DNA of 51,998 bases from Bacteroidales bacterium (GTDB lineage Bacteria; Bacteroidota; Bacteroidia; Bacteroidales; F082), in assembly GCA_016936505.1 (NCBI GenBank), contig JAFGXS010000076.1, positions 1 through 51,998 on the forward strand, given 5' to 3'. Made by a program: the position numbers and the translations under genes. The notes beneath the pieces were generated by a model, which was not told where the DNA came from, ran no database searches, and worked only from the letters and a program-made list of their open reading frames with translations. Every line of letters begins with the position of its first letter. Position 1 is the first letter of the stretch. Shown piece after piece: positions 1 to 51,998 of the stretch.

Positions 1-101
1 AATTTCATCAGGGTTTTTTGAATGGACAATTACAGCTTATCTCTCCACAAACCGTTACAGAACTTTATCGCCGGCTTGCGAGCGACCAAATTCTTAAGTA
101 A
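1..101 (+). CDS. 3' end of an unidentified protein gene (partial)
   Basis: Reading from base 3, an open frame runs in from the window edge for 32 codons and stops at TAA 99-101. The residues (FHQGFLNGQLQL, then ISPQTVTELYRRL, ending DQILK) look like an ordinary cytoplasmic C-terminus, with an amphipathic final helix. The other two forward frames are less protein-like. I cannot name the family. A strong terminator about 145 bases downstream fits the end of a transcription unit. It could be part of the neighbouring alpha-glucan locus, but nothing in the visible part shows this. Confidence 0.4.
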   Translation, partial: FHQGFLNGQLQLISPQTVTELYRRLASDQILK

Positions 102-245
102 CCTCAAGAATTCAATGTAAAGATCAATATATTTTGATCCTTTACAACAGTTTTGTATACCAATAATTATATTAGTGCTAACATTTACAGCGAGTTACTT
201 CTGATAGGCTTGTTTAAAACGATTGCATTAATTCTTTTACTTATT

Positions 246-284
246 AAAAAACCTCCTGATTTAGTAGAAATCAGGAGGTTTTTT
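246..284. terminator. bidirectional intrinsic terminator
   Basis: A perfect 17-base inverted repeat (A-tract plus CCTCCTGATTT, five-base loop, AAATCAGGAGG plus T-tract). The A and T tracts let it serve both the rightward partial gene and the leftward lacI-type gene ending at 339. The stretch 102-245 before it holds nothing I recognise. Confidence 0.85.
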
Positions 285-338
285 AATGATTTTAGAGTTT
301 ATTTTGTTTGAAAACGTTGTTCAATAAACTAAGAAATG

Positions 339-1349
339 CTAAACAGTTGTTCCTCTTTCTATCAACTGGGTCTTGATCATTAAATGTTCGGGGGTGTATT
401 CAAAGCTTTCCTGGCGAATTCTTTTCAGCAGAAGTTTAGTTGCATTTCGTCCCATTTCAAATCCAAATTGATCTACAGTTGTTAGTTCAGGATCACAAAT
501 AGAAGCACTGAGGCTATTTTCAAATCCTACGACTTTAAGGTCGTGTGGAATTTTAAGTCCTTGCTGGCGGGCTATCTTCATTGCCCCAAGTGCAGTTATA
601 TCATTAACTGTAAAGAGCCCATCGGGTCTGTCTTTCTTTTTGAAGATACTTCGCGAAATTTTAATCGAGTCGTCATAAGTATCGCATGAGTAAACCAGAT
701 CGTTAGAAAAAGGAACATTGTATTTTTCCAGCGCGTCTTTATAACCTTGCAGTCTGTGCTGTCCAATAAGCAGGTGTTGAGGGGCAGAATAAATTGCGAT
801 TCTCCGGCACCCTTTTTCAAGCAAGTGAGAAACGGCCTGATAAGCTCCATGATAATCGTCAACAGCAACAGTATCGGCATGGAGCGACTTAACAATGCGA
901 TCAAAGAATACAAGTGGGATTTCATTTTCAATAATTTGCTGAAAATGTGAGAAATCCTGAGTTTCTTTTGAAAAAGAAGCAAGTACACCGTCAACACGAT
1001 TTGATAAAATAGTTTGCGTGTTGAGCACTTCTCTCATGTACGATTCATTCGACTGGAAAACCATTACGTTGTAATTGTTTTCGTAAGCTATTTCTTCTAT
1101 TCCATTAATGATGGTAGAGAAAAAATAATGCTGTGTTTCAGGAACCAGAAGACCGATGGTATTGGTTCTGCTGTTTTTCAGGTTTAGTGCAATTAGATTG
1201 GGCTTGTAGCCGAGTAGTTTTGCCAGTTCCTTAACCGCCTCCCTGGTTTTTAAGCTAATGTCAGGGTGATCTTTTAAAGCACGTGACACGGTTGATACCG
1301 AAAGCCCCAATTTTTCGGCAATATCTTTGATGGTTACCTGCTTCTTCAT
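339..1349 (-). CDS. LacI/GalR-family transcriptional regulator
   Basis: A cytoplasmic DNA-binding repressor or activator of 336 residues, the usual length for LacI/GalR proteins. Residues about 5-50 form the LacI helix-turn-helix and hinge (TIKDIAEKLGLSVSTVSRAL, then GYKPN). From about residue 62 (TIGLLVPE) the periplasmic-binding-protein-like sensor domain begins, including FFDRIV and the late motif VVGFENS. It lies downstream of, and on the same strand as, the GH31 and GH13 genes. A terminator at 1551-1581 separates it from them, so it probably has its own promoter. The likely job, by analogy with regulators next to Bacteroidota glycan genes, is control of the alpha-glucan operon; the effector sugar is unknown. 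Confidence 0.9.
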   Translation of the reverse strand: MKKQVTIKDIAEKLGLSVSTVSRALKDHPDISLKTREAVKELAKLLGYKPNLIALNLKNSRTNTIGLLVPETQHYFFSTIINGIEEIAYENNYNVMVFQSNESYMREVLNTQTILSNRVDGVLASFSKETQDFSHFQQIIENEIPLVFFDRIVKSLHADTVAVDDYHGAYQAVSHLLEKGCRRIAIYSAPQHLLIGQHRLQGYKDALEKYNVPFSNDLVYSCDTYDDSIKISRSIFKKKDRPDGLFTVNDITALGAMKIARQQGLKIPHDLKVVGFENSLSASICDPELTTVDQFGFEMGRNATKLLLKRIRQESFEYTPEHLMIKTQLIERGTTV

Positions 1350-1550
1350 TTTGTTTAAATTTTATCTGTTTAATGGGAACACAAAATTCAACTGGTTTTC
1401 AAATAGGCCGTTAGACCGATTGAAATTGTTTTTCTCAGTGAAAAATATGCGTAGTCCTTTCAGTAAACGAAATTAAACTAAAATACTTAATTCAGTACAC
1501 GAGTAGTGAAATATCATAAAAAAAATATTATTACGCAATTGTTAATAATA

Positions 1551-1581
1551 AAAAACCTCATAGAATTTCTATGAGGTTTTT
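1551..1581 (-). terminator. intrinsic terminator after the GH13 gene
   Basis: An inverted repeat CCTCATAGAA / TTCTATGAGG flanked by an A-tract and a T-tract lies 24 bases beyond the stop of the GH13 gene. It separates the glycosidase operon from the regulator gene. I saw no convincing -7 box for the regulator in 1350-1550. Confidence 0.75.
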
Positions 1582-1604
1582 CTGAATTTATATTTTGACG
1601 TAAA

Positions 1605-2993
1605 TTATTTGGTAAGAACCAAATAGCCCCAGGGTTCTAACTTGAAACTTCCTTCACCGTGAAGTTCTGTAGTTTTTCCTGTAAAATAGTTCTTGTAATG
1701 TCCAACTACGTCAACATTTTTCCAGTTGAGCACTTGTTCTTTATCGCTCATATTCAAAACCACAACAACCTGATTGCTTCTTTTTTTACGGTAGAATGCA
1801 AAAACATCCTTGTTTTCCTTTGTCAAAGGAATTAATTTCCCACCTTCCAGCCCATTCCAAAGTGCGTGGTTGTCTTTTTTAAGCCGATTAAGTTGGGTGT
1901 AGAAATTAACGTAAGTATCTTTACTCCAGTCAATTTCATCTTTTGAGAAAAATTTTAAGGCTTTGTTGCTACCGGCTTCTTCACCATTATAAATCAATGG
2001 CATTCCGGGAACTGTGTAATCATAAACTGTGAACATTTCAAATGATTTACCCAGTCTGTCAAAAGCTGTGCCATTCCATGAATTTTCATCGTGGTTACTT
2101 GTGAAGTACATGCGGTAAACGCCTGGGCCGAACTGTTCATCATTCCATTTAAAATATTTCCATACATCAGCAGCCGTTTGTTTGCCTTTGGCTACATCAT
2201 TCATTACATGCAACATTTTCCATGCATAATTCATGTCAAATGCATTCTTCATCAATGCTGTATTGTCTTCATCTTCAGCCAGCATAAATACAGGTTTGAT
2301 TTTATCGAGACTGGCACGGGCTTCGTCCCAGAAACTTACAGGGACCATTCCAGCAACATCGCAACGATAACCATCAACATCAGCATTTTTTACCCAGAAA
2401 TCCATGGCATGAATCATGGCTGCTCTCAGGTCTTTATTATCATAATCCAGTTGGATAACATCTGTCCAATCAAAAGGAGATACAAAGTTTCCCTTTTTGT
2501 CGTGTTTGTACCAATCCGGATGCTCTTTGGCCCAGGGATTGTCCCATGAAGTGTGGTTGGCAACCCAGTCCAGGATGACACGCATTCCTAATTTATGGGC
2601 TTCATTAACCAGGTTTTTCAGATCATCCATTGTACCAAAATCAGGGTTCACAGCTTCATAATTCTGAACCGAATAATAGCTTCCTAAGGGTCCCTTTCTG
2701 TTTTTCTTTCCAATGGGATTGACAGGCATAAGCCATAAAATATCGACGCCCATTTTTTTCAGTTCGGGTAAATGTTTAGCGAAGGCATTAAAAGTACCTT
2801 CGGGTGTATATTGTCTGATGTTTACTTCATATATGTTGGCCTTAATACTCCAGTCAGGATGTTTTACCTGAGAGATTACAGGATCTTTCTTTGTCATTTC
2901 AGCTTTTTTTTGTGTTTGTGCTGCTGCCGGAACTGCCAGAAGCAGCATAAAAATAATAGCCGGCGAAATTATTGAAAAAAATTTGTTTTTCAT
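1605..2993 (-). CDS. GH13 alpha-amylase-family glycoside hydrolase, exported
   Basis: A 462-residue alpha-glucan-active enzyme with a cleavable signal peptide (residues 1 to about 26, ending AVPAAAQ, no lipobox), so periplasmic or otherwise exported. The four GH13 regions are present. Region I is DWVANH (142-147). Region II is GYRCDV with nucleophile Asp212. Region III is MLAED with acid/base Glu240. Region IV is SNHD with Asp302. The C-terminal 80 residues form the usual beta-sandwich and end near VLTK. It starts 13 bases after the GH31 gene, so the two are very likely co-transcribed. Exact specificity (amylase, neopullulanase or oligosaccharide hydrolase) cannot be read from the motifs. Confidence 0.92.
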   Translation of the reverse strand: MKNKFFSIISPAIIFMLLLAVPAAAQTQKKAEMTKKDPVISQVKHPDWSIKANIYEVNIRQYTPEGTFNAFAKHLPELKKMGVDILWLMPVNPIGKKNRKGPLGSYYSVQNYEAVNPDFGTMDDLKNLVNEAHKLGMRVILDWVANHTSWDNPWAKEHPDWYKHDKKGNFVSPFDWTDVIQLDYDNKDLRAAMIHAMDFWVKNADVDGYRCDVAGMVPVSFWDEARASLDKIKPVFMLAEDEDNTALMKNAFDMNYAWKMLHVMNDVAKGKQTAADVWKYFKWNDEQFGPGVYRMYFTSNHDENSWNGTAFDRLGKSFEMFTVYDYTVPGMPLIYNGEEAGSNKALKFFSKDEIDWSKDTYVNFYTQLNRLKKDNHALWNGLEGGKLIPLTKENKDVFAFYRKKRSNQVVVVLNMSDKEQVLNWKNVDVVGHYKNYFTGKTTELHGEGSFKLEPWGYLVLTK

Positions 2994-3006
2994 GATAATA
3001 TGATTT

Positions 3007-5436
3007 TTACCAGGTAATGAATAATTTTTGGGACATATTGGGCAAAGTTATGGAAAAAAGGTCATGAACTGCCTGTTGATATTGTGTCAAATATGATTTT
3101 TTTCCATCATTGTTCACTGAAACTTTATTTTGATTGACTATAAATTTATTTTGGTCTTTTTGGGGGAAACCATGGAACACCAATTTTAAATATCTATAGC
3201 GACTTTTCATATTTCCTTCCGGATCATCAAGGGTTAGTTCTTTTTTTAGTCCGTTAAAACTGATCTTTCTTTTGTAAAAGTCTCCTTTTTCATAATTATA
3301 AGTTGTTCCATCGTCTTCGTAATAGGTAAATTCGTTGTTTACATTTCCATTATAGATGTGAATCTCAAGTGTATCACCTGAATTCTCACTGGTATTTTCT
3401 ACCTGTTTCTGAATGGGGATAATAGCTCCTGCTTTTACATAAACAGGGAGTTCATTAAGTGGGCTGGGAACTAATTTTTGTTCAGATCCTGTGATTTTCT
3501 CATCTGTATAGAAAGAATACCATTCTCCTTCGGGAAAATAAGCATTCAGTGCCATTTGTGTGCTCCTGGCGGGAATAATTAATAACGAGGCCCCAAAAAG
3601 ATATTGATTATCAAATTCAGGATTATAAATGTTGCTGTCGGCTGTGTATTCAATACTCAGACTTCTTTGAACAGGAAGTCCGGTTTCATGAGCCGTATAA
3701 AACGAGCTGTAAATGTAGGGGAGTAAATTATATCTCAACCTGATAAATCTTGTTGCAACAGTTTCTGCTGCTTCACCATATGACCACGGTTCTGAACGGC
3801 ATGTATTGATAGCTGAGTGTACCCTAAAGAAAGGTGAAAAAGCAGCAATGCTTACCCAGCGTGCGTAAAGGTCAGGTGTTGCATTTCCGCCAAAGCCTCC
3901 GGCATCATAACCTGCATAAGCCACACCTGAAAGCCCAAAGCTATTGACCAGCCTAATGCCTAATAACATGTGGTCATCAGTGGCCTGATTGTCGCCGGTC
4001 CAGATGGCGGTGTAACGCTGCAGTCCTGCATATCCCGAACGGGTCAGAACCAGAGGGCGCTTATTATTTAATAAGTTTTTTACACCCTGAAAAGTTGAAC
4101 GGGCCATTTGCATTCCAAATACATTTTTCCCTTTCAGGTAGCTTACTCCTTTGCCTTCCCAGTCCATTTGAATGACGGGGGGAACTTCTTTTCCCCAGAC
4201 GGCAATTTCGTTCATGTCATTCCAAAAACCGGTAACTCCGTCATCAACCAATCCTTTAAACTGTGTTCCCCACCAGGTTCTTACTTTGGGGTTAGTAAAA
4301 TCCGGAAAGTTGCACCAACCAGGCCAAACTTCTCCGGTGTAGTTGCTGCCATCAGGATATTTGATGAAATAGTTGTATTTTAACCCCTCTTCATAAACAG
4401 AATATCCTTTCTCAACTTTTACACCCGGGTCAACAATGACTGCTGTATGTATGCCCCAGTTTTTTAGTTTGCTGATGAGTTCTTTGGGATGAGAAAAGGC
4501 AACCGGGTTCCAAGTGAATACTTTGTAAGCATCCATGTATCCTATATCAAGATACAGGACGTCCAGCGGAATTTTTTTATCGTGGAAAGTTTGTACCACT
4601 TCCATAACTTCCTTGTCAGGAGTATAACTCCAGCGACTTTGCTGAAAACCCAGTCCCCAGATTGGAGGCATAGACATTCGTCCGGTTAATTCTGTATAGC
4701 TTTTGATGATGTCTTGAACATTATGATGAAAAATGAAGTAATATTCTGTCTGATGGTCGTCCACTGAGAAGTAGGCAAAACGGTTGTTTCCGGCACCAAA
4801 ATTGAAATTGCTTTTGGTCGAATTGTCAACAAAAATCCCGTAAGGCAAATTGTTTTGAATGCCTATGTAAAAAGGGATGGTTGAATATAGCGGATCACTC
4901 CAGTCTTCATAATGCGGATTGTCTGTATTCCAGTTGGTATAATCATTTCCTCTTCTGTTCAGATTTCCTGTTTTTTCACCTAAACCAATAAATTTTTCAT
5001 CATTGAACAACTTTTTAAAGGTGAACATTTTTCCGTCGAGCCAGTAGGCTCCCAAAGCATCATCTTCGTTAATAATTTTTCCTTGTGGAGTCTTAAAAGT
5101 AAACCGCAAAGGAAACTTACTGATTTCAAGAGTTAAAGAGTCGGTTGAGATGATGAAATTATCCTTATTCTCTTTGAATTTATAATGAACCTTTTCGGGT
5201 GACATCACTACCGCGTAGGAGGGAAGCTTTTCTTCGTTTCCTTCCCAAACAGATATCTTCATCATATCAGGAGAGAAAAGAGAAACCTTTGCAGTACCAT
5301 AACTGGTTTTAAAGATAAAAGTCTGGTCTTGTTTTGTCAGGTGTTTGAAATCACCTAAACTTTTTCCCTTGTATTTTTGAGCCATAACCGGGATCGTAAA
5401 TAAAATGGATAATACAATAAAATATAAACGTTTCAT
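3007..5436 (-). CDS. GH31 alpha-glucosidase-family hydrolase, exported
   Basis: A retaining alpha-glycosidase acting on the non-reducing end of alpha-glucans. From the chosen Met it has 809 residues: a signal peptide (KRLYFIVLSILFTIPVMAQ), an N-terminal beta-sandwich with DUF4968-like sequence, a TIM barrel, and C-terminal sandwich plus DUF5110-like domains. The nucleophile is Asp407 in WNDMNE and the acid/base is Asp482 in WTGDN. LDIGYMD is the substrate-binding motif. The frame is open back to a Met at 5493, but that would put 19 residues ahead of the signal peptide and lie upstream of the -7 box at 5479-5486, so I use 5436. It is the first gene of a GH31-GH13 operon. Confidence 0.92.
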   Translation of the reverse strand: MKRLYFIVLSILFTIPVMAQKYKGKSLGDFKHLTKQDQTFIFKTSYGTAKVSLFSPDMMKISVWEGNEEKLPSYAVVMSPEKVHYKFKENKDNFIISTDSLTLEISKFPLRFTFKTPQGKIINEDDALGAYWLDGKMFTFKKLFNDEKFIGLGEKTGNLNRRGNDYTNWNTDNPHYEDWSDPLYSTIPFYIGIQNNLPYGIFVDNSTKSNFNFGAGNNRFAYFSVDDHQTEYYFIFHHNVQDIIKSYTELTGRMSMPPIWGLGFQQSRWSYTPDKEVMEVVQTFHDKKIPLDVLYLDIGYMDAYKVFTWNPVAFSHPKELISKLKNWGIHTAVIVDPGVKVEKGYSVYEEGLKYNYFIKYPDGSNYTGEVWPGWCNFPDFTNPKVRTWWGTQFKGLVDDGVTGFWNDMNEIAVWGKEVPPVIQMDWEGKGVSYLKGKNVFGMQMARSTFQGVKNLLNNKRPLVLTRSGYAGLQRYTAIWTGDNQATDDHMLLGIRLVNSFGLSGVAYAGYDAGGFGGNATPDLYARWVSIAAFSPFFRVHSAINTCRSEPWSYGEAAETVATRFIRLRYNLLPYIYSSFYTAHETGLPVQRSLSIEYTADSNIYNPEFDNQYLFGASLLIIPARSTQMALNAYFPEGEWYSFYTDEKITGSEQKLVPSPLNELPVYVKAGAIIPIQKQVENTSENSGDTLEIHIYNGNVNNEFTYYEDDGTTYNYEKGDFYKRKISFNGLKKELTLDDPEGNMKSRYRYLKLVFHGFPQKDQNKFIVNQNKVSVNNDGKKSYLTQYQQAVHDLFSITLPNMSQKLFITW

Positions 5437-5478
5437 ATGAACATGTTTGGAACACGACATAGGTGCTCGTACGTTGGA

Positions 5479-5486
5479 CAAATATA
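5479..5486 (-). promoter_or_regulatory. -7 promoter box of the GH31-GH13 operon
   Basis: TATATTTG on the minus strand matches the Bacteroidota -7 consensus TAnnTTTG. It predicts a start of transcription near 5472, about 36 bases before the chosen ATG. Confidence 0.55.
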
Positions 5487-5594
5487 CATTCAAAAAAGAA
5501 ACGGAAATTTCTGAATTTATTATTTCAGAGGATAAAGATGGGACTACAATTTTTGGGCAATGATTTTATGAAGTTTTCGTTTTGATGGAAATCT

Positions 5595-5602
5595 TATTTT
5601 TG
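5595..5602 (+). promoter_or_regulatory. -7 promoter box of gldA
   Basis: TATTTTTG matches TAnnTTTG and lies 18 bases before the gldA ATG, giving a very short leader. Confidence 0.5.
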
Positions 5603-5619
5603 TTCACCGATAGAAATAT

Positions 5620-6534
5620 ATGAATGTAATCGAAATAAAAGAGGTTTCTAAATTTTACGGTTCAGAAAAAGCACTGGACAAAGTTTCGCTTTCCGTAAAT
5701 AAAGGCGAGGTAGTCGGATTGTTGGGACCCAATGGAGCAGGTAAATCCACTTTGATGAAACTTTTAACTTCATACCTTCCTCCTGATGAGGGAAGTTTGA
5801 GAGTTAAAGGAATCGATGTACAGCAGGACTCTTTATTTACAAGAAGAATGATTGGATATTTACCAGAGCATAATCCTTTATATCAGGAAATGTATGTAAA
5901 AGAATACCTGTCCTATGTTTTGGGGATTTATAATCTGAACCAGAAAATATCTGATAGAGTTGATGAAATTGTTGAGATGACAGGTCTGAGAGATGTAAGG
6001 TATAAAAAAATTATGCAGTTGTCCAAAGGTTATCGGCAGCGTGTAGGTATTGCACAGGCTTTAATTCATGATCCGGACATTTTGATTCTGGATGAACCGA
6101 CTACCGGTTTGGATCCGAATCAATTGGTTGGTATCAGGAATCTGATTTCTTCACTGGGTGAAACCAAAACGGTATTACTTTCTACCCATATTATGCAGGA
6201 GGTTGAAGCTGTTTGCGGCCGTGTTGTGATTATTAATAAAGGTAAAATTATTGCCGATAAGAATAAGAAAGAGCTTACAGCAGCGATGAACAATCAAAAT
6301 GAGTTTAGGCTTGAACTAAAGGAGAATATTTCAGCATCTGTTCTTGAAGGCATACCCTTTGTTCAGGAGGTTTTTTCAGTATCTGATAATATTTGGACCA
6401 TTACTACTGAAGAAGGTAATGATGTGAGGGAACGGATCTTTCAATATCTGGTTTCTAAAAACCTAAATATTCTTTCCTTTTCGAGATCCGAACAAAATCT
6501 TGAGCAGATTTTCAGGAAACTTACTTCGGATTAA
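5620..6534 (+). CDS. gldA: GldA-like ABC transporter ATP-binding protein
   Basis: A cytoplasmic ATPase subunit of 304 residues. It has Walker A GPNGAGKST (36-44), signature LSKGYRQR (134-141), Walker B ILILDEP (154-160) with DEPTTGLDPNQL, and the H-loop His190 in LSTHIMQEVEA. IGYLPEHNPLY and KGYRQRVG are the wording seen in GldA of gliding Bacteroidota, which works with the permeases GldF and GldG. Neither permease gene is in the window, so the partner is encoded elsewhere, as is common. The C-terminal 80 residues are the less conserved domain of this subfamily. Gliding cannot be inferred, because GldA homologues also occur in non-gliding species. Confidence 0.82.
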   Translation: MNVIEIKEVSKFYGSEKALDKVSLSVNKGEVVGLLGPNGAGKSTLMKLLTSYLPPDEGSLRVKGIDVQQDSLFTRRMIGYLPEHNPLYQEMYVKEYLSYVLGIYNLNQKISDRVDEIVEMTGLRDVRYKKIMQLSKGYRQRVGIAQALIHDPDILILDEPTTGLDPNQLVGIRNLISSLGETKTVLLSTHIMQEVEAVCGRVVIINKGKIIADKNKKELTAAMNNQNEFRLELKENISASVLEGIPFVQEVFSVSDNIWTITTEEGNDVRERIFQYLVSKNLNILSFSRSEQNLEQIFRKLTSD

Positions 6535-6556
6535 TTTCAGTTTCGAGAAGTTTTTG

Positions 6557-6564
6557 TAATTTTG
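6557..6564 (+). promoter_or_regulatory. -7 promoter box of metK
   Basis: TAATTTTG matches TAnnTTTG. Transcription would start near 6571, placing the riboswitch-like element at 6590-6640 inside a leader of about 135 bases. Confidence 0.55.
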
Positions 6565-6589
6565 CGCCCTGTTCTTAATACAATGAACT

Positions 6590-6640
6590 TTGTGGATGGA
6601 TTTGATTGATTGCAACCACGTAAAAAAACTGCTAAACCAA
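6590..6640 (+). promoter_or_regulatory. SAM-II-type riboswitch aptamer upstream of metK
   Basis: The element keeps the conserved blocks of the SAM-II (metA-motif) pseudoknot in the right order: GATTTGA (6599-6605), ATTGCAA (6609-6615), CACGT (6618-6622), an A-rich linker, and GCTAAA (6631-6636). Stem P1 is GTGG (6592-6595) with CCAC (6616-6619), differing from the GC-rich P1 of the classic metX example in a compensatory way. GC 6612-6613 can pair with GC 6631-6632 as the pseudoknot. A run of seven T follows at 6641-6647. It sits in the leader of the SAM synthase gene, which fits feedback by the product. The alignment is from memory, so a covariance-model scan should confirm it. Confidence 0.8.
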
Positions 6641-6705
6641 TTTTTTTCCGGCCAATCATCATTTCTCATCATTCTTTTTGCTTTAAAAATTTAAAATATA
6701 GACTA

Positions 6706-7998
6706 ATGTCCTATTTTTTTACATCGGAGTCAGTCTCCGAAGGCCATCCTGATAAGGTAGCAGATCAGATTTCAGACGCGGTTTTAGATGAAATGTTGCG
6801 TCAGGATCCGGAATCAAAAGTTGCCTGTGAAACTTTGGTAAGTACAGGTTTGGTTGTAATCGCCGGTGAAGTGAAAACCAAAGCATGGGTTGATTTACAA
6901 ACTGTGGCCAGAAAGACCATTGAGAAGATTGGTTACACAGATGCCGAATATCAGTTTGACAATAAATCGTGTGCTGTTATTTCAGCTGTTCACGAGCAAT
7001 CGCCTGATATTAACCAGGGTGTTGTAAGACAGTCTGAAGAAGAGCAGGGTGCAGGTGATCAGGGAATGATGTTTGGCTATGCTACTTCTGAAACAGAAAG
7101 CTATATGCCTTTGACAACCGAACTTGCCCATGACTTACTTTTTGAGTTGGCAGCTATTCGAAAAGCTGGAAAGGTAATGACTTACCTCCGTCCGGATTCA
7201 AAATCACAGGTTACACTTGAGTATGACGATAACGATCAGCCGGTTCGTATTGATACTATTGTTGTGTCGACTCAGCATGATGAGTTTGACAGTGAGAAAG
7301 AAATGCAGGAAACCATTCGGTTGGATATTGAAAAATATTTGATTCCTAAAGTAAAAGAAAAATATGGTGCGTCATTGTTCCAAAGTTACCGTTTACTGGT
7401 GAATCCAACAGGAAAGTTTGTCATAGGCGGACCTCATGGTGATACCGGCCTTACCGGAAGAAAGATTATTGTGGATACTTATGGTGGTCATGGTGCTCAC
7501 GGTGGAGGTGCTTTTTCTGGAAAAGATGCTTCAAAAGTGGATCGTTCTGCAGCTTATGCTGCAAGACATATTGCAAAAAATCTGGTTGCAGCTGAGGTTG
7601 CAGAGAAAGTCTTGGTTCAGGTGGCTTATGCTATTGGAGTAAGTGAGCCTGTTGGTGTTTATGTGAATACTTATGGTACGGCAAAAGTTTATGATGAAAA
7701 TGGCAAGGTTGTTAGTGACGGGAAAATTGCTTCAATTGTTAAAGAAGTTTTTGACTTGAGGCCTTTTGCTATCGTTAAGCGGTTTGGCTTAAAAAACCCG
7801 ATTTTTGAAAAAACAGCTTCGTATGGCCATTTTGGACGGGAAGTATTGGTTTCTGATGAGGAAGTGTATTATGAAGATGCCACTACAAAATTTGTGGAAG
7901 AAAGGAACGGACAGAAAGTTTATCTGAAGAAAGTAAAACACTTTGCCTGGGAAGAGCTGGACTATGTTGAGAAGGTGAAATTAAAATTTAAGATTTAA
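6706..7998 (+). CDS. metK: S-adenosylmethionine synthase
   Basis: Makes S-adenosylmethionine from methionine and ATP in the cytoplasm; 430 residues from the chosen start. The N-terminal signature [20 protein letters not shown] begins at residue 5. The ATP/Mg signature [12 protein letters not shown] (about 241-252), [18 protein letters not shown] and [14 protein letters not shown] follow in family order. The open frame extends back to 6610, but the added 32 residues overlap the riboswitch-like leader and are not family-like, so the ATG at 6706 is used. Regulation is probably through the SAM-II-type element at 6590-6640. Confidence 0.97.
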
Positions 7999-8004
7999 TA
8001 AAAG

Positions 8005-8028
8005 AAACCGGTTATACCGGTTTTTTTT
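8005..8028 (+). terminator. intrinsic terminator after metK
   Basis: AAACCGG, a five-base loop, CCGGTTT and a run of T, only 7 bases after the metK stop. It also lies immediately beyond the end of the convergent gene at 8033-8461. Confidence 0.85.
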
Positions 8029-8032
8029 ATGT

Positions 8033-8461
8033 TTAGTTGGCACCTAAAATAATTGCTTTACTTTTTATAAGGTTTCCCTGATAATACAGAGAAAGAAAAT
8101 ACATCCCGCTATTTAAATTACTTATATCGATACTGATCTTTTTTTGATATGAATTTAAATTCAGAATTTTTATTGTTTTACCTGTCAGATCACTAATGGT
8201 GAGTTTTGCAGTTTGGTTAGGCTCTGGTAAGGTAAAATTCATGTTAACAATGTTTTTTACCGGGTTTGGATAAGGATTTGATATCCAGATTTTATTGTTA
8301 GCCTTAAAATTAGCGTTTTGGTCTTGTTTTAACCCAATAGTAAGTGATGTTTGTCCATCTAATGAATCTAATATAGTTTCAGTTTTGGCTTGAGCAGAAA
8401 CACTTGTGCCAGTTAACCCGATTAATAAGGTGAAAAAGTAAGTGTAAAGTTTTATATTCAT
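8033..8461 (-). CDS. small exported protein consisting almost only of a T9SS sorting tail
   Basis: A 142-residue protein with a signal peptide (residues 1 to about 23, ending SVSAQ) and, from about residue 60, a complete type-A T9SS C-terminal sorting domain: NPYPNPV, then LTISDLTGKTIK, ISNLNSGMYFLSLYY, and a final basic KSKAIILG. Only about 35 residues separate signal and tail, so there is no room for a recognisable passenger domain. The family logic predicts export by T9SS and surface attachment or release. It could be the remnant of a larger cargo gene or a genuine mini-protein. It stands alone, convergent with metK. Confidence 0.8.
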   Translation of the reverse strand: MNIKLYTYFFTLLIGLTGTSVSAQAKTETILDSLDGQTSLTIGLKQDQNANFKANNKIWISNPYPNPVKNIVNMNFTLPEPNQTAKLTISDLTGKTIKILNLNSYQKKISIDISNLNSGMYFLSLYYQGNLIKSKAIILGAN

Positions 8462-8585
8462 TTAGTTTTCTTTTTTCTTTACAATGCAAATTTGGTTCCA
8501 ATCCTTAGCTCAATTCGTTAAAATGTTTTAAAAGAACTTTTTTACTCAATTGAATCACCCTATATATTAAGGTGTATTTTTTTGG

Positions 8586-8593
8586 TAGTTTTG
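8586..8593 (+). promoter_or_regulatory. -7 promoter box of the small membrane-protein gene at 8611
   Basis: TAGTTTTG matches TAnnTTTG and lies 17 bases before the ATG at 8611. Confidence 0.5.
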
Positions 8594-8610
8594 TGGCATA
8601 ATCTTAAAGT

Positions 8611-9048
8611 ATGGATAATTCAAGCAGTAAGCAGCCACAAGAAAACCCTATTTTTTTAAAAGTAATGTGCAGCTTAACCTTTCTTGGAAGTGGCTTGTCT
8701 TTTCTTTCTTACATTACTATTTATGTTTTGCACAAGCATTTGGAAATGTTTGTGCATCAATATTCAAATATGAACTGGATGGGAACAAAACTGGATCTTT
8801 CTTTTTTGTTGACTATCAATCCGCTTTATTTCTTATTGATGGGTTTATTTTCTGCATTGGCATTTTCAGGTGCTTTTTATATGTGGCATCTGCGGAAAAT
8901 AGGTTTTCACTTGTATACAATAGCACAAATAGTAATGCTGATTATTCCTAAATTGTTTGTTCCAGATCTTCCTTTCCCTTATTACCCTATGATTATTAGC
9001 GGGTTATTCATTTATTTTTATGGAATGAGTTTGCGTCTAATGCGTTAA
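8611..9048 (+). CDS. small integral membrane protein of unknown function
   Basis: A 145-residue protein that I do not recognise. It has about four hydrophobic segments: roughly residues 18-40 (MCSLTFLGSGLSFLSYITIY), 64-90 (LTINPLYFLLMGLFSALAF), 92-120, and 125-142. The polar N-terminus and a short charged C-terminus (SLRLMR) suggest both ends are cytoplasmic. It is monocistronic: its own -7 box lies just upstream, and the SusC operon promoter follows more than 200 bases later. Its function is not inferable from context. Confidence 0.75.
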   Translation: MDNSSSKQPQENPIFLKVMCSLTFLGSGLSFLSYITIYVLHKHLEMFVHQYSNMNWMGTKLDLSFLLTINPLYFLLMGLFSALAFSGAFYMWHLRKIGFHLYTIAQIVMLIIPKLFVPDLPFPYYPMIISGLFIYFYGMSLRLMR

Positions 9049-9232
9049 TTCTTGGTTCTGTTATTAAGGCTCAATTTTATCTGTTTTTCTTTTCAATATT
9101 GTATTGCTAAAAGAAATTTACCCGCTTCTGTTGTGTTGAATTCTTATTTTTTTCTTAAAAAAGCAAAAAAATTAGCTGTAAGTTGTTTTATTTCAGTAAG
9201 ATGCTATAAATGTTAAATAGTCATTAAAAATG

Positions 9233-9246
9233 TTAACAACTGTTAA
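9233..9246 (+). promoter_or_regulatory. inverted repeat in the first susC promoter (candidate operator)
   Basis: TTAACA-AC-TGTTAA is a perfect 6-2-6 inverted repeat starting 24 bases ahead of the -7 box. TGTTAA half-sites also start at 9211, 9231 and 9241, i.e. at helical-turn spacing. A close relative lies upstream of the second susC at 14145-14158. Confidence 0.4.
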
Positions 9247-9256
9247 ACATTTTTTA

Positions 9257-9264
9257 TACATTTG
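9257..9264 (+). promoter_or_regulatory. -7 promoter box of the first SusCD operon
   Basis: TACATTTG matches TAnnTTTG and predicts a leader of about 54 bases before the ATG at 9325. The rest of the 276-base gap 9049-9324 holds only AT-rich sequence and the inverted repeat listed separately. Confidence 0.55.
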
Positions 9265-9324
9265 GCATTATAATGAAAAACCAGTGTTTTTCACGTAAAT
9301 TAATTCTAACCAAAAATTATCACT

Positions 9325-12300
9325 ATGAGAAAATTTACAATTGCATTTTTGGTTTTATTTGTTGCAAGTATAAGTTTTGCACTTGCTCAAGTTAGAACCA
9401 TTACTGGAACTGTATCCACATCTGAGGATGGTTCTGTGCTGCCGGGTGTTACTATTATGGTAAAAGGGACCACTAATGGTACCACAACTGATGTGCATGG
9501 AAACTATTCATTACAGGTCAACAATGATGCCAAGACACTCGTATTTTCATTCGTTGGGATGAAAACTTTGGAAGTAGAGATTGGTAACAAAACCAAATTA
9601 AATGTTACTTTACATCCTGATGTAAGTGGATTGAATGAGGTTGTTGTTATGGGATACACGACCAAAGGAAAGAACGAAATTACAGGATCTGCAGTTCAGG
9701 TAAAAGCTTCAGATATTAACCTTGTCCCTGTTACAACTGCTGATCAGGTTTTACAAGGTAAAGTTCCTGGTTTGGTTATGTCAACCTCTTCAGGTACTCC
9801 TGGTGCAACTCAGGATATTATTATCCGTGGTAGAGGATCTATTAACTCTTCAAATGCACCTTTATTTGTTATTGACGGTGTTCCTGTTGTTAATACCAAC
9901 TTCTCAGGTTCTTCAGCAAGAAGTTCATTGAGTGACCTTGCCGCTATTAGCCCGGAAGATATTGAAAGTATTACTGTACTCAAAGATGCTTCTGCAACCG
10001 CTGCTTATGGAGCACGTGGATCTAATGGTGTTATTGTTATTACAACCAAAAAGGGTAAGAACAATACTAAGACTAACTTTAGTTTTTCTGCTTACACAGG
10101 TTATCAGAACAATGCGGTAAAAGGTGAGGTTCCTTTAACTGGTGATCAAAAGAAAACTTTGTTGCTGGAAGCTATCTATAACTCTTATGGTACCGGATAT
10201 GGATTCACATTAGACCAGGCCTATGATTTTATGCAAACTTATGACCTAGATAATGGAAGTTTACAGAATTGGGATGGTGTTAACCACAATTGGGGTGATC
10301 TAGTTGCAAGAAAAAATGCTCCTTTGCAAAGTTATAATTTGTCAGCAACAGGTGGTGATAAGATTTCATCTTTCTATATATCTGTGGGATATGATAAAAC
10401 CGAAGCTACAGTTATCGGGTCAGATTTTAAACGCATTACTTCTACCTTTAATTATAACAGACAGCTTTCAAAGAAGCTAAAATTTTCTACAAGCAATATT
10501 ATTTCCAATACATATCAGAACATTTTCCTGGAACAATCTGGTTATTTTGCTAACCCCTGGTTAACTAAATATTTTATGTCTCCCTGGGCTAATCCTTATA
10601 ACAGCGATGGAACTTTTAACCTGACCAGTTTGGGAACATCAATCTACAACACTCTTTATCTTGCACAGGCAGATAAACAGTACAACGATTTGACTCGTAT
10701 AATGAGTAATTCGTACGTTGAATGGAGTATTTATAAAGAGTTGAGATTCAAGTCTCTGATTAGTTTTGACTATAATATTGCAAACTTCTACAGCTACCAG
10801 AACAGACATTATGGTGGTTCTGCTGCAGAAAATGGTTCAGTTGAACAATCAACCGACAGAAACTTTAATTATGTATTCCAAAACTCACTGGATTATACAT
10901 TCCGTTATCACGATCATACTCTTGGAGCGAAGTTGTTGATGGAGTATCAGAAAAATAAGGATCGTTATTTATATGCCTATGGTGAAAACTTTCCGGCAGA
11001 TGGGTTGTATAACCTAGCCAGTGCTCTTTCAAATCAATCAGCATATTCTTCTTTGGTTGACTGGAGTAATATTTCCTACATGGCCATGTTGAATTATAAT
11101 TATCTGGGTAAATACATTGCTGATTTCACCATTAGACGTGAAGGATCATCACGTTTTGCTCCCGGTAAACAGTATGGTACTTTCTGGGCTTTGGGTGCTG
11201 CATGGAACATCAGTCAGGAAGGGTTTATGTCTCAGGTTAAATTTGTCAATTTATTAAAAGTTAGAGCTTCTTATGGTTTAAGTGGGAATGCTAGTGTTCT
11301 TTATTCAGATGGAACTCAGAATTACACCCCTTACCAGGCTTTGTTGGGATATAGTGCTGATTATGCATACAATGGAGCTGCTTATCCTGCAACTTTCGGT
11401 AATACTAATTTAAGTTGGGAAAAGAACCATACTCTTGATATGGGTATTGATTTTGTGTTATGGAACAATAGAATTAACGGGTCGTTATCTTATTATAATA
11501 AGAAAACTTACGACTTGTTGCTTAATGTGCCGTTAAGTTATACCAGTGGTTTTTCAGTTCAGGCTCAGAATATAGGTGCTGTTTCAAACAAAGGGATTGA
11601 GGCTAATATTGATGTTGAAGTTATTAGATCAAAAAATATTACCTGGATTCTTTCAGCTAACTTATACACCAATAAAAATGAAGTTACTGAGATGGCATAT
11701 GATGCTGATGGTAATGAAATTAAAATTATTGGTGGAACTCAAATTACTGAAGTTGGTCAACCTATTGGCGCATGGAATCTGAGAAAATACGCCGGCGTTG
11801 ATCCTGAAACAGGTAAACCGCTTTGGTATTTGAATGGGACTGACGGAGAAACAACAACAAGTTATTCATCTGCAGCTAAAGCACTTCAGGGAGGATCAGC
11901 ATTGCCAACACATACCTTTGGATTTGGTACACATTTTGAATTTCACAAATTCTATTTTGATGCAAACTTCTATTATGCAGGCGGTAACAAAGTGTTCCAG
12001 GACTGGTCATATTATACCAACAATGCCGGTTACTTAAGTTTATTGTATTACAATGGTGTATCTGAATTGATGGATCGTTGGCAACAACCAGGAGACATTA
12101 CTGATGTACCCCGTGTTACTTATACCAATGCCGATCCTGATGCAGCAAGTGCGTCAACAAGATTCCTTTATGATGGAACTTATTTAAGACTGAAGAACAT
12201 TGTATTGGGATACGACGTTCCTGCAAAATATATCAAGAAAATCGGTTTGGAATCAGCTAATGTATATGTTAGAGGGACTAACCTGTTTACTTGGGTTAAG

Positions 12301-12405
12301 GATAAAAGGTTAAAATATGACCCGGAAGTACGTACTGATGGTTTTACCCGCCTGACTACTCCTCCTGTAAAATCTATTGTATTTGGTGTTAACTTTAAAT
12401 TCTAG
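9325..12405 (+). CDS. SusC/RagA-family TonB-dependent outer-membrane transporter
   Basis: A 1026-residue outer-membrane importer that works with the SusD-like lipoprotein encoded 3 bases downstream. Order of domains: signal peptide (1 to about 22, ending FALAQ), CarboxypepD_reg-like domain (about 23-105, with TITGTVS, GVTIMVKGTTNGT and FSFVGM), TonB plug (about 115-245, with PLFVIDGVPV and the SusC signature LKDASATAAYGARGSNGVI), then a 22-strand-type barrel ending in an aromatic residue (GVNFKF). The substrate is unknown. No glycoside hydrolase lies next to the pair, unlike a typical polysaccharide utilisation locus. Confidence 0.95.
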   Translation: MRKFTIAFLVLFVASISFALAQVRTITGTVSTSEDGSVLPGVTIMVKGTTNGTTTDVHGNYSLQVNNDAKTLVFSFVGMKTLEVEIGNKTKLNVTLHPDVSGLNEVVVMGYTTKGKNEITGSAVQVKASDINLVPVTTADQVLQGKVPGLVMSTSSGTPGATQDIIIRGRGSINSSNAPLFVIDGVPVVNTNFSGSSARSSLSDLAAISPEDIESITVLKDASATAAYGARGSNGVIVITTKKGKNNTKTNFSFSAYTGYQNNAVKGEVPLTGDQKKTLLLEAIYNSYGTGYGFTLDQAYDFMQTYDLDNGSLQNWDGVNHNWGDLVARKNAPLQSYNLSATGGDKISSFYISVGYDKTEATVIGSDFKRITSTFNYNRQLSKKLKFSTSNIISNTYQNIFLEQSGYFANPWLTKYFMSPWANPYNSDGTFNLTSLGTSIYNTLYLAQADKQYNDLTRIMSNSYVEWSIYKELRFKSLISFDYNIANFYSYQNRHYGGSAAENGSVEQSTDRNFNYVFQNSLDYTFRYHDHTLGAKLLMEYQKNKDRYLYAYGENFPADGLYNLASALSNQSAYSSLVDWSNISYMAMLNYNYLGKYIADFTIRREGSSRFAPGKQYGTFWALGAAWNISQEGFMSQVKFVNLLKVRASYGLSGNASVLYSDGTQNYTPYQALLGYSADYAYNGAAYPATFGNTNLSWEKNHTLDMGIDFVLWNNRINGSLSYYNKKTYDLLLNVPLSYTSGFSVQAQNIGAVSNKGIEANIDVEVIRSKNITWILSANLYTNKNEVTEMAYDADGNEIKIIGGTQITEVGQPIGAWNLRKYAGVDPETGKPLWYLNGTDGETTTSYSSAAKALQGGSALPTHTFGFGTHFEFHKFYFDANFYYAGGNKVFQDWSYYTNNAGYLSLLYYNGVSELMDRWQQPGDITDVPRVTYTNADPDAASASTRFLYDGTYLRLKNIVLGYDVPAKYIKKIGLESANVYVRGTNLFTWVKDKRLKYDPEVRTDGFTRLTTPPVKSIVFGVNFKF

Positions 12406-12408
12406 GAC

Positions 12409-13803
12409 ATGAAAAAAATTATAAATCTTTTATTAGTTATAGTTCTGACAGGAAGCTTGTTTTCATGTGGAAAAAAAGCGCTGGAGCCTACTCTGGAGCA
12501 GGAAAAGGCTGTAGAAACCAGCATTACATCTCTTGAAGATATTCAGGCTATTTTGTATGGTGCTTATAACCGTATGACTGCCTACCAGTATTATGGTCGA
12601 GATTTCATTATTTATGGTGAAGTGAGAACCGATAACTGTTTTTCTAATGGTAATTCAGGTCGTTTTCTTCGAGTGGGTGCCATGAACCTGACTTCTACCG
12701 ATACTTATGCTTCAGGTACCTTTGCACAGATATATGCTGTTATTGCTAATGTTGATATTATCATTAATCAGGACCCTGCAGCTCTTATAGGTGATCAGGA
12801 TGAAATAAAAAATGTTATTGGCCAGGCTTATGCACTTCGTGCTTTAGCTCACTTTGATTTATTGAAGTTATTTGGTGAAGAACACGTAAATGGTGCAGAA
12901 ACAGTTGGTATTCCTTACATCAAAGATTTTAAAGGAGATCTATTTCCCGCAAGAAATACAGTAAGTGAAGTTAAAGGTTTTGTTGAAGCTGATTTGGCAT
13001 CTGCATTGTCTAATTTAGATCCTGCATTAAATGATCCTTCAACTGAATTCATTACCACATATGCCGTTTATGCTTTGCAATCACGTGTTGCTGTATATTT
13101 TGGTGACTGGGCAACTGCAAAGACAGCCTGTGAAGCCGTAATTAATTCAGGAGAATATCAAATTGCTGAACCTGCAGATTATGCCGCTACTTTCTCAACA
13201 AAAGGTGCTTATAATGTAATCTTCGAGTTGGCCGAAAGCCCAACAGACAATCAGGGAATCAATGGTTTATCTTATATTTATCGTTTGGGTCTGGATAATA
13301 GCGGTTACGGTGATATTCAGGTTTTGGATGATCTTTATGGTATTTTCGATGCAAATGATGTTCGTGTTCAGGCCAATATGATTGGTTGGGATGTGAATAA
13401 TGACCTTCGTAATATCGGAAAGTATCCTACAAATGTTAATGTGGATTATAATATTCCTTTGATCCGTTATGAAGAAGTTATTTTGAACTATGCAGAAGCA
13501 TTGTACAATCTCAGTGATCCTACAGCTATTGACTGGTTGAACATGATTACAGCAAAACGTTTGGCTAATGCTTATGTTGCTCCTATTCAGGAATCGGATA
13601 TTTTGCTGGAACGTAGAAGAGAATTGTGTTTTGAAGGTTTCCGCTTTGATGATTTGGCAAGAACCCACCAAGGCATTCCTTTGGTTGATCCCATCCATCA
13701 GGCTATGGGCACCGTACTTTATGGTGATTATAACTATGCTTTCCCAATTCCGCAACATGAAATTGATGCTAATTCAAACATGACACAAAATATAGGTTAT
13801 TAA
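12409..13803 (+). CDS. SusD/RagB-family surface lipoprotein
   Basis: A 464-residue substrate-binding lipoprotein that caps the partner SusC barrel. The signal peptide ends in the lipobox LFSC with Cys20, followed by GKKALEP. The alpha-helical SusD fold is indicated by the N-terminal region around DIQAILYGAYNRM, by GQAYALRALAHFDLLKLFG (TPR-like), and by the C-terminal RagB region with YAEALYN, ERRRELCFEGFRFDDLARTH and a final PIPQHEIDAN. It is translationally close to the susC gene (3-base gap) and followed by a strong terminator, so the pair forms a two-gene operon. Confidence 0.94.
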   Translation: MKKIINLLLVIVLTGSLFSCGKKALEPTLEQEKAVETSITSLEDIQAILYGAYNRMTAYQYYGRDFIIYGEVRTDNCFSNGNSGRFLRVGAMNLTSTDTYASGTFAQIYAVIANVDIIINQDPAALIGDQDEIKNVIGQAYALRALAHFDLLKLFGEEHVNGAETVGIPYIKDFKGDLFPARNTVSEVKGFVEADLASALSNLDPALNDPSTEFITTYAVYALQSRVAVYFGDWATAKTACEAVINSGEYQIAEPADYAATFSTKGAYNVIFELAESPTDNQGINGLSYIYRLGLDNSGYGDIQVLDDLYGIFDANDVRVQANMIGWDVNNDLRNIGKYPTNVNVDYNIPLIRYEEVILNYAEALYNLSDPTAIDWLNMITAKRLANAYVAPIQESDILLERRRELCFEGFRFDDLARTHQGIPLVDPIHQAMGTVLYGDYNYAFPIPQHEIDANSNMTQNIGY

Positions 13804-13821
13804 TAACTTGTTGTGTAAACA

Positions 13822-13853
13822 AAAAAAAGCAGGGATTTTTCCCTGCTTTTTTT
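13822..13853 (+). terminator. intrinsic terminator of the first SusCD operon
   Basis: An A-tract, GCAGGGA, a short T-rich loop, TCCCTGC and a T-tract, starting about 19 bases after the susD stop. Confidence 0.9.
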
Positions 13854-14144
13854 GTTTAATGGGACATGAATAATGGAAGATCAACAAGCATTAGGGTTGT
13901 TGTTGTTTAAAGTGAGAACGTTGTAAAAAGTAGACTTTTTTGATGGTTTTAGACGGAATTATACTGTTGCATAGACTAGTATTGTAAGTAAATTAGTTTG
14001 TTAAATTTCTAACAGAGGTTAATTCAGCTTTATATTTTCTTTAATTTTTTGTGAAAATTTCATCTTAATTATTTATAACCGTTAAAAATTAAACTGTTTT
14101 AACACAGTGAGATGCGGATTTTTTTTTTGTTTTTTTTAAAAAAA
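13854..14144. other. AT-rich intergenic stretch between the two SusCD pairs
   Basis: No open frame of note and no RNA gene recognised. It contains a T-run near 14119-14138 and a TGTT-TT-AACA half-palindrome at 14095-14104 that may belong to the regulatory region of the second susC. Confidence 0.5.
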
Positions 14145-14158
14145 TTAACATCTGTTAT
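14145..14158 (+). promoter_or_regulatory. inverted repeat upstream of the second susC (candidate operator)
   Basis: TTAACA-TC-TGTTAT is an imperfect 6-2-6 inverted repeat, nearly identical to the one at 9233-9246. It starts 34 bases ahead of the presumed -7 box, exactly one helical turn further out than in the first operon. Confidence 0.35.
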
Positions 14159-14178
14159 GTAATTTCCAGAGAAATTGA

Positions 14179-14186
14179 TACTTTTA
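14179..14186 (+). promoter_or_regulatory. presumed -7 box of the second SusCD operon
   Basis: TACTTTTA differs from TAnnTTTG only in the last base. It gives a leader of about 25 bases before the ATG at 14218. Confidence 0.35.
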
Positions 14187-14217
14187 CGCCACAAAGTTTT
14201 ATTAAAAAATTATCATT

Positions 14218-17200
14218 ATGAGAAAAGTTACAATGTTGCTCGTGTTCTTGATCTTTACGGGGCTTAATTTTGCCCTTGCACAGACAAGAACAATTAGCGG
14301 AACAGTGACCAGCGCAGATGATGGAAAACCATTGCCGGGTGTTACCGTTCAGTTAAAAGGTACGACAGTGGGTACTACTACCGATTTCAATGGAAAGTAT
14401 AGTCTCAATGTAGATTTGAAACAAGGCAATGTTCTTGTTTTTTCCTTTGTCGGTATGGCTACTCAGGAAATTGCTATTGCAAGTTCCAATACCATTAATG
14501 TCGTAATGAAGTCATCTGCGATGGCTATTAATGAGGTTGTTGTTACAGCTCTTGGTATTTCCCGTGAAAAGAAATCACTGGGATACGCTACGCAGAATGT
14601 TAGCGGTGCTGAGTTAGATGTTGCAAAACCTACTAACGTAATTAATTCAATGTCTGGTCGTTTTTCTGGTGTAACTATCAGAAATAGCGGTAACATGGGT
14701 GGTTCCTCGAATATCTTGATTCGTGGTGTAACCTCTCTTACCGGAAACAACCAACCATTATTTGTTGTTGATGGAGTGCCGATTTCAAATGGTACTTTTA
14801 ACTCATCATCACAAGGTTATGGTTACCCTGGTTATGACTATGGTAGTGTTGTTTCCGATATCAACCCTTCAGATATTGAGTCTGTAAACGTTTTGAAAGG
14901 CGCTGCTGCTACAGCTCTTTACGGTTCTCGTGGTGCCAATGGTGTTATCATCATTACAACCAAAACTGCCAGAGATGATAAAGATTTGGGAAATAAAGCA
15001 TTAGGCGTATCAATTTCTTCTAGTGTTACTATTGGAACAGTTGATAAAAGTACTTTCCCAACTTATCAGAATCAGTATGGTGCCGGTTATGGTCCATTCT
15101 ACAGTGGAAGTGATCACCCAGGTTTGTACTACGAAACCTTACCTTGGACTAACGGACAGGATGTTTACGTAGTTCCTACTACTGAAGATGCTTCTTATGG
15201 TACGAAATTTGATCCCAATTTAATGGTTTATCAATGGGATGCTTTTGTTCCTGAATCACCTTACTACAAACAAGCTCGTCCCTGGGTTGCTGCTGCAAAC
15301 GGACCAATCACATTCTTCCAAACAGCTGTAACTAATACCAATACTGTTGCTGTTGATGGTTTTACAAATAAAGGTTCGTTCCGTTTGTCATACAGTAATT
15401 CAACTGAAACCGGTATTATGCCTAACAGTAAGTTGACAAAAAATTCTGTAAACATGGCTGTTAATCACAAATTGCGTGATAACCTTACCATTTCATCTAA
15501 TATTACTTTCCTGCATCAGGATGCTAAAGGACGTAACAGTACCGGATACTCCGATAACATTTTGTCCAGTTTCCGTCAGTGGTGGGAAGTTAACGTTGAT
15601 GTTCAGGAGTTGAAATCATTGTACGATCAAACAGGAAGAAACGTTACCTGGAACATGAATTCTCCTGAAGCCGGTGATGTAAGTCCTATTTATTGGAATA
15701 ACTTCTACTGGGAACGTTACAATAATTATGAAACAGACTCACGTGATCACCTTATGGGTAATATTCAGGCTAAATGGGATGCTACAGATTACTTAAGTGT
15801 AACAGCCAGAGTGACCATGGATACATATAACCAAATGCAGGAAGAACGTAAAGCTATAGGTAGTGTTTCCGGAGCATTTGGTATTGGATTGCCTGATGTA
15901 CAATCTGGTTATACCCGTTATACCGGTTCACGTACTGAGTTGAACTATACTTTGATGGCTAACTTTACCAAAAACCTGACTGAAAAATTGAATTTGCAGG
16001 CAATGGTAGGTACAAATGTTTTAAGAAGATATACAAGCTCAATCTTTGCTTCAACTAACGGTGGTTTGAAAATTGCCGGATTGTACTCGCTTTCAAATTC
16101 ACTTTTTGCACCTTTAACTCCAGTTCAGGGATATTCACATGTTGGGATTAACAGTTTGTATGGAAGTGCTTCATTAGGTTATGACAATATGTTGTATTTA
16201 GAAGCTACTTTACGTAGTGATATGTCATCAACACTTCCTGAATCGAATATGTTGTATTTCTATCCTTCTGTATCATCAAGCTTTGTTTTCTCAAATCTGG
16301 TTGATGCTTCATGGTTGTCATTTGGTAAAGTACGTTTAAACTATGCTGAAGTTGGTAATGATGCTCCTTTTGCAAGTTTATTGGATGTTTATTCATTTGT
16401 TGATCCTTTTGGTTCAGTAAACATGTATACAGTTCCTAGTACAAAGAGAAATCCTGATTTGAAACCTGAAAAAACCAAAAGTTGGGAAACAGGTTTGGAT
16501 CTGAATTTCCTCCAAAGAAGACTGAACTTCTCATTAACTCTTTATAAAACCAATACTTATAATCAGATTCTTCCTGTTGCTGTTTCCAGAACTACTGGTT
16601 ATGCTTATAAGTATATCAATGCTGGTAACATTCAGAATAAGGGTATCGAGTTAACAGTAAACGGAACTCCTGTAAAAACCAAAGACTTTACCTGGAATAT
16701 CAATGTAAACTGGACAGCTAACCGCAATAAAGTTATTGAACTGTATCAGTCAGCTACAGATACTATTACCAACCTTCAGTTGAATAGCTACCAGGGTGGT
16801 GTTACGATTAATGCTCGCGTAGGTCAACCTTACGGAACAATTCAGGGAAATGATTTTGTTTACCTCAACGGTCAAAAAGTTGTGGGTTCAAATGGCTATT
16901 ACCTGAACACCAGCACAACAGATAATGTTTTAGGTAACACCAATCCATTATGGCATATGGGTATTACCAATAGCTTTACCTACAAAAGCTGGTCAGCCGG
17001 TTTCTTGATTGACATCCAACATGGTGGTAGTGTCTTCTCACTTGACCAATACTATGGCCAGGGTACAGGTTTGTATCCTAACACAGCTGGTACAAATGAC
17101 CTGGGTAACCCGGTTCGTAATGAACTATCTGATGGTGGTGGTGTAATTCTTCCAGGTGTAAAAGCTGATGGTTCAGTTAATACAACCCGTGTTTATGCAA

Positions 17201-17502
17201 ACTATTATGCAGGCCCTTACGGATGGTACCGTAATCCAAGTGCAGCTTTTGTTTATGATGCCTCTTATGTAAAACTGCGTGAAGCTCATATCTCTTACCA
17301 ATTCCCCAAAAAACTCTTGAAAAACACAGGTATTCAGGGACTTTCATTGGGAGTAGTTGGATCCAACCTGTGGATTATCCACAAAAACTTACCCTATGCA
17401 GATCCTGAAGCCGGTTTAGGTGCTGGAAACACACAGGGATGGCAGAGTGGTGTAATGCCCACAGTACGTAATATTGGATTCAATGTTAAAGTTCAATTTT
17501 AA
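14218..17502 (+). CDS. SusC/RagA-family TonB-dependent outer-membrane transporter
   Basis: A 1094-residue outer-membrane importer. Signal peptide ends FALAQ; the CarboxypepD_reg-like domain carries TISGTVTS, GVTVQLKGTTVGT and FSFVGM; the plug contains NILIRGVTSL, PLFVVDGVPIS and the SusC signature NVLKGAAATALYGSRGANGV. The barrel ends GFNVKVQF. Leader and first codons (AAAATTATCA, then ATGAGAAAA) closely match the first SusC, suggesting related origin or shared translational control. The plugs differ, so substrates probably do too. Its partner lipoprotein gene starts 12 bases downstream. Confidence 0.95.
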   Translation: MRKVTMLLVFLIFTGLNFALAQTRTISGTVTSADDGKPLPGVTVQLKGTTVGTTTDFNGKYSLNVDLKQGNVLVFSFVGMATQEIAIASSNTINVVMKSSAMAINEVVVTALGISREKKSLGYATQNVSGAELDVAKPTNVINSMSGRFSGVTIRNSGNMGGSSNILIRGVTSLTGNNQPLFVVDGVPISNGTFNSSSQGYGYPGYDYGSVVSDINPSDIESVNVLKGAAATALYGSRGANGVIIITTKTARDDKDLGNKALGVSISSSVTIGTVDKSTFPTYQNQYGAGYGPFYSGSDHPGLYYETLPWTNGQDVYVVPTTEDASYGTKFDPNLMVYQWDAFVPESPYYKQARPWVAAANGPITFFQTAVTNTNTVAVDGFTNKGSFRLSYSNSTETGIMPNSKLTKNSVNMAVNHKLRDNLTISSNITFLHQDAKGRNSTGYSDNILSSFRQWWEVNVDVQELKSLYDQTGRNVTWNMNSPEAGDVSPIYWNNFYWERYNNYETDSRDHLMGNIQAKWDATDYLSVTARVTMDTYNQMQEERKAIGSVSGAFGIGLPDVQSGYTRYTGSRTELNYTLMANFTKNLTEKLNLQAMVGTNVLRRYTSSIFASTNGGLKIAGLYSLSNSLFAPLTPVQGYSHVGINSLYGSASLGYDNMLYLEATLRSDMSSTLPESNMLYFYPSVSSSFVFSNLVDASWLSFGKVRLNYAEVGNDAPFASLLDVYSFVDPFGSVNMYTVPSTKRNPDLKPEKTKSWETGLDLNFLQRRLNFSLTLYKTNTYNQILPVAVSRTTGYAYKYINAGNIQNKGIELTVNGTPVKTKDFTWNINVNWTANRNKVIELYQSATDTITNLQLNSYQGGVTINARVGQPYGTIQGNDFVYLNGQKVVGSNGYYLNTSTTDNVLGNTNPLWHMGITNSFTYKSWSAGFLIDIQHGGSVFSLDQYYGQGTGLYPNTAGTNDLGNPVRNELSDGGGVILPGVKADGSVNTTRVYANYYAGPYGWYRNPSAAFVYDASYVKLREAHISYQFPKKLLKNTGIQGLSLGVVGSNLWIIHKNLPYADPEAGLGAGNTQGWQSGVMPTVRNIGFNVKVQF

Positions 17503-17514
17503 ACCGAGATAAAG

Positions 17515-18990
17515 ATGAAAAAAGTACTATTTATATTAATGGTTTCACTTTTAGCTGTTTCTTGTTCAAAACAGAAATTAGCAGAGTTTAACCACGACCC
17601 GATTAATCCTACTTCAGTCCCGGGTAGCATGCTGTTTTCTTATGCTGAGAAAAGTCTTTCTGACCAGGTTGCCAGCGTTAATGTTAACACAAATGATTTT
17701 AAACTCTGGGCTCAGTACTGGACAGAAACTACCTATACGGATGAATCAAACTATAACATTTTCACCCGTAACGTTCCTCAGAATGCCTGGTCAACTTATT
17801 ATCGTAGTGTATTGATGAATTTGAAATTAGCCGACTCTATCATTGCTCAGGAAAGCCCTGTAACAGATGAAGATAAAGCAGTTCAGAAAAATCAACGGGC
17901 TATTATTGATTTGGTTGCTGTATATACCTGGGACCGTATGGTTACCATGTGGGGGAATATTCCTTATTCAGAAGCTTTGAATATTAATAATTCGAACCCG
18001 AAGTATGATGATGCCTTGACTATTCAAAAGGATCTGATTACTCGTGCAACTGCTGACCTGGCTGCTTTAAATGACAGCTATGGTAGCTTTGATGGAAGTG
18101 ACCTTATTTATGCTGGAGATGTTTCCATGTGGAAAAAGTTTGCCAATGGCCTTTTGATTAAAATGGCTGTTCAGATTTCACCTGTAGCTTCAGAAAGTTC
18201 ATTGGTTGCATCTACTATCAACAGTGCTAAAGTAGGCACTTTAGCTTCATCTGCTGATAATGCAATGTTTGCTTATTTGGAAACAAGTCCTAATACTAAC
18301 CCATTATATGAAGACTTTGTATTGAGTGGGCGTTCTGACTTTGTTGCTGCCAATACCATTGTTGATATGATGAATAGCTTGAATGACCCACGTATGAGTG
18401 CATACTTTACTCAGGTTGATACTTCAAGTGATGCTAATGTTGAAAAATGGGCTTATGTAGGAGGTCCTTATGGTGAATCAAACGCCTATCCGGCATATTC
18501 ACATGCTGCACCTTCTATTGTAGCTGATCCAACCTTTGCTAATCCGTTGATGACTTACTCGGAAATTCAGTTTTATTTGGCTGAAGCTTCTGCTCGTAGT
18601 TTAATCACTGATGACGCTGCAACTCACTATGATAATGCTGTTACAGCATCTATCGAGTTCTGGGGTGGAAGTGCTGCTGATGCTGCTACTTATCTGGCAC
18701 AGCCTACAGTAGCTTATGATCCGGCTAACTGGCAGGAAATGATTGGTACACAGGCTTGGATTTCATTCTACGTACGTGGTTATGTAGGTTGGACAGAATG
18801 GAGAAGATTGGGTTATCCAGCTATGAACCTTCCTCCTTCACCGGCAACTACCAACGGAGGTTTCCCATATCGTTATACTTACCCAAGTAATGAGCAAACT
18901 TTGAATGGCGCAAGCTATACAAAAGCTGCTTCTGATATTGGTGGTGATAAGCTGGAAACAAAATTGTACTGGGTTCCTTCAGCTCCGTAA
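17515..18990 (+). CDS. SusD-like lipoprotein, SusD-like_2 type
   Basis: A 491-residue surface lipoprotein partner of the preceding SusC. The lipobox is AVSC with Cys17 (SCSKQKLAEF). The sequence fits the SusD-like_2 group rather than classic RagB: the early FNHDPINPTSVPGSMLF, then AVYTWDRMVTMWGNIPYSEA, WKKFANGLLIKMA, MTYSEIQFYLAEAS and late TEWRRLGYPAMNLPP. It differs from the SusD-like protein of the first pair, so the two loci are not simple recent duplicates. A terminator follows, closing a two-gene operon. Confidence 0.92.
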   Translation: MKKVLFILMVSLLAVSCSKQKLAEFNHDPINPTSVPGSMLFSYAEKSLSDQVASVNVNTNDFKLWAQYWTETTYTDESNYNIFTRNVPQNAWSTYYRSVLMNLKLADSIIAQESPVTDEDKAVQKNQRAIIDLVAVYTWDRMVTMWGNIPYSEALNINNSNPKYDDALTIQKDLITRATADLAALNDSYGSFDGSDLIYAGDVSMWKKFANGLLIKMAVQISPVASESSLVASTINSAKVGTLASSADNAMFAYLETSPNTNPLYEDFVLSGRSDFVAANTIVDMMNSLNDPRMSAYFTQVDTSSDANVEKWAYVGGPYGESNAYPAYSHAAPSIVADPTFANPLMTYSEIQFYLAEASARSLITDDAATHYDNAVTASIEFWGGSAADAATYLAQPTVAYDPANWQEMIGTQAWISFYVRGYVGWTEWRRLGYPAMNLPPSPATTNGGFPYRYTYPSNEQTLNGASYTKAASDIGGDKLETKLYWVPSAP

Positions 18991-19010
18991 GAAATATTTC
19001 ATAATATTAA

Positions 19011-19047
19011 AAAAGAGACTGCTCATTTTGGGTAGTCTCTTTTTTTT
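19011..19047 (+). terminator. intrinsic terminator of the second SusCD operon
   Basis: AAAAGAGACT pairs with AGTCTCTTTT across a 13-base loop and runs into a T-tract, 20 bases after the stop. Confidence 0.8.
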
Positions 19048-19079
19048 ATCTAATTCTCAGATTATTATGATGAAACTGT

Positions 19080-19087
19080 TAAATTTG
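19080..19087 (+). promoter_or_regulatory. -7 promoter box of the subtilase gene
   Basis: TAAATTTG matches TAnnTTTG and lies 26 bases before the ATG at 19114. It indicates separate transcription from the SusCD pair. Confidence 0.5.
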
Positions 19088-19113
19088 TATGAATATTAAT
19101 TAATACCAATGAT

Positions 19114-21942
19114 ATGATTAAAAATCTACTTCTAACAATTCTTGCTATATTTTCTACTTCTGTTTTACTGGCTCAGAAAGTTGATCCAAATGCAGTAGAT
19201 GGGGAAGTCTATTTTCAGGTTAAATCAACAGCTTCATTTAAAAGTTCACAAATTGCAGCTGGCTTTAAATCTTCTTACAAAATACAGGGTATATCTGCTC
19301 CTTTCGCTTCTGCAACAAGCGATAAATTAAATAGAACGTATTTGCTGCATTTTTCTAATGTTTATGCTGTGGATAGTATTATTGCAGATTTGAAGAGGAA
19401 TCCTGAAATTGAATATGCCGAAAAGGCCCCCCTCTTTCATGTGCTATTCACTCCAAACGACCCGGAATATAATTCAACTCCGGCACATCGCTGGTTTTTG
19501 GATTTGATTCAGGCAGCAGATGCATGGAATCTGGAAAAAGGAGATGCTAATGTTAAAGTGGCAATACTTGATAATGGAATCTATATTAACCACCCTGATC
19601 TTGTGGGAAAAATTGTTGCAGCAACTGATCTGGCAAATAACGACAATAATCCTACCCCGCCAGCTAAGACCCTTGAGTGGTCACATGGTACTCATGTATC
19701 GGGTTTAGCAGGAGCTGCAACAAATAATGGAATTGGTATTGCTTCGATAGGTTATGGAGTAAGTTTGATGGCAGTAAAAATTTCTAGTGACACTACCGAT
19801 GGCAGTACAATGTCGTTCGGCTATCAGGGAATTATTTGGGCTGCTGATCATGGTGCAGATGTGATCAATATGTCTTGGGGGGGACCAGGATACTATCAGA
19901 CCGGGCAAAATGTCATAGATTATGCATACAATAAAGGGTGTACGATGATTGCAGCGGCAGGTAATGATAACAATTCTCAGATACTATACCCTGCAGGTTA
20001 TAAACATGTTATATCAGTTGCTTCTGTGGACTATGATGATGTTAAATCAAGTTTCTCTTCCTATGGCACTACTGTTGATGTTAGTGCACCAGGGGGATAT
20101 AATGCATTTGGGAATTCGTTATATAGTACTGTTTATTTGAATGGGTTTGACTATCAATATATGCAAGGCACCTCAATGGCAAGTCCGGTAGTGGCAGGCC
20201 TGGCTGGCTTGATGATTTCTGCTGATACAACTCTTACCCCTGAAAAGCTAGAGTCTGTCTTAAAAGCAACTTGCGATAATATTGATGCTGAGAATCCGTC
20301 TTATGTTGGTAAAATTGGTGTGGGAAGGATTAATGCATATAAGGCCATTGCAGCTGTTCAGGATAGTGCAGCATTGCATACTGTTGTAGCAGATTTTCAG
20401 GCCAATACTTTATACGTACCTCAGGGAGGTGCAGTTTCATTTACTGATGAATCTAAGGGAAATGTAACCGCGTGGACGTGGTCTTTTCCCGGAGGAGTTC
20501 CTGGTTCTTCAACTTTACAGAACCCTACAGATATAACCTATAATACTCCGGGTGTGTACTCAGTAAGTTTAACTGTTTCTGATGGTACGAATTCAAATAC
20601 AGAAACTAAGACATATTTTATTACTGTTTACTCATTGGCTACTGGCGCATGGGAACCACAAGCTACTGGTTTTACTGAGGCAAGTAGAGGAATCAACTAT
20701 ATTTCAATAGTTAATAGTAATGTTGCATGGGCTAATGCATATGATGGTTCAGGAAATAGTGCTGTAGTACATCAATTTACAAGAACATCAGATGGGGGAC
20801 AAACCTGGACACCAGGTACATACTCTGGTACACCATCTACATATGTGGTATCCTCAATAACGGCAACAGATTATGATACAGCATGGATATCAATGTATAA
20901 TAACACTACAGGAACTACATATGGGGGTGTATTTAAAACACAAAACGGAGGTACTACATGGGTTCAGCAAACTTCTGCAAGTTTTAATAATGCGTCATCA
21001 TTCCCCAATTTTGTTTATTTCCGGGATGGAAAGAATGGAATCTGCATGGGTGATCCGGTAAACAATTTTTTTGAAATATACACAACTGCTAATGGAGGTG
21101 CCACTTGGGTGAGAGTTCCAACGACTAATATGCCAATTGCTTTTATTGGAGAATATGGTTATGTTGGTTTGTATGCTACCTATGGGAACACGATCTGGTT
21201 TGGAACCAACAAAGGACGTGTATTTAAATCTTCAGATAACGGGCAGCACTGGACTGTATCTTCAACTGGAATGTTAGAAGTCAATAATATGGGCTTTCAT
21301 GATAACAATACGGGAATTGTTACTTATGTATCCTATGATCAGAACACTGGTACAATCAATAATTTCCAAATGAAAAGAACAACTGATGGTGGACAAACAT
21401 GGTTAACTGTTAACCCGACAGGGTCATATTTCAAATCTGATATTGCAGTTATTAAAGATGAGCCGGGTTTGGTAATTTCTACCGGAATATCTCAGGATTT
21501 ATCACAATGCGGTTCAGCATATTCACTTGATGACGGCCAGACCTGGGTAAAACTGGATGATTCAGTTCAGTATACTACAGTGAAGTTTTATGACCGATCA
21601 GTTGGTTGGGCAGGTGGATTCAATCAAAGTGCAACTTCGAGAGGAATATGGAAATGGTTGAAAACAGATGTGAGTGTAGGTCAGGTCAAAGATGATAGTG
21701 AAATGAAAATATTTCCTAATCCTTCAGATGGTTACGTTAATCTTGTATTGCCTGCCGCTACTTCAGATATTGAAGTTTCTGTTTACGATCTATTGGGTAG
21801 AAGGGTAGTTTATATGCCTAAAGTACAATTAAACGGTTCAAAACAATATTTCTTGAATTTAAAGAATCTAAATAAAGGTATTTATTTTGTTAATGTTAAA
21901 CAAAATGACATTATCAGAAGTAAGAAACTAATTATTCGTTAG
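19114..21942 (+). CDS. secreted subtilisin-like (S8) serine protease with PKD domain and T9SS tail
   Basis: A 942-residue secreted protease. Signal peptide 1-20 (ending VLLAQ), then an inhibitor-like propeptide region (about 28-110, LNRTYLLHFSNVYAVD). The S8 catalytic domain spans about 130-415: Asp153 in ILDNGI, His191 in SHGTHVSGLAG, oxyanion Asn284 in AAAGNDNN and Ser354 in GTSMASPV. A PKD domain (about 425-512, VSFTDES, WTWSFPGG) follows, then a long WAGGF / GGQTW-rich region resembling YCF48/BNR propeller repeats (about 515-860). The last 75 residues are a type-A T9SS tail (IFPNPSDG, VSVYDLLGRRV, LNKGIYFV). Following two SusCD pairs, it may supply peptides to them; that link is inference. 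Confidence 0.95.
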   Translation: MIKNLLLTILAIFSTSVLLAQKVDPNAVDGEVYFQVKSTASFKSSQIAAGFKSSYKIQGISAPFASATSDKLNRTYLLHFSNVYAVDSIIADLKRNPEIEYAEKAPLFHVLFTPNDPEYNSTPAHRWFLDLIQAADAWNLEKGDANVKVAILDNGIYINHPDLVGKIVAATDLANNDNNPTPPAKTLEWSHGTHVSGLAGAATNNGIGIASIGYGVSLMAVKISSDTTDGSTMSFGYQGIIWAADHGADVINMSWGGPGYYQTGQNVIDYAYNKGCTMIAAAGNDNNSQILYPAGYKHVISVASVDYDDVKSSFSSYGTTVDVSAPGGYNAFGNSLYSTVYLNGFDYQYMQGTSMASPVVAGLAGLMISADTTLTPEKLESVLKATCDNIDAENPSYVGKIGVGRINAYKAIAAVQDSAALHTVVADFQANTLYVPQGGAVSFTDESKGNVTAWTWSFPGGVPGSSTLQNPTDITYNTPGVYSVSLTVSDGTNSNTETKTYFITVYSLATGAWEPQATGFTEASRGINYISIVNSNVAWANAYDGSGNSAVVHQFTRTSDGGQTWTPGTYSGTPSTYVVSSITATDYDTAWISMYNNTTGTTYGGVFKTQNGGTTWVQQTSASFNNASSFPNFVYFRDGKNGICMGDPVNNFFEIYTTANGGATWVRVPTTNMPIAFIGEYGYVGLYATYGNTIWFGTNKGRVFKSSDNGQHWTVSSTGMLEVNNMGFHDNNTGIVTYVSYDQNTGTINNFQMKRTTDGGQTWLTVNPTGSYFKSDIAVIKDEPGLVISTGISQDLSQCGSAYSLDDGQTWVKLDDSVQYTTVKFYDRSVGWAGGFNQSATSRGIWKWLKTDVSVGQVKDDSEMKIFPNPSDGYVNLVLPAATSDIEVSVYDLLGRRVVYMPKVQLNGSKQYFLNLKNLNKGIYFVNVKQNDIIRSKKLIIR

Positions 21943-21964
21943 ATATTTCTTTTTAACATTTATG

Positions 21965-22002
21965 TGCCTGTTTTAATTTCTACAAAGAATCTAAAACAGG
22001 CA
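21965..22002. terminator. hairpin between convergent genes
   Basis: An 11-base inverted repeat (TGCCTGTTTTA / TAAAACAGGCA) with a 16-base loop. It spans the stop codon of the M23 gene and lies between two convergent genes. There is no good T-tract, so it is a weak terminator or an mRNA 3'-end stabiliser. Confidence 0.35.
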
Positions 22003-23215
22003 TATATTGTTTTACCAATGAGTCAAATACAGGCATGTTTTCTTTTGAAATGGGAATTGATGGGGGGGACTTTAACGTAAGAGGATTAATTGCTACACCG
22101 TTTTTAAATACTCTGAAGTCGAGATGAGGCCCTGTAGCTAAACCAGTCATCCCGACATAACCAATTACCTGGTCTTGTTTTACACGCGCTCCTACCTTCA
22201 TGCCTTTTGCATATTTGCTTAGGTGGGCATACTGAGTCATATACATGCTGTTGTGCCTTATTTTTAGATAATTTCCGGCTCCTTCTTTTTGATATCCCCT
22301 TGCTACAATTACTCCGTCACCTAAAGCATGAACGGGTGTGCCCGTGGGAGCAGCATAATCAACCCCATGATGTGGCCTGTATATTTTTAAAATAGGCTGC
22401 CATCTTCTGTTAGAAAAACGTGAGCTAATGCGCGTATATTTTAGTGGCGCTTTTAGAAAGGCTCTTTGCAGGCTTTTTCCGTTTTGGTCAAAATAGTTTC
22501 CTTTTCCGTTTTGATCAAAATAAAAGGCATAATAATTTTGTCCTTCGTGTATGAAATCGGCGGCTATAATTTTACCCATCCCGGTATATTTTCCATTTAC
22601 AAATCTCTGATTGTAAATTACTCGATAACTGTCGTTTGGCTTTAGTTCAAAAAAGTCAATAGTCCAGGCATAGATTTCGGATAATTTTATAGCCAGATTT
22701 ACATCATCGTTATTGTCCTGAATAGCATTCCATAAAGAAGTTTTAATAATACCTGCTGTCGTGTCAACTTCTGTCTTAATTGGTTGATATTCTCTCATTG
22801 CATAAACAGAATCAAGAAGATGATATTTGATGTATTGTTCAGGATTTTGTTCGTAAATGAAATATAATGCCTTTGGAATCGAATCGTTGTTCAGAATTAC
22901 AGCGTATTGATGCCCTCTTCTGATATCCCGAACATCAAAAACATCTTTTGTGTTTTTTGCCAGGTAGTCAATAGTGGGGTAGTTTACTCCGTATTTCAAT
23001 AAGATGTCAGCGAGAAATTCATTTTTCTTTACTTTGTTTTTAACGACAGTAAGCGTATCCACATTAACTCCGTATTCAATTTTTGGTTCGGGTTTTGATA
23101 TTGTAACAGGCCCTTCTTTAACAGGGTCTTTGCTTTTGTGGGATTGGCATGAGGTAGTAAGGAAGATGGATAAAATTATCAGTAGTATTGGAAGCCTGAT
23201 GGAATTCTTTTTCAT
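21980..23215 (-). CDS. M23-family metallopeptidase lipoprotein (cell-wall endopeptidase-like)
   Basis: A 411-residue envelope protein. Lipobox TTSC with Cys23 predicts a lipoprotein. Residues about 50-200 resemble the OapA/Csd3-type N-terminal domains found before M23 domains (FLADILLKYGVNYPTID, RRGHQYAVI). The M23 domain covers about 258-385, with zinc-ligand motif HHGVD (His282, Asp286), QYAHL (His331) and GPHLDF (His364). The last motif carries Asp366 where classic enzymes have the second His of HLH. I recall this HLD variant from Bacteroidota homologues, so it may still bind metal, but activity is uncertain. Likely role: peptidoglycan cross-link cleavage. Confidence 0.88.
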   Translation of the reverse strand: MKKNSIRLPILLIILSIFLTTSCQSHKSKDPVKEGPVTISKPEPKIEYGVNVDTLTVVKNKVKKNEFLADILLKYGVNYPTIDYLAKNTKDVFDVRDIRRGHQYAVILNNDSIPKALYFIYEQNPEQYIKYHLLDSVYAMREYQPIKTEVDTTAGIIKTSLWNAIQDNNDDVNLAIKLSEIYAWTIDFFELKPNDSYRVIYNQRFVNGKYTGMGKIIAADFIHEGQNYYAFYFDQNGKGNYFDQNGKSLQRAFLKAPLKYTRISSRFSNRRWQPILKIYRPHHGVDYAAPTGTPVHALGDGVIVARGYQKEGAGNYLKIRHNSMYMTQYAHLSKYAKGMKVGARVKQDQVIGYVGMTGLATGPHLDFRVFKNGVAINPLTLKSPPSIPISKENMPVFDSLVKQYMPVLDSL

Positions 23216-23240
23216 GTTTATGGTGATGAATTTTAGGGAG

Positions 23241-23248
23241 CAAATTTA
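23241..23248 (-). promoter_or_regulatory. -7 promoter box of the M23 gene
   Basis: TAAATTTG on the minus strand matches TAnnTTTG, 26 bases before the start codon at 23215. Confidence 0.5.
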
Positions 23249-23281
23249 TGGGAATATGATTTAGTATTTCCTTAAAAAAAT

Positions 23282-23310
23282 AAAAATCCCGATAATCTAT
23301 CGGGATTTTT
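23282..23310 (-). terminator. intrinsic terminator after iorB
   Basis: AAAAATCCCGATA, a three-base loop, TATCGGGATTTTT; a perfect 13-base inverted repeat 29 bases beyond the iorB stop. Confidence 0.9.
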
Positions 23311-23338
23311 ATGCTTAATGCTTAACAAGGTAAGCTAA

Positions 23339-23938
23339 TTAGATGGTTGATTTTTGCATCTTTTGCTGTGCAAAATCGTAACCTGCTTTCAGTGCATTTA
23401 GATTTACATTTACCAGAAACTCACCTTTTCTGCCAAATATCTTTTTAATGGCACCCTCAAGTGAGGTGTATTGAAGCCCTAAAAATGGTGCAGCAGCCCC
23501 CAGTACAACAATGTTAGCGGCTTTAACGGTTCCTTGATCTTTTGCAATTTTATCAGCATCAATGGTAACATAACGTGGAAGCTTCCATATTTCAGCCAGA
23601 ATCTGTTCAACATCAGGATAGTTTGCTATATTATTAAAAGGATTTATGCTTGAAACCAGCCATCCGGTTTTTGTGTTCAGCATATTAAAGTATCTTAATG
23701 ATTCCATTGGTTCAACAGAAATAATCATATCTGCAGAACCTTCTGCAATTAAATCTGATGCAATAGATTTTGATGAGAGTCGTAAATGAGATTGTACGTC
23801 TCCGCCACGTTGGCTCATACCATGCACTTCTGCTTGTTTTAACTGTAATCCTTCAGAAAGAGCAGCTGTACCAATAATTGTTGCAATTGTAAGAATTCCC
23901 TGTCCGCCAACACCGGCCAATATGATGTCCTTTTTCAT
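23339..23938 (-). CDS. iorB: indolepyruvate:ferredoxin oxidoreductase, beta (gamma-type) subunit
   Basis: Partner of IorA in oxidative decarboxylation of aryl 2-oxoacids from aromatic amino acids to aryl-acyl-CoA with reduction of ferredoxin, in the cytoplasm. From the chosen Met it has 199 residues, normal for IorB. The N-terminal motif GVGGQGILT and the later AEVHGMSQRGGDVQSHLR are characteristic of the pyruvate/ketoisovalerate oxidoreductase gamma domain. The frame is open back to 23983, which would overlap iorA by 29 bases and add a basic, unlike-family extension, so I start at 23938, 16 bases after the iorA stop. Confidence 0.93.
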   Translation of the reverse strand: MKKDIILAGVGGQGILTIATIIGTAALSEGLQLKQAEVHGMSQRGGDVQSHLRLSSKSIASDLIAEGSADMIISVEPMESLRYFNMLNTKTGWLVSSINPFNNIANYPDVEQILAEIWKLPRYVTIDADKIAKDQGTVKAANIVVLGAAAPFLGLQYTSLEGAIKKIFGRKGEFLVNVNLNALKAGYDFAQQKMQKSTI

Positions 23939-23954
23939 TTTTTTCAAGTTTAAA

Positions 23955-25574
23955 TTATGATACAGTTTCTTCCTTTTTGGCATGTTTCAGTTTCATTCTT
24001 CGGGCCAGTGTCTGAATGCATTCCCGACGGGCGATGATAACTGAAACTCCTTCGTAAGCTAACTCTTCTTTAAATACAGCGACATTCTCATCATGATGTC
24101 TGCGCAGGGGGGTAATTATTTTCAGATGGTCTTTTTCAACCCCCAATCCTAAAATAATATCTTCCAGTTTACCAAAGCCGGACGAATCCTGTCCACCGGT
24201 CATACCTGTAGTGGCATTATCCATCAGCAAAACTGTAATGGGTGCTTTTCTGTTAACGGCATCCAATAACCCGGTCATACCTGAATGCGTAAAAGTTGAG
24301 TCGCCAATGGCTGCAACAGCAGGAACCAAACCGGCTTCAGCAGCACCAATAGCCATAGTAATAGAAGCTCCCATATCAACACAACTATTGATGGAGTCTA
24401 AAGGAGGTAACGCGCTTAAAGTGTAACAGCCAATATCTGAAAGAACTCTACCGCCTGAGTAGCTTTTTAACGCTTCGTTAAGAGCTCCAAATGAATCCCA
24501 GTGAGGACAACCATCGCAAAGCAGGGGAGGACGTGCCTCGAGAATTTCAGGAACAGTATATCCTTCGTTGGTTTGCATACCCAATGCTTTCTTTACTTTC
24601 ATCGGGTTCAGTTCACCGGCAAACGAAATAGTTTCATCCATGCGCCCTCTAATGGTTTTTCCTTCGTCAAGTGTGCCCCGTAATCCTTCTTCAATTATTG
24701 GATATCCTTCTTCAAGAATAAGAAGGCTCTCAACCTGATCGTACAAATTCTTGATTAGTTTCCTGGAAACAGGATATTGACTGATTTTTAAAATGGGATA
24801 TGGAATGTCTCTGTCTGGAAAATTCTCAAGTAAATAGTTATATGCAATTCCTGATGCGATAATACCCATCGATTTGTCACTACCTTCATAAAGGACATTG
24901 TTCCCCGATTGAATACCTTCTTCTGAGAAGGCTTCCTGCTTTGCCAACAAAACGTTGTATCTTTTTCTGGCAATGGAAGGTAAGAGGATAAATTGCTTCA
25001 GGTCTGAAGGTAAACTCATTCTGTTTTGAGCTTTTGTTTCTTTTCTGACCACTCCGGCACGTGAGTGAGAAAGCCTTGTTGTCAGCCGAACCATCACAGG
25101 TGTTCCATATTTCTCTGAAAGGTCAAAAGCATAGCGGGTCAAATCATATGCTTCTTGCTGATTGGATGGTTCCAGCACCGGAATCTGAGCGAATTTACCA
25201 TAGAAGCGTGAATCCTGTTCATTTTGCGAGGAATGCATAGAAGGATCGTCGGCAGATACCACTACCAAACCTCCATGAGCTCCTGTTATGGCTGAGTTGA
25301 CAAATGCATCTGCAGCAACGTTAAGACCAACGTGTTTCATGCAAACCATGGCCTTTTTACCGGCATAAGACATTCCAATGGCGGTTTCCATAGCTGTTTT
25401 CTCATTGGCCGACCAATCAGAAACAATATGTCTTTCCTTTGCTTCTTTTGAAGCCTGAATATATTCGGTTATTTCTGTGGATGGAGTTCCGGGGTAGGCA
25501 TAAACACCTGATAGTCCGGCATCAATGGCTCCTAACGCAACTGCCTCATCTCCAAGTAATAGTAATTTGTCCAT
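23955..25574 (-). CDS. iorA: indolepyruvate:ferredoxin oxidoreductase, alpha subunit, without ferredoxin domain
   Basis: The thiamine-diphosphate-binding catalytic subunit, 539 residues. The N-terminal pyrimidine-binding domain starts LLLGDEAVALGAIDAGLSGV and YPGTPSTEI. The C-terminal TPP domain has PLLCDGCPHW, AIGDSTFTHSG and MDNATTGMTGGQ. Classic archaeal IorA proteins end with a two-cluster ferredoxin domain rich in CxxCxxC. Here the protein ends after SVIIARRECIQTLARRM with no such cysteines, so electrons must leave by another route or a separate ferredoxin. Operon with iorB downstream. The enzyme implies amino-acid fermentation or reversible aryl-acid synthesis under anoxia. Confidence 0.93.
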   Translation of the reverse strand: MDKLLLLGDEAVALGAIDAGLSGVYAYPGTPSTEITEYIQASKEAKERHIVSDWSANEKTAMETAIGMSYAGKKAMVCMKHVGLNVAADAFVNSAITGAHGGLVVVSADDPSMHSSQNEQDSRFYGKFAQIPVLEPSNQQEAYDLTRYAFDLSEKYGTPVMVRLTTRLSHSRAGVVRKETKAQNRMSLPSDLKQFILLPSIARKRYNVLLAKQEAFSEEGIQSGNNVLYEGSDKSMGIIASGIAYNYLLENFPDRDIPYPILKISQYPVSRKLIKNLYDQVESLLILEEGYPIIEEGLRGTLDEGKTIRGRMDETISFAGELNPMKVKKALGMQTNEGYTVPEILEARPPLLCDGCPHWDSFGALNEALKSYSGGRVLSDIGCYTLSALPPLDSINSCVDMGASITMAIGAAEAGLVPAVAAIGDSTFTHSGMTGLLDAVNRKAPITVLLMDNATTGMTGGQDSSGFGKLEDIILGLGVEKDHLKIITPLRRHHDENVAVFKEELAYEGVSVIIARRECIQTLARRMKLKHAKKEETVS

Positions 25575-25604
25575 TTGCTTGATTTTATTGTTCTAAATCG
25601 TTTG

Positions 25605-25612
25605 CAAAATTA
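25605..25612 (-). promoter_or_regulatory. -7 promoter box of iorAB
   Basis: TAATTTTG on the minus strand matches TAnnTTTG, 31 bases before the iorA start. Confidence 0.5.
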
Positions 25613-25713
25613 CCAATTTAGAACCGACTACTGAGGGCTGGTTTTAATATATATTGATTTTAAATTGATTTGAAAAATTAAGTCTGACATTTTGATTACT
25701 AGGTTATAAAATC

Positions 25714-25721
25714 TATTTTTG
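25714..25721 (+). promoter_or_regulatory. -7 promoter box of the AcpH-like gene
   Basis: TATTTTTG matches TAnnTTTG. It overlaps the GTG at 25721, which argues that the ATG at 25736 is the real start. Confidence 0.5.
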
Positions 25722-25735
25722 TGAAAAATCAAGAG

Positions 25736-26344
25736 ATGAATTTTCTGGCGCATGCCCACCTTTCTAATGGTGATCCCCGGATTTTAGTTGGAAATCTGAT
25801 TGCTGATTCTGTTAAAGGGAAAAGTAAATTCGATTTTCCTTCTTCAATACGAATGGGAATTGACTTGCACAGGAGAATTGATGAATATACCGACTCACAT
25901 CCGGTTTTTAAGCAAAGTGTTGGTGTTATTTATTCTGACAAACGCAGGTTCTCAGGTGTTGTGATGGACATTTTTTATGATCACTTTCTTGCCAGAAACT
26001 GGGATCTGTTTTCATCTGTTTCGTTGGATGAATTTACTGTTGCTGTCTATATTACTTTGGGCAATGAATTTCAGCTTTTACCGGCAAGGGTGAAAAGAGT
26101 TTTGCCATACATGATCGCGCAAAACTGGTTGAATTCTTATGCCAACCTGAAAGACTTAAACAGAATATTTTATGGCATGGATCGCAGGACACAGTTCCGC
26201 TCGGGAATGAGCAATTCTGTGGAATTGTTGTTAAAGCATTATTCTGAACTGGAAGCTCATTTCTTTTCCTTTTATCCTCAGATGATAAGTTTTGTTGAGG
26301 AGACCACAAGAGTATTGCGTGAAGAATATAAAAATCAGGAATAG
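25736..26344 (+). CDS. acyl-carrier-protein phosphodiesterase-like protein (AcpH/DUF479 family)
   Basis: A 202-residue cytoplasmic protein of the AcpH family, whose E. coli member removes 4'-phosphopantetheine from acyl carrier protein. The family N-terminus MNFLAHAHLS is followed by GNLIADSVKGK, IDLHRRIDEYTDSHP (a metal-binding HD-like helix with His and Asp) and SGVVMDIFYDHFLA. Length is normal for the family. An upstream in-frame GTG at 25721 falls inside the promoter box, so I use the ATG at 25736. Its end overlaps the convergent yjbQ-like gene by 10 bases. The biochemical role in Bacteroidota is inferred from family only. Confidence 0.82.
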   Translation: MNFLAHAHLSNGDPRILVGNLIADSVKGKSKFDFPSSIRMGIDLHRRIDEYTDSHPVFKQSVGVIYSDKRRFSGVVMDIFYDHFLARNWDLFSSVSLDEFTVAVYITLGNEFQLLPARVKRVLPYMIAQNWLNSYANLKDLNRIFYGMDRRTQFRSGMSNSVELLLKHYSELEAHFFSFYPQMISFVEETTRVLREEYKNQE

Positions 26345-26745
26345 ATGGTAATTACCAGTTTTCGTTTGCTGCTGAATGACCGAAACTCACAATAATAAAT
26401 TCCTTGCCAGGTTCCTGTATTTAAGCGCCCGTTTGTGATAGGAATAGTTAATGAATTTCCTGTAATAGCCGTTTTAAAATGTGCCGGCATATCGTCCGGA
26501 CCTTCCAGTGTGTGGGTGTAAAAAGGGGCTCCTTCAGGTGCTGCTTTTTCATATAAAGAAGTTAAATCAGTCCTGACATCCGGATCTGCATTTTCATTCA
26601 GCATCAGCGCTGCAGAAGTGTGTTTGAGAAATAAGTTCAGTAAACCTGTTTGAGGAAGTTCTCTGATATTATCCAAAATAAGGTCATCAATCAGGTGGAA
26701 GCCTTTTCCCTTCCAGGGTAATATAATTTCATATTGTTGAATCAT
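26335..26745 (-). CDS. yjbQ: YjbQ/UPF0047-family protein
   Basis: A 136-residue cytoplasmic protein of the YjbQ family, some of whose members show weak thiamine-phosphate synthase activity in vivo; the true function is unsettled. The family core is visible: FLKHTSAALMLNENADPDV with the conserved His-Thr-Ser-Ala and Asn-Glu, then HTLEGPDDMPAHFKTAI and the C-terminal GRLNTGTWQGIYYCEFR. It probably forms a trimer. It is 7 bases downstream of the DUF423 gene on the same strand, so the two are likely co-transcribed. Confidence 0.88.
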   Translation of the reverse strand: MIQQYEIILPWKGKGFHLIDDLILDNIRELPQTGLLNLFLKHTSAALMLNENADPDVRTDLTSLYEKAAPEGAPFYTHTLEGPDDMPAHFKTAITGNSLTIPITNGRLNTGTWQGIYYCEFRSFSSKRKLVITIYS

Positions 26746-26752
26746 GCTTAGA

Positions 26753-27163
26753 TTAATGTGTTCTGCTTTTCTTTTTCGGTTTATAAGTGATCCCTGTCCA
26801 CAAAATTACCAGCCATCCCAACATAAATGAGGTTCCTCCTATAGGAGCCAGAAAACTAAGAAACCCAACACTCAGATGTGTATAATCCATTGTGGAGGTG
26901 AGGTAAATGGAAAAAGAAAAGAACACTATACCTACAACAAAAAGTGTATAAATAACTTTGGAGAGTGTTGCATTGATAATGCGATGCAAGTGTGCCAGTG
27001 CCAGTAAAGCTATTGTGTGAAAAAACTGATATTGATTGGCAATATGAAAGGCATTGTAATGTTGAGGGTCAAGGTTTTTTGCCAGAAGATGACTCCCCAG
27101 GGCTCCTAACAGAACAGTTAAAAAACCCGAGATGCCTGCTGTGGTAAGATATGTTTTGGTCAT
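26753..27163 (-). CDS. DUF423-family small membrane protein
   Basis: A 136-residue integral membrane protein with four hydrophobic segments. Family features are the N-terminal GFLTVLLGALGSHLL and YHIANQYQFFHTIALLALAHL-like segments, and SFLAPIGGTSFMLGWL near the C-terminus. A longer frame reaches 27196, but that start lies upstream of the expected transcription start set by the -7 box at 27180-27187, so 27163 is used. The function of DUF423 proteins is unknown to me. First gene of a probable two-gene operon with yjbQ. Confidence 0.85.
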   Translation of the reverse strand: MTKTYLTTAGISGFLTVLLGALGSHLLAKNLDPQHYNAFHIANQYQFFHTIALLALAHLHRIINATLSKVIYTLFVVGIVFFSFSIYLTSTMDYTHLSVGFLSFLAPIGGTSFMLGWLVILWTGITYKPKKKSRTH

Positions 27164-27179
27164 TTGGAATACTTTAGTA

Positions 27180-27187
27180 CAAAGGTA
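27180..27187 (-). promoter_or_regulatory. -7 promoter box of the DUF423-yjbQ operon
   Basis: TACCTTTG on the minus strand matches TAnnTTTG. An identical box points the other way 16 bases further on. Confidence 0.55.
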
Positions 27188-27203
27188 AAAAAACAAAATA
27201 AAC

Positions 27204-27211
27204 TACCTTTG
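27204..27211 (+). promoter_or_regulatory. -7 promoter box of the YkoF-PnuC operon
   Basis: TACCTTTG matches TAnnTTTG, 34 bases before the ATG at 27246. The leader is too short to hold a TPP riboswitch. Confidence 0.55.
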
Positions 27212-27245
27212 CCGTTCGATAGAAAACAATTTAAAAATTATAGAG

Positions 27246-27503
27246 ATGAATACATCTGTTGAAATAAGTTATTACCCTTTAAAAGAAGAGTTTATACCTC
27301 CAATCAAATCATTTATTGATCGGTTAAACAGCCATGAGGGAATAATTGTTAAAACAAATGGAATGAGCACACAGGTTTTTGGCTCTTATTTTAATGTGAT
27401 GAATGCCATTACACAAGAGATATATAAAAGTTTTGAGCTTCCTCATTCAGTTTTTGTACTGAAAGTAATTAATGCAGATTTGAATCACGTAGTTAAAGAA
27501 TAA
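27246..27503 (+). CDS. YkoF-like thiamine/HMP-binding domain protein
   Basis: An 85-residue protein with no signal peptide or membrane segment. The sequence pattern (SVEISYYPL, then IIVKTNGMSTQVFG, then a regular alternating C-terminal strand) matches one repeat of the YkoF/MTH1187-type ferredoxin-like fold, which binds thiamine or hydroxymethylpyrimidine in characterised members. It is 2 bases upstream of a PnuC-type transporter gene and followed by a NadR-like kinase, so it heads a vitamin-uptake operon. The ligand here is inferred from family and context. Confidence 0.7.
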   Translation: MNTSVEISYYPLKEEFIPPIKSFIDRLNSHEGIIVKTNGMSTQVFGSYFNVMNAITQEIYKSFELPHSVFVLKVINADLNHVVKE

Positions 27504-27505
27504 AG

Positions 27506-28180
27506 ATGAACTTTCACGAATTTTTTCAGTTGCTCTATCAAAATATTGTGGACAGCTCCTGGATCGAAATTATTGCTGCTGCATTTGGATTGTTAAGTGT
27601 GTGGTATGCTAAAAAAGCCAATATATTGGTTTATCCGACAGGAATTGTCAGCGTATTGTTGTATGTGTACATTTGTTTTAATGCCCAGCTTTATGCCGAC
27701 ATGGGAATCAATGCCTACTATTTCATATTCAGTGTTTATGGTTGGATTATCTGGTCCAGAAGAGATGAAAATAAAGAGGAAATTCCGGTTACATGGTCAG
27801 GAAGAAAAACCTGGCTGATCAGTATTGGAGTGATGATTGTTTCTATTATTGTGATTCAAATCCTGTTGCATATTTTTAAAGCTGACGACAAGCAATACTG
27901 GTCAACAATTGTTCCTTATACCGATACTTTTACAACAGCTGTATTTATAGTGGGTATGTGGCAAATGGCAATGAAAAAAGTAGAAAACTGGATCTTCTGG
28001 ATTGTTGCTGATGTGGTATCTGTACCGCTTTATTTTTATAAACATTTGGTATTTACCAGTTTACAATACCTTGTGTTTTTGGTGTTGGCTGTAATGGGAT
28101 ATATGGAATGGGTAAAGCTGGCACGCGAACATCAAAATAAAGTTGCAGCAAAAGCAGAAGAAGCAGAAGTTTATGCTTAA
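27506..28180 (+). CDS. pnuC: PnuC-family vitamin transporter
   Basis: A 224-residue membrane protein with about seven hydrophobic segments. PnuC features include ATEIIAAAFGLLSVWYAKKA-like sequence near residues 18-36, NAYYFIFSVYGWIIW (about 68-82) and ENWIFWIVADVVSVPLYFYK (about 155-174). PnuC transports nicotinamide riboside; in Bacteroidota close relatives (PnuT) transport thiamine. The YkoF-like gene before it favours thiamine, the NadR-like kinase after it favours nicotinamide riboside, so the substrate is open. Its last codons overlap the kinase start by 8 bases. Confidence 0.85.
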   Translation: MNFHEFFQLLYQNIVDSSWIEIIAAAFGLLSVWYAKKANILVYPTGIVSVLLYVYICFNAQLYADMGINAYYFIFSVYGWIIWSRRDENKEEIPVTWSGRKTWLISIGVMIVSIIVIQILLHIFKADDKQYWSTIVPYTDTFTTAVFIVGMWQMAMKKVENWIFWIVADVVSVPLYFYKHLVFTSLQYLVFLVLAVMGYMEWVKLAREHQNKVAAKAEEAEVYA

Positions 28181-28685
28181 ACGGGTTGCTATTACCGGAC
28201 CGGAATCAACCGGGAAGTCATGGCTGGCTGAGCAGCTGGCAATTAGGTTCAGAACTGAATTTGTTCCTGAATATGCCAGAGAATATCTTCAGGATCATGG
28301 CATGAATTACGATCTGAAAGACATAGAGATAATGGCTAAAGGTCAGGTAAAGAATGAGGAAATAGCAGCTCTGCAAACAAAGACTCTTTTATTTTGTGAT
28401 ACAGATCTGTTGGTGCCAAAAATCTGGAGTGAAGTTGTGTTTGGTTCCTGTTCTGAATGGATTCAAAACCAGTTTTTAACTCACAAGTATGACCTGTTTT
28501 TGTTGTGTTATCCTGATTTGCCCTGGGAGTTTGATCCGATGAGAGAAAATCCGGATAACCGGGATGAACTTTTTGTACTGTATGAAAAAGCATTGAAAGA
28601 AAATAACTTTCCTTACAGAATAGTAAAAGGATTGGGTGGTGATCGTCTTGAAAATGCAATTAATTTTGTTAAGGAAATCATATAA
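28173..28685 (+). CDS. NadR-like P-loop kinase (nucleoside-vitamin kinase candidate)
   Basis: A 170-residue cytoplasmic P-loop NTPase. Walker A is GPESTGKS (9-16), followed by FVPEYAREYL, a block typical of the ribosylnicotinamide kinase domain of NadR, then LLFCDTDLLV (Walker-B-like) and YDLFLLCYPDLPWEFDPMRENPD. It lacks the NadR nucleotidyltransferase and regulator domains. The ATG at 28173 overlaps the pnuC stop and directly precedes RVAITGPES; a longer frame from 28143 adds only lysine- and glutamine-rich residues. It probably phosphorylates the substrate brought in by PnuC and so traps it. Confidence 0.82.
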   Translation: MLKRVAITGPESTGKSWLAEQLAIRFRTEFVPEYAREYLQDHGMNYDLKDIEIMAKGQVKNEEIAALQTKTLLFCDTDLLVPKIWSEVVFGSCSEWIQNQFLTHKYDLFLLCYPDLPWEFDPMRENPDNRDELFVLYEKALKENNFPYRIVKGLGGDRLENAINFVKEII

Positions 28686-28686
28686 G

Positions 28687-29856
28687 ATGTTACTGGAAAA
28701 AAGTAAACGGCACATCCTCTTTTTGGCACGATGGTATCCTAATCGGTATGATTCCATGCCGGGATTATTTATTCAGCGGCATGCCGAAGCCGTTGCTCTG
28801 AGGTCTGATGTTTCTGTGGTGTATGTCCATCCGGTTTCAGTAAAAGGGAATTATACCTATGAAGTTGAAACAGGAAATCTGAGTGGCGTTTTAGTTGTCA
28901 GGGTTTATTGTTTCATTCCTGAATCTGCAAATAGATTTACAAAGCTAATCCGGTTCTTTAAGGCACTAAATCTTGGGGTAAAAGAAGTTGTTGGCAGGAG
29001 AGGAAAGTTTCAACTTATTCATGTGCATGTATTAACCCGGATGGGCCTGGCGGCATTGTATTATAAATGGAAGTATCAAACACCTTATCTTATTACTGAA
29101 CACTGGACCAGGTATTTAAGTAATGTTCCATTCAAAGGTTCTGTACACAAATGGTTAACTCAATGGGTGGTTAAAGAATCGTATATGGTAACTACTGTTT
29201 CAGAAGATCTGAGTCGTGCGATGATGAACCAGGGCTTGAAGCATCATAAATATCGTGTGATCCGGAATGTTGTGGCTCCTTTTTTTTACGATTATCCGAT
29301 TTCTTTTACTGGTAACAAAAAAGAATTTATTCATGTAAGTTGCTTTACCGATAAGCAAAAAAACATCAGTGGTTTATTGCGGGTGATTGCCCGTTTGTCG
29401 GAGGTGAGAAATGATTTCCACTTTTCTCTGGTGGGTGAAGGCGAGGATCTGGAAAAGATGAAAGAATATGCCCAGGAATTAAATATTTCAGGAGAACATC
29501 TGACGTTTACAGGATTACTTCAGCGAAAATCGCTGGCTTCAAAAATGAGTAAAGCCGATGCCTTAGTGCTTTTTAGTAATTATGAAAATATGCCGGTTGT
29601 AATTAATGAAAGTTTCGTTTTGGGGGTTCCTGTTTTTTCTACCAGAGTAGGAGGAATAGCAGAAATAATTAATACTCATAATGGGAGATTGGTTGAGAAA
29701 GGTGATGAAACTGCTTTGTTTAACCAATTAACAGACTTTATTGAGGGGAGAATCGTTTTTGATAAAGCCAGTATAAAAAAAGAGGCCCTTAATGCCTTTT
29801 CTTATGAGACAGTTGGTGCCCGGATTAATTCTTTTTATGACCAGATTCTTGATTAA
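28687..29856 (+). CDS. GT4-family glycosyltransferase
   Basis: A 389-residue glycosyltransferase with GT-B fold. N-terminal LFLARWYPNRYDSMPGLFIQ is typical of Bacteroidota GT4 enzymes. LIHVHVLTRMG and TEHWTRYL lie in the acceptor domain. The donor domain carries LVGEGEDLEKM, TGLLQRKSL and the E-x7-E motif in ENMPVVINE, then GVPVFSTRVGG. No signal peptide, so it acts at the cytoplasmic face. The start at 28687 is 2 bases after the kinase stop; the upstream extension is unlike the family. The acceptor (lipid or surface glycan) is unknown and the neighbours give no clue. Confidence 0.88.
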   Translation: MLLEKSKRHILFLARWYPNRYDSMPGLFIQRHAEAVALRSDVSVVYVHPVSVKGNYTYEVETGNLSGVLVVRVYCFIPESANRFTKLIRFFKALNLGVKEVVGRRGKFQLIHVHVLTRMGLAALYYKWKYQTPYLITEHWTRYLSNVPFKGSVHKWLTQWVVKESYMVTTVSEDLSRAMMNQGLKHHKYRVIRNVVAPFFYDYPISFTGNKKEFIHVSCFTDKQKNISGLLRVIARLSEVRNDFHFSLVGEGEDLEKMKEYAQELNISGEHLTFTGLLQRKSLASKMSKADALVLFSNYENMPVVINESFVLGVPVFSTRVGGIAEIINTHNGRLVEKGDETALFNQLTDFIEGRIVFDKASIKKEALNAFSYETVGARINSFYDQILD

Positions 29857-30755
29857 GGAATGGGTTGTCCTAAGGCCGCTTCGTAGATTTCGTACCATAT
29901 TTGAGTTGTGAGCTCCACATTAAATGCAGCAATAGCCGTATCTATTCTTTCCTGTTTTCCCGATCCGATAATGGGAATAATTCCAACGGGGTGATGCAAT
30001 AACCAGGCAAAAATTAATGTGTCAAGAGAACGTATTTCCAGTCTCTCGCAAAGGTCGATTAAAGTTTGATGAATTCTGTTGCTTTTTTCGTCAATCGGCT
30101 GAATCAGTTTTCCTCCTGCTAAAGGAGACCACGCCATAGGATGGATCTTTTCTTTGAGGAAGAATGGAATATTACTGTTTTCAAAATGCTCAAGTGTATA
30201 GGGAGAAATTTCCACCTGGTTAGTAATAAGCGGTTCAGATGTGTAGCTGTTCAGCATTTCAAACTCCATGGGGTTGAAATTGGAAGCGCCAAAGTTTAGT
30301 ACTTTTCCGGATTGCTTTAAAGTATCAAATGCTCTGGCCGTTTCTTCCGGATTCATCAATGGATCAGCACGATGAATTAAAAGTAAATCAATGTAATCGG
30401 TGTTGAAATTCTTCAGTGATTGCTCTACACTCTTGATAATATGGTTATACCCGGTGTCATAAAATTTAACTTTTTGATCGGGAAGTCTTTTGTATATTGG
30501 CTGGATGCCACATTTTGTAACCAACTGCATTTTTTCTCTTAAAGAAATCTTTCTTTTTAATGCCTGTCCGAATAAAGCCTCTGCCTGGAAATCACCATAA
30601 ATATCTGCGTGATCGAAGGTAGTGATTCCTTTTTCAAGCGTCGTTTCAATAAATTGCAAAAGCTCAGCTTCATTAAGGTTCCAGTTTTTTACTCTCCAAA
30701 ATCCCAGTGCAAGACGTGAAACTTTAAGCTTATCAGACAATATAATTTGTTTCAT
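29853..30755 (-). CDS. aldo/keto reductase, YdhF-like
   Basis: A 300-residue NADPH-dependent oxidoreductase with a TIM-barrel fold. The catalytic tetrad is in place: Asp48 and Tyr53 in FDHADIYGD, Lys81 in TKCGI, and His128 in LLLIHRADPLM. The wording (RVKNWN, KVLNFGASNFNP, TNQVEISP, PIIGSGKQERI) is close to E. coli YdhF. The physiological substrate is unknown. It lies 17 bases downstream of the universal-stress gene on the same strand, suggesting a stress-related operon. Its stop overlaps that of the convergent glycosyltransferase by 4 bases. Confidence 0.92.
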   Translation of the reverse strand: MKQIILSDKLKVSRLALGFWRVKNWNLNEAELLQFIETTLEKGITTFDHADIYGDFQAEALFGQALKRKISLREKMQLVTKCGIQPIYKRLPDQKVKFYDTGYNHIIKSVEQSLKNFNTDYIDLLLIHRADPLMNPEETARAFDTLKQSGKVLNFGASNFNPMEFEMLNSYTSEPLITNQVEISPYTLEHFENSNIPFFLKEKIHPMAWSPLAGGKLIQPIDEKSNRIHQTLIDLCERLEIRSLDTLIFAWLLHHPVGIIPIIGSGKQERIDTAIAAFNVELTTQIWYEIYEAALGQPIP

Positions 30756-30772
30756 TTTATGTGTTTATTGTT

Positions 30773-31645
30773 TTAAATATCTTCATGCATAGCCAGCATG
30801 GGTAATTCCAGGCTGAAAAAATTCTTTTTATGAAAAGCATGTGATGAAAACAGATCTTTGATTAAATGCTTCTTTTCAGAGAGAAAAGCAATCAGATCAA
30901 TATTGTGGTAATCTGTAAATGTGGCCAAAGCATCGTGCATATTACTTGATTTAATAACCGAGAATTTAATTATTTCATTCTTAACCTCATTTTCAAATGC
31001 TTTTTCCAACTCTTCCATCAGAACATTAATTTCCTGATCTTCTTTTTCAGGAGCAAAGTGACAAACATGAAGAACAAAGTTTCTGTTTCCAATCAATGTC
31101 AGAATCTGTTCAATAGTATGAATATCCAATTTGTTAAAATTGGTCGGATACATAATGTTTTCCAAGTGAAAATCTTCATAATCTTCCGGTACGGCAATCA
31201 CCGGAACAGGAGCCATATTCATGATCTTTTCGGCCATATTCCCTTCCAGAAATCCTTTCTTTCCATGTCCCCGGGTTCCCATTATAACCAGATCGGGTTG
31301 CAGTTCTTCAGTTGCTTCAGTAATTTCCCATTGCGGATCGCCGCCTTCTAAAGAAAATTCCACTTTAACCTTTAGCTGTTGATCTTCAATATATTTTCTT
31401 AATTCGGCTACAAATTCTTTCATCGTTTCTTCAGCTTGTTGCTTTAGGGCAATAATTACATCGCTGTTGAAAAAGGCATCCGTATCCATTCCGCTGGGAA
31501 AACTGGAGTCGGGGATCATTATCTGATCGTTATAAATGTGGTACAGATGAATGGTGGCATCCTCGTTAGAAAATAAGCGAATAGCATATCGGCAGGAATT
31601 CATGCTTCCCTCAGAAAAATCAACAGGAACTAAGATTGTTTTCAT
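30773..31645 (-). CDS. tandem universal stress protein
   Basis: A 290-residue cytoplasmic protein with two UspA-like halves. The first half (about 1-145) begins TILVPVDFSEGS and has the nucleotide-loop region VIMGTRGHGKKGFLEGN, where the usual GxxGx9G(S/T) pattern is shortened by one residue and ends in Asn. The second half (about 150-290, NIMYPTNFN, LIAFLSEKKHL) has no ATP-loop motif and looks degenerate. This is a common arrangement in Bacteroidota. Probably the first gene of an operon with the aldo/keto reductase. Confidence 0.9.
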   Translation of the reverse strand: MKTILVPVDFSEGSMNSCRYAIRLFSNEDATIHLYHIYNDQIMIPDSSFPSGMDTDAFFNSDVIIALKQQAEETMKEFVAELRKYIEDQQLKVKVEFSLEGGDPQWEITEATEELQPDLVIMGTRGHGKKGFLEGNMAEKIMNMAPVPVIAVPEDYEDFHLENIMYPTNFNKLDIHTIEQILTLIGNRNFVLHVCHFAPEKEDQEINVLMEELEKAFENEVKNEIIKFSVIKSSNMHDALATFTDYHNIDLIAFLSEKKHLIKDLFSSHAFHKKNFFSLELPMLAMHEDI

Positions 31646-31705
31646 GATCTTTTATTTTAAGAACGCACACCAAAACAAATGATTAGTGTTTGTTCACTGT
31701 TGATT

Positions 31706-31713
31706 CAAAGATA
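31706..31713 (-). promoter_or_regulatory. -7 promoter box of the universal-stress gene
   Basis: TATCTTTG on the minus strand matches TAnnTTTG, 61 bases before the start at 31645. It suggests separate expression from the GldM-family gene upstream. Confidence 0.45.
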
Positions 31714-31765
31714 AACAAAACCGTTTTAGAGTTCTTTTAAAATATGTTTGATATTCTTAAAAAAA

Positions 31766-33373
31766 CTAATCGATAGTCAGAATAATAGGGGCAAGAGTTC
31801 GCTGTGAATCGTTCATGTCTTTTGCAACTATGTGTTCAAAAATAATATTCTGACCACGATTTGTTCTTTGAATTTGTTTGCGCATTTCAGGAGTGAAGTA
31901 GGAGTTTTTAGATTTGAAATGATAAACTTGAAACCCTCTTTGTAAGGTCATTGTAAATGAAGTAATAACAAAAGTCTGGTCAAAATCAAAGTCATCAGGC
32001 ATTTTGGGCACAACTGCTCCGGCTGCCAGCATAATATCCTGATTAATTCCTCCGGAATTTTTCCCGCCTACTGTAGCAATTGGCGTAGGCAGATCTTTTA
32101 CTCTGAATACTTTAGAGTTGAGGTATTTCATGCTGCCATCTATGTTAATTCCTACACGAATAACGGCTTCTTCAACACCCTGCGGAACTCTTACCATCCA
32201 GTCGTTATTGTTACGGTTCTTTTTTATGGTTCCAACAGAAATGGAAGGAGTGAGTCTTTCGCTCGGGATTCCTGGTACAGAAATTGAAACGGGATTGTCA
32301 ACGCCAATGTAAAAGACATTCATTTTTTTAGCGGAAACCGTAACGGAAGGTTGAGAAACAATAAACTGGCTACTGAAATGATAGTAGTTGGTTTTCCCCT
32401 CTGCATTGGTTTGTTTTACTAAGCCTGCAAATTCGTTTATTCCTTCCTGAGTTGCAGGTAAATCGATCATGATTTTTCCCGGTTTGCCCGAAACCACAGA
32501 AGCGCCTTCGGATTGGTCGTTGGGTAAATAGTTTATACCTGTTTTGTAAAACACAGTTGGGTTTTGTGTTGTATCATAAGCTGCAACAACAACTTCAGCC
32601 TGGTATCTTCCTCCCCAAAAAACAAAGTTGCTTTTGGGCAAAACTTTGGCTTCAATTTTATCAAACTTAAAGTTTCCCTTTCCAATGGATTTATACAAAT
32701 GGTTCACCACTTCATATTCAGCATTATAAACGTCGGCTTTGAACTTGTTTAATATGGCAAGGTCAGCTGCCAAAATAGTATTGTAGAAGAAATGGTTTTG
32801 CCAGTTTTGTTTTTGTCCGTCGGCATTAAAATAGGGTCCACTGGTAGCCAGATTGGTTTGAATATCTTTAAATTGATTTTTGTCCACAAGACCAAGTATT
32901 TTTTCACGGAACTCATCAATCCTTGTTTTTAGCTTTATGGCTTCTCCTTCGTTACCACTGTCTGAGTTCCCAAGAAAATAATGCGTCGGAATCTGGTAAT
33001 TATCTTTATTTGTGAGTTCTCTTACAGGAACAATTTTGGCAGAATCAAGAGGAATTTCTTCGGTTTTGGATACGATCTCATATTTTATCTGATCAATATA
33101 TTCGAGAAGTTCTTTTGAAAATGCTTTTGCCTGTTGCGCTTTTTCCCAGTAAGGTTTCACTTTGCCGGGATTGAACTCCAGATTCCTGTCAAATCCTTGA
33201 TATATATCGCTTAATCGTTTGTCAATACTTTTATTGGTTAGTACAATATTGTCGTTCACAACTACAAAAGCATTAATTACGTCTTTTGAAATATTTAATG
33301 CCAGCAAAGTGTACAAAACGAGGTACATCATTGACACCATTCGTTGTCTGGGACTTTCTTTTGTAGACGACAT
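31766..33373 (-). CDS. gldM: GldM/PorM-family protein, outside a gldKLMN cluster
   Basis: A 535-residue inner-membrane-anchored periplasmic protein. The N-terminus (ESPRQRMVSMMYLVLYTLLA, then LNISKDVINAF) is the characteristic GldM/PorM start with its single transmembrane helix, which pairs with GldL as the proton-driven T9SS motor. The periplasmic part is a string of beta domains (VEAEVVAAYDT-like and SVPGIPSERLTPSI-type sequence) and ends in a GldM-like C-terminal domain. No gldK, gldL or gldN is in the window. Instead it is the last gene of a chaperone/usher-like cluster, 26 bases after a small exported protein. It may be the housekeeping T9SS subunit or a dedicated paralogue; I favour the latter. 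Confidence 0.88.
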   Translation of the reverse strand: MSSTKESPRQRMVSMMYLVLYTLLALNISKDVINAFVVVNDNIVLTNKSIDKRLSDIYQGFDRNLEFNPGKVKPYWEKAQQAKAFSKELLEYIDQIKYEIVSKTEEIPLDSAKIVPVRELTNKDNYQIPTHYFLGNSDSGNEGEAIKLKTRIDEFREKILGLVDKNQFKDIQTNLATSGPYFNADGQKQNWQNHFFYNTILAADLAILNKFKADVYNAEYEVVNHLYKSIGKGNFKFDKIEAKVLPKSNFVFWGGRYQAEVVVAAYDTTQNPTVFYKTGINYLPNDQSEGASVVSGKPGKIMIDLPATQEGINEFAGLVKQTNAEGKTNYYHFSSQFIVSQPSVTVSAKKMNVFYIGVDNPVSISVPGIPSERLTPSISVGTIKKNRNNNDWMVRVPQGVEEAVIRVGINIDGSMKYLNSKVFRVKDLPTPIATVGGKNSGGINQDIMLAAGAVVPKMPDDFDFDQTFVITSFTMTLQRGFQVYHFKSKNSYFTPEMRKQIQRTNRGQNIIFEHIVAKDMNDSQRTLAPIILTID

Positions 33374-33399
33374 GAGCGTTTATTTAATTCATTTTACTG

Positions 33400-33903
33400 T
33401 TATTGCATAATAGTGTAAATAATATTTATCGTGTAGGAACTGGTATCGGTATTTATGCGGTTTGGAACCGAGAAAGTCAGGTTCACTTTATGCCCTTCAC
33501 CGTATCCTGATCCTGTATAGCAGGTTGCAATATTCTCAAGTAGTATTTTTGCAGCCTTGGTATTGGAAATGATTTCTTTTCCACTGGAAGTTCCTGTATT
33601 ACTTTTGCTGAACCCATGATATGAACCGGCTTCTGCTGTGAGGCTTAATCCTAAAGGAACCCTGCTGGTAATCATTTGAATATTAATGGTGAAGTCTGGT
33701 TCAAGATAGTTTACCAGTGTAGTATAATTGATCCATTGAGAAAAATTTATAATCTGAGTCTTTGAATAATTGTTTTCATAAAAAGGAACCAGCTCTAGAT
33801 ACCTGGTTTGATTATTACTGACTGAAAAGCTGATTTGTGCAAACGATTTGCTTTGAATGCTTATTAAAAAAATGATGAGCCCTATAATTCTGATTTTTCT
33901 CAT
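33400..33903 (-). CDS. small exported CYTG-motif protein (fourth subunit candidate)
   Basis: A 167-residue exported protein with signal peptide 1 to about 23 (ending SKSFAQ). The mature part is predicted all-beta and contains ENIATCYTGSG, the motif shared with the three small proteins encoded upstream, and ends in an alternating strand SYTINIIYTIMQ. It is the most divergent member. It lies 10 bases after the usher-like gene and 26 before the GldM-family gene, apart from the other three. By position it could be a minor, tip or anchor subunit; that is inference. No known family recognised. Confidence 0.7.
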   Translation of the reverse strand: MRKIRIIGLIIFLISIQSKSFAQISFSVSNNQTRYLELVPFYENNYSKTQIINFSQWINYTTLVNYLEPDFTINIQMITSRVPLGLSLTAEAGSYHGFSKSNTGTSSGKEIISNTKAAKILLENIATCYTGSGYGEGHKVNLTFSVPNRINTDTSSYTINIIYTIMQ

Positions 33904-33913
33904 GATGATTCCT

Positions 33914-36613
33914 TTACCAGTTTGTTTTTTGAAATTGAATTTTATGATAAATCTTTTTTACGATTACTTGTAGTTTTTTTGCTTCTCCGGCTTTTAGATT
34001 AGGGATGAATTCTTGATTTTCAAGTTCATAACCTTCAGGTATTCCATTGTTGTAGACTTTTACTTTCCAGCTTCCTGGCCTTAAATTTGTAAAACTGAAA
34101 GTTCCGTCTGAGTTGGAATAAACTCTGTAAACTTCCGAGCCGTTACTGGCTTCAATAATTAATTTTTTTAACTGTTTCTTAACGCTGGTATAACCTTTCA
34201 GATTCAACTCGTCGTCTTTTTTTATTTCAATGGTTCCATTTATTTGGGCTGCTGTTGTAAGTGAGATTTCAAACTGAGTGTTTTTGCCCGGCAGAATATC
34301 TGTTTTATAAGGACCCGGCTTTACAGCAATAGCATCAAATCCGGCTTTTGAATAATCAATAAATAAGTAATGAGTGCCTGTTTTCACGTTGCGAAAATAG
34401 AATTCACCATTTTGGTCAGTATAAATGGTGTTCCCAGACAAAGTAACCATGATGCCTTTAATGTTGCTAACTCCATCGTTTATAATGCGACCCTGAAGGC
34501 TGCCGATGTTCTTTCTTTTGGATGAAGGAAGATTGAACCTGTGTGTAAATCTTAAGGTGGCACTCAGCTGGGTGCTGTTAATATCTTCCTTTTTAAGTCC
34601 ATAATTTACATAGACTCCAATTTCGTTTCTTTTATTGATATGATAGTCAGCAGAAAGTCCAAGAAGGCTCCTGTTTTTATAATACTGTTGAACCTCGTAA
34701 TTGTTTTGATATTGAAAAGCAATACGGACTTTGTTTCTCCAGATTCCGTTAAACGAGCCACCATAGAAATATTTCTTGAAACTTTCGTTGATAAATTGTT
34801 GTCCCCCAAGATATCTGGTAAAAGCGGATACATACATGTAATTGTTAATGCGGTATCTGACAGAAAGATTAGCGTTAAGCACTGTTTTTGTCGCAAGTTC
34901 ACCTTCTTTAACCTGAAGCAGATTGGTTGTTTTTCCTAAAGTAGAATAAAGGTTAAAGTCAATTCTTTTAATACGGCTCATAAGAGATAGTCGTATGTTT
35001 TGATCCGTATAATAAAATTGCTTTTGTGTACTCATGTCTTCCATTGTGTTTTTGCTGAAACTGATACTCAGACTGCTGTTAATGGAAAGCCGGTAACCAA
35101 TTGATAAAGCCATGCTATTGCTGTAGGGAGCATTTGCATAAATAGTATCCAATGCAATATTTACATGGTTGAAGAAATAATTAAAGTTGATGTTTAACTT
35201 TTTCAGAAGAGTGATTCCCAGTCCGGATGAAATGTACTCGCTGTTGGAAAAATATCCGGGGAATTCAGGATCAGCCTTTGAGTAATCAATAAACAGGGTA
35301 AAGGGCTTGCGATTGATACTCAGGTTGGCAGAATAAGCCTTCGAACTGGTTCCGCCAGATGAACCTGTTGCGTATTCAAACTTAATTTTGCTCCATTTTA
35401 CAGGTTGAAAGTTTCCTGAAATTGTAATGAGTTGGGCTGAACTGTTTGAAACAAATGACTTGTTAAGATATCCGGCTTTAAGCTCTATTTTTTTTAGATA
35501 TAATGATCCGTGAAAGGAAATGACTTGTTTAAGCGACGGATAATATCTGGGAATATTGATGAATCCACCAATACCTAATTTATTGAACCGTTGTTCAATT
35601 TCTACACCTCTGCCAAGTCTTGAAGCCTCGGTTAACTGTGTTAAGCCGAATGTTTGATCACCCAATAGAAGTTTTGTTTTGGGTGTGGAATAACGTGCTG
35701 AGTAAATATCTGTTTGTCCGAGTATGGGTTCTCCCTGACGGTTAGGCCCACGAAAATGAAAGTATAAAGTTTTTCTTTTTCCGGGTTTTAATATGCCACC
35801 GCCTTCAATGTCATACATATATCCGTAACTCCTTACTCCATTAGGATTGTTTGTGGCAAACATTCCCGATATACGAACAGGAATCCGGTTATAAGCGTCG
35901 AACTTAACTTTTTCAGAAGGTATGATCTTGTAATTGGATGTGCTGGAACTATTAATGTCAGGGGCACCTAAAATAAATGCTTTTACACCTACATTAGTCT
36001 GGGTTACATTTTGTATTTTTTTTGGAGCACTGATCAGAATATGAATAACTTGTGATGAATCAGGAGAGAGCGTAATGTTATGGGTTTCAGAAGTTCTGTT
36101 ATTAATCACAGTGGTCTGAATTGTGGTGATCACATTTGACAGGTTCTGAAGTAAAAAGTCTATACTTGCCGTATCTCCTGAAAAAACATAAACAGGGGCT
36201 TTCAGAACTTTTGTCTGAATAGCATATTTTGGTTTGATATAAATGGGAACAGTTACAATGCCAATCTTCTGATTGTGTTCTTCAAAAGCTTCAATATCGA
36301 TTTTGTAATTTCCAACAAAAGCATTATCAGGGGCATAAAAACTAAAGATTTTTAGTTTCTTACTTCTGGCTTCAACAATCTCAGATGAATAATCCATTAG
36401 TTGATTCCAGCCTTTCGGTGCTTTAATACGTAAGTGAAATTTCTGAGAGGAAAAGGTGTTATTCTTCAACATCACTGCAACACAAAAAGTTGATCCGGGG
36501 TTAAGGCTAACCTCATTGTTGTTTACCAATCTGATTTCCAGTTCGCCATTAATAGCATAAACTGCAAAAGAAATCAAAAAGTTCAATGCAAAAATTAAGA
36601 TTCTTTTCCACAT
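33914..36613 (-). CDS. usher-like outer-membrane beta-barrel protein with Ig-like end domains
   Basis: An 899-residue exported protein with signal peptide 1-19. About residues 20-240 are two Ig-like domains (LNPGSTFCVAVMLKNN, APKGWNQL; then VFSGDTASIDFLLQN). About 240-730 are alternating, aromatic-rich strands typical of a large outer-membrane barrel, and this part contains TKLLLGDQTFG followed by GRGVEIEQRF. That is reminiscent of the LxLGDxxT...FRGxxL segment of fimbrial ushers. About 735-899 are two carboxypeptidase-regulatory-like domains (YTDQNGEFYFRNVKTGTHY; YSNSDGTFSFTNLRPGSW), placed like usher C-terminal domains. It is next to a PapD-like chaperone gene, as ushers usually are. I call it usher-like on architecture and short motifs; an unrelated barrel is possible. 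Confidence 0.65.
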   Translation of the reverse strand: MWKRILIFALNFLISFAVYAINGELEIRLVNNNEVSLNPGSTFCVAVMLKNNTFSSQKFHLRIKAPKGWNQLMDYSSEIVEARSKKLKIFSFYAPDNAFVGNYKIDIEAFEEHNQKIGIVTVPIYIKPKYAIQTKVLKAPVYVFSGDTASIDFLLQNLSNVITTIQTTVINNRTSETHNITLSPDSSQVIHILISAPKKIQNVTQTNVGVKAFILGAPDINSSSTSNYKIIPSEKVKFDAYNRIPVRISGMFATNNPNGVRSYGYMYDIEGGGILKPGKRKTLYFHFRGPNRQGEPILGQTDIYSARYSTPKTKLLLGDQTFGLTQLTEASRLGRGVEIEQRFNKLGIGGFINIPRYYPSLKQVISFHGSLYLKKIELKAGYLNKSFVSNSSAQLITISGNFQPVKWSKIKFEYATGSSGGTSSKAYSANLSINRKPFTLFIDYSKADPEFPGYFSNSEYISSGLGITLLKKLNINFNYFFNHVNIALDTIYANAPYSNSMALSIGYRLSINSSLSISFSKNTMEDMSTQKQFYYTDQNIRLSLMSRIKRIDFNLYSTLGKTTNLLQVKEGELATKTVLNANLSVRYRINNYMYVSAFTRYLGGQQFINESFKKYFYGGSFNGIWRNKVRIAFQYQNNYEVQQYYKNRSLLGLSADYHINKRNEIGVYVNYGLKKEDINSTQLSATLRFTHRFNLPSSKRKNIGSLQGRIINDGVSNIKGIMVTLSGNTIYTDQNGEFYFRNVKTGTHYLFIDYSKAGFDAIAVKPGPYKTDILPGKNTQFEISLTTAAQINGTIEIKKDDELNLKGYTSVKKQLKKLIIEASNGSEVYRVYSNSDGTFSFTNLRPGSWKVKVYNNGIPEGYELENQEFIPNLKAGEAKKLQVIVKKIYHKIQFQKTNW

Positions 36614-36682
36614 TTAAATCCTCACTTCATTTCATACATCGAGATTCTTAATGATTTGCTTTTGCAGTATGCTATATTTTAT

Positions 36683-37474
36683 TTAAAAATAAAGGGTGTA
36701 GTTCAGACCAAAAACATCTTGTCCTGAGCCTTGAGCCACAATTACAGACTGGTATGTTTTTCCTGAAGGAACCCCATCAAGATTTATTCTGAACCTTGTT
36801 GAACAACCCGGAAAAATTCCTCTTCTGGGGGCTTCAAGTTCTTTTACTAACGAACCGGACTGGTTAAATAATTTCATGCTCAGATCAGGTGCAATGAAAT
36901 GGTCGCCGGTATTTTCCAGATCAATGGCTAAATATAACTGATCACCTTCCCTTACTAAAGTAGGTTTCATAAAAGTTAGTTTTCCTACTCCTTTGTCTTT
37001 AATATCGGTTACAATTTGGATCGCATAACGGATTACTGTATTAATTGTTACCTGGCCAGCTTGTGAAGGTTTGATAGGAGCCACGCCTTCTACCATAAGT
37101 ACACTCCAGTAGGTTCCTTTAAGCGAATCATTGTGGGGTACAGTTACTGTATATTGAATATATATTGATGAATTGGCTCTGACTACAGCTGTTTTAGGTC
37201 CGAACTCAATCCATTTTGCATTTGATCGTTTTTGTGAACCGGGAGCATTGTAATAAGTAAAATCTTTATAATCATATTGAAGATCAGTTTGATAAACTTT
37301 AATCTCCTGATCTGTATTACCGGTGTTTTGGATTTTGATTTCGCCTTTGTAAATATCTCCGGACGATGCTTTATGAACTTGTCGTAGGCTACCTACTACT
37401 TCGATTGATGCCATTGATGTGAACGGCAATAAAACCGCCATCAGGCAGAGAAATAAAATTTTGTTGCGTTTCAT
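36683..37474 (-). CDS. PapD-like periplasmic chaperone
   Basis: A 263-residue exported protein with signal peptide 1-22 (ending TSMAS). The mature length of about 240 residues equals that of fimbrial chaperones, which have two Ig-like domains. Domain 1 contains KGEIKIQNTGNTDQEIKVY and VRANSSIYIQYTVTVPHND, then GTYWSVLMVEGVAP and VTINTVIRYAIQIV. This is the order of the PapD F1-G1 region (a proline-Asp turn, FW-x-N/S-hydrophobic, then the G1 strand with alternating hydrophobics). Domain 2 starts KLTFMKPTLV and contains LAIDLENTGDHFIAPD. The role would be folding and capping of exported subunits before delivery to the usher-like protein encoded 69 bases downstream. Relationship to classic chaperones is remote. 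Confidence 0.72.
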   Translation of the reverse strand: MKRNKILFLCLMAVLLPFTSMASIEVVGSLRQVHKASSGDIYKGEIKIQNTGNTDQEIKVYQTDLQYDYKDFTYYNAPGSQKRSNAKWIEFGPKTAVVRANSSIYIQYTVTVPHNDSLKGTYWSVLMVEGVAPIKPSQAGQVTINTVIRYAIQIVTDIKDKGVGKLTFMKPTLVREGDQLYLAIDLENTGDHFIAPDLSMKLFNQSGSLVKELEAPRRGIFPGCSTRFRINLDGVPSGKTYQSVIVAQGSGQDVFGLNYTLYF

Positions 37475-37536
37475 GTGGAAAAATTTTGTGAGGATTCAAG
37501 AAATTTATTTTTATAATTATTAATTAGTTTTTGTGG

Positions 37537-37565
37537 AAAAAAAAGGGGGGACAGGGTGTCCCCCC
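37537..37565 (-). terminator. strong intrinsic terminator inside the fibre-like cluster
   Basis: Read on the minus strand: GGGGGGACA, loop CCC, TGTCCCCCC, then eight T. It starts 28 bases after the stop of the third small exported protein and ahead of the chaperone gene. It should make that protein's message more abundant than the assembly genes downstream. Confidence 0.92.
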
Positions 37566-37593
37566 AAGCGTATAGGTCACTATGAATGATAAT

Positions 37594-38157
37594 TTACTGC
37601 CCAGCAGTAATCGTTAAAGTCACGGTTGTCGCAGTTCCTGTTGTTGCTACGATATTAGCATACTGCCCAGCAGTACTAGCGTTCCACTTCCAGTCAAATC
37701 GATACCCGTCTTTAGCAGATGTGCCAGTATAGCAACTGCCAATTCCGGTAAAAATATCCTGTGGGGTAGTAGATAAAGTTATTGTACTTACAGCTGATCC
37801 ATAGGTACCGTCACCGTTGCTGCTTGTAGGCGTTGTTCCTGTTACATCAAGAGAAGTACCGGCAGGAATGACATCATAACTTGCCTGAATACTCCTTGTT
37901 TGACCCGAAGCAACAATTGAAGAAACCTGAGCATAACTGGTTCCGGTTCCTCCTGCAATTGCAGTACCGGCAACATTGGTTGTCAGCTCTAAAGAAATGG
38001 CTGCAACATTGCCTGTAGTATCAACAGCATTAATTAATAAGACTTCAGGGATGCCCATTGAAATTTGTTGTGTGGTATTTGATTGTGCATAAGAAGATGC
38101 GGACAACATTAAGAAGCTAACCACAATAATAATCTGAGATAGTAGATTTTTTTTCAT
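37594..38157 (-). CDS. small exported CYTG-motif protein (major subunit candidate)
   Basis: A 187-residue exported protein: signal peptide 1 to about 25 (ending SSYAQ), then a Thr/Ser/Ala/Gly-rich, Lys-poor, all-beta mature part. Shared features are IPEVLLINAVD near the mature N-terminus, TPQDIFTGIGSCYTG, DGYRFDWKW and the last strand VTLTITAGQ. It has a private -7 box (38232-38239) and is followed by a strong terminator, the transcript design of a highly expressed structural subunit. The composition resembles a surface-fibre protein. No known family recognised. Confidence 0.78.
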   Translation of the reverse strand: MKKNLLSQIIIVVSFLMLSASSYAQSNTTQQISMGIPEVLLINAVDTTGNVAAISLELTTNVAGTAIAGGTGTSYAQVSSIVASGQTRSIQASYDVIPAGTSLDVTGTTPTSSNGDGTYGSAVSTITLSTTPQDIFTGIGSCYTGTSAKDGYRFDWKWNASTAGQYANIVATTGTATTVTLTITAGQ

Positions 38158-38231
38158 AATCTTATTTTTTTTAAAAGAACAACCTTTTATAGTAGCTGGG
38201 TTAGAGCTTTTAGGTTAACAGTAAACCGGAA

Positions 38232-38239
38232 CAAATGTA
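38232..38239 (-). promoter_or_regulatory. internal -7 promoter box before the major-subunit candidate
   Basis: TACATTTG on the minus strand matches TAnnTTTG and is identical to the box of the first susC operon. It predicts a leader of about 68 bases. The rest of the 170-base gap shows only a CCGG-repeat stretch near 38253-38271. Confidence 0.5.
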
Positions 38240-38327
38240 TAGCCTTAGGAGAAGCCGGTAAATAGGCCGGAAACTGAAAAGAACTTCAAAAATGCTGATT
38301 TAGAACTACTGAAATACTGAAAATTTT

Positions 38328-38900
38328 CTAGTGAAAAGCCACAGTAATAGTAAATGTGATTGTAATAGTGGTATTTTGTGAATGAATTTGTTTATAGTTA
38401 TCTGAATACCAGGAAAAAGTCATCTGATATCCATCTGTATCATTTGTTCCGGTGTAACATGTCCCTATATTAGTAACAATATTCTGATCAGTAGTTGAGA
38501 GAATTATAGGAGTAGTAATAGGTGTTCCTAATGATCCGCCACTATTGGTAGTAGTACAAGGGGCAGAGATTAATGTAAATACTGTTCCCTGAGGAACTGT
38601 CCCTGCGGTAATGCAGGCTGAGATTGTACCGCTTCCGCTGTAGGCATGTCCGTAATTTCTGGCAGTTGCCGATAATCTGACAAACAAATCTGAATTTGTT
38701 GCCGGACTGGCTCCCAGACCAGCAGTGGTAGTATTAAACTGCATCCCGATATAGGGATGGTTTGAATCAATCAATCCAACATTATAATTCTGGGTTGGAA
38801 CCGAATCTCCTGCTACATAGGTTTGGGCATTCAGCTTATTGGAGAAAATGATGAGTGCTGTAATCATTAAGATTATATATACCGTTTTTTTCATGATCAT
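38328..38900 (-). CDS. small exported CYTG-motif protein (second subunit candidate)
   Basis: A 190-residue exported protein; a second Met at 38894 is an equally good start. Signal peptide ends about NKLNAQ. The mature part is Thr/Ser-rich and beta-predicted, with GGSLGTPITTPIILSTTDQN, VTNIGTCYTGTN, DGYQMTFSWY and the last strand TITITFTITVAF. It has two further cysteines (SACITAG, SAPCTTT), unlike its relatives. It starts 4 bases after the first subunit gene, so they are co-transcribed. Confidence 0.72.
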   Translation of the reverse strand: MIMKKTVYIILMITALIIFSNKLNAQTYVAGDSVPTQNYNVGLIDSNHPYIGMQFNTTTAGLGASPATNSDLFVRLSATARNYGHAYSGSGTISACITAGTVPQGTVFTLISAPCTTTNSGGSLGTPITTPIILSTTDQNIVTNIGTCYTGTNDTDGYQMTFSWYSDNYKQIHSQNTTITITFTITVAFH

Positions 38901-38904
38901 TTCT

Positions 38905-39465
38905 CTAGTGAGCTGTGATGGTATAGGTTATTGAAATAGGTTTGCCGTGCAGATAATTTATGAAATAGTCATAACTTTTTGGATTATCCCAAACATAATT
39001 AAGTAAACACCCTTTGTTTGTCCCGGTTCCGGTATAACAACTTCCAATATTGATGATGAGGTTCTGCGGGTAATAGTTTAATTTAATTTCCCCAACCGGA
39101 GTTCCTAATGAACCGGCACCGAATCCTGCATCGGGGCTCACAAAAACATATAAATCTACATCTGAAGGGAGTGAACCTGAACTGATGTTTGCGGTAATGT
39201 AATTGGAGCTTCCCGATTTTACAATTGAAGAGTAGTTGAGCCAGGTTTTATCGATATTGGTCTTTGTTATGGTTTGTTCAACCTGATTGGAAGCAATGGC
39301 GAAACTGTGGCTGATGATTTGCTGGTTCTCTACGGCAAAATTGATCAGCGCAATTGGTGGAATCTTCAGCTCAAAAGTTACTGTAGACTTGTTGCTGTTT
39401 TGACTTTTAACAACATGGGGTGTTAAGGTTAGAAATAAAAGACCAACAAGTATTACTTTTTTCAC
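38905..39465 (-). CDS. small exported CYTG-motif protein (first subunit candidate)
   Basis: A 186-residue exported protein with signal peptide 1 to about 22 (ending HVVKSQ). Near the mature N-terminus it has IPPIALINFAVE, matching IPEVLLINAVD of the third protein. Further on come GAGSLGTPVGEIKL, LIINIGSCYTGTG, and the last strand ISITYTITAH. It begins 150 bases after the response-regulator gene; I found no clear -7 box there (TATTTTGG at about 39518-39525 on the minus strand is one base short in spacing). First structural gene of the cluster. Confidence 0.74.
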   Translation of the reverse strand: MKKVILVGLLFLTLTPHVVKSQNSNKSTVTFELKIPPIALINFAVENQQIISHSFAIASNQVEQTITKTNIDKTWLNYSSIVKSGSSNYITANISSGSLPSDVDLYVFVSPDAGFGAGSLGTPVGEIKLNYYPQNLIINIGSCYTGTGTNKGCLLNYVWDNPKSYDYFINYLHGKPISITYTITAH

Positions 39466-39615
39466 TTCTACAAAGGGGATTTTTGATGAAGTAAAATTAG
39501 ATATTATTCAACGGAGCCAAAATAGGCATTATGCTGAAGTTGAGGTTTGAAATTCTGATTTTCTGATTTATCAGTTTTCGGATGTAAAATAACTAGAAGT
39601 TCAGTAAGTAACCAA

Positions 39616-40263
39616 TTACCATAATGTGATAATACCTTTCTTAATGGCGTATTTAACCATGTCGGCAGTGGAGTTCAGATCCAGTTTGGTCAGTATATTT
39701 TGCTTATGGGTTCCAACAGTTTTAACACTGATGAATAACTTATCTGCAATCTCTTTGCTGCTTTTACCTTCGGCATATAGCTTAAGTATTTCAAGTTCTC
39801 TATCCGATAAAATGGGGTCATGTTCTTCTGAACCTGTGCTTTTTCCAATGTAATCGTGGATGATTACTTCGGTTATTTCATCGCTCAGATATTTTTTGCC
39901 TGAATATACAGTTTTCACGGCCTGAAGTAATTCATCGTAATCACAGTTTTTGAAAAGATAACCGTAAGCCCCTACTTCCAGCATTCCTTTAATAAAATGC
40001 TTTTCCGAATGCATGGTTAAAGCAATTACTTTTAAATCGGGAGCCTCCGTTTGTAAAATTTTGGTGGCTTCCATGCCATTAATTTTTGGCATGCCAATAT
40101 CCATAATCAGAATATCGGGTTGTTTTTTCTTTGCTTTTTCAACAGCCTGTTTTCCATCCTCTGCCTGTCCTACTATTTCTATTTCAGGATCTTCAGACAA
40201 AAGTGTGATTATTCCTTCTCTGAATAATTTGTGGTCGTCGGCAATTAGAATTTTTATCGACAT
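39616..40263 (-). CDS. NarL/FixJ-type response regulator
   Basis: A 215-residue cytoplasmic regulator. The receiver domain (1 to about 120) has ADDH (acidic pocket), phospho-acceptor Asp55 in ILIMDIGMPKINGMEA, Thr83-like switch residue in LTMHSE and Lys in YLFKN. The LuxR-type helix-turn-helix (about 148-212) reads LSDRELEILKLYAEGKSSKE and TVGTHKQNILTKL. It is 1 base downstream of the histidine-kinase gene and 150 bases upstream of the small exported proteins, so it most likely controls that cluster. Confidence 0.93.
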   Translation of the reverse strand: MSIKILIADDHKLFREGIITLLSEDPEIEIVGQAEDGKQAVEKAKKKQPDILIMDIGMPKINGMEATKILQTEAPDLKVIALTMHSEKHFIKGMLEVGAYGYLFKNCDYDELLQAVKTVYSGKKYLSDEITEVIIHDYIGKSTGSEEHDPILSDRELEILKLYAEGKSSKEIADKLFISVKTVGTHKQNILTKLDLNSTADMVKYAIKKGIITLW

Positions 40264-40264
40264 A

Positions 40265-41788
40265 TTAGTTGTTTTTTATGGGTATGCTAAAAGTGGCTTT
40301 AGTGCCTTTATCTATTCTCGATTCAATGATTAGTGAACCCTGTATTGACTCAAGTCTTTCGCTGATACTAAACAATCCATAACCGCCTTTTTTAAATAAA
40401 GCATTCTTTCCTTTGTATTCAAATCCTTTTCCATCATCTGTAACGCCAAAGATGTAAAAATTATCGTTTTTATGAACACTTACTCTGATATTGTTTGCCT
40501 GCGCATGTTTGGTAATGTTTGCAAGTAGTTCACAAACAATACGGTAGGTTAGTATTTTTGTGTCGTTATTCATTTCAACCAGATCAATGTCTGAAAGAAA
40601 AACCGTATTTACATTATGATCAGATTCAGTCTGGCTCAGTTTCCATTTAATTGCAGGAAGTAAACCGAGTTCATAAAGAATAGGTGGGCTTAAATCATAA
40701 GTTAGTAAACGCGACTGTATAATTGCCTCATTTAAGAACCCGGATATTTTTTTGAGTTTTTCTTTGATTTCATCCGGAACAATGTTCTTTTTCTGGATGG
40801 AAGAAAGGTTCATATGTACATAAGAAAGAATCTGACCGATTCCATCATGCAAATATTCTGCAATACGGCGCCGTTCTTTTTCTTCAACCACTAATAACTC
40901 CGAATTTAGTTTTTTGAGTTTCTGTTGATCGCGTTTTATTTCAAGCAAACTCTTTTTTAGCTCTTCTTCAGCTCTGCGCCTGAGTGTTACATCGTGTGTA
41001 ATCCCTCTGTAGCCAATAAACTTTAATTCTTCATCAAAAATCGGAAATCCGCTAATAGTCAACCAAATACTTCTGCCGTCCTTTGTTCTGCATAAAACCT
41101 CAATTTCTTTATAGTCAATTTTCTTATTGAAGATGCCAAATAAAACATCTCTTGATTTTTCGTGATTGACAGAGTTGTGAAAGTCAAATAAATATTCTTT
41201 GTTTATGACTAATTCAGCTCGAACCCCAAGAATTTTTTCAATTCCGGCACTTACATAAGTGTATTTTCCCTCAGCATTGATTTCCCAGTAATATTCATTG
41301 GCATATTCAGAAATCTGAAGGAACCGGTTCTCACTGGTGTTGAAATCTTTGGTTTGTTTCTTAATGAAAAGTTCCAGATCCTGATTTTGTTTACGCAGTA
41401 AATCTTCGGCTTTTTTAATTCGTAACATTACTTTTACCTGCGAAACCAGTTCTGGTTTTTGAAATGGTTTGCTGATAAAAGCCTCGGCTCCTAAATTTAG
41501 GCCTTTCACCCGATTTTCGTAATTCTGGCCCAAAGCTGAAACCAATAAAATTGGGATGTGTTTGGTTTCCTCATCTTGTTTGAGTATTTCACAAGCCTCA
41601 AAACCATTCATTCCCGCCATCATAATATCCAATAAAATGGTGTCAGGCATAACCTGTTTTGCAATTTTAACCCCTTCTTCTGCCGAAAGAGAAGTAATAA
41701 TTTCACTGTCAGGAAAGTTTCTTTTTAAGATGGTTTCAATGAGAACCAGATTACTGTAATCGTCATCTATGGCTAAGATTGTACTCAT
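40265..41788 (-). CDS. cytosolic hybrid histidine kinase (REC-PAS-HisKA_3-HATPase)
   Basis: A 507-residue sensor kinase without signal peptide or membrane segment. Domains: N-terminal receiver (1 to about 125, Asp54 in TILLDIMMAGM), short coiled coil (about 128-150), PAS/PAC (about 152-272, WEINAEGKYTYVSAGIEKIL and GRSIWLTISGFPIFDEE), second coiled coil, then a NarX/DegS-type HisKA_3 region with phospho-His314 in YLHDGIGQIL. The HATPase has CELLANITKHA, DDGKGFEY and GGYGLFSISERLE. It should phosphorylate the adjacent NarL-type regulator and itself be tuned by an upstream phosphodonor through its receiver. The signal is unknown. Confidence 0.92.
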   Translation of the reverse strand: MSTILAIDDDYSNLVLIETILKRNFPDSEIITSLSAEEGVKIAKQVMPDTILLDIMMAGMNGFEACEILKQDEETKHIPILLVSALGQNYENRVKGLNLGAEAFISKPFQKPELVSQVKVMLRIKKAEDLLRKQNQDLELFIKKQTKDFNTSENRFLQISEYANEYYWEINAEGKYTYVSAGIEKILGVRAELVINKEYLFDFHNSVNHEKSRDVLFGIFNKKIDYKEIEVLCRTKDGRSIWLTISGFPIFDEELKFIGYRGITHDVTLRRRAEEELKKSLLEIKRDQQKLKKLNSELLVVEEKERRRIAEYLHDGIGQILSYVHMNLSSIQKKNIVPDEIKEKLKKISGFLNEAIIQSRLLTYDLSPPILYELGLLPAIKWKLSQTESDHNVNTVFLSDIDLVEMNNDTKILTYRIVCELLANITKHAQANNIRVSVHKNDNFYIFGVTDDGKGFEYKGKNALFKKGGYGLFSISERLESIQGSLIIESRIDKGTKATFSIPIKNN

Positions 41789-41880
41789 ATTGTTTTTTGC
41801 ATTCAGCTGAAAACTTATTTTTTATCAAAATAATTTTCAATAATACAATGAAATTTTGAAAAACTAAAAATTCATCTTAT

Positions 41881-42957
41881 TTAGAACCCCAATGCTATTC
41901 CTGCAAGACCCACTATAAGGCCGACTGCCATATTGAGTAATTTAATTACAATAAATGCTTTTCTCGATTCTGCAAGTAAGGGTAAGCTGCCATGCCCGTC
42001 CTGAACAATTGAACTTGCCAGCAATATGCTGAAAGGCAGTGTTCCGTTGGCAAAAAGTATAACAAATATTAGGTGAGGTCCCGATTCGGGTATGATCCCA
42101 ATTAGTATAGCAACAATCAAAACCCAGTAAATATTTTGGTGAATTAACTGGCTCAGATCATAATGTTTTATCAGTAAAGTGATCACCAGAAGAGTGAAAA
42201 ATGTCCAGAGAAATATTTTTGAAAAGTGTTTTTTTATGATGTGCCCCCAAAGGTGTTTTTCGAGAAAGTGATCGTTTACCGTAAGAATTACAAAAGTTGA
42301 AAGCAGAATAACAATAAAGAAAGTAATTTTTATCCATTTGGGATCGCCTTCTTCCTGATGAATGTTACCCAGGTTTATCAGATTATGAATACTGCCCCCT
42401 GAAATTTTCTCATCTAAAATGAAGAAAGTAACAAAAAATAATATGCTCATTAATATAAGCGCTCTTGTTGGGGTAATATGTCTTAACTGATATCCAATAT
42501 TTTTTGTTTGAAAACCTGAACATTCCGGAACCTCATGAATGTGCATGTGTTTGGTGTTGATGCCCGAAATCAGGTTCTTTTTGATGAACATATTAACCAG
42601 CCAACCAGAGATCATAGCAATCACAAATAAAATACCTGTAAGTAAAAGTGCCTTACCGGGAAATAGGGAAAACATTGCAAAGGCTTCATCTCCTGATGTT
42701 GCAATCATTGTTGCAACTATGGAGCCTGTTCCAATGATATCGTGAACATAAAGAGAAACAGCTGTATACGCCCCTAAACAACCGGGTATTACACCGAGTA
42801 TTGTTCCTAATAGTAGCTGTTTCCATTTCTTCTTTTTTAGATCTTTTGTCCAAATGCCTTTGGTTAAAACATTAACGTATTCTATGATCAGCATCATCGA
42901 CATTACAAAGAGGGTGATCATAAGTGTTTGTTTAACAATAGGTAACAAGCTTATCAT
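41881..42957 (-). CDS. predicted metal exporter, ArsP_2 / putative manganese transporter family
   Basis: A 358-residue membrane protein with about ten hydrophobic segments in two halves. Each half carries an equivalent glycine-proline motif: LLLGTILGVIPGCLGAYTAV near residues 48-67 and AILIGIIPESGPHLIFVILF near 288-307. A His-rich loop (KHMHIHEVP, about 135-145) in the middle would suit metal binding. I place it in the ArsP_2 family (putative 10-TM heavy-metal exporter) from the repeat motifs; the metal is not known. It is divergent from the Rrf2-type regulator gene, which may control it. Confidence 0.75.
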   Translation of the reverse strand: MISLLPIVKQTLMITLFVMSMMLIIEYVNVLTKGIWTKDLKKKKWKQLLLGTILGVIPGCLGAYTAVSLYVHDIIGTGSIVATMIATSGDEAFAMFSLFPGKALLLTGILFVIAMISGWLVNMFIKKNLISGINTKHMHIHEVPECSGFQTKNIGYQLRHITPTRALILMSILFFVTFFILDEKISGGSIHNLINLGNIHQEEGDPKWIKITFFIVILLSTFVILTVNDHFLEKHLWGHIIKKHFSKIFLWTFFTLLVITLLIKHYDLSQLIHQNIYWVLIVAILIGIIPESGPHLIFVILFANGTLPFSILLASSIVQDGHGSLPLLAESRKAFIVIKLLNMAVGLIVGLAGIALGF

Positions 42958-42976
42958 GGTGATATGGATTTGAATG

Positions 42977-42984
42977 CAAAATTA
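42977..42984 (-). promoter_or_regulatory. -7 promoter box of the metal-exporter gene
   Basis: TAATTTTG on the minus strand matches TAnnTTTG, 20 bases before the start at 42957. Confidence 0.5.
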
Positions 42985-43087
42985 CTAATATTTTATTGTT
43001 TCATCATTTGATTTGAACAATTGTTTAAAATGAAAATAAATTAGGTACCTATTTACATAAATAAAAGTATTGGTTGGTGTGTTTGCA

Positions 43088-43095
43088 TAATTTTG
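43088..43095 (+). promoter_or_regulatory. -7 promoter box of the Rrf2-type regulator
   Basis: TAATTTTG matches TAnnTTTG, 21 bases before the ATG at 43116. It rules out the in-frame upstream ATG at 43074. Confidence 0.5.
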
Positions 43096-43115
43096 TATCA
43101 AAATACTTAATAAGG

Positions 43116-43535
43116 ATGGCTAAAATTGTCAACATTTCTGAAGCAGTTTCCATTGCATTACACTCAATGGTTATTATTGCCAGGCAAGGCACTAACGAGA
43201 AAGTAAATGTGAATGTTCTGGCTGATAAAACAGGAAGTTCGAAGTTTCATATTTCAAAAGTGATGCAAAAGTTGGTAAAAGATGGCTATTTACTTTCAAA
43301 TCGCGGTCCTTCTGGTGGATTTTATCTGGCAAAGAAACCCGAAGATATTTCTTTTTTACAACTCTACGAATCAATCGAAGGTAAAATGGAACTCCATGAC
43401 TGCCCGATTAATCACGAGGTTTGCCCCTTTAAATCATGTATTTTTGAGGATGTGACAGTAAAAATGACACGTGATTTTTACAACCACATGAAAAACAGAA
43501 GTCTTGATTATTACATTAAAAGCAATAAGTTTTAG
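43116..43535 (+). CDS. Rrf2-family transcriptional regulator with three-cysteine cluster motif
   Basis: A 139-residue DNA-binding protein. The winged helix covers about 5-75 (VNVLADKTGSSKFHISKVMQ, GYLLSNRGPSGGFYLAK). Three cysteines, Cys96, Cys103 and Cys108 (DCPINHEVCPFKSC), match the Fe-S-binding set of IscR/NsrR-type members, so it probably senses NO, oxygen or iron through a cluster. The start at 43116 follows AAGG and the -7 box; a longer frame from 43074 would begin upstream of transcription. It converges on a truncated-haemoglobin gene (4-base overlap of stops) and diverges from the metal exporter. Confidence 0.9.
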   Translation: MAKIVNISEAVSIALHSMVIIARQGTNEKVNVNVLADKTGSSKFHISKVMQKLVKDGYLLSNRGPSGGFYLAKKPEDISFLQLYESIEGKMELHDCPINHEVCPFKSCIFEDVTVKMTRDFYNHMKNRSLDYYIKSNKF

Positions 43536-43900
43536 TTGCGATTACGCAAAAAGTCTGCTGTTTTCTGAAAATATTCCCACAGAAAGTTTTTGTGCTCGTC
43601 ATCTATGACCGATTTGCTGAGTGCAACCTGCATGTTTCTTAGCCAATGCTTTATTGTGTCATCTTCAACAGGATATGGTGCATGTCTTCTTCTTAAAGCC
43701 GGATGACCTCTTTGTTCTGAATAAGTTGTTGGTCCGCCAAGATATTGAACCATAAACATATAAAGGCGGTTCTCGGCTCCTTCAAAATCACCTTCATACA
43801 TGGGTGATAATAATTCATCCTCTTTAATTTCTGTGTAAAAGTCGTGAATTAACTTTTTAATGTTTTCATCACCGATTTTCTCATATATACTGATTTCCAT
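43532..43900 (-). CDS. group II truncated haemoglobin
   Basis: A 122-residue cytoplasmic haem protein. Features of trHb group II are Tyr22 at position B10 (HDFYTEI), GGPTTYSEQRGHPALRRRH with the presumed proximal His73 followed by APYPV, and Trp86 at G8 (KHWLRNM). Family members handle oxygen, NO or peroxide. The gene starts 11 bases after a haem-type TonB receptor gene on the same strand, so the two form an operon. The convergent Fe-S Rrf2 regulator is a plausible controller. Confidence 0.93.
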   Translation of the reverse strand: MEISIYEKIGDENIKKLIHDFYTEIKEDELLSPMYEGDFEGAENRLYMFMVQYLGGPTTYSEQRGHPALRRRHAPYPVEDDTIKHWLRNMQVALSKSVIDDEHKNFLWEYFQKTADFLRNRN

Positions 43901-43911
43901 GGTTTACGTTA

Positions 43912-46317
43912 TTAAAAACTAAGTCTGAGCCCACTAACAAAATTAATGCCCGGAGCATTAATTCCTGAAGCATAAGGCCGGTAACTTAGATTGGTTAAAT
44001 TTTCGATGGCAAAGTTAAGCATGAAATGTTCATTAAAAGCATAGGTGCCTTTCAGGTTGTAAGTAGTCCATGCAGGCACATAGGGGTTCCCATTTATATC
44101 GGGTGTGTACATCTGGGTTTTGTCTTGTTCCGATGGGGAGAGTTCGTCATAGGCAAGCAAGCCGTTATAAGTAATGTTGAACATCATTCGTAGTTTGTTT
44201 TTTTCAAAATATAATGTTCCGCCGCCATAAATTGGAGGAATATGGCTCAATACAGACCCCTGATCATCTTTTCCTTTGATTATAGTAAGGTTGGATTTGA
44301 TCCCCCAGTTTTTTGAAATCTGAACTTCGCCTTCAAAACTTGCTCCGTAAATTTGAGCATAGCCTGTATTAACCACAGCCTGAACTCTGCTTAAGGTTCC
44401 ATCATAATAAATCGAATCCTGGCCATTTAAAGTGAAATTGCGACGAACCATGGCATTTTTCAGGTACGAATAAAATACGCTGACTTCAATATCAGCAATA
44501 TTTCCAATTCCTTTTCTTATACCCAGTCCCGCATTGTAAACATACTCTGGTTTCAGGTTTTCGTTGGGAACCACAACGCTTCCGGGTTCTGAATCGAAGA
44601 TTTTAGCTACATCGTCCAGGTTCGGAGCTCTGAATCCGGAGGATAAATTCAGACGAATTTGCCAGCTTTCGGGATGATAAATTATGCCTATACTTCCAGT
44701 GAATGCCTGATTACTGATATTGATGGATGTATAAGGTAAACGGTAGTAACTGGTATCAATAAACTTCGAATGAATTGCAACGGTTGAAAAACGTAAGCCT
44801 GTTAAAAAGGTGACCGGTAACTGAGTGAGGTTTTTCTTGTAGGTCAGATAAATTCCCGAATTCAGCGTGTTTGTTCCTCCGTCCGGATATCGGGTTGAGG
44901 TAGGCTCAGAAATATTAGTAACGATGTTTTCTGTTGTGCCGGTTGAAGCTACATGATTGTAATCAAGATCAAATCCATAAAACAAAAATTGTTCGTTGGC
45001 TAGTTTCTTGTTGAAATCGGCATTGATTCCTAAAATATTTACTTCTTCTTTTCTTTTTCTGATCCAGTCGTTTCTGAATTTTCGATCATTGCGGCCCTCC
45101 TGAACATTCTGATAGGATAAGGTAAGCACTGCTTCATTCCATAACCTGTTGTTTTTATAAAGACTGATGGCTGTTTTTGCCATGAACCATGTTTGCGGAC
45201 TGTAATACCATTGAGCGTATTTCAGCAGACCTGATGATGTTTCGGTTAACCTGTCGTAGCGAGGTACATCAGATGTAGCACTGTAATAAACTCCGGCATT
45301 TAACTGACTTTTTTCTGAAAGATTGACTTTAATCTTTTGCATGAAATTGATCTGATCGTAGCCTGACTTTACCTGCCTGTAAGGGTCGGGATTGTTAACA
45401 ATGGAGTCTGTTCCATTGATGCGTTCAACATAATTATAACGTTTGAAGTTCATGTTTCCATGAGTTCCCATTCGCAAGTCTCCAAATTTGGTATAGCTGA
45501 TAGAGCTAAGGAATGCCCATTTGTTGTTAGAAATATTAATATCAGCATGCAGGGTTCTTTCAAAAGCAGCCGTGCCAAAACGTGTAAAAGCATTTCCATG
45601 AACGGCCCAGTCTTTGGAAATGTTCATGTACGGATCAATAAGATGTACATCTACAACTCCTCCCAAAGCATCACTTCCATAAATGTTGGTTCCGGGACCA
45701 AAAATGATTTCGGCGCTTTTTATACTGTTCACATCTGCCTGAAGGATGTTTTGCAGATTCCCGCTTCTATATATGGCGTTATTCATGCGAACACCATCCA
45801 CAACCAAAAGAATTGAGTTGGCAGCAAACCCTCTTATCATAGGACTTCCTCCTCCCAGTTGACTTTTCTGGACAAACACTTGCTGCCCATCCGCAATCAG
45901 GTCAGCAGAGGTTGCCGGATTATTCAGTAAAATGGTTTTGCTTTTAATGGTTTCTATGTGATTTGGAATTTCGGAACGCTGTTCTTCCCATTTATTGGCA
46001 GAAACATAAACTTCATTGAGGTTTATGAAACGTTCATTAAGCTTAACAATGAAATGCTGTGCAGCCAGTTGATCAAAAGAAAAGGTTTTTGAATAAAATG
46101 AAGAATGTTGAAAGGTTAGGGTGTCATTTCTTACAAAAAAATCCAGTTTGGCTTGTCCCGACTCATTGCTAAGGACAGAGTGACTTTTACTGGTGTTGTA
46201 TATAGCTACATTGGCTATGGGTTTTCCTGTTTGCTGATCAATAACCCTGATAGTTTGGGCATGAAGCGAAAAAACAGAAATTGCGAACAAAATGAGTGCT
46301 GATAAAATTTTTCTCAT
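43912..46317 (-). CDS. TonB-dependent receptor, haem/haemoprotein type
   Basis: An 801-residue outer-membrane receptor. Signal peptide 1-20 (ending SLHAQ), CarboxypepD_reg-like domain (about 22-105), plug (about 118-235) with LGGGSPMIRGFAANSIL, VVDGVRMNNAIYRSGNLQ and IFGPGTNIYGSDALGGV, then a barrel ending in NFVSGLRLSF. The plug wording is that of the haemoglobin/transferrin/haem receptor group rather than SusC. The C-terminal YRPYASGINAPGIN also fits. Co-transcription with a truncated haemoglobin supports haem, though a siderophore or other metal chelate is possible. No partner lipoprotein is seen. Confidence 0.9.
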   Translation of the reverse strand: MRKILSALILFAISVFSLHAQTIRVIDQQTGKPIANVAIYNTSKSHSVLSNESGQAKLDFFVRNDTLTFQHSSFYSKTFSFDQLAAQHFIVKLNERFINLNEVYVSANKWEEQRSEIPNHIETIKSKTILLNNPATSADLIADGQQVFVQKSQLGGGSPMIRGFAANSILLVVDGVRMNNAIYRSGNLQNILQADVNSIKSAEIIFGPGTNIYGSDALGGVVDVHLIDPYMNISKDWAVHGNAFTRFGTAAFERTLHADINISNNKWAFLSSISYTKFGDLRMGTHGNMNFKRYNYVERINGTDSIVNNPDPYRQVKSGYDQINFMQKIKVNLSEKSQLNAGVYYSATSDVPRYDRLTETSSGLLKYAQWYYSPQTWFMAKTAISLYKNNRLWNEAVLTLSYQNVQEGRNDRKFRNDWIRKRKEEVNILGINADFNKKLANEQFLFYGFDLDYNHVASTGTTENIVTNISEPTSTRYPDGGTNTLNSGIYLTYKKNLTQLPVTFLTGLRFSTVAIHSKFIDTSYYRLPYTSINISNQAFTGSIGIIYHPESWQIRLNLSSGFRAPNLDDVAKIFDSEPGSVVVPNENLKPEYVYNAGLGIRKGIGNIADIEVSVFYSYLKNAMVRRNFTLNGQDSIYYDGTLSRVQAVVNTGYAQIYGASFEGEVQISKNWGIKSNLTIIKGKDDQGSVLSHIPPIYGGGTLYFEKNKLRMMFNITYNGLLAYDELSPSEQDKTQMYTPDINGNPYVPAWTTYNLKGTYAFNEHFMLNFAIENLTNLSYRPYASGINAPGINFVSGLRLSF

Positions 46318-46343
46318 TCTATAATGATCCTTTATTAAGCTTT

Positions 46344-46351
46344 CAAAATTA
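46344..46351 (-). promoter_or_regulatory. -7 promoter box of the haem-receptor operon
   Basis: TAATTTTG on the minus strand matches TAnnTTTG, 27 bases before the start at 46317. Confidence 0.5.
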
Positions 46352-46364
46352 AGCCATTTCCATA

Positions 46365-46393
46365 AAAAAACACCCCGGTTAAGAGGTGTTTTT
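46365..46393 (-). terminator. intrinsic terminator after yidC
   Basis: AAAAACACC pairs with GGTGTTTTT across a ten-base loop, 28 bases beyond the yidC stop and just upstream of the haem-receptor promoter. Confidence 0.85.
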
Positions 46394-46420
46394 GTGTTGT
46401 TTAGATTTTCGGTATTTTAT

Positions 46421-48343
46421 TTATTTGGCCGGATAACCTCTTTTTTTAGCTGCGTCTTCTAATCTCTTTTGGAAATTAGATTTCTTTGCCGGTTTTTTCT
46501 TATTGGCTTCAATTTTCATCCTCAGTTTATCCTCGTTGATAAATTTCTGAAACAGGAACATTTGTAGGAAAGTAATGATGTTAGCCAGGAAATAATAATA
46601 ACTTAAAGCTGATGCATAATTGTTAAACCATCCCAGGAAGATGAGGGGCATTAAATACATCATGGTTTTCATTCCGGGTAAAGTCTGTGTTTGAGCCGAT
46701 CCCATCATTTTGTTGTTCATGTAAGTATACAAAATGGTTGAAGCAGTCATCAGTAAAGTAAATAAACTTACATGGTCGCCGTACCACGGAATAGTAAAGG
46801 GCAGATGTAGAATGGAATCGTAACTTGACAAATCATGAGCCCAGAGGAAAGGTTGTTGCCTTAACTGAATAGCTGCAGGGAAAAACCTAAACATAGCAAA
46901 CAAAATAGGCATTTGCAACAACATCGGTAAACAGCCCGATGCGGGGTTGGCGCCTGCTTTTTTGTACAATGCCATAACGGCCTGCTGTTTCTTAACAGCA
47001 TCTTCTTTTTTAGGATATTTTGCATTGATTGCATCTACTTCCGGTTTCAATACCCTCATTTTAGCTGATGAGCGGTAGGTTGTAAATGCAATGGGGAACA
47101 GGATCATTTTCAATAAGATGGTCAATACCAGAATAACAATTCCATAATTCCATCCCAGTCCACCTAAAAAGTTGAATACAGGGATCACAATACCTTCGTT
47201 AATCCATGCCAAAAGGAAAAATCCCCACCCGATTGGAATCTGGTGATCCAGCTCCATGCCATAACCTTTGAGTGTGGTAAAATTATTCGGCCCATAATAA
47301 AATCTCATTCCGATACTATTGTCAGCTTTCATTGGACTGTAAGGTAATGTCAGGTCTGTTGACATACTTTTCAGATAATGCTCTGAAGGTTTGTGGTCCT
47401 TAATTTCGTTTGTTTTCAGTATCCCATTTTCAAAGGCATTGTCAGCAATAATTGTGCTGGAGAAAAACCGGAGTTTAAATGATGCCCATTTAAGTTTGGT
47501 TTTTATTTCTTTAGTTTCGTCTTTGCTTTCCGAAAGGTAGTCAACATCATCATTGTAGGGTTTGTAGTAGATGGTTGAACCGTTGAATTGATCAACAGCT
47601 TTTTCCTGTTGCAACATATCTGCATACCATTTAAGCTCCAGGTAATTCATGGTAGGCGGAATAATATTGCTCATATTTACCATGTTCAGGTTAAATCCTA
47701 GCATGTACTGATCACCTGTAAAAGTATAGGTGTATTCCAGATACGACGGGTTTTGTCCTTGCTGTGGGGCGTGGGCATAAACTCTGAAATGCAGGGTTAA
47801 TGTATTTTTACCCGATACCTTGAAAGCACGGGATGTCGTATCGCTGCCCACCAGTTCAAAATACAGGTTTTTGGTATTGACTAATTGATTGTTGGCAAAG
47901 AACGAAAGCCCGAATTCAGCAGTGTTCGGGTCAAATAAAATCAAAGGCCTTCCATCATAGGTCTTGTATTTTTTTAAATCGACATAGTTTATGAACCCTC
48001 CTTTTTTGCTGATTTTATAGGTTGCCAAATCGGTTTGAATGGTATAATATTCGTTTTGCCCCCGTAAGTCTGAGGAAAAAGGATTGTTGTTTTGAACCGC
48101 GGCTTGTTGAGGTTGTGCAGAAGCATTGGGCTGTGAAGCCGCAGCTGTTGGTGTTTGATTTTGCTTGGCCGCTATAGCCTGAGCCATTTTTATGGAGTCC
48201 TGTTGCTTTTGCATTACCTGCGCAATAGAATCTTGCTTTTGTTTTTCTTTTGCCAGTTGCTCCTTTGAAGGGGTCATCCAAATGGAATACCCTATCATGA
48301 TGGCTGCAATTAATAGGAAGCCTATCGTCGAATTTTTATTCAT
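46421..48343 (-). CDS. yidC: membrane protein insertase YidC
   Basis: Essential inner-membrane insertase, 640 residues. Residues 5-22 form the first transmembrane helix, followed by a Gln/Ala/Pro-rich linker (about 28-90) and the large periplasmic P1 domain (about 95-360, LRGQNEYYTIQTDLATYKIS, KGGFINYVDLKKY). The OXA/YidC core (about 370-610) contains GWNYGIVILVLTILLKMILF, LKPEVDAINAKYPK, NPASGCLPMLLQMPILFAMF and GLF-like YYYFLANIITFLQM. The C-terminus is Lys-rich (KKPAKKSNFQKRL), as in species where it contacts the ribosome. Length is normal for Bacteroidota. Confidence 0.97.
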   Translation of the reverse strand: MNKNSTIGFLLIAAIMIGYSIWMTPSKEQLAKEKQKQDSIAQVMQKQQDSIKMAQAIAAKQNQTPTAAASQPNASAQPQQAAVQNNNPFSSDLRGQNEYYTIQTDLATYKISKKGGFINYVDLKKYKTYDGRPLILFDPNTAEFGLSFFANNQLVNTKNLYFELVGSDTTSRAFKVSGKNTLTLHFRVYAHAPQQGQNPSYLEYTYTFTGDQYMLGFNLNMVNMSNIIPPTMNYLELKWYADMLQQEKAVDQFNGSTIYYKPYNDDVDYLSESKDETKEIKTKLKWASFKLRFFSSTIIADNAFENGILKTNEIKDHKPSEHYLKSMSTDLTLPYSPMKADNSIGMRFYYGPNNFTTLKGYGMELDHQIPIGWGFFLLAWINEGIVIPVFNFLGGLGWNYGIVILVLTILLKMILFPIAFTTYRSSAKMRVLKPEVDAINAKYPKKEDAVKKQQAVMALYKKAGANPASGCLPMLLQMPILFAMFRFFPAAIQLRQQPFLWAHDLSSYDSILHLPFTIPWYGDHVSLFTLLMTASTILYTYMNNKMMGSAQTQTLPGMKTMMYLMPLIFLGWFNNYASALSYYYFLANIITFLQMFLFQKFINEDKLRMKIEANKKKPAKKSNFQKRLEDAAKKRGYPAK

Positions 48344-48372
48344 GTGTTGACTGTGTAATACTTAAACGGGCG

Positions 48373-48380
48373 CAAAGTTA
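48373..48380 (-). promoter_or_regulatory. -7 promoter box of yidC
   Basis: TAACTTTG on the minus strand matches TAnnTTTG, 30 bases before the yidC start. Confidence 0.5.
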
Positions 48381-48481
48381 AGGAGAAAATGGATACAACC
48401 GGGCTTATTTTGAAGTAGTGAACCACTGATTGTGCACGGACTTTTATCTGAAGACTGAAATAAATTGAAACTTCAAGAAAT

Positions 48482-48489
48482 TAAATTTG
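48482..48489 (+). promoter_or_regulatory. -7 promoter box of the SPFH operon
   Basis: TAAATTTG matches TAnnTTTG and gives a leader of about 50 bases before 48548. Confidence 0.5.
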
Positions 48490-48547
48490 CATTTTTGAAA
48501 TTATTATAGTATCATTGTAATATCAAAATAACCTAATAATTAAAACA

Positions 48548-49399
48548 ATGACACAAGAGAAAAATGTAACTGCGTTATCAGGATATCTGGCACTTTTTAT
48601 GGCCATATTGCTTATAGCCTTTTCTATATGGCAGCTAGCCATGTATGAAGCTTTCTGGACATTAGCGCTGATATTTTTGGGATTGATTATTTTACCAGGG
48701 ATGATGGTTGTTAATCCAAATGAATCAAAAGTGCTGATACTTTTTGGTGCTTATAAAGGTACAGTGAAAAAGAACGGTTTTTGGTGGGTGAACCCATTTA
48801 TGGTAAAAAAGAATGTTTCCTTAAGAGCCAGAAATCTGGACAGTGAACCTATTAAAGTGAATGACAAGTTGGGAAATCCGGTTATGATTGGTGTGGTTAT
48901 GGTTTGGAAAGTAGATGATACTTATAAAGCCTCTTTTGATGTGGATGACTACGGAACTTTTGTAGACATTCAGAATGAAGTAGCCATCCGTAAACTTGCA
49001 GGCCAATATCCTTATGATAATCTGGAAGATGAAAATGCACACCTCACTCTGCGCAGTAGTAGCGAAGAGGTAAACCAGATGCTGGAAAACGAAATCACCG
49101 AACGGCTCTCAATTGCCGGAATTAAGGTGATAGAAGCACGTATTAATTACCTCGCATATGCGCAGGAAATTGCCGGTGCTATGCTCAAGCGTCAGCAAGC
49201 TACAGCCATTATTTCTGCCCGTCGCAAAATTGTTGAGGGGGCTGTCGGTATGGTCGAAATGGCACTGGAAGAGCTTTCTCAAAAAGAAATTATTCAACTT
49301 GACGAAGAACGTAAAGCCAATATGGTAAGTAATTTAATGGTTGTGCTTACAGCCGATAAGGATGTTTCCCCTGTGTTGAACACGGGTAGTTTGTATTAA
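48548..49399 (+). CDS. SPFH/Band-7 membrane protein
   Basis: A 283-residue membrane-anchored stomatin/prohibitin-type protein. Two N-terminal hydrophobic segments (about 10-32 and 34-55) precede the Band-7 domain (about 55-240: NPNESKVLILFGAYKGTVKK, NGFWWVNPFMVKK, SLRARNLDSEPIKVNDK, GNPVMIGVVMVWKV). A helical stretch follows (AGAMLKRQQATAIISARRKI), then a Glu-rich end. Such proteins form membrane rings that organise proteases or lipids. It is followed 17 bases later by a small membrane-protein gene and then an Arc-like gene, a set I regard as conserved in Bacteroidota. Confidence 0.92.
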   Translation: MTQEKNVTALSGYLALFMAILLIAFSIWQLAMYEAFWTLALIFLGLIILPGMMVVNPNESKVLILFGAYKGTVKKNGFWWVNPFMVKKNVSLRARNLDSEPIKVNDKLGNPVMIGVVMVWKVDDTYKASFDVDDYGTFVDIQNEVAIRKLAGQYPYDNLEDENAHLTLRSSSEEVNQMLENEITERLSIAGIKVIEARINYLAYAQEIAGAMLKRQQATAIISARRKIVEGAVGMVEMALEELSQKEIIQLDEERKANMVSNLMVVLTADKDVSPVLNTGSLY

Positions 49400-49416
49400 T
49401 AACAAAGTTTGATATA

Positions 49417-49995
49417 ATGAAAAGCCCAACCCGGATATATTATAAAGAAGAACAGAGCATGCGCAGTAGCCCTTCAATTTGGGCTTTGTACGTGGGATTT
49501 CTTGCGACGGTGGGCATTATGGCTTTTGGATTGTATCAACAGTTAATATTGGACAAACCTTTTGGCAATCATCCTACTTCCAATGCTAATCTTGAAATTA
49601 TTTTTGCAGTGATTTTGGTTTTCTTCACTGCGATTATCTTTTTTATAAGTCGTTTGAAGTTGATTACCATAATTGATGAACAGGGAATCAAAATAGGATT
49701 CTTTCCGCATTTAATGAAAGTAAAAAGCATTGCGAAAGAAAAAATAAGTCGCTATGAAGTAAGGAAATACAGACCTTTTATCGAATACGGAGGATGGGGA
49801 TTGCATTCAAGAGGAAAAGGTGGTCCCATCAGAAGAAGACGTTGGGGGATAGCCTATAATGTGAAAGGTAATATGGGGTTGCAGCTTTATCTGAAATACG
49901 GTGCTAAAATTTTGATTGGAACGCAAAACCCTTCAGGAATAGAAAGGGCCATGAATAAATTAATGAAAGAAGATGGAGGGAAGGTAAATGTCTAA
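49417..49995 (+). CDS. two-TM membrane protein with PH-like soluble domain
   Basis: A 192-residue protein I cannot name. It has a short basic N-terminus, transmembrane segments at about 22-45 (WALYVGFLATVGIMAFGLYQ) and 60-80 (IIFAVILVFFTAIIFFISRL), then a basic cytoplasmic domain of about 110 residues. The pattern (LITIIDEQGIKIGFFP, EKISRYEVRKYRPF, LYLKYGAKILIGTQNP, GIERAMNKLM) looks like a bacterial PH-type fold. It lies in an operon between the SPFH gene and the Arc-like gene, overlapping the latter by 8 bases. Confidence 0.8.
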   Translation: MKSPTRIYYKEEQSMRSSPSIWALYVGFLATVGIMAFGLYQQLILDKPFGNHPTSNANLEIIFAVILVFFTAIIFFISRLKLITIIDEQGIKIGFFPHLMKVKSIAKEKISRYEVRKYRPFIEYGGWGLHSRGKGGPIRRRRWGIAYNVKGNMGLQLYLKYGAKILIGTQNPSGIERAMNKLMKEDGGKVNV

Positions 49996-50167
49996 AAAGA
50001 AAGTTTTTCCGTTACGTTTAAATGCTGAAACCTGGGAGGCTTTGGAAAAATGGTCTGCCGATGAGTTCAGAAGCGTTAACGGGCAAATTGAATGGATCAT
50101 ACACAATGCCTTAAAAAAAGAGGGGCGTATCAAATCCTCAATACAACAACCTAAAAAAGATCAATAA
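49988..50167 (+). CDS. Arc-like ribbon-helix-helix DNA-binding protein
   Basis: A 59-residue basic protein found by reading on from the overlap with the preceding gene. The first half, KKKVFPLRLNAETWEALEKW, followed by NGQIEWIIHNALKKEG, has the beta-strand then two-helix layout of Arc/MetJ-type repressors (strand FPLRL, helix A from ETWEALEKWSADEF, helix B from SVNGQIEWIIHNAL). The ATG overlaps the previous stop by 8 bases, which indicates coupled translation. It may autoregulate the operon. A terminator follows at 50215. Confidence 0.85.
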   Translation: MSKKKVFPLRLNAETWEALEKWSADEFRSVNGQIEWIIHNALKKEGRIKSSIQQPKKDQ

Positions 50168-50214
50168 AACCGATATTAGAACTAGTTGGTTTTTATATTT
50201 TTTCCTCAAATGAC

Positions 50215-50246
50215 AAAGAGCCGAAGATAAAATGTCGGCTCTTTTT
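50215..50246 (+). terminator. intrinsic terminator of the SPFH operon
   Basis: AAAGAGCCGA, a ten-base loop, TCGGCTCTTT and a T-tract, 48 bases after the Arc-like stop. Confidence 0.88.
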
Positions 50247-50271
50247 TGAATCATGTATTATTTTATTCACT

Positions 50272-50483
50272 TTTGAGGCTTGCCTCAAACGCAAAAAGTA
50301 TTCAAAAAAGTCAAGGCTGTGTCTGCTTGCACTCGAAAACTAGCGTTTGACAGCTAAAATCTATAAACTCGTCCCAACATATCGGGACTCAAAAAGTATA
50401 GATTTTTTCACGCAGTCTGCTCTGGTTTTTCGGCTGATCAGACAAGGCCGATCCGGTTCGTTTCTTTGGAGGAAGCAAAGAAA
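50272..50483. repeat. palindrome-rich noncoding element (candidate interspersed repeat)
   Basis: Three perfect inverted repeats lie within about 210 bases. TTTGAGGC-TT-GCCTCAAA is at 50272-50289. A nested hairpin has outer arms AAAATCTATA (50356-50365) and TATAGATTTT (50397-50406) and inner arms GTCCC (50371-50375) and GGGAC (50384-50388). TTTCTTTG-GAGGAAG-CAAAGAAA is at 50461-50483. The base composition is richer in G+C than the neighbouring spacers, and there is no convincing reading frame. It fills most of the 330-base gap before hutU. It looks like a MITE/REP-type repeat or structured RNA. Confidence 0.5.
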
Positions 50484-50497
50484 TGAACAAGATCACT

Positions 50498-51998
50498 TTA
50501 AAATAGTTGATCAATCAAATCATCATCAGCCCTATTCGGCAACGTAATCTTCAGATCGGGGTTTTTATCCATTGCCCTTCGAATAGCATCATAAGCCCCT
50601 TTATTTCGTGCCCAGCTTCGCCGTGTGATTCCATTGTTTACGTCCCAAAATAACATGGAACGCAATCTTCTATCCGCTTCTTCACTGCCATCGAGTACCA
50701 TCCCAAAGCCTCCGTTGATTACTTCACCCCAGCCTACACCGCCGCCGTTGTGAATAGAAACCCATGTAGCACCGCGGAAAGAATCACCAATTACATTTTG
50801 AATGGCCATATCGGCAGTAAACTGCGAACCATCATAAATATTGGAGGTTTCCCGGAAAGGAGAATCGGTTCCAGAAACATCGTGATGGTCGCGACCGAGC
50901 ACAACCGGTGCTGAGATTTTCCCTTCCTGAATAGCCCGGTTAAATGCTGCAGCAATATTAATTCGTCCTTCAGCATCTGCATAAAGAATACGGGCTTGCG
51001 AACCCACTACCAATTTGTTCTGTCCAGCGTTTTCAATCCACTGTATGTTATCAGCCATTTGGCTTTGAATATCTTCAGGCGATTGCGCCATCATTTCTTT
51101 CATGACATCCAGGGCAATCTGGTCGGTTATTTCCAAATCTTTCGGGTTGCCTGAAGTGCAAACCCAGCGGAACGGACCAAAACCATAATCAAAAAACAGT
51201 GGCCCCATAATATCCTGAACGTAGGAGGGGTAACGGAAATTTTTTCCGTCTTCGGCCATGATATCGGCACCGGCACGGGAAGCTTCCAACAGGAAAGCGT
51301 TTCCATAATCGAAGAAATAGGTGCCGTTGGCAGTGTGCTTATTGATAGCGTCTGCCTGTCTTCTGAGTGATTTCTGAACTTCGGCTTTGAAAGCCTCCGG
51401 GTCTTCCACCATCATTTGATTGGATGCTTCAAAACTTAATCCGGCAGGATAGTAACCCCCAGCCCAGGGATTGTGTAATGAAGTCTGGTCGGAACCGAGT
51501 TCCACATGAATATTTTCTTCAGCCAGTTTTTCCCACAGGTCAACAATGTTGCCTACATAAGCCATCGAAACAGTTTCTTTATCGGCTTTGGCTTTTTTGA
51601 TTCGTTCGGCCAGCTCGTTCAAATTGTAATGCAGTTCGTCTACCCAACCCTGACTGTGGCGTTTTTCTGCTGCAGCAGGATTGATTTCAGCTACCACCGA
51701 AACGACTCCGGCAATATTCCCGGCCTTGGGCTGAGCACCAGACATGCCACCCAACCCGGAGGAAACAAACAGCTTTCCGGCAAACGGATTTTCATCTTTC
51801 TGAGCCACTTTTCGTGCTGCGTTCATCACGGTAATGGTGGTTCCGTGCACAATGCCCTGTGGTCCGATGTACATGTATGAACCGGCAGTCATTTGACCGT
51901 ACTGACTTACGCCCAAAGCATTGAAACGTTCCCAGTCGTCCTGTGCTGAATAATTGGGAATAACCATACCGTTGGTAACAACAACCCTGGGAGCGTCT
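50498..51998 (-). CDS. hutU: urocanate hydratase (5' end beyond the window)
   Basis: The second enzyme of histidine degradation: converts urocanate to imidazolonepropionate using a bound NAD as electrophile, in the cytoplasm. The frame is open to the window edge, with VVVTNG ahead of the first in-window Met at 51967, so the start lies outside; about 500 residues are visible. Urocanase motifs include IGPQGIVHGTT, SSGLGGMSGAQ, LGSDQTSLHNPWAGGYYPAG, FRWVCTSGNPKDLEITD (with the family's conserved cysteine) and SIHNGGGVGWG. Together with iorAB it points to amino-acid use. Other hut genes are not in view. Confidence 0.96.
   Translation of the reverse strand, partial: DAPRVVVTNGMVIPNYSAQDDWERFNALGVSQYGQMTAGSYMYIGPQGIVHGTTITVMNAARKVAQKDENPFAGKLFVSSGLGGMSGAQPKAGNIAGVVSVVAEINPAAAEKRHSQGWVDELHYNLNELAERIKKAKADKETVSMAYVGNIVDLWEKLAEENIHVELGSDQTSLHNPWAGGYYPAGLSFEASNQMMVEDPEAFKAEVQKSLRRQADAINKHTANGTYFFDYGNAFLLEASRAGADIMAEDGKNFRYPSYVQDIMGPLFFDYGFGPFRWVCTSGNPKDLEITDQIALDVMKEMMAQSPEDIQSQMADNIQWIENAGQNKLVVGSQARILYADAEGRINIAAAFNRAIQEGKISAPVVLGRDHHDVSGTDSPFRETSNIYDGSQFTADMAIQNVIGDSFRGATWVSIHNGGGVGWGEVINGGFGMVLDGSEEADRRLRSMLFWDVNNGITRRSWARNKGAYDAIRRAMDKNPDLKITLPNRADDDLIDQLF

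What the first reader, a model, noticed from the sequence alone, without database searches (positions are those of the whole stretch)
31766..41788. Candidate chaperone-usher-like surface-fibre system combined with a GldM-family protein and its own two-component system
Seen: nine consecutive minus-strand genes. In order they encode a hybrid kinase, a NarL-type regulator, three small exported beta-rich proteins, a PapD-like chaperone (two Ig-like domains, mature length about 240), an 899-residue barrel with Ig-like ends, a fourth small exported protein, and a GldM-like protein. Known: the subunit-chaperone-usher gene set is classic for proteobacterial pili, while Bacteroidota mostly make type V (FimA/Mfa1-type) fimbriae, and GldM belongs to the T9SS motor. 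Inference: this is a fibre or surface-coat assembly pathway whose outer-membrane step resembles an usher and which borrows, or is spanned by, a GldM paralogue. I know of no described system with this combination, but I could not search.
Basis: partly seen in the sequence, partly recalled or inferred. Interest (0 to 1): 0.88.

Follow-up and report, generated by a model that had tools for sequence, protein, structure and literature searches.

The report
Chaperone–usher-like fibre operon with GldM
A Bacteroidota genome carries a conserved operon that looks like a surface-fibre assembly line, in which the chaperone is kin to a Gram-positive surface protein and a relative of a proton-driven motor part is built in, which could explain how such fibres are powered.

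Summary
The nine genes are real and at the stated coordinates. The core (exported subunits, two-Ig chaperone, outer-membrane barrel, further subunit) is a cassette found in many sampled relatives and, in its chaperone and barrel, on Deinococcus plasmids. The chaperone is not detectably PapD by sequence: its family matches WxLIP, the Gram-positive WxL-interacting protein (PDB 9i25, E 1.3e-16), but lacks the WxLIP membrane anchor. WxLIP is itself predicted in print to complete its partner's beta-sandwich with a strand. The 899-residue barrel is usher-like: 8 of the 9 best Foldseek rows of a low-confidence model are FimD, and sister loci hold, beside a homologous chaperone, barrels that match Pfam Usher weakly and K-12 ushers at 95% profile probability. 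The window barrel shows no evident plug. The GldM paralogue is no chance neighbour: 7 of the 12 genomes with a full-length barrel gene, among 173 of its family, carry it just after the last subunit; barrels and GldMs each form one clade (100/100), and one relative that has it shows a single GldL. Best reading: a WxLIP-type chaperone/usher fibre pathway, one branch of which recruited a GldM arm, perhaps to bring proton-motive force to the outer membrane. That last step is untested.

The parts
40265..41788 (-). Sensor kinase: receiver, PAS, HisKA_3, HATPase
   Evidence: Pfam; kept upstream in 6 of 7 GldM-linked loci, contig ends in the 7th
39616..40263 (-). Response regulator, receiver + LuxR/GerE (NarL type)
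   Evidence: Pfam; with the kinase in the same 6 of 7 loci
38905..39465 (-). Exported subunit 1; beta-sandwich, mature N-terminal segment not folded in the model
   Evidence: model from 11 sequences, mean pLDDT 65, residues 21-50 under 50
38328..38900 (-). Exported subunit 2, same family
   Evidence: alignment A7
37594..38157 (-). Exported subunit 3, same family; likely the major subunit (two copies in G007; followed by a terminator-like hairpin): inference
37545..37565 (-). Terminator-like hairpin (9 pairs, 7 G-C, T8 tail) between subunit 3 and the chaperone; candidate attenuator
   Evidence: z -2.8; my scan finds a hairpin with T-rich tail upstream of the chaperone in 7 of 7 GldM-linked loci (no shuffled control), but in 4 of 13 subunit-chaperone gaps of the wider set
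36683..37474 (-). Periplasmic chaperone of WxLIP type: signal peptide, two Ig-like domains, no C-terminal membrane helix
   Evidence: family profiles vs EfmWxLIP1 E 1.2e-9 and 1.3e-16; hhalign 97.6% vs WxLIP; hydropathy
33914..36613 (-). Usher-like outer-membrane protein: two N-terminal Ig-like domains (about 24-234), barrel (about 235-700), two C-terminal Ig/transthyretin-like domains (about 701-899)
   Evidence: sister loci
33400..33903 (-). Exported subunit 4, encoded after the usher; lacks the N-terminal segment of the others in the alignment; candidate tip or terminal subunit (inference)
   Evidence: relative in the same place in G007 and in the five g202 genomes
31766..33373 (-). GldM paralogue (GldM'): N-terminal hydrophobic helix and four GldM domains; Arg at position 9; no GldL beside it

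Best explanation
The operon encodes a surface-fibre (or surface-coat) assembly pathway of the chaperone/usher kind, in a form of its own. Sec exports four related beta-sandwich subunits; a soluble periplasmic WxLIP-type chaperone caps each one (by analogy with WxLIP and PapD, by lending a strand from a hairpin of its first domain); the 899-residue usher-like barrel takes chaperone-subunit complexes through its N-terminal Ig domains and passes the polymer outward. A hairpin after subunit 3 lets the cell make more subunit than chaperone or usher. The kinase-regulator pair controls expression. In this branch a GldM paralogue, with an inner-membrane helix and a periplasm-spanning rod, is a permanent component; lacking a GldL of its own, it most likely borrows the T9SS GldL pentamer or serves as a passive span that ties the usher to the inner membrane. 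Shown here: gene order, families, conservation, common descent of GldM' and of the linked ushers within the branch. Inferred: strand donation, direction of transport, hairpin function, regulation, GldM' partners and role.
Confidence: 0.65

Rival explanations
1. A diderm WxL-type surface module: the WxLIP-like protein holds small WxL-like proteins on peptidoglycan or membrane, and the barrel is an ordinary porin or anchor; no polymer is made.
For: The chaperone's best relative is WxLIP; three of six WxL records fetched read small protein - WxLIP - large protein; some subunit C-termini (VTYTLSDN in G004) resemble WxL C-termini (TITWTLSDAP in L. innocua).
Against: No membrane anchor on the chaperone, hydropathy 0.55 against 2.8-3.8 in four WxLIPs; subunit-WxL match after removal of signal peptides only 5-9%; barrel match beside the chaperone in 20 of 26 strong hits.
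Confidence: 0.12
2. GldM' belongs to a second T9SS/gliding motor, and the neighbouring genes make a T9SS-exported surface fibre.
For: TIGR03517 313 bits; the genus does carry T9SS gldL-gldM.
Against: No gldL or gldN beside it and no T9SS sorting domain in the window operon; G007 has one detectable gldL and it sits with the other gldM; the cassette exists without GldM in 5 of 12 family genomes and in 11 of 11 usher-bearing loci from outside the family annotated for GldM, one of them cut inside the usher.
Confidence: 0.1
3. A classical proteobacterial chaperone/usher operon acquired by transfer.
For: Gene order; FimD-like model.
Against: No PapD, Usher or pilin family match in the window; 0 of 395 phylum genomes reach the Pfam Usher cut-off; the cassette is diverse inside the phylum.
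Confidence: 0.03
4. Within the best explanation: GldM' is a passive periplasmic spacer or assembly scaffold for the usher, with no motor function.
For: No cognate GldL; GldM has three Ig-like domains (PMC10202324, passages), a fold that binds other beta proteins.
Against: Arg9 and the N-terminal hydrophobic segment are kept in 7 of 7 GldM', more than a spacer would need; hydropathy of the segment in the window is modest (1.43).
Confidence: 0.4

Closest known systems
Classical chaperone/usher pathway (FimC-FimD, PapD-PapC)
   Same: Small exported beta-rich subunits, two-Ig periplasmic chaperone, large outer-membrane protein (815-878 aa in seven K-12 ushers, here 899) with N-terminal domains, central barrel and two C-terminal Ig-like domains; gene order
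   Different: No PapD/Usher/pilin sequence match in the window; two N-terminal Ig domains in place of the usher NTD; no evident plug; subunits of an unnamed family; GldM and a two-component pair in the operon
WxL/WxLIP clusters of Gram-positive bacteria
   Same: The chaperone is a full-length WxLIP homologue; a small exported protein is encoded just before it; WxLIP is predicted to complete the partner's sandwich by a strand
   Different: No C-terminal membrane helix; subunits not recognised as WxL; an outer-membrane barrel follows
T9SS motor protein GldM/PorM
   Same: N-terminal hydrophobic helix, all four domains, Arg9, TIGR03517 above cut-off
   Different: 37-39% identical to the genome's main T9SS copy; own clade; not next to gldL or gldN; in 7 of 7 loci it follows the subunit that follows the usher
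Type V (FimA/Mfa1) fimbriae of Bacteroidota
   Same: Surface fibre of Bacteroidota (proposed)
   Different: No lipobox on the exported proteins here, no FimA/Mfa match in the window; the only Mfa2 match seen is to a Deinococcus chaperone at the cut-off

Membership tests
Classical chaperone/usher pathway | Chaperone carries PapD_N/PapD_C | tested here: not met
   No match at E<=1 for the window protein; one Flavobacteria-type relative PapD_N 0.024; hhalign 68% without specificity
Classical chaperone/usher pathway | Pore carries Pfam Usher | tested here: not met
   No match in the window protein. In sister loci E 2e-5 to 7e-4, under the cut-off, 4 of 395 genomes; 2 of these 4 proteins by hmmscan
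Classical chaperone/usher pathway | 24-strand barrel with plug and two C-terminal domains | tested here: inconclusive
   FimD best match; 23 strands assigned between 249 and 670 and one more, read by eye from the sequence, near 681-695; barrel pLDDT mostly under 50; no plug-like insert seen
Classical chaperone/usher pathway | Order subunit-chaperone-usher-subunit | tested here: met
Classical chaperone/usher pathway | Donor-strand complementation and exchange | not testable with these tools
   No co-folding; the subunit model leaves residues 21-50 unfolded, consistent only
WxLIP | Tandem PGBD-HBD Ig domains | tested here: met
   Family profile E 1.3e-16 over 35-263 of 265 positions; hhalign 233 columns. 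The window protein alone has no Pfam WxLIP match; 4 of 10 members do at E<=1
WxLIP | C-terminal transmembrane helix | tested here: not met
   Hydropathy 0.55; four WxLIPs 2.8-3.8
WxL domain (subunits) | Pfam WxL | tested here: not met
   No match in 19 subunits; own genome none; hhalign 5-9%
GldM/PorM (T9SS) | Four domains plus N-terminal membrane helix | tested here: met
   helix by likeness to the T9SS copies, hydropathy 1.43
GldM/PorM (T9SS) | Encoded with GldL/GldN as motor unit | tested here: not met
Type V fimbriae | Lipoprotein precursors of FimA/Mfa families | tested here: not met

The most novel reading that the evidence does not exclude
A proton-motive-force-driven chaperone/usher: GldM' replaces the T9SS GldM in a share of the GldL pentamers and transmits torque or force across the periplasm to the usher, so that fibre secretion, or fibre movement at the surface, is energised, unlike the classical pathway. 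Together with this, WxLIP of Gram-positive bacteria and the chaperones of this pathway descend from one strand-donating chaperone.
Probability: 0.22. Interest if true: 0.93.

Novelty: new variant of a known kind. Interest (0 to 1): 0.78.

Why it matters
It puts a chaperone/usher-like pathway into Bacteroidota, where the table of outer-membrane families read here (PMC4827864, passages) lists no fimbrial ushers, and shows the same WxLIP-type chaperone with a barrel gene in Deinococcus. It offers a chaperone reading for WxLIP, so far described as a peptidoglycan and host binder. And a rotary-motor arm kept in a fibre operon makes a concrete question testable: can chaperone/usher secretion be powered by proton-motive force?

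Full report
Observation. Pfam and NCBIfam name the kinase, the regulator and the GldM-like protein; the four small exported proteins match nothing credible, the 263-residue protein only a general Ig-like family, the 899-residue protein mainly CarboxypepD_reg-type repeats near its C end. Gaps between consecutive genes are 1-170 bp, and the GldM gene begins 26 bp after subunit 4. No lipobox is found in the seven products tested, the kinase among them. The phylum is taken from the titles of two same-genus records, both 'Bacteroidales bacterium'.

The core cassette is widespread. In the first search of 40 genomes, the window's own among them, 5 match: own, G007 (64% identical, full length), G004 (28%, full length), and partial matches in G003 and G029. 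In 395 genomes drawn from the phylum, 92 match a three-row profile at E<=0.001, mostly over the C-terminal repeats only; 9, the window's included, match over nearly the full length in one piece. Around the stronger ones the order is subunit(s)-chaperone-barrel-subunit(s). A second form in class-level relatives (L125-L129, L131) has subunits such as those ending in TYTATAL and a 932-971 aa barrel protein, which is homologous to the first form: hhalign 99.9%, 824 columns; barrel part alone 98.3%. Plasmids of Deinococcus deserti and D. psychrotolerans carry chaperone and barrel genes (profile E 3e-54 and 2e-22, 9e-25 and 9e-19) with small neighbouring proteins that my subunit profile does not match. 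Of 26 chaperone matches with E<1e-40 in the phylum sample, 20 have a barrel match within 3 kb; 8 of these are so by construction of the profile or are the window, and without them it is 12 of 18. The other six have no such match; the three of these that I read gene by gene show no barrel gene matched beside them (G160, G315, G293).

The chaperone is of WxLIP type. A ten-row profile finds in the whole PDB only E. faecium WxLIP1 convincingly (E 1.2e-9; next 0.03); a seventeen-row profile finds it at 1.3e-16 over the full length, while the best fimbrial chaperone, YadV, is at 1.1. Four of ten members match Pfam WxLIP_HBD and four WxLIP_PGBD at E<=1. With signal peptides removed, hhalign gives 97.6% (233 columns, score 90 against at most 17 for shuffled and 13 for reversed columns) for WxLIP from six records, and 68% (199 columns, score 40 against 19 and 17) for ten K-12 fimbrial chaperones. 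The second figure is not specific, since the N-terminal Ig domains of the barrel protein reach 48% with the same chaperones and 93% with the WxLIP-type ones; WxLIP against PapD gives 2%. So kinship with WxLIP is shown, kinship with PapD is possible. Unlike four WxLIPs, the protein has no C-terminal membrane helix, as a soluble periplasmic chaperone should. The 2023 WxLIP paper (PMC10599100; abstract, part of the results, discussion and passages read) predicts that a WxLIP hairpin strand fits a gap in WxL and completes its sandwich; the words chaperone and donor do not occur in its main text.

Subunits. The subunits of the window are one family. Their C-terminal strand (for instance VTYTLSDN in G004) resembles WxL C-termini (TITWTLSDAP in L. 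innocua), but profile comparison after removal of signal peptides gives only 5-9% with WxL, 1.7% for a pooled set, and nothing with K-12 pilins. The model of subunit 1 is a generic beta-sandwich with residues 21-50 unfolded. Subunit 4 lacks that segment, as a terminal subunit might. A strong hairpin with a T8 tail separates subunit 3 from the chaperone. My scan finds a hairpin with a T-rich tail there in 7 of 7 GldM-linked loci, in gaps of 119-925 bases and without a shuffled control, and in 4 of 13 subunit-chaperone gaps of the wider set; one more, in G004, is strong but was not picked by that scan (z -4.4).

GldM'. The genome has three GldM genes; the other two follow gldL. In 173 genomes of the family, 13 match the barrel profile at E<=1e-8, 12 of them full length. 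In 7 of these 12 (window, G007 and five genomes of genus g202) a GldM gene follows subunit 4 by 23-33 bp; in five (G004, G438, G443, G455, G456) none is found, but the G443 contig ends 2.1 kb after the barrel gene, so that absence is not firm. Kinase and regulator genes lie upstream in 6 of the 7; the seventh contig ends. The 7 barrels form one clade (100/100), with G443 as sister, and the 7 GldM' form one clade (100/100) apart from the 13 T9SS copies in that tree, with the same inner split; an earlier tree of 32 rows put the two then known outside the family's T9SS clade. Identity of the window's GldM' to the others goes down to 55%, so the link is old. The seven keep Arg at position 9 and a like hydrophobic segment; that Arg9 matters in the motor is recalled, not read here. 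G007 has one gldL found, next to its T9SS gldM. In the 11 usher-bearing loci outside the family that were annotated for GldM none was found; the loci were not tested for it.

Mechanism and its limits. The best reading is chaperone-guarded export and polymerisation of subunits through a usher-like pore, with GldM' as a branch-specific span or motor arm. In T9SS the GldL:GldM complex (5:2) is proposed to turn the proton gradient into conformational change that acts on outer-membrane parts (PMC10202324, passages). Whether GldM' does so here is open; I give 0.22 to the powered reading and 0.4 to a passive one. Searches whose listings show no paper on such a combination: (0 papers; 6; 13; 1; 3; 9; 2; 13; 5), 115 (5); of these I read passages in PMC4793230, PMC12537917, PMC4827864, PMC10202324, PMC9127263 and more of PMC10599100, the rest as listings only. 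The library lacks most subscription papers.

Noticed in passing
G000 contig C38 (L003, L014): A second gldL-gldM set on a 3.6 kb contig whose GldM groups with other families and whose GldL is 32% identical to the main one; may be a contaminant contig of this MAG or a second T9SS.
   Followed up: partly
CP069367.1 101761-102459 (hit H19): A plasmid record labelled Klebsiella pneumoniae encodes a protein 74% identical to E. faecium WxLIP1, with no annotation; probably enterococcal DNA in that assembly.
   Followed up: no
L120 6998-7768 (Deinococcus deserti plasmid 2): The WxLIP-type chaperone is annotated as 'FimB/Mfa2 family fimbrial subunit', a marginal Pfam match (21.7 bits, cut-off 21.2); likely a misannotation.
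   Followed up: partly
L122, L123 (family f35): WxLIP-type chaperones without a matched barrel gene beside them, and in the same family 23 genomes with ORFs over the PapD_N cut-off; these may bridge WxLIP and PapD.
   Followed up: no
L130, L165, L166, L167 barrel genes: Usher-like proteins of family f41 with SPOR domains in their C-terminal part, which classical ushers lack (recalled).
   Followed up: no
window 27506-28685: A 224-aa membrane protein followed by a 180-aa ATP-binding protein, the layout of a PnuC/NadR pair by recall.
   Followed up: no
L138 4920-5876 (Streptomyces goshikiensis plasmid): A DUF916 protein in Streptomyces with no WxL or barrel gene annotated beside it.
   Followed up: no
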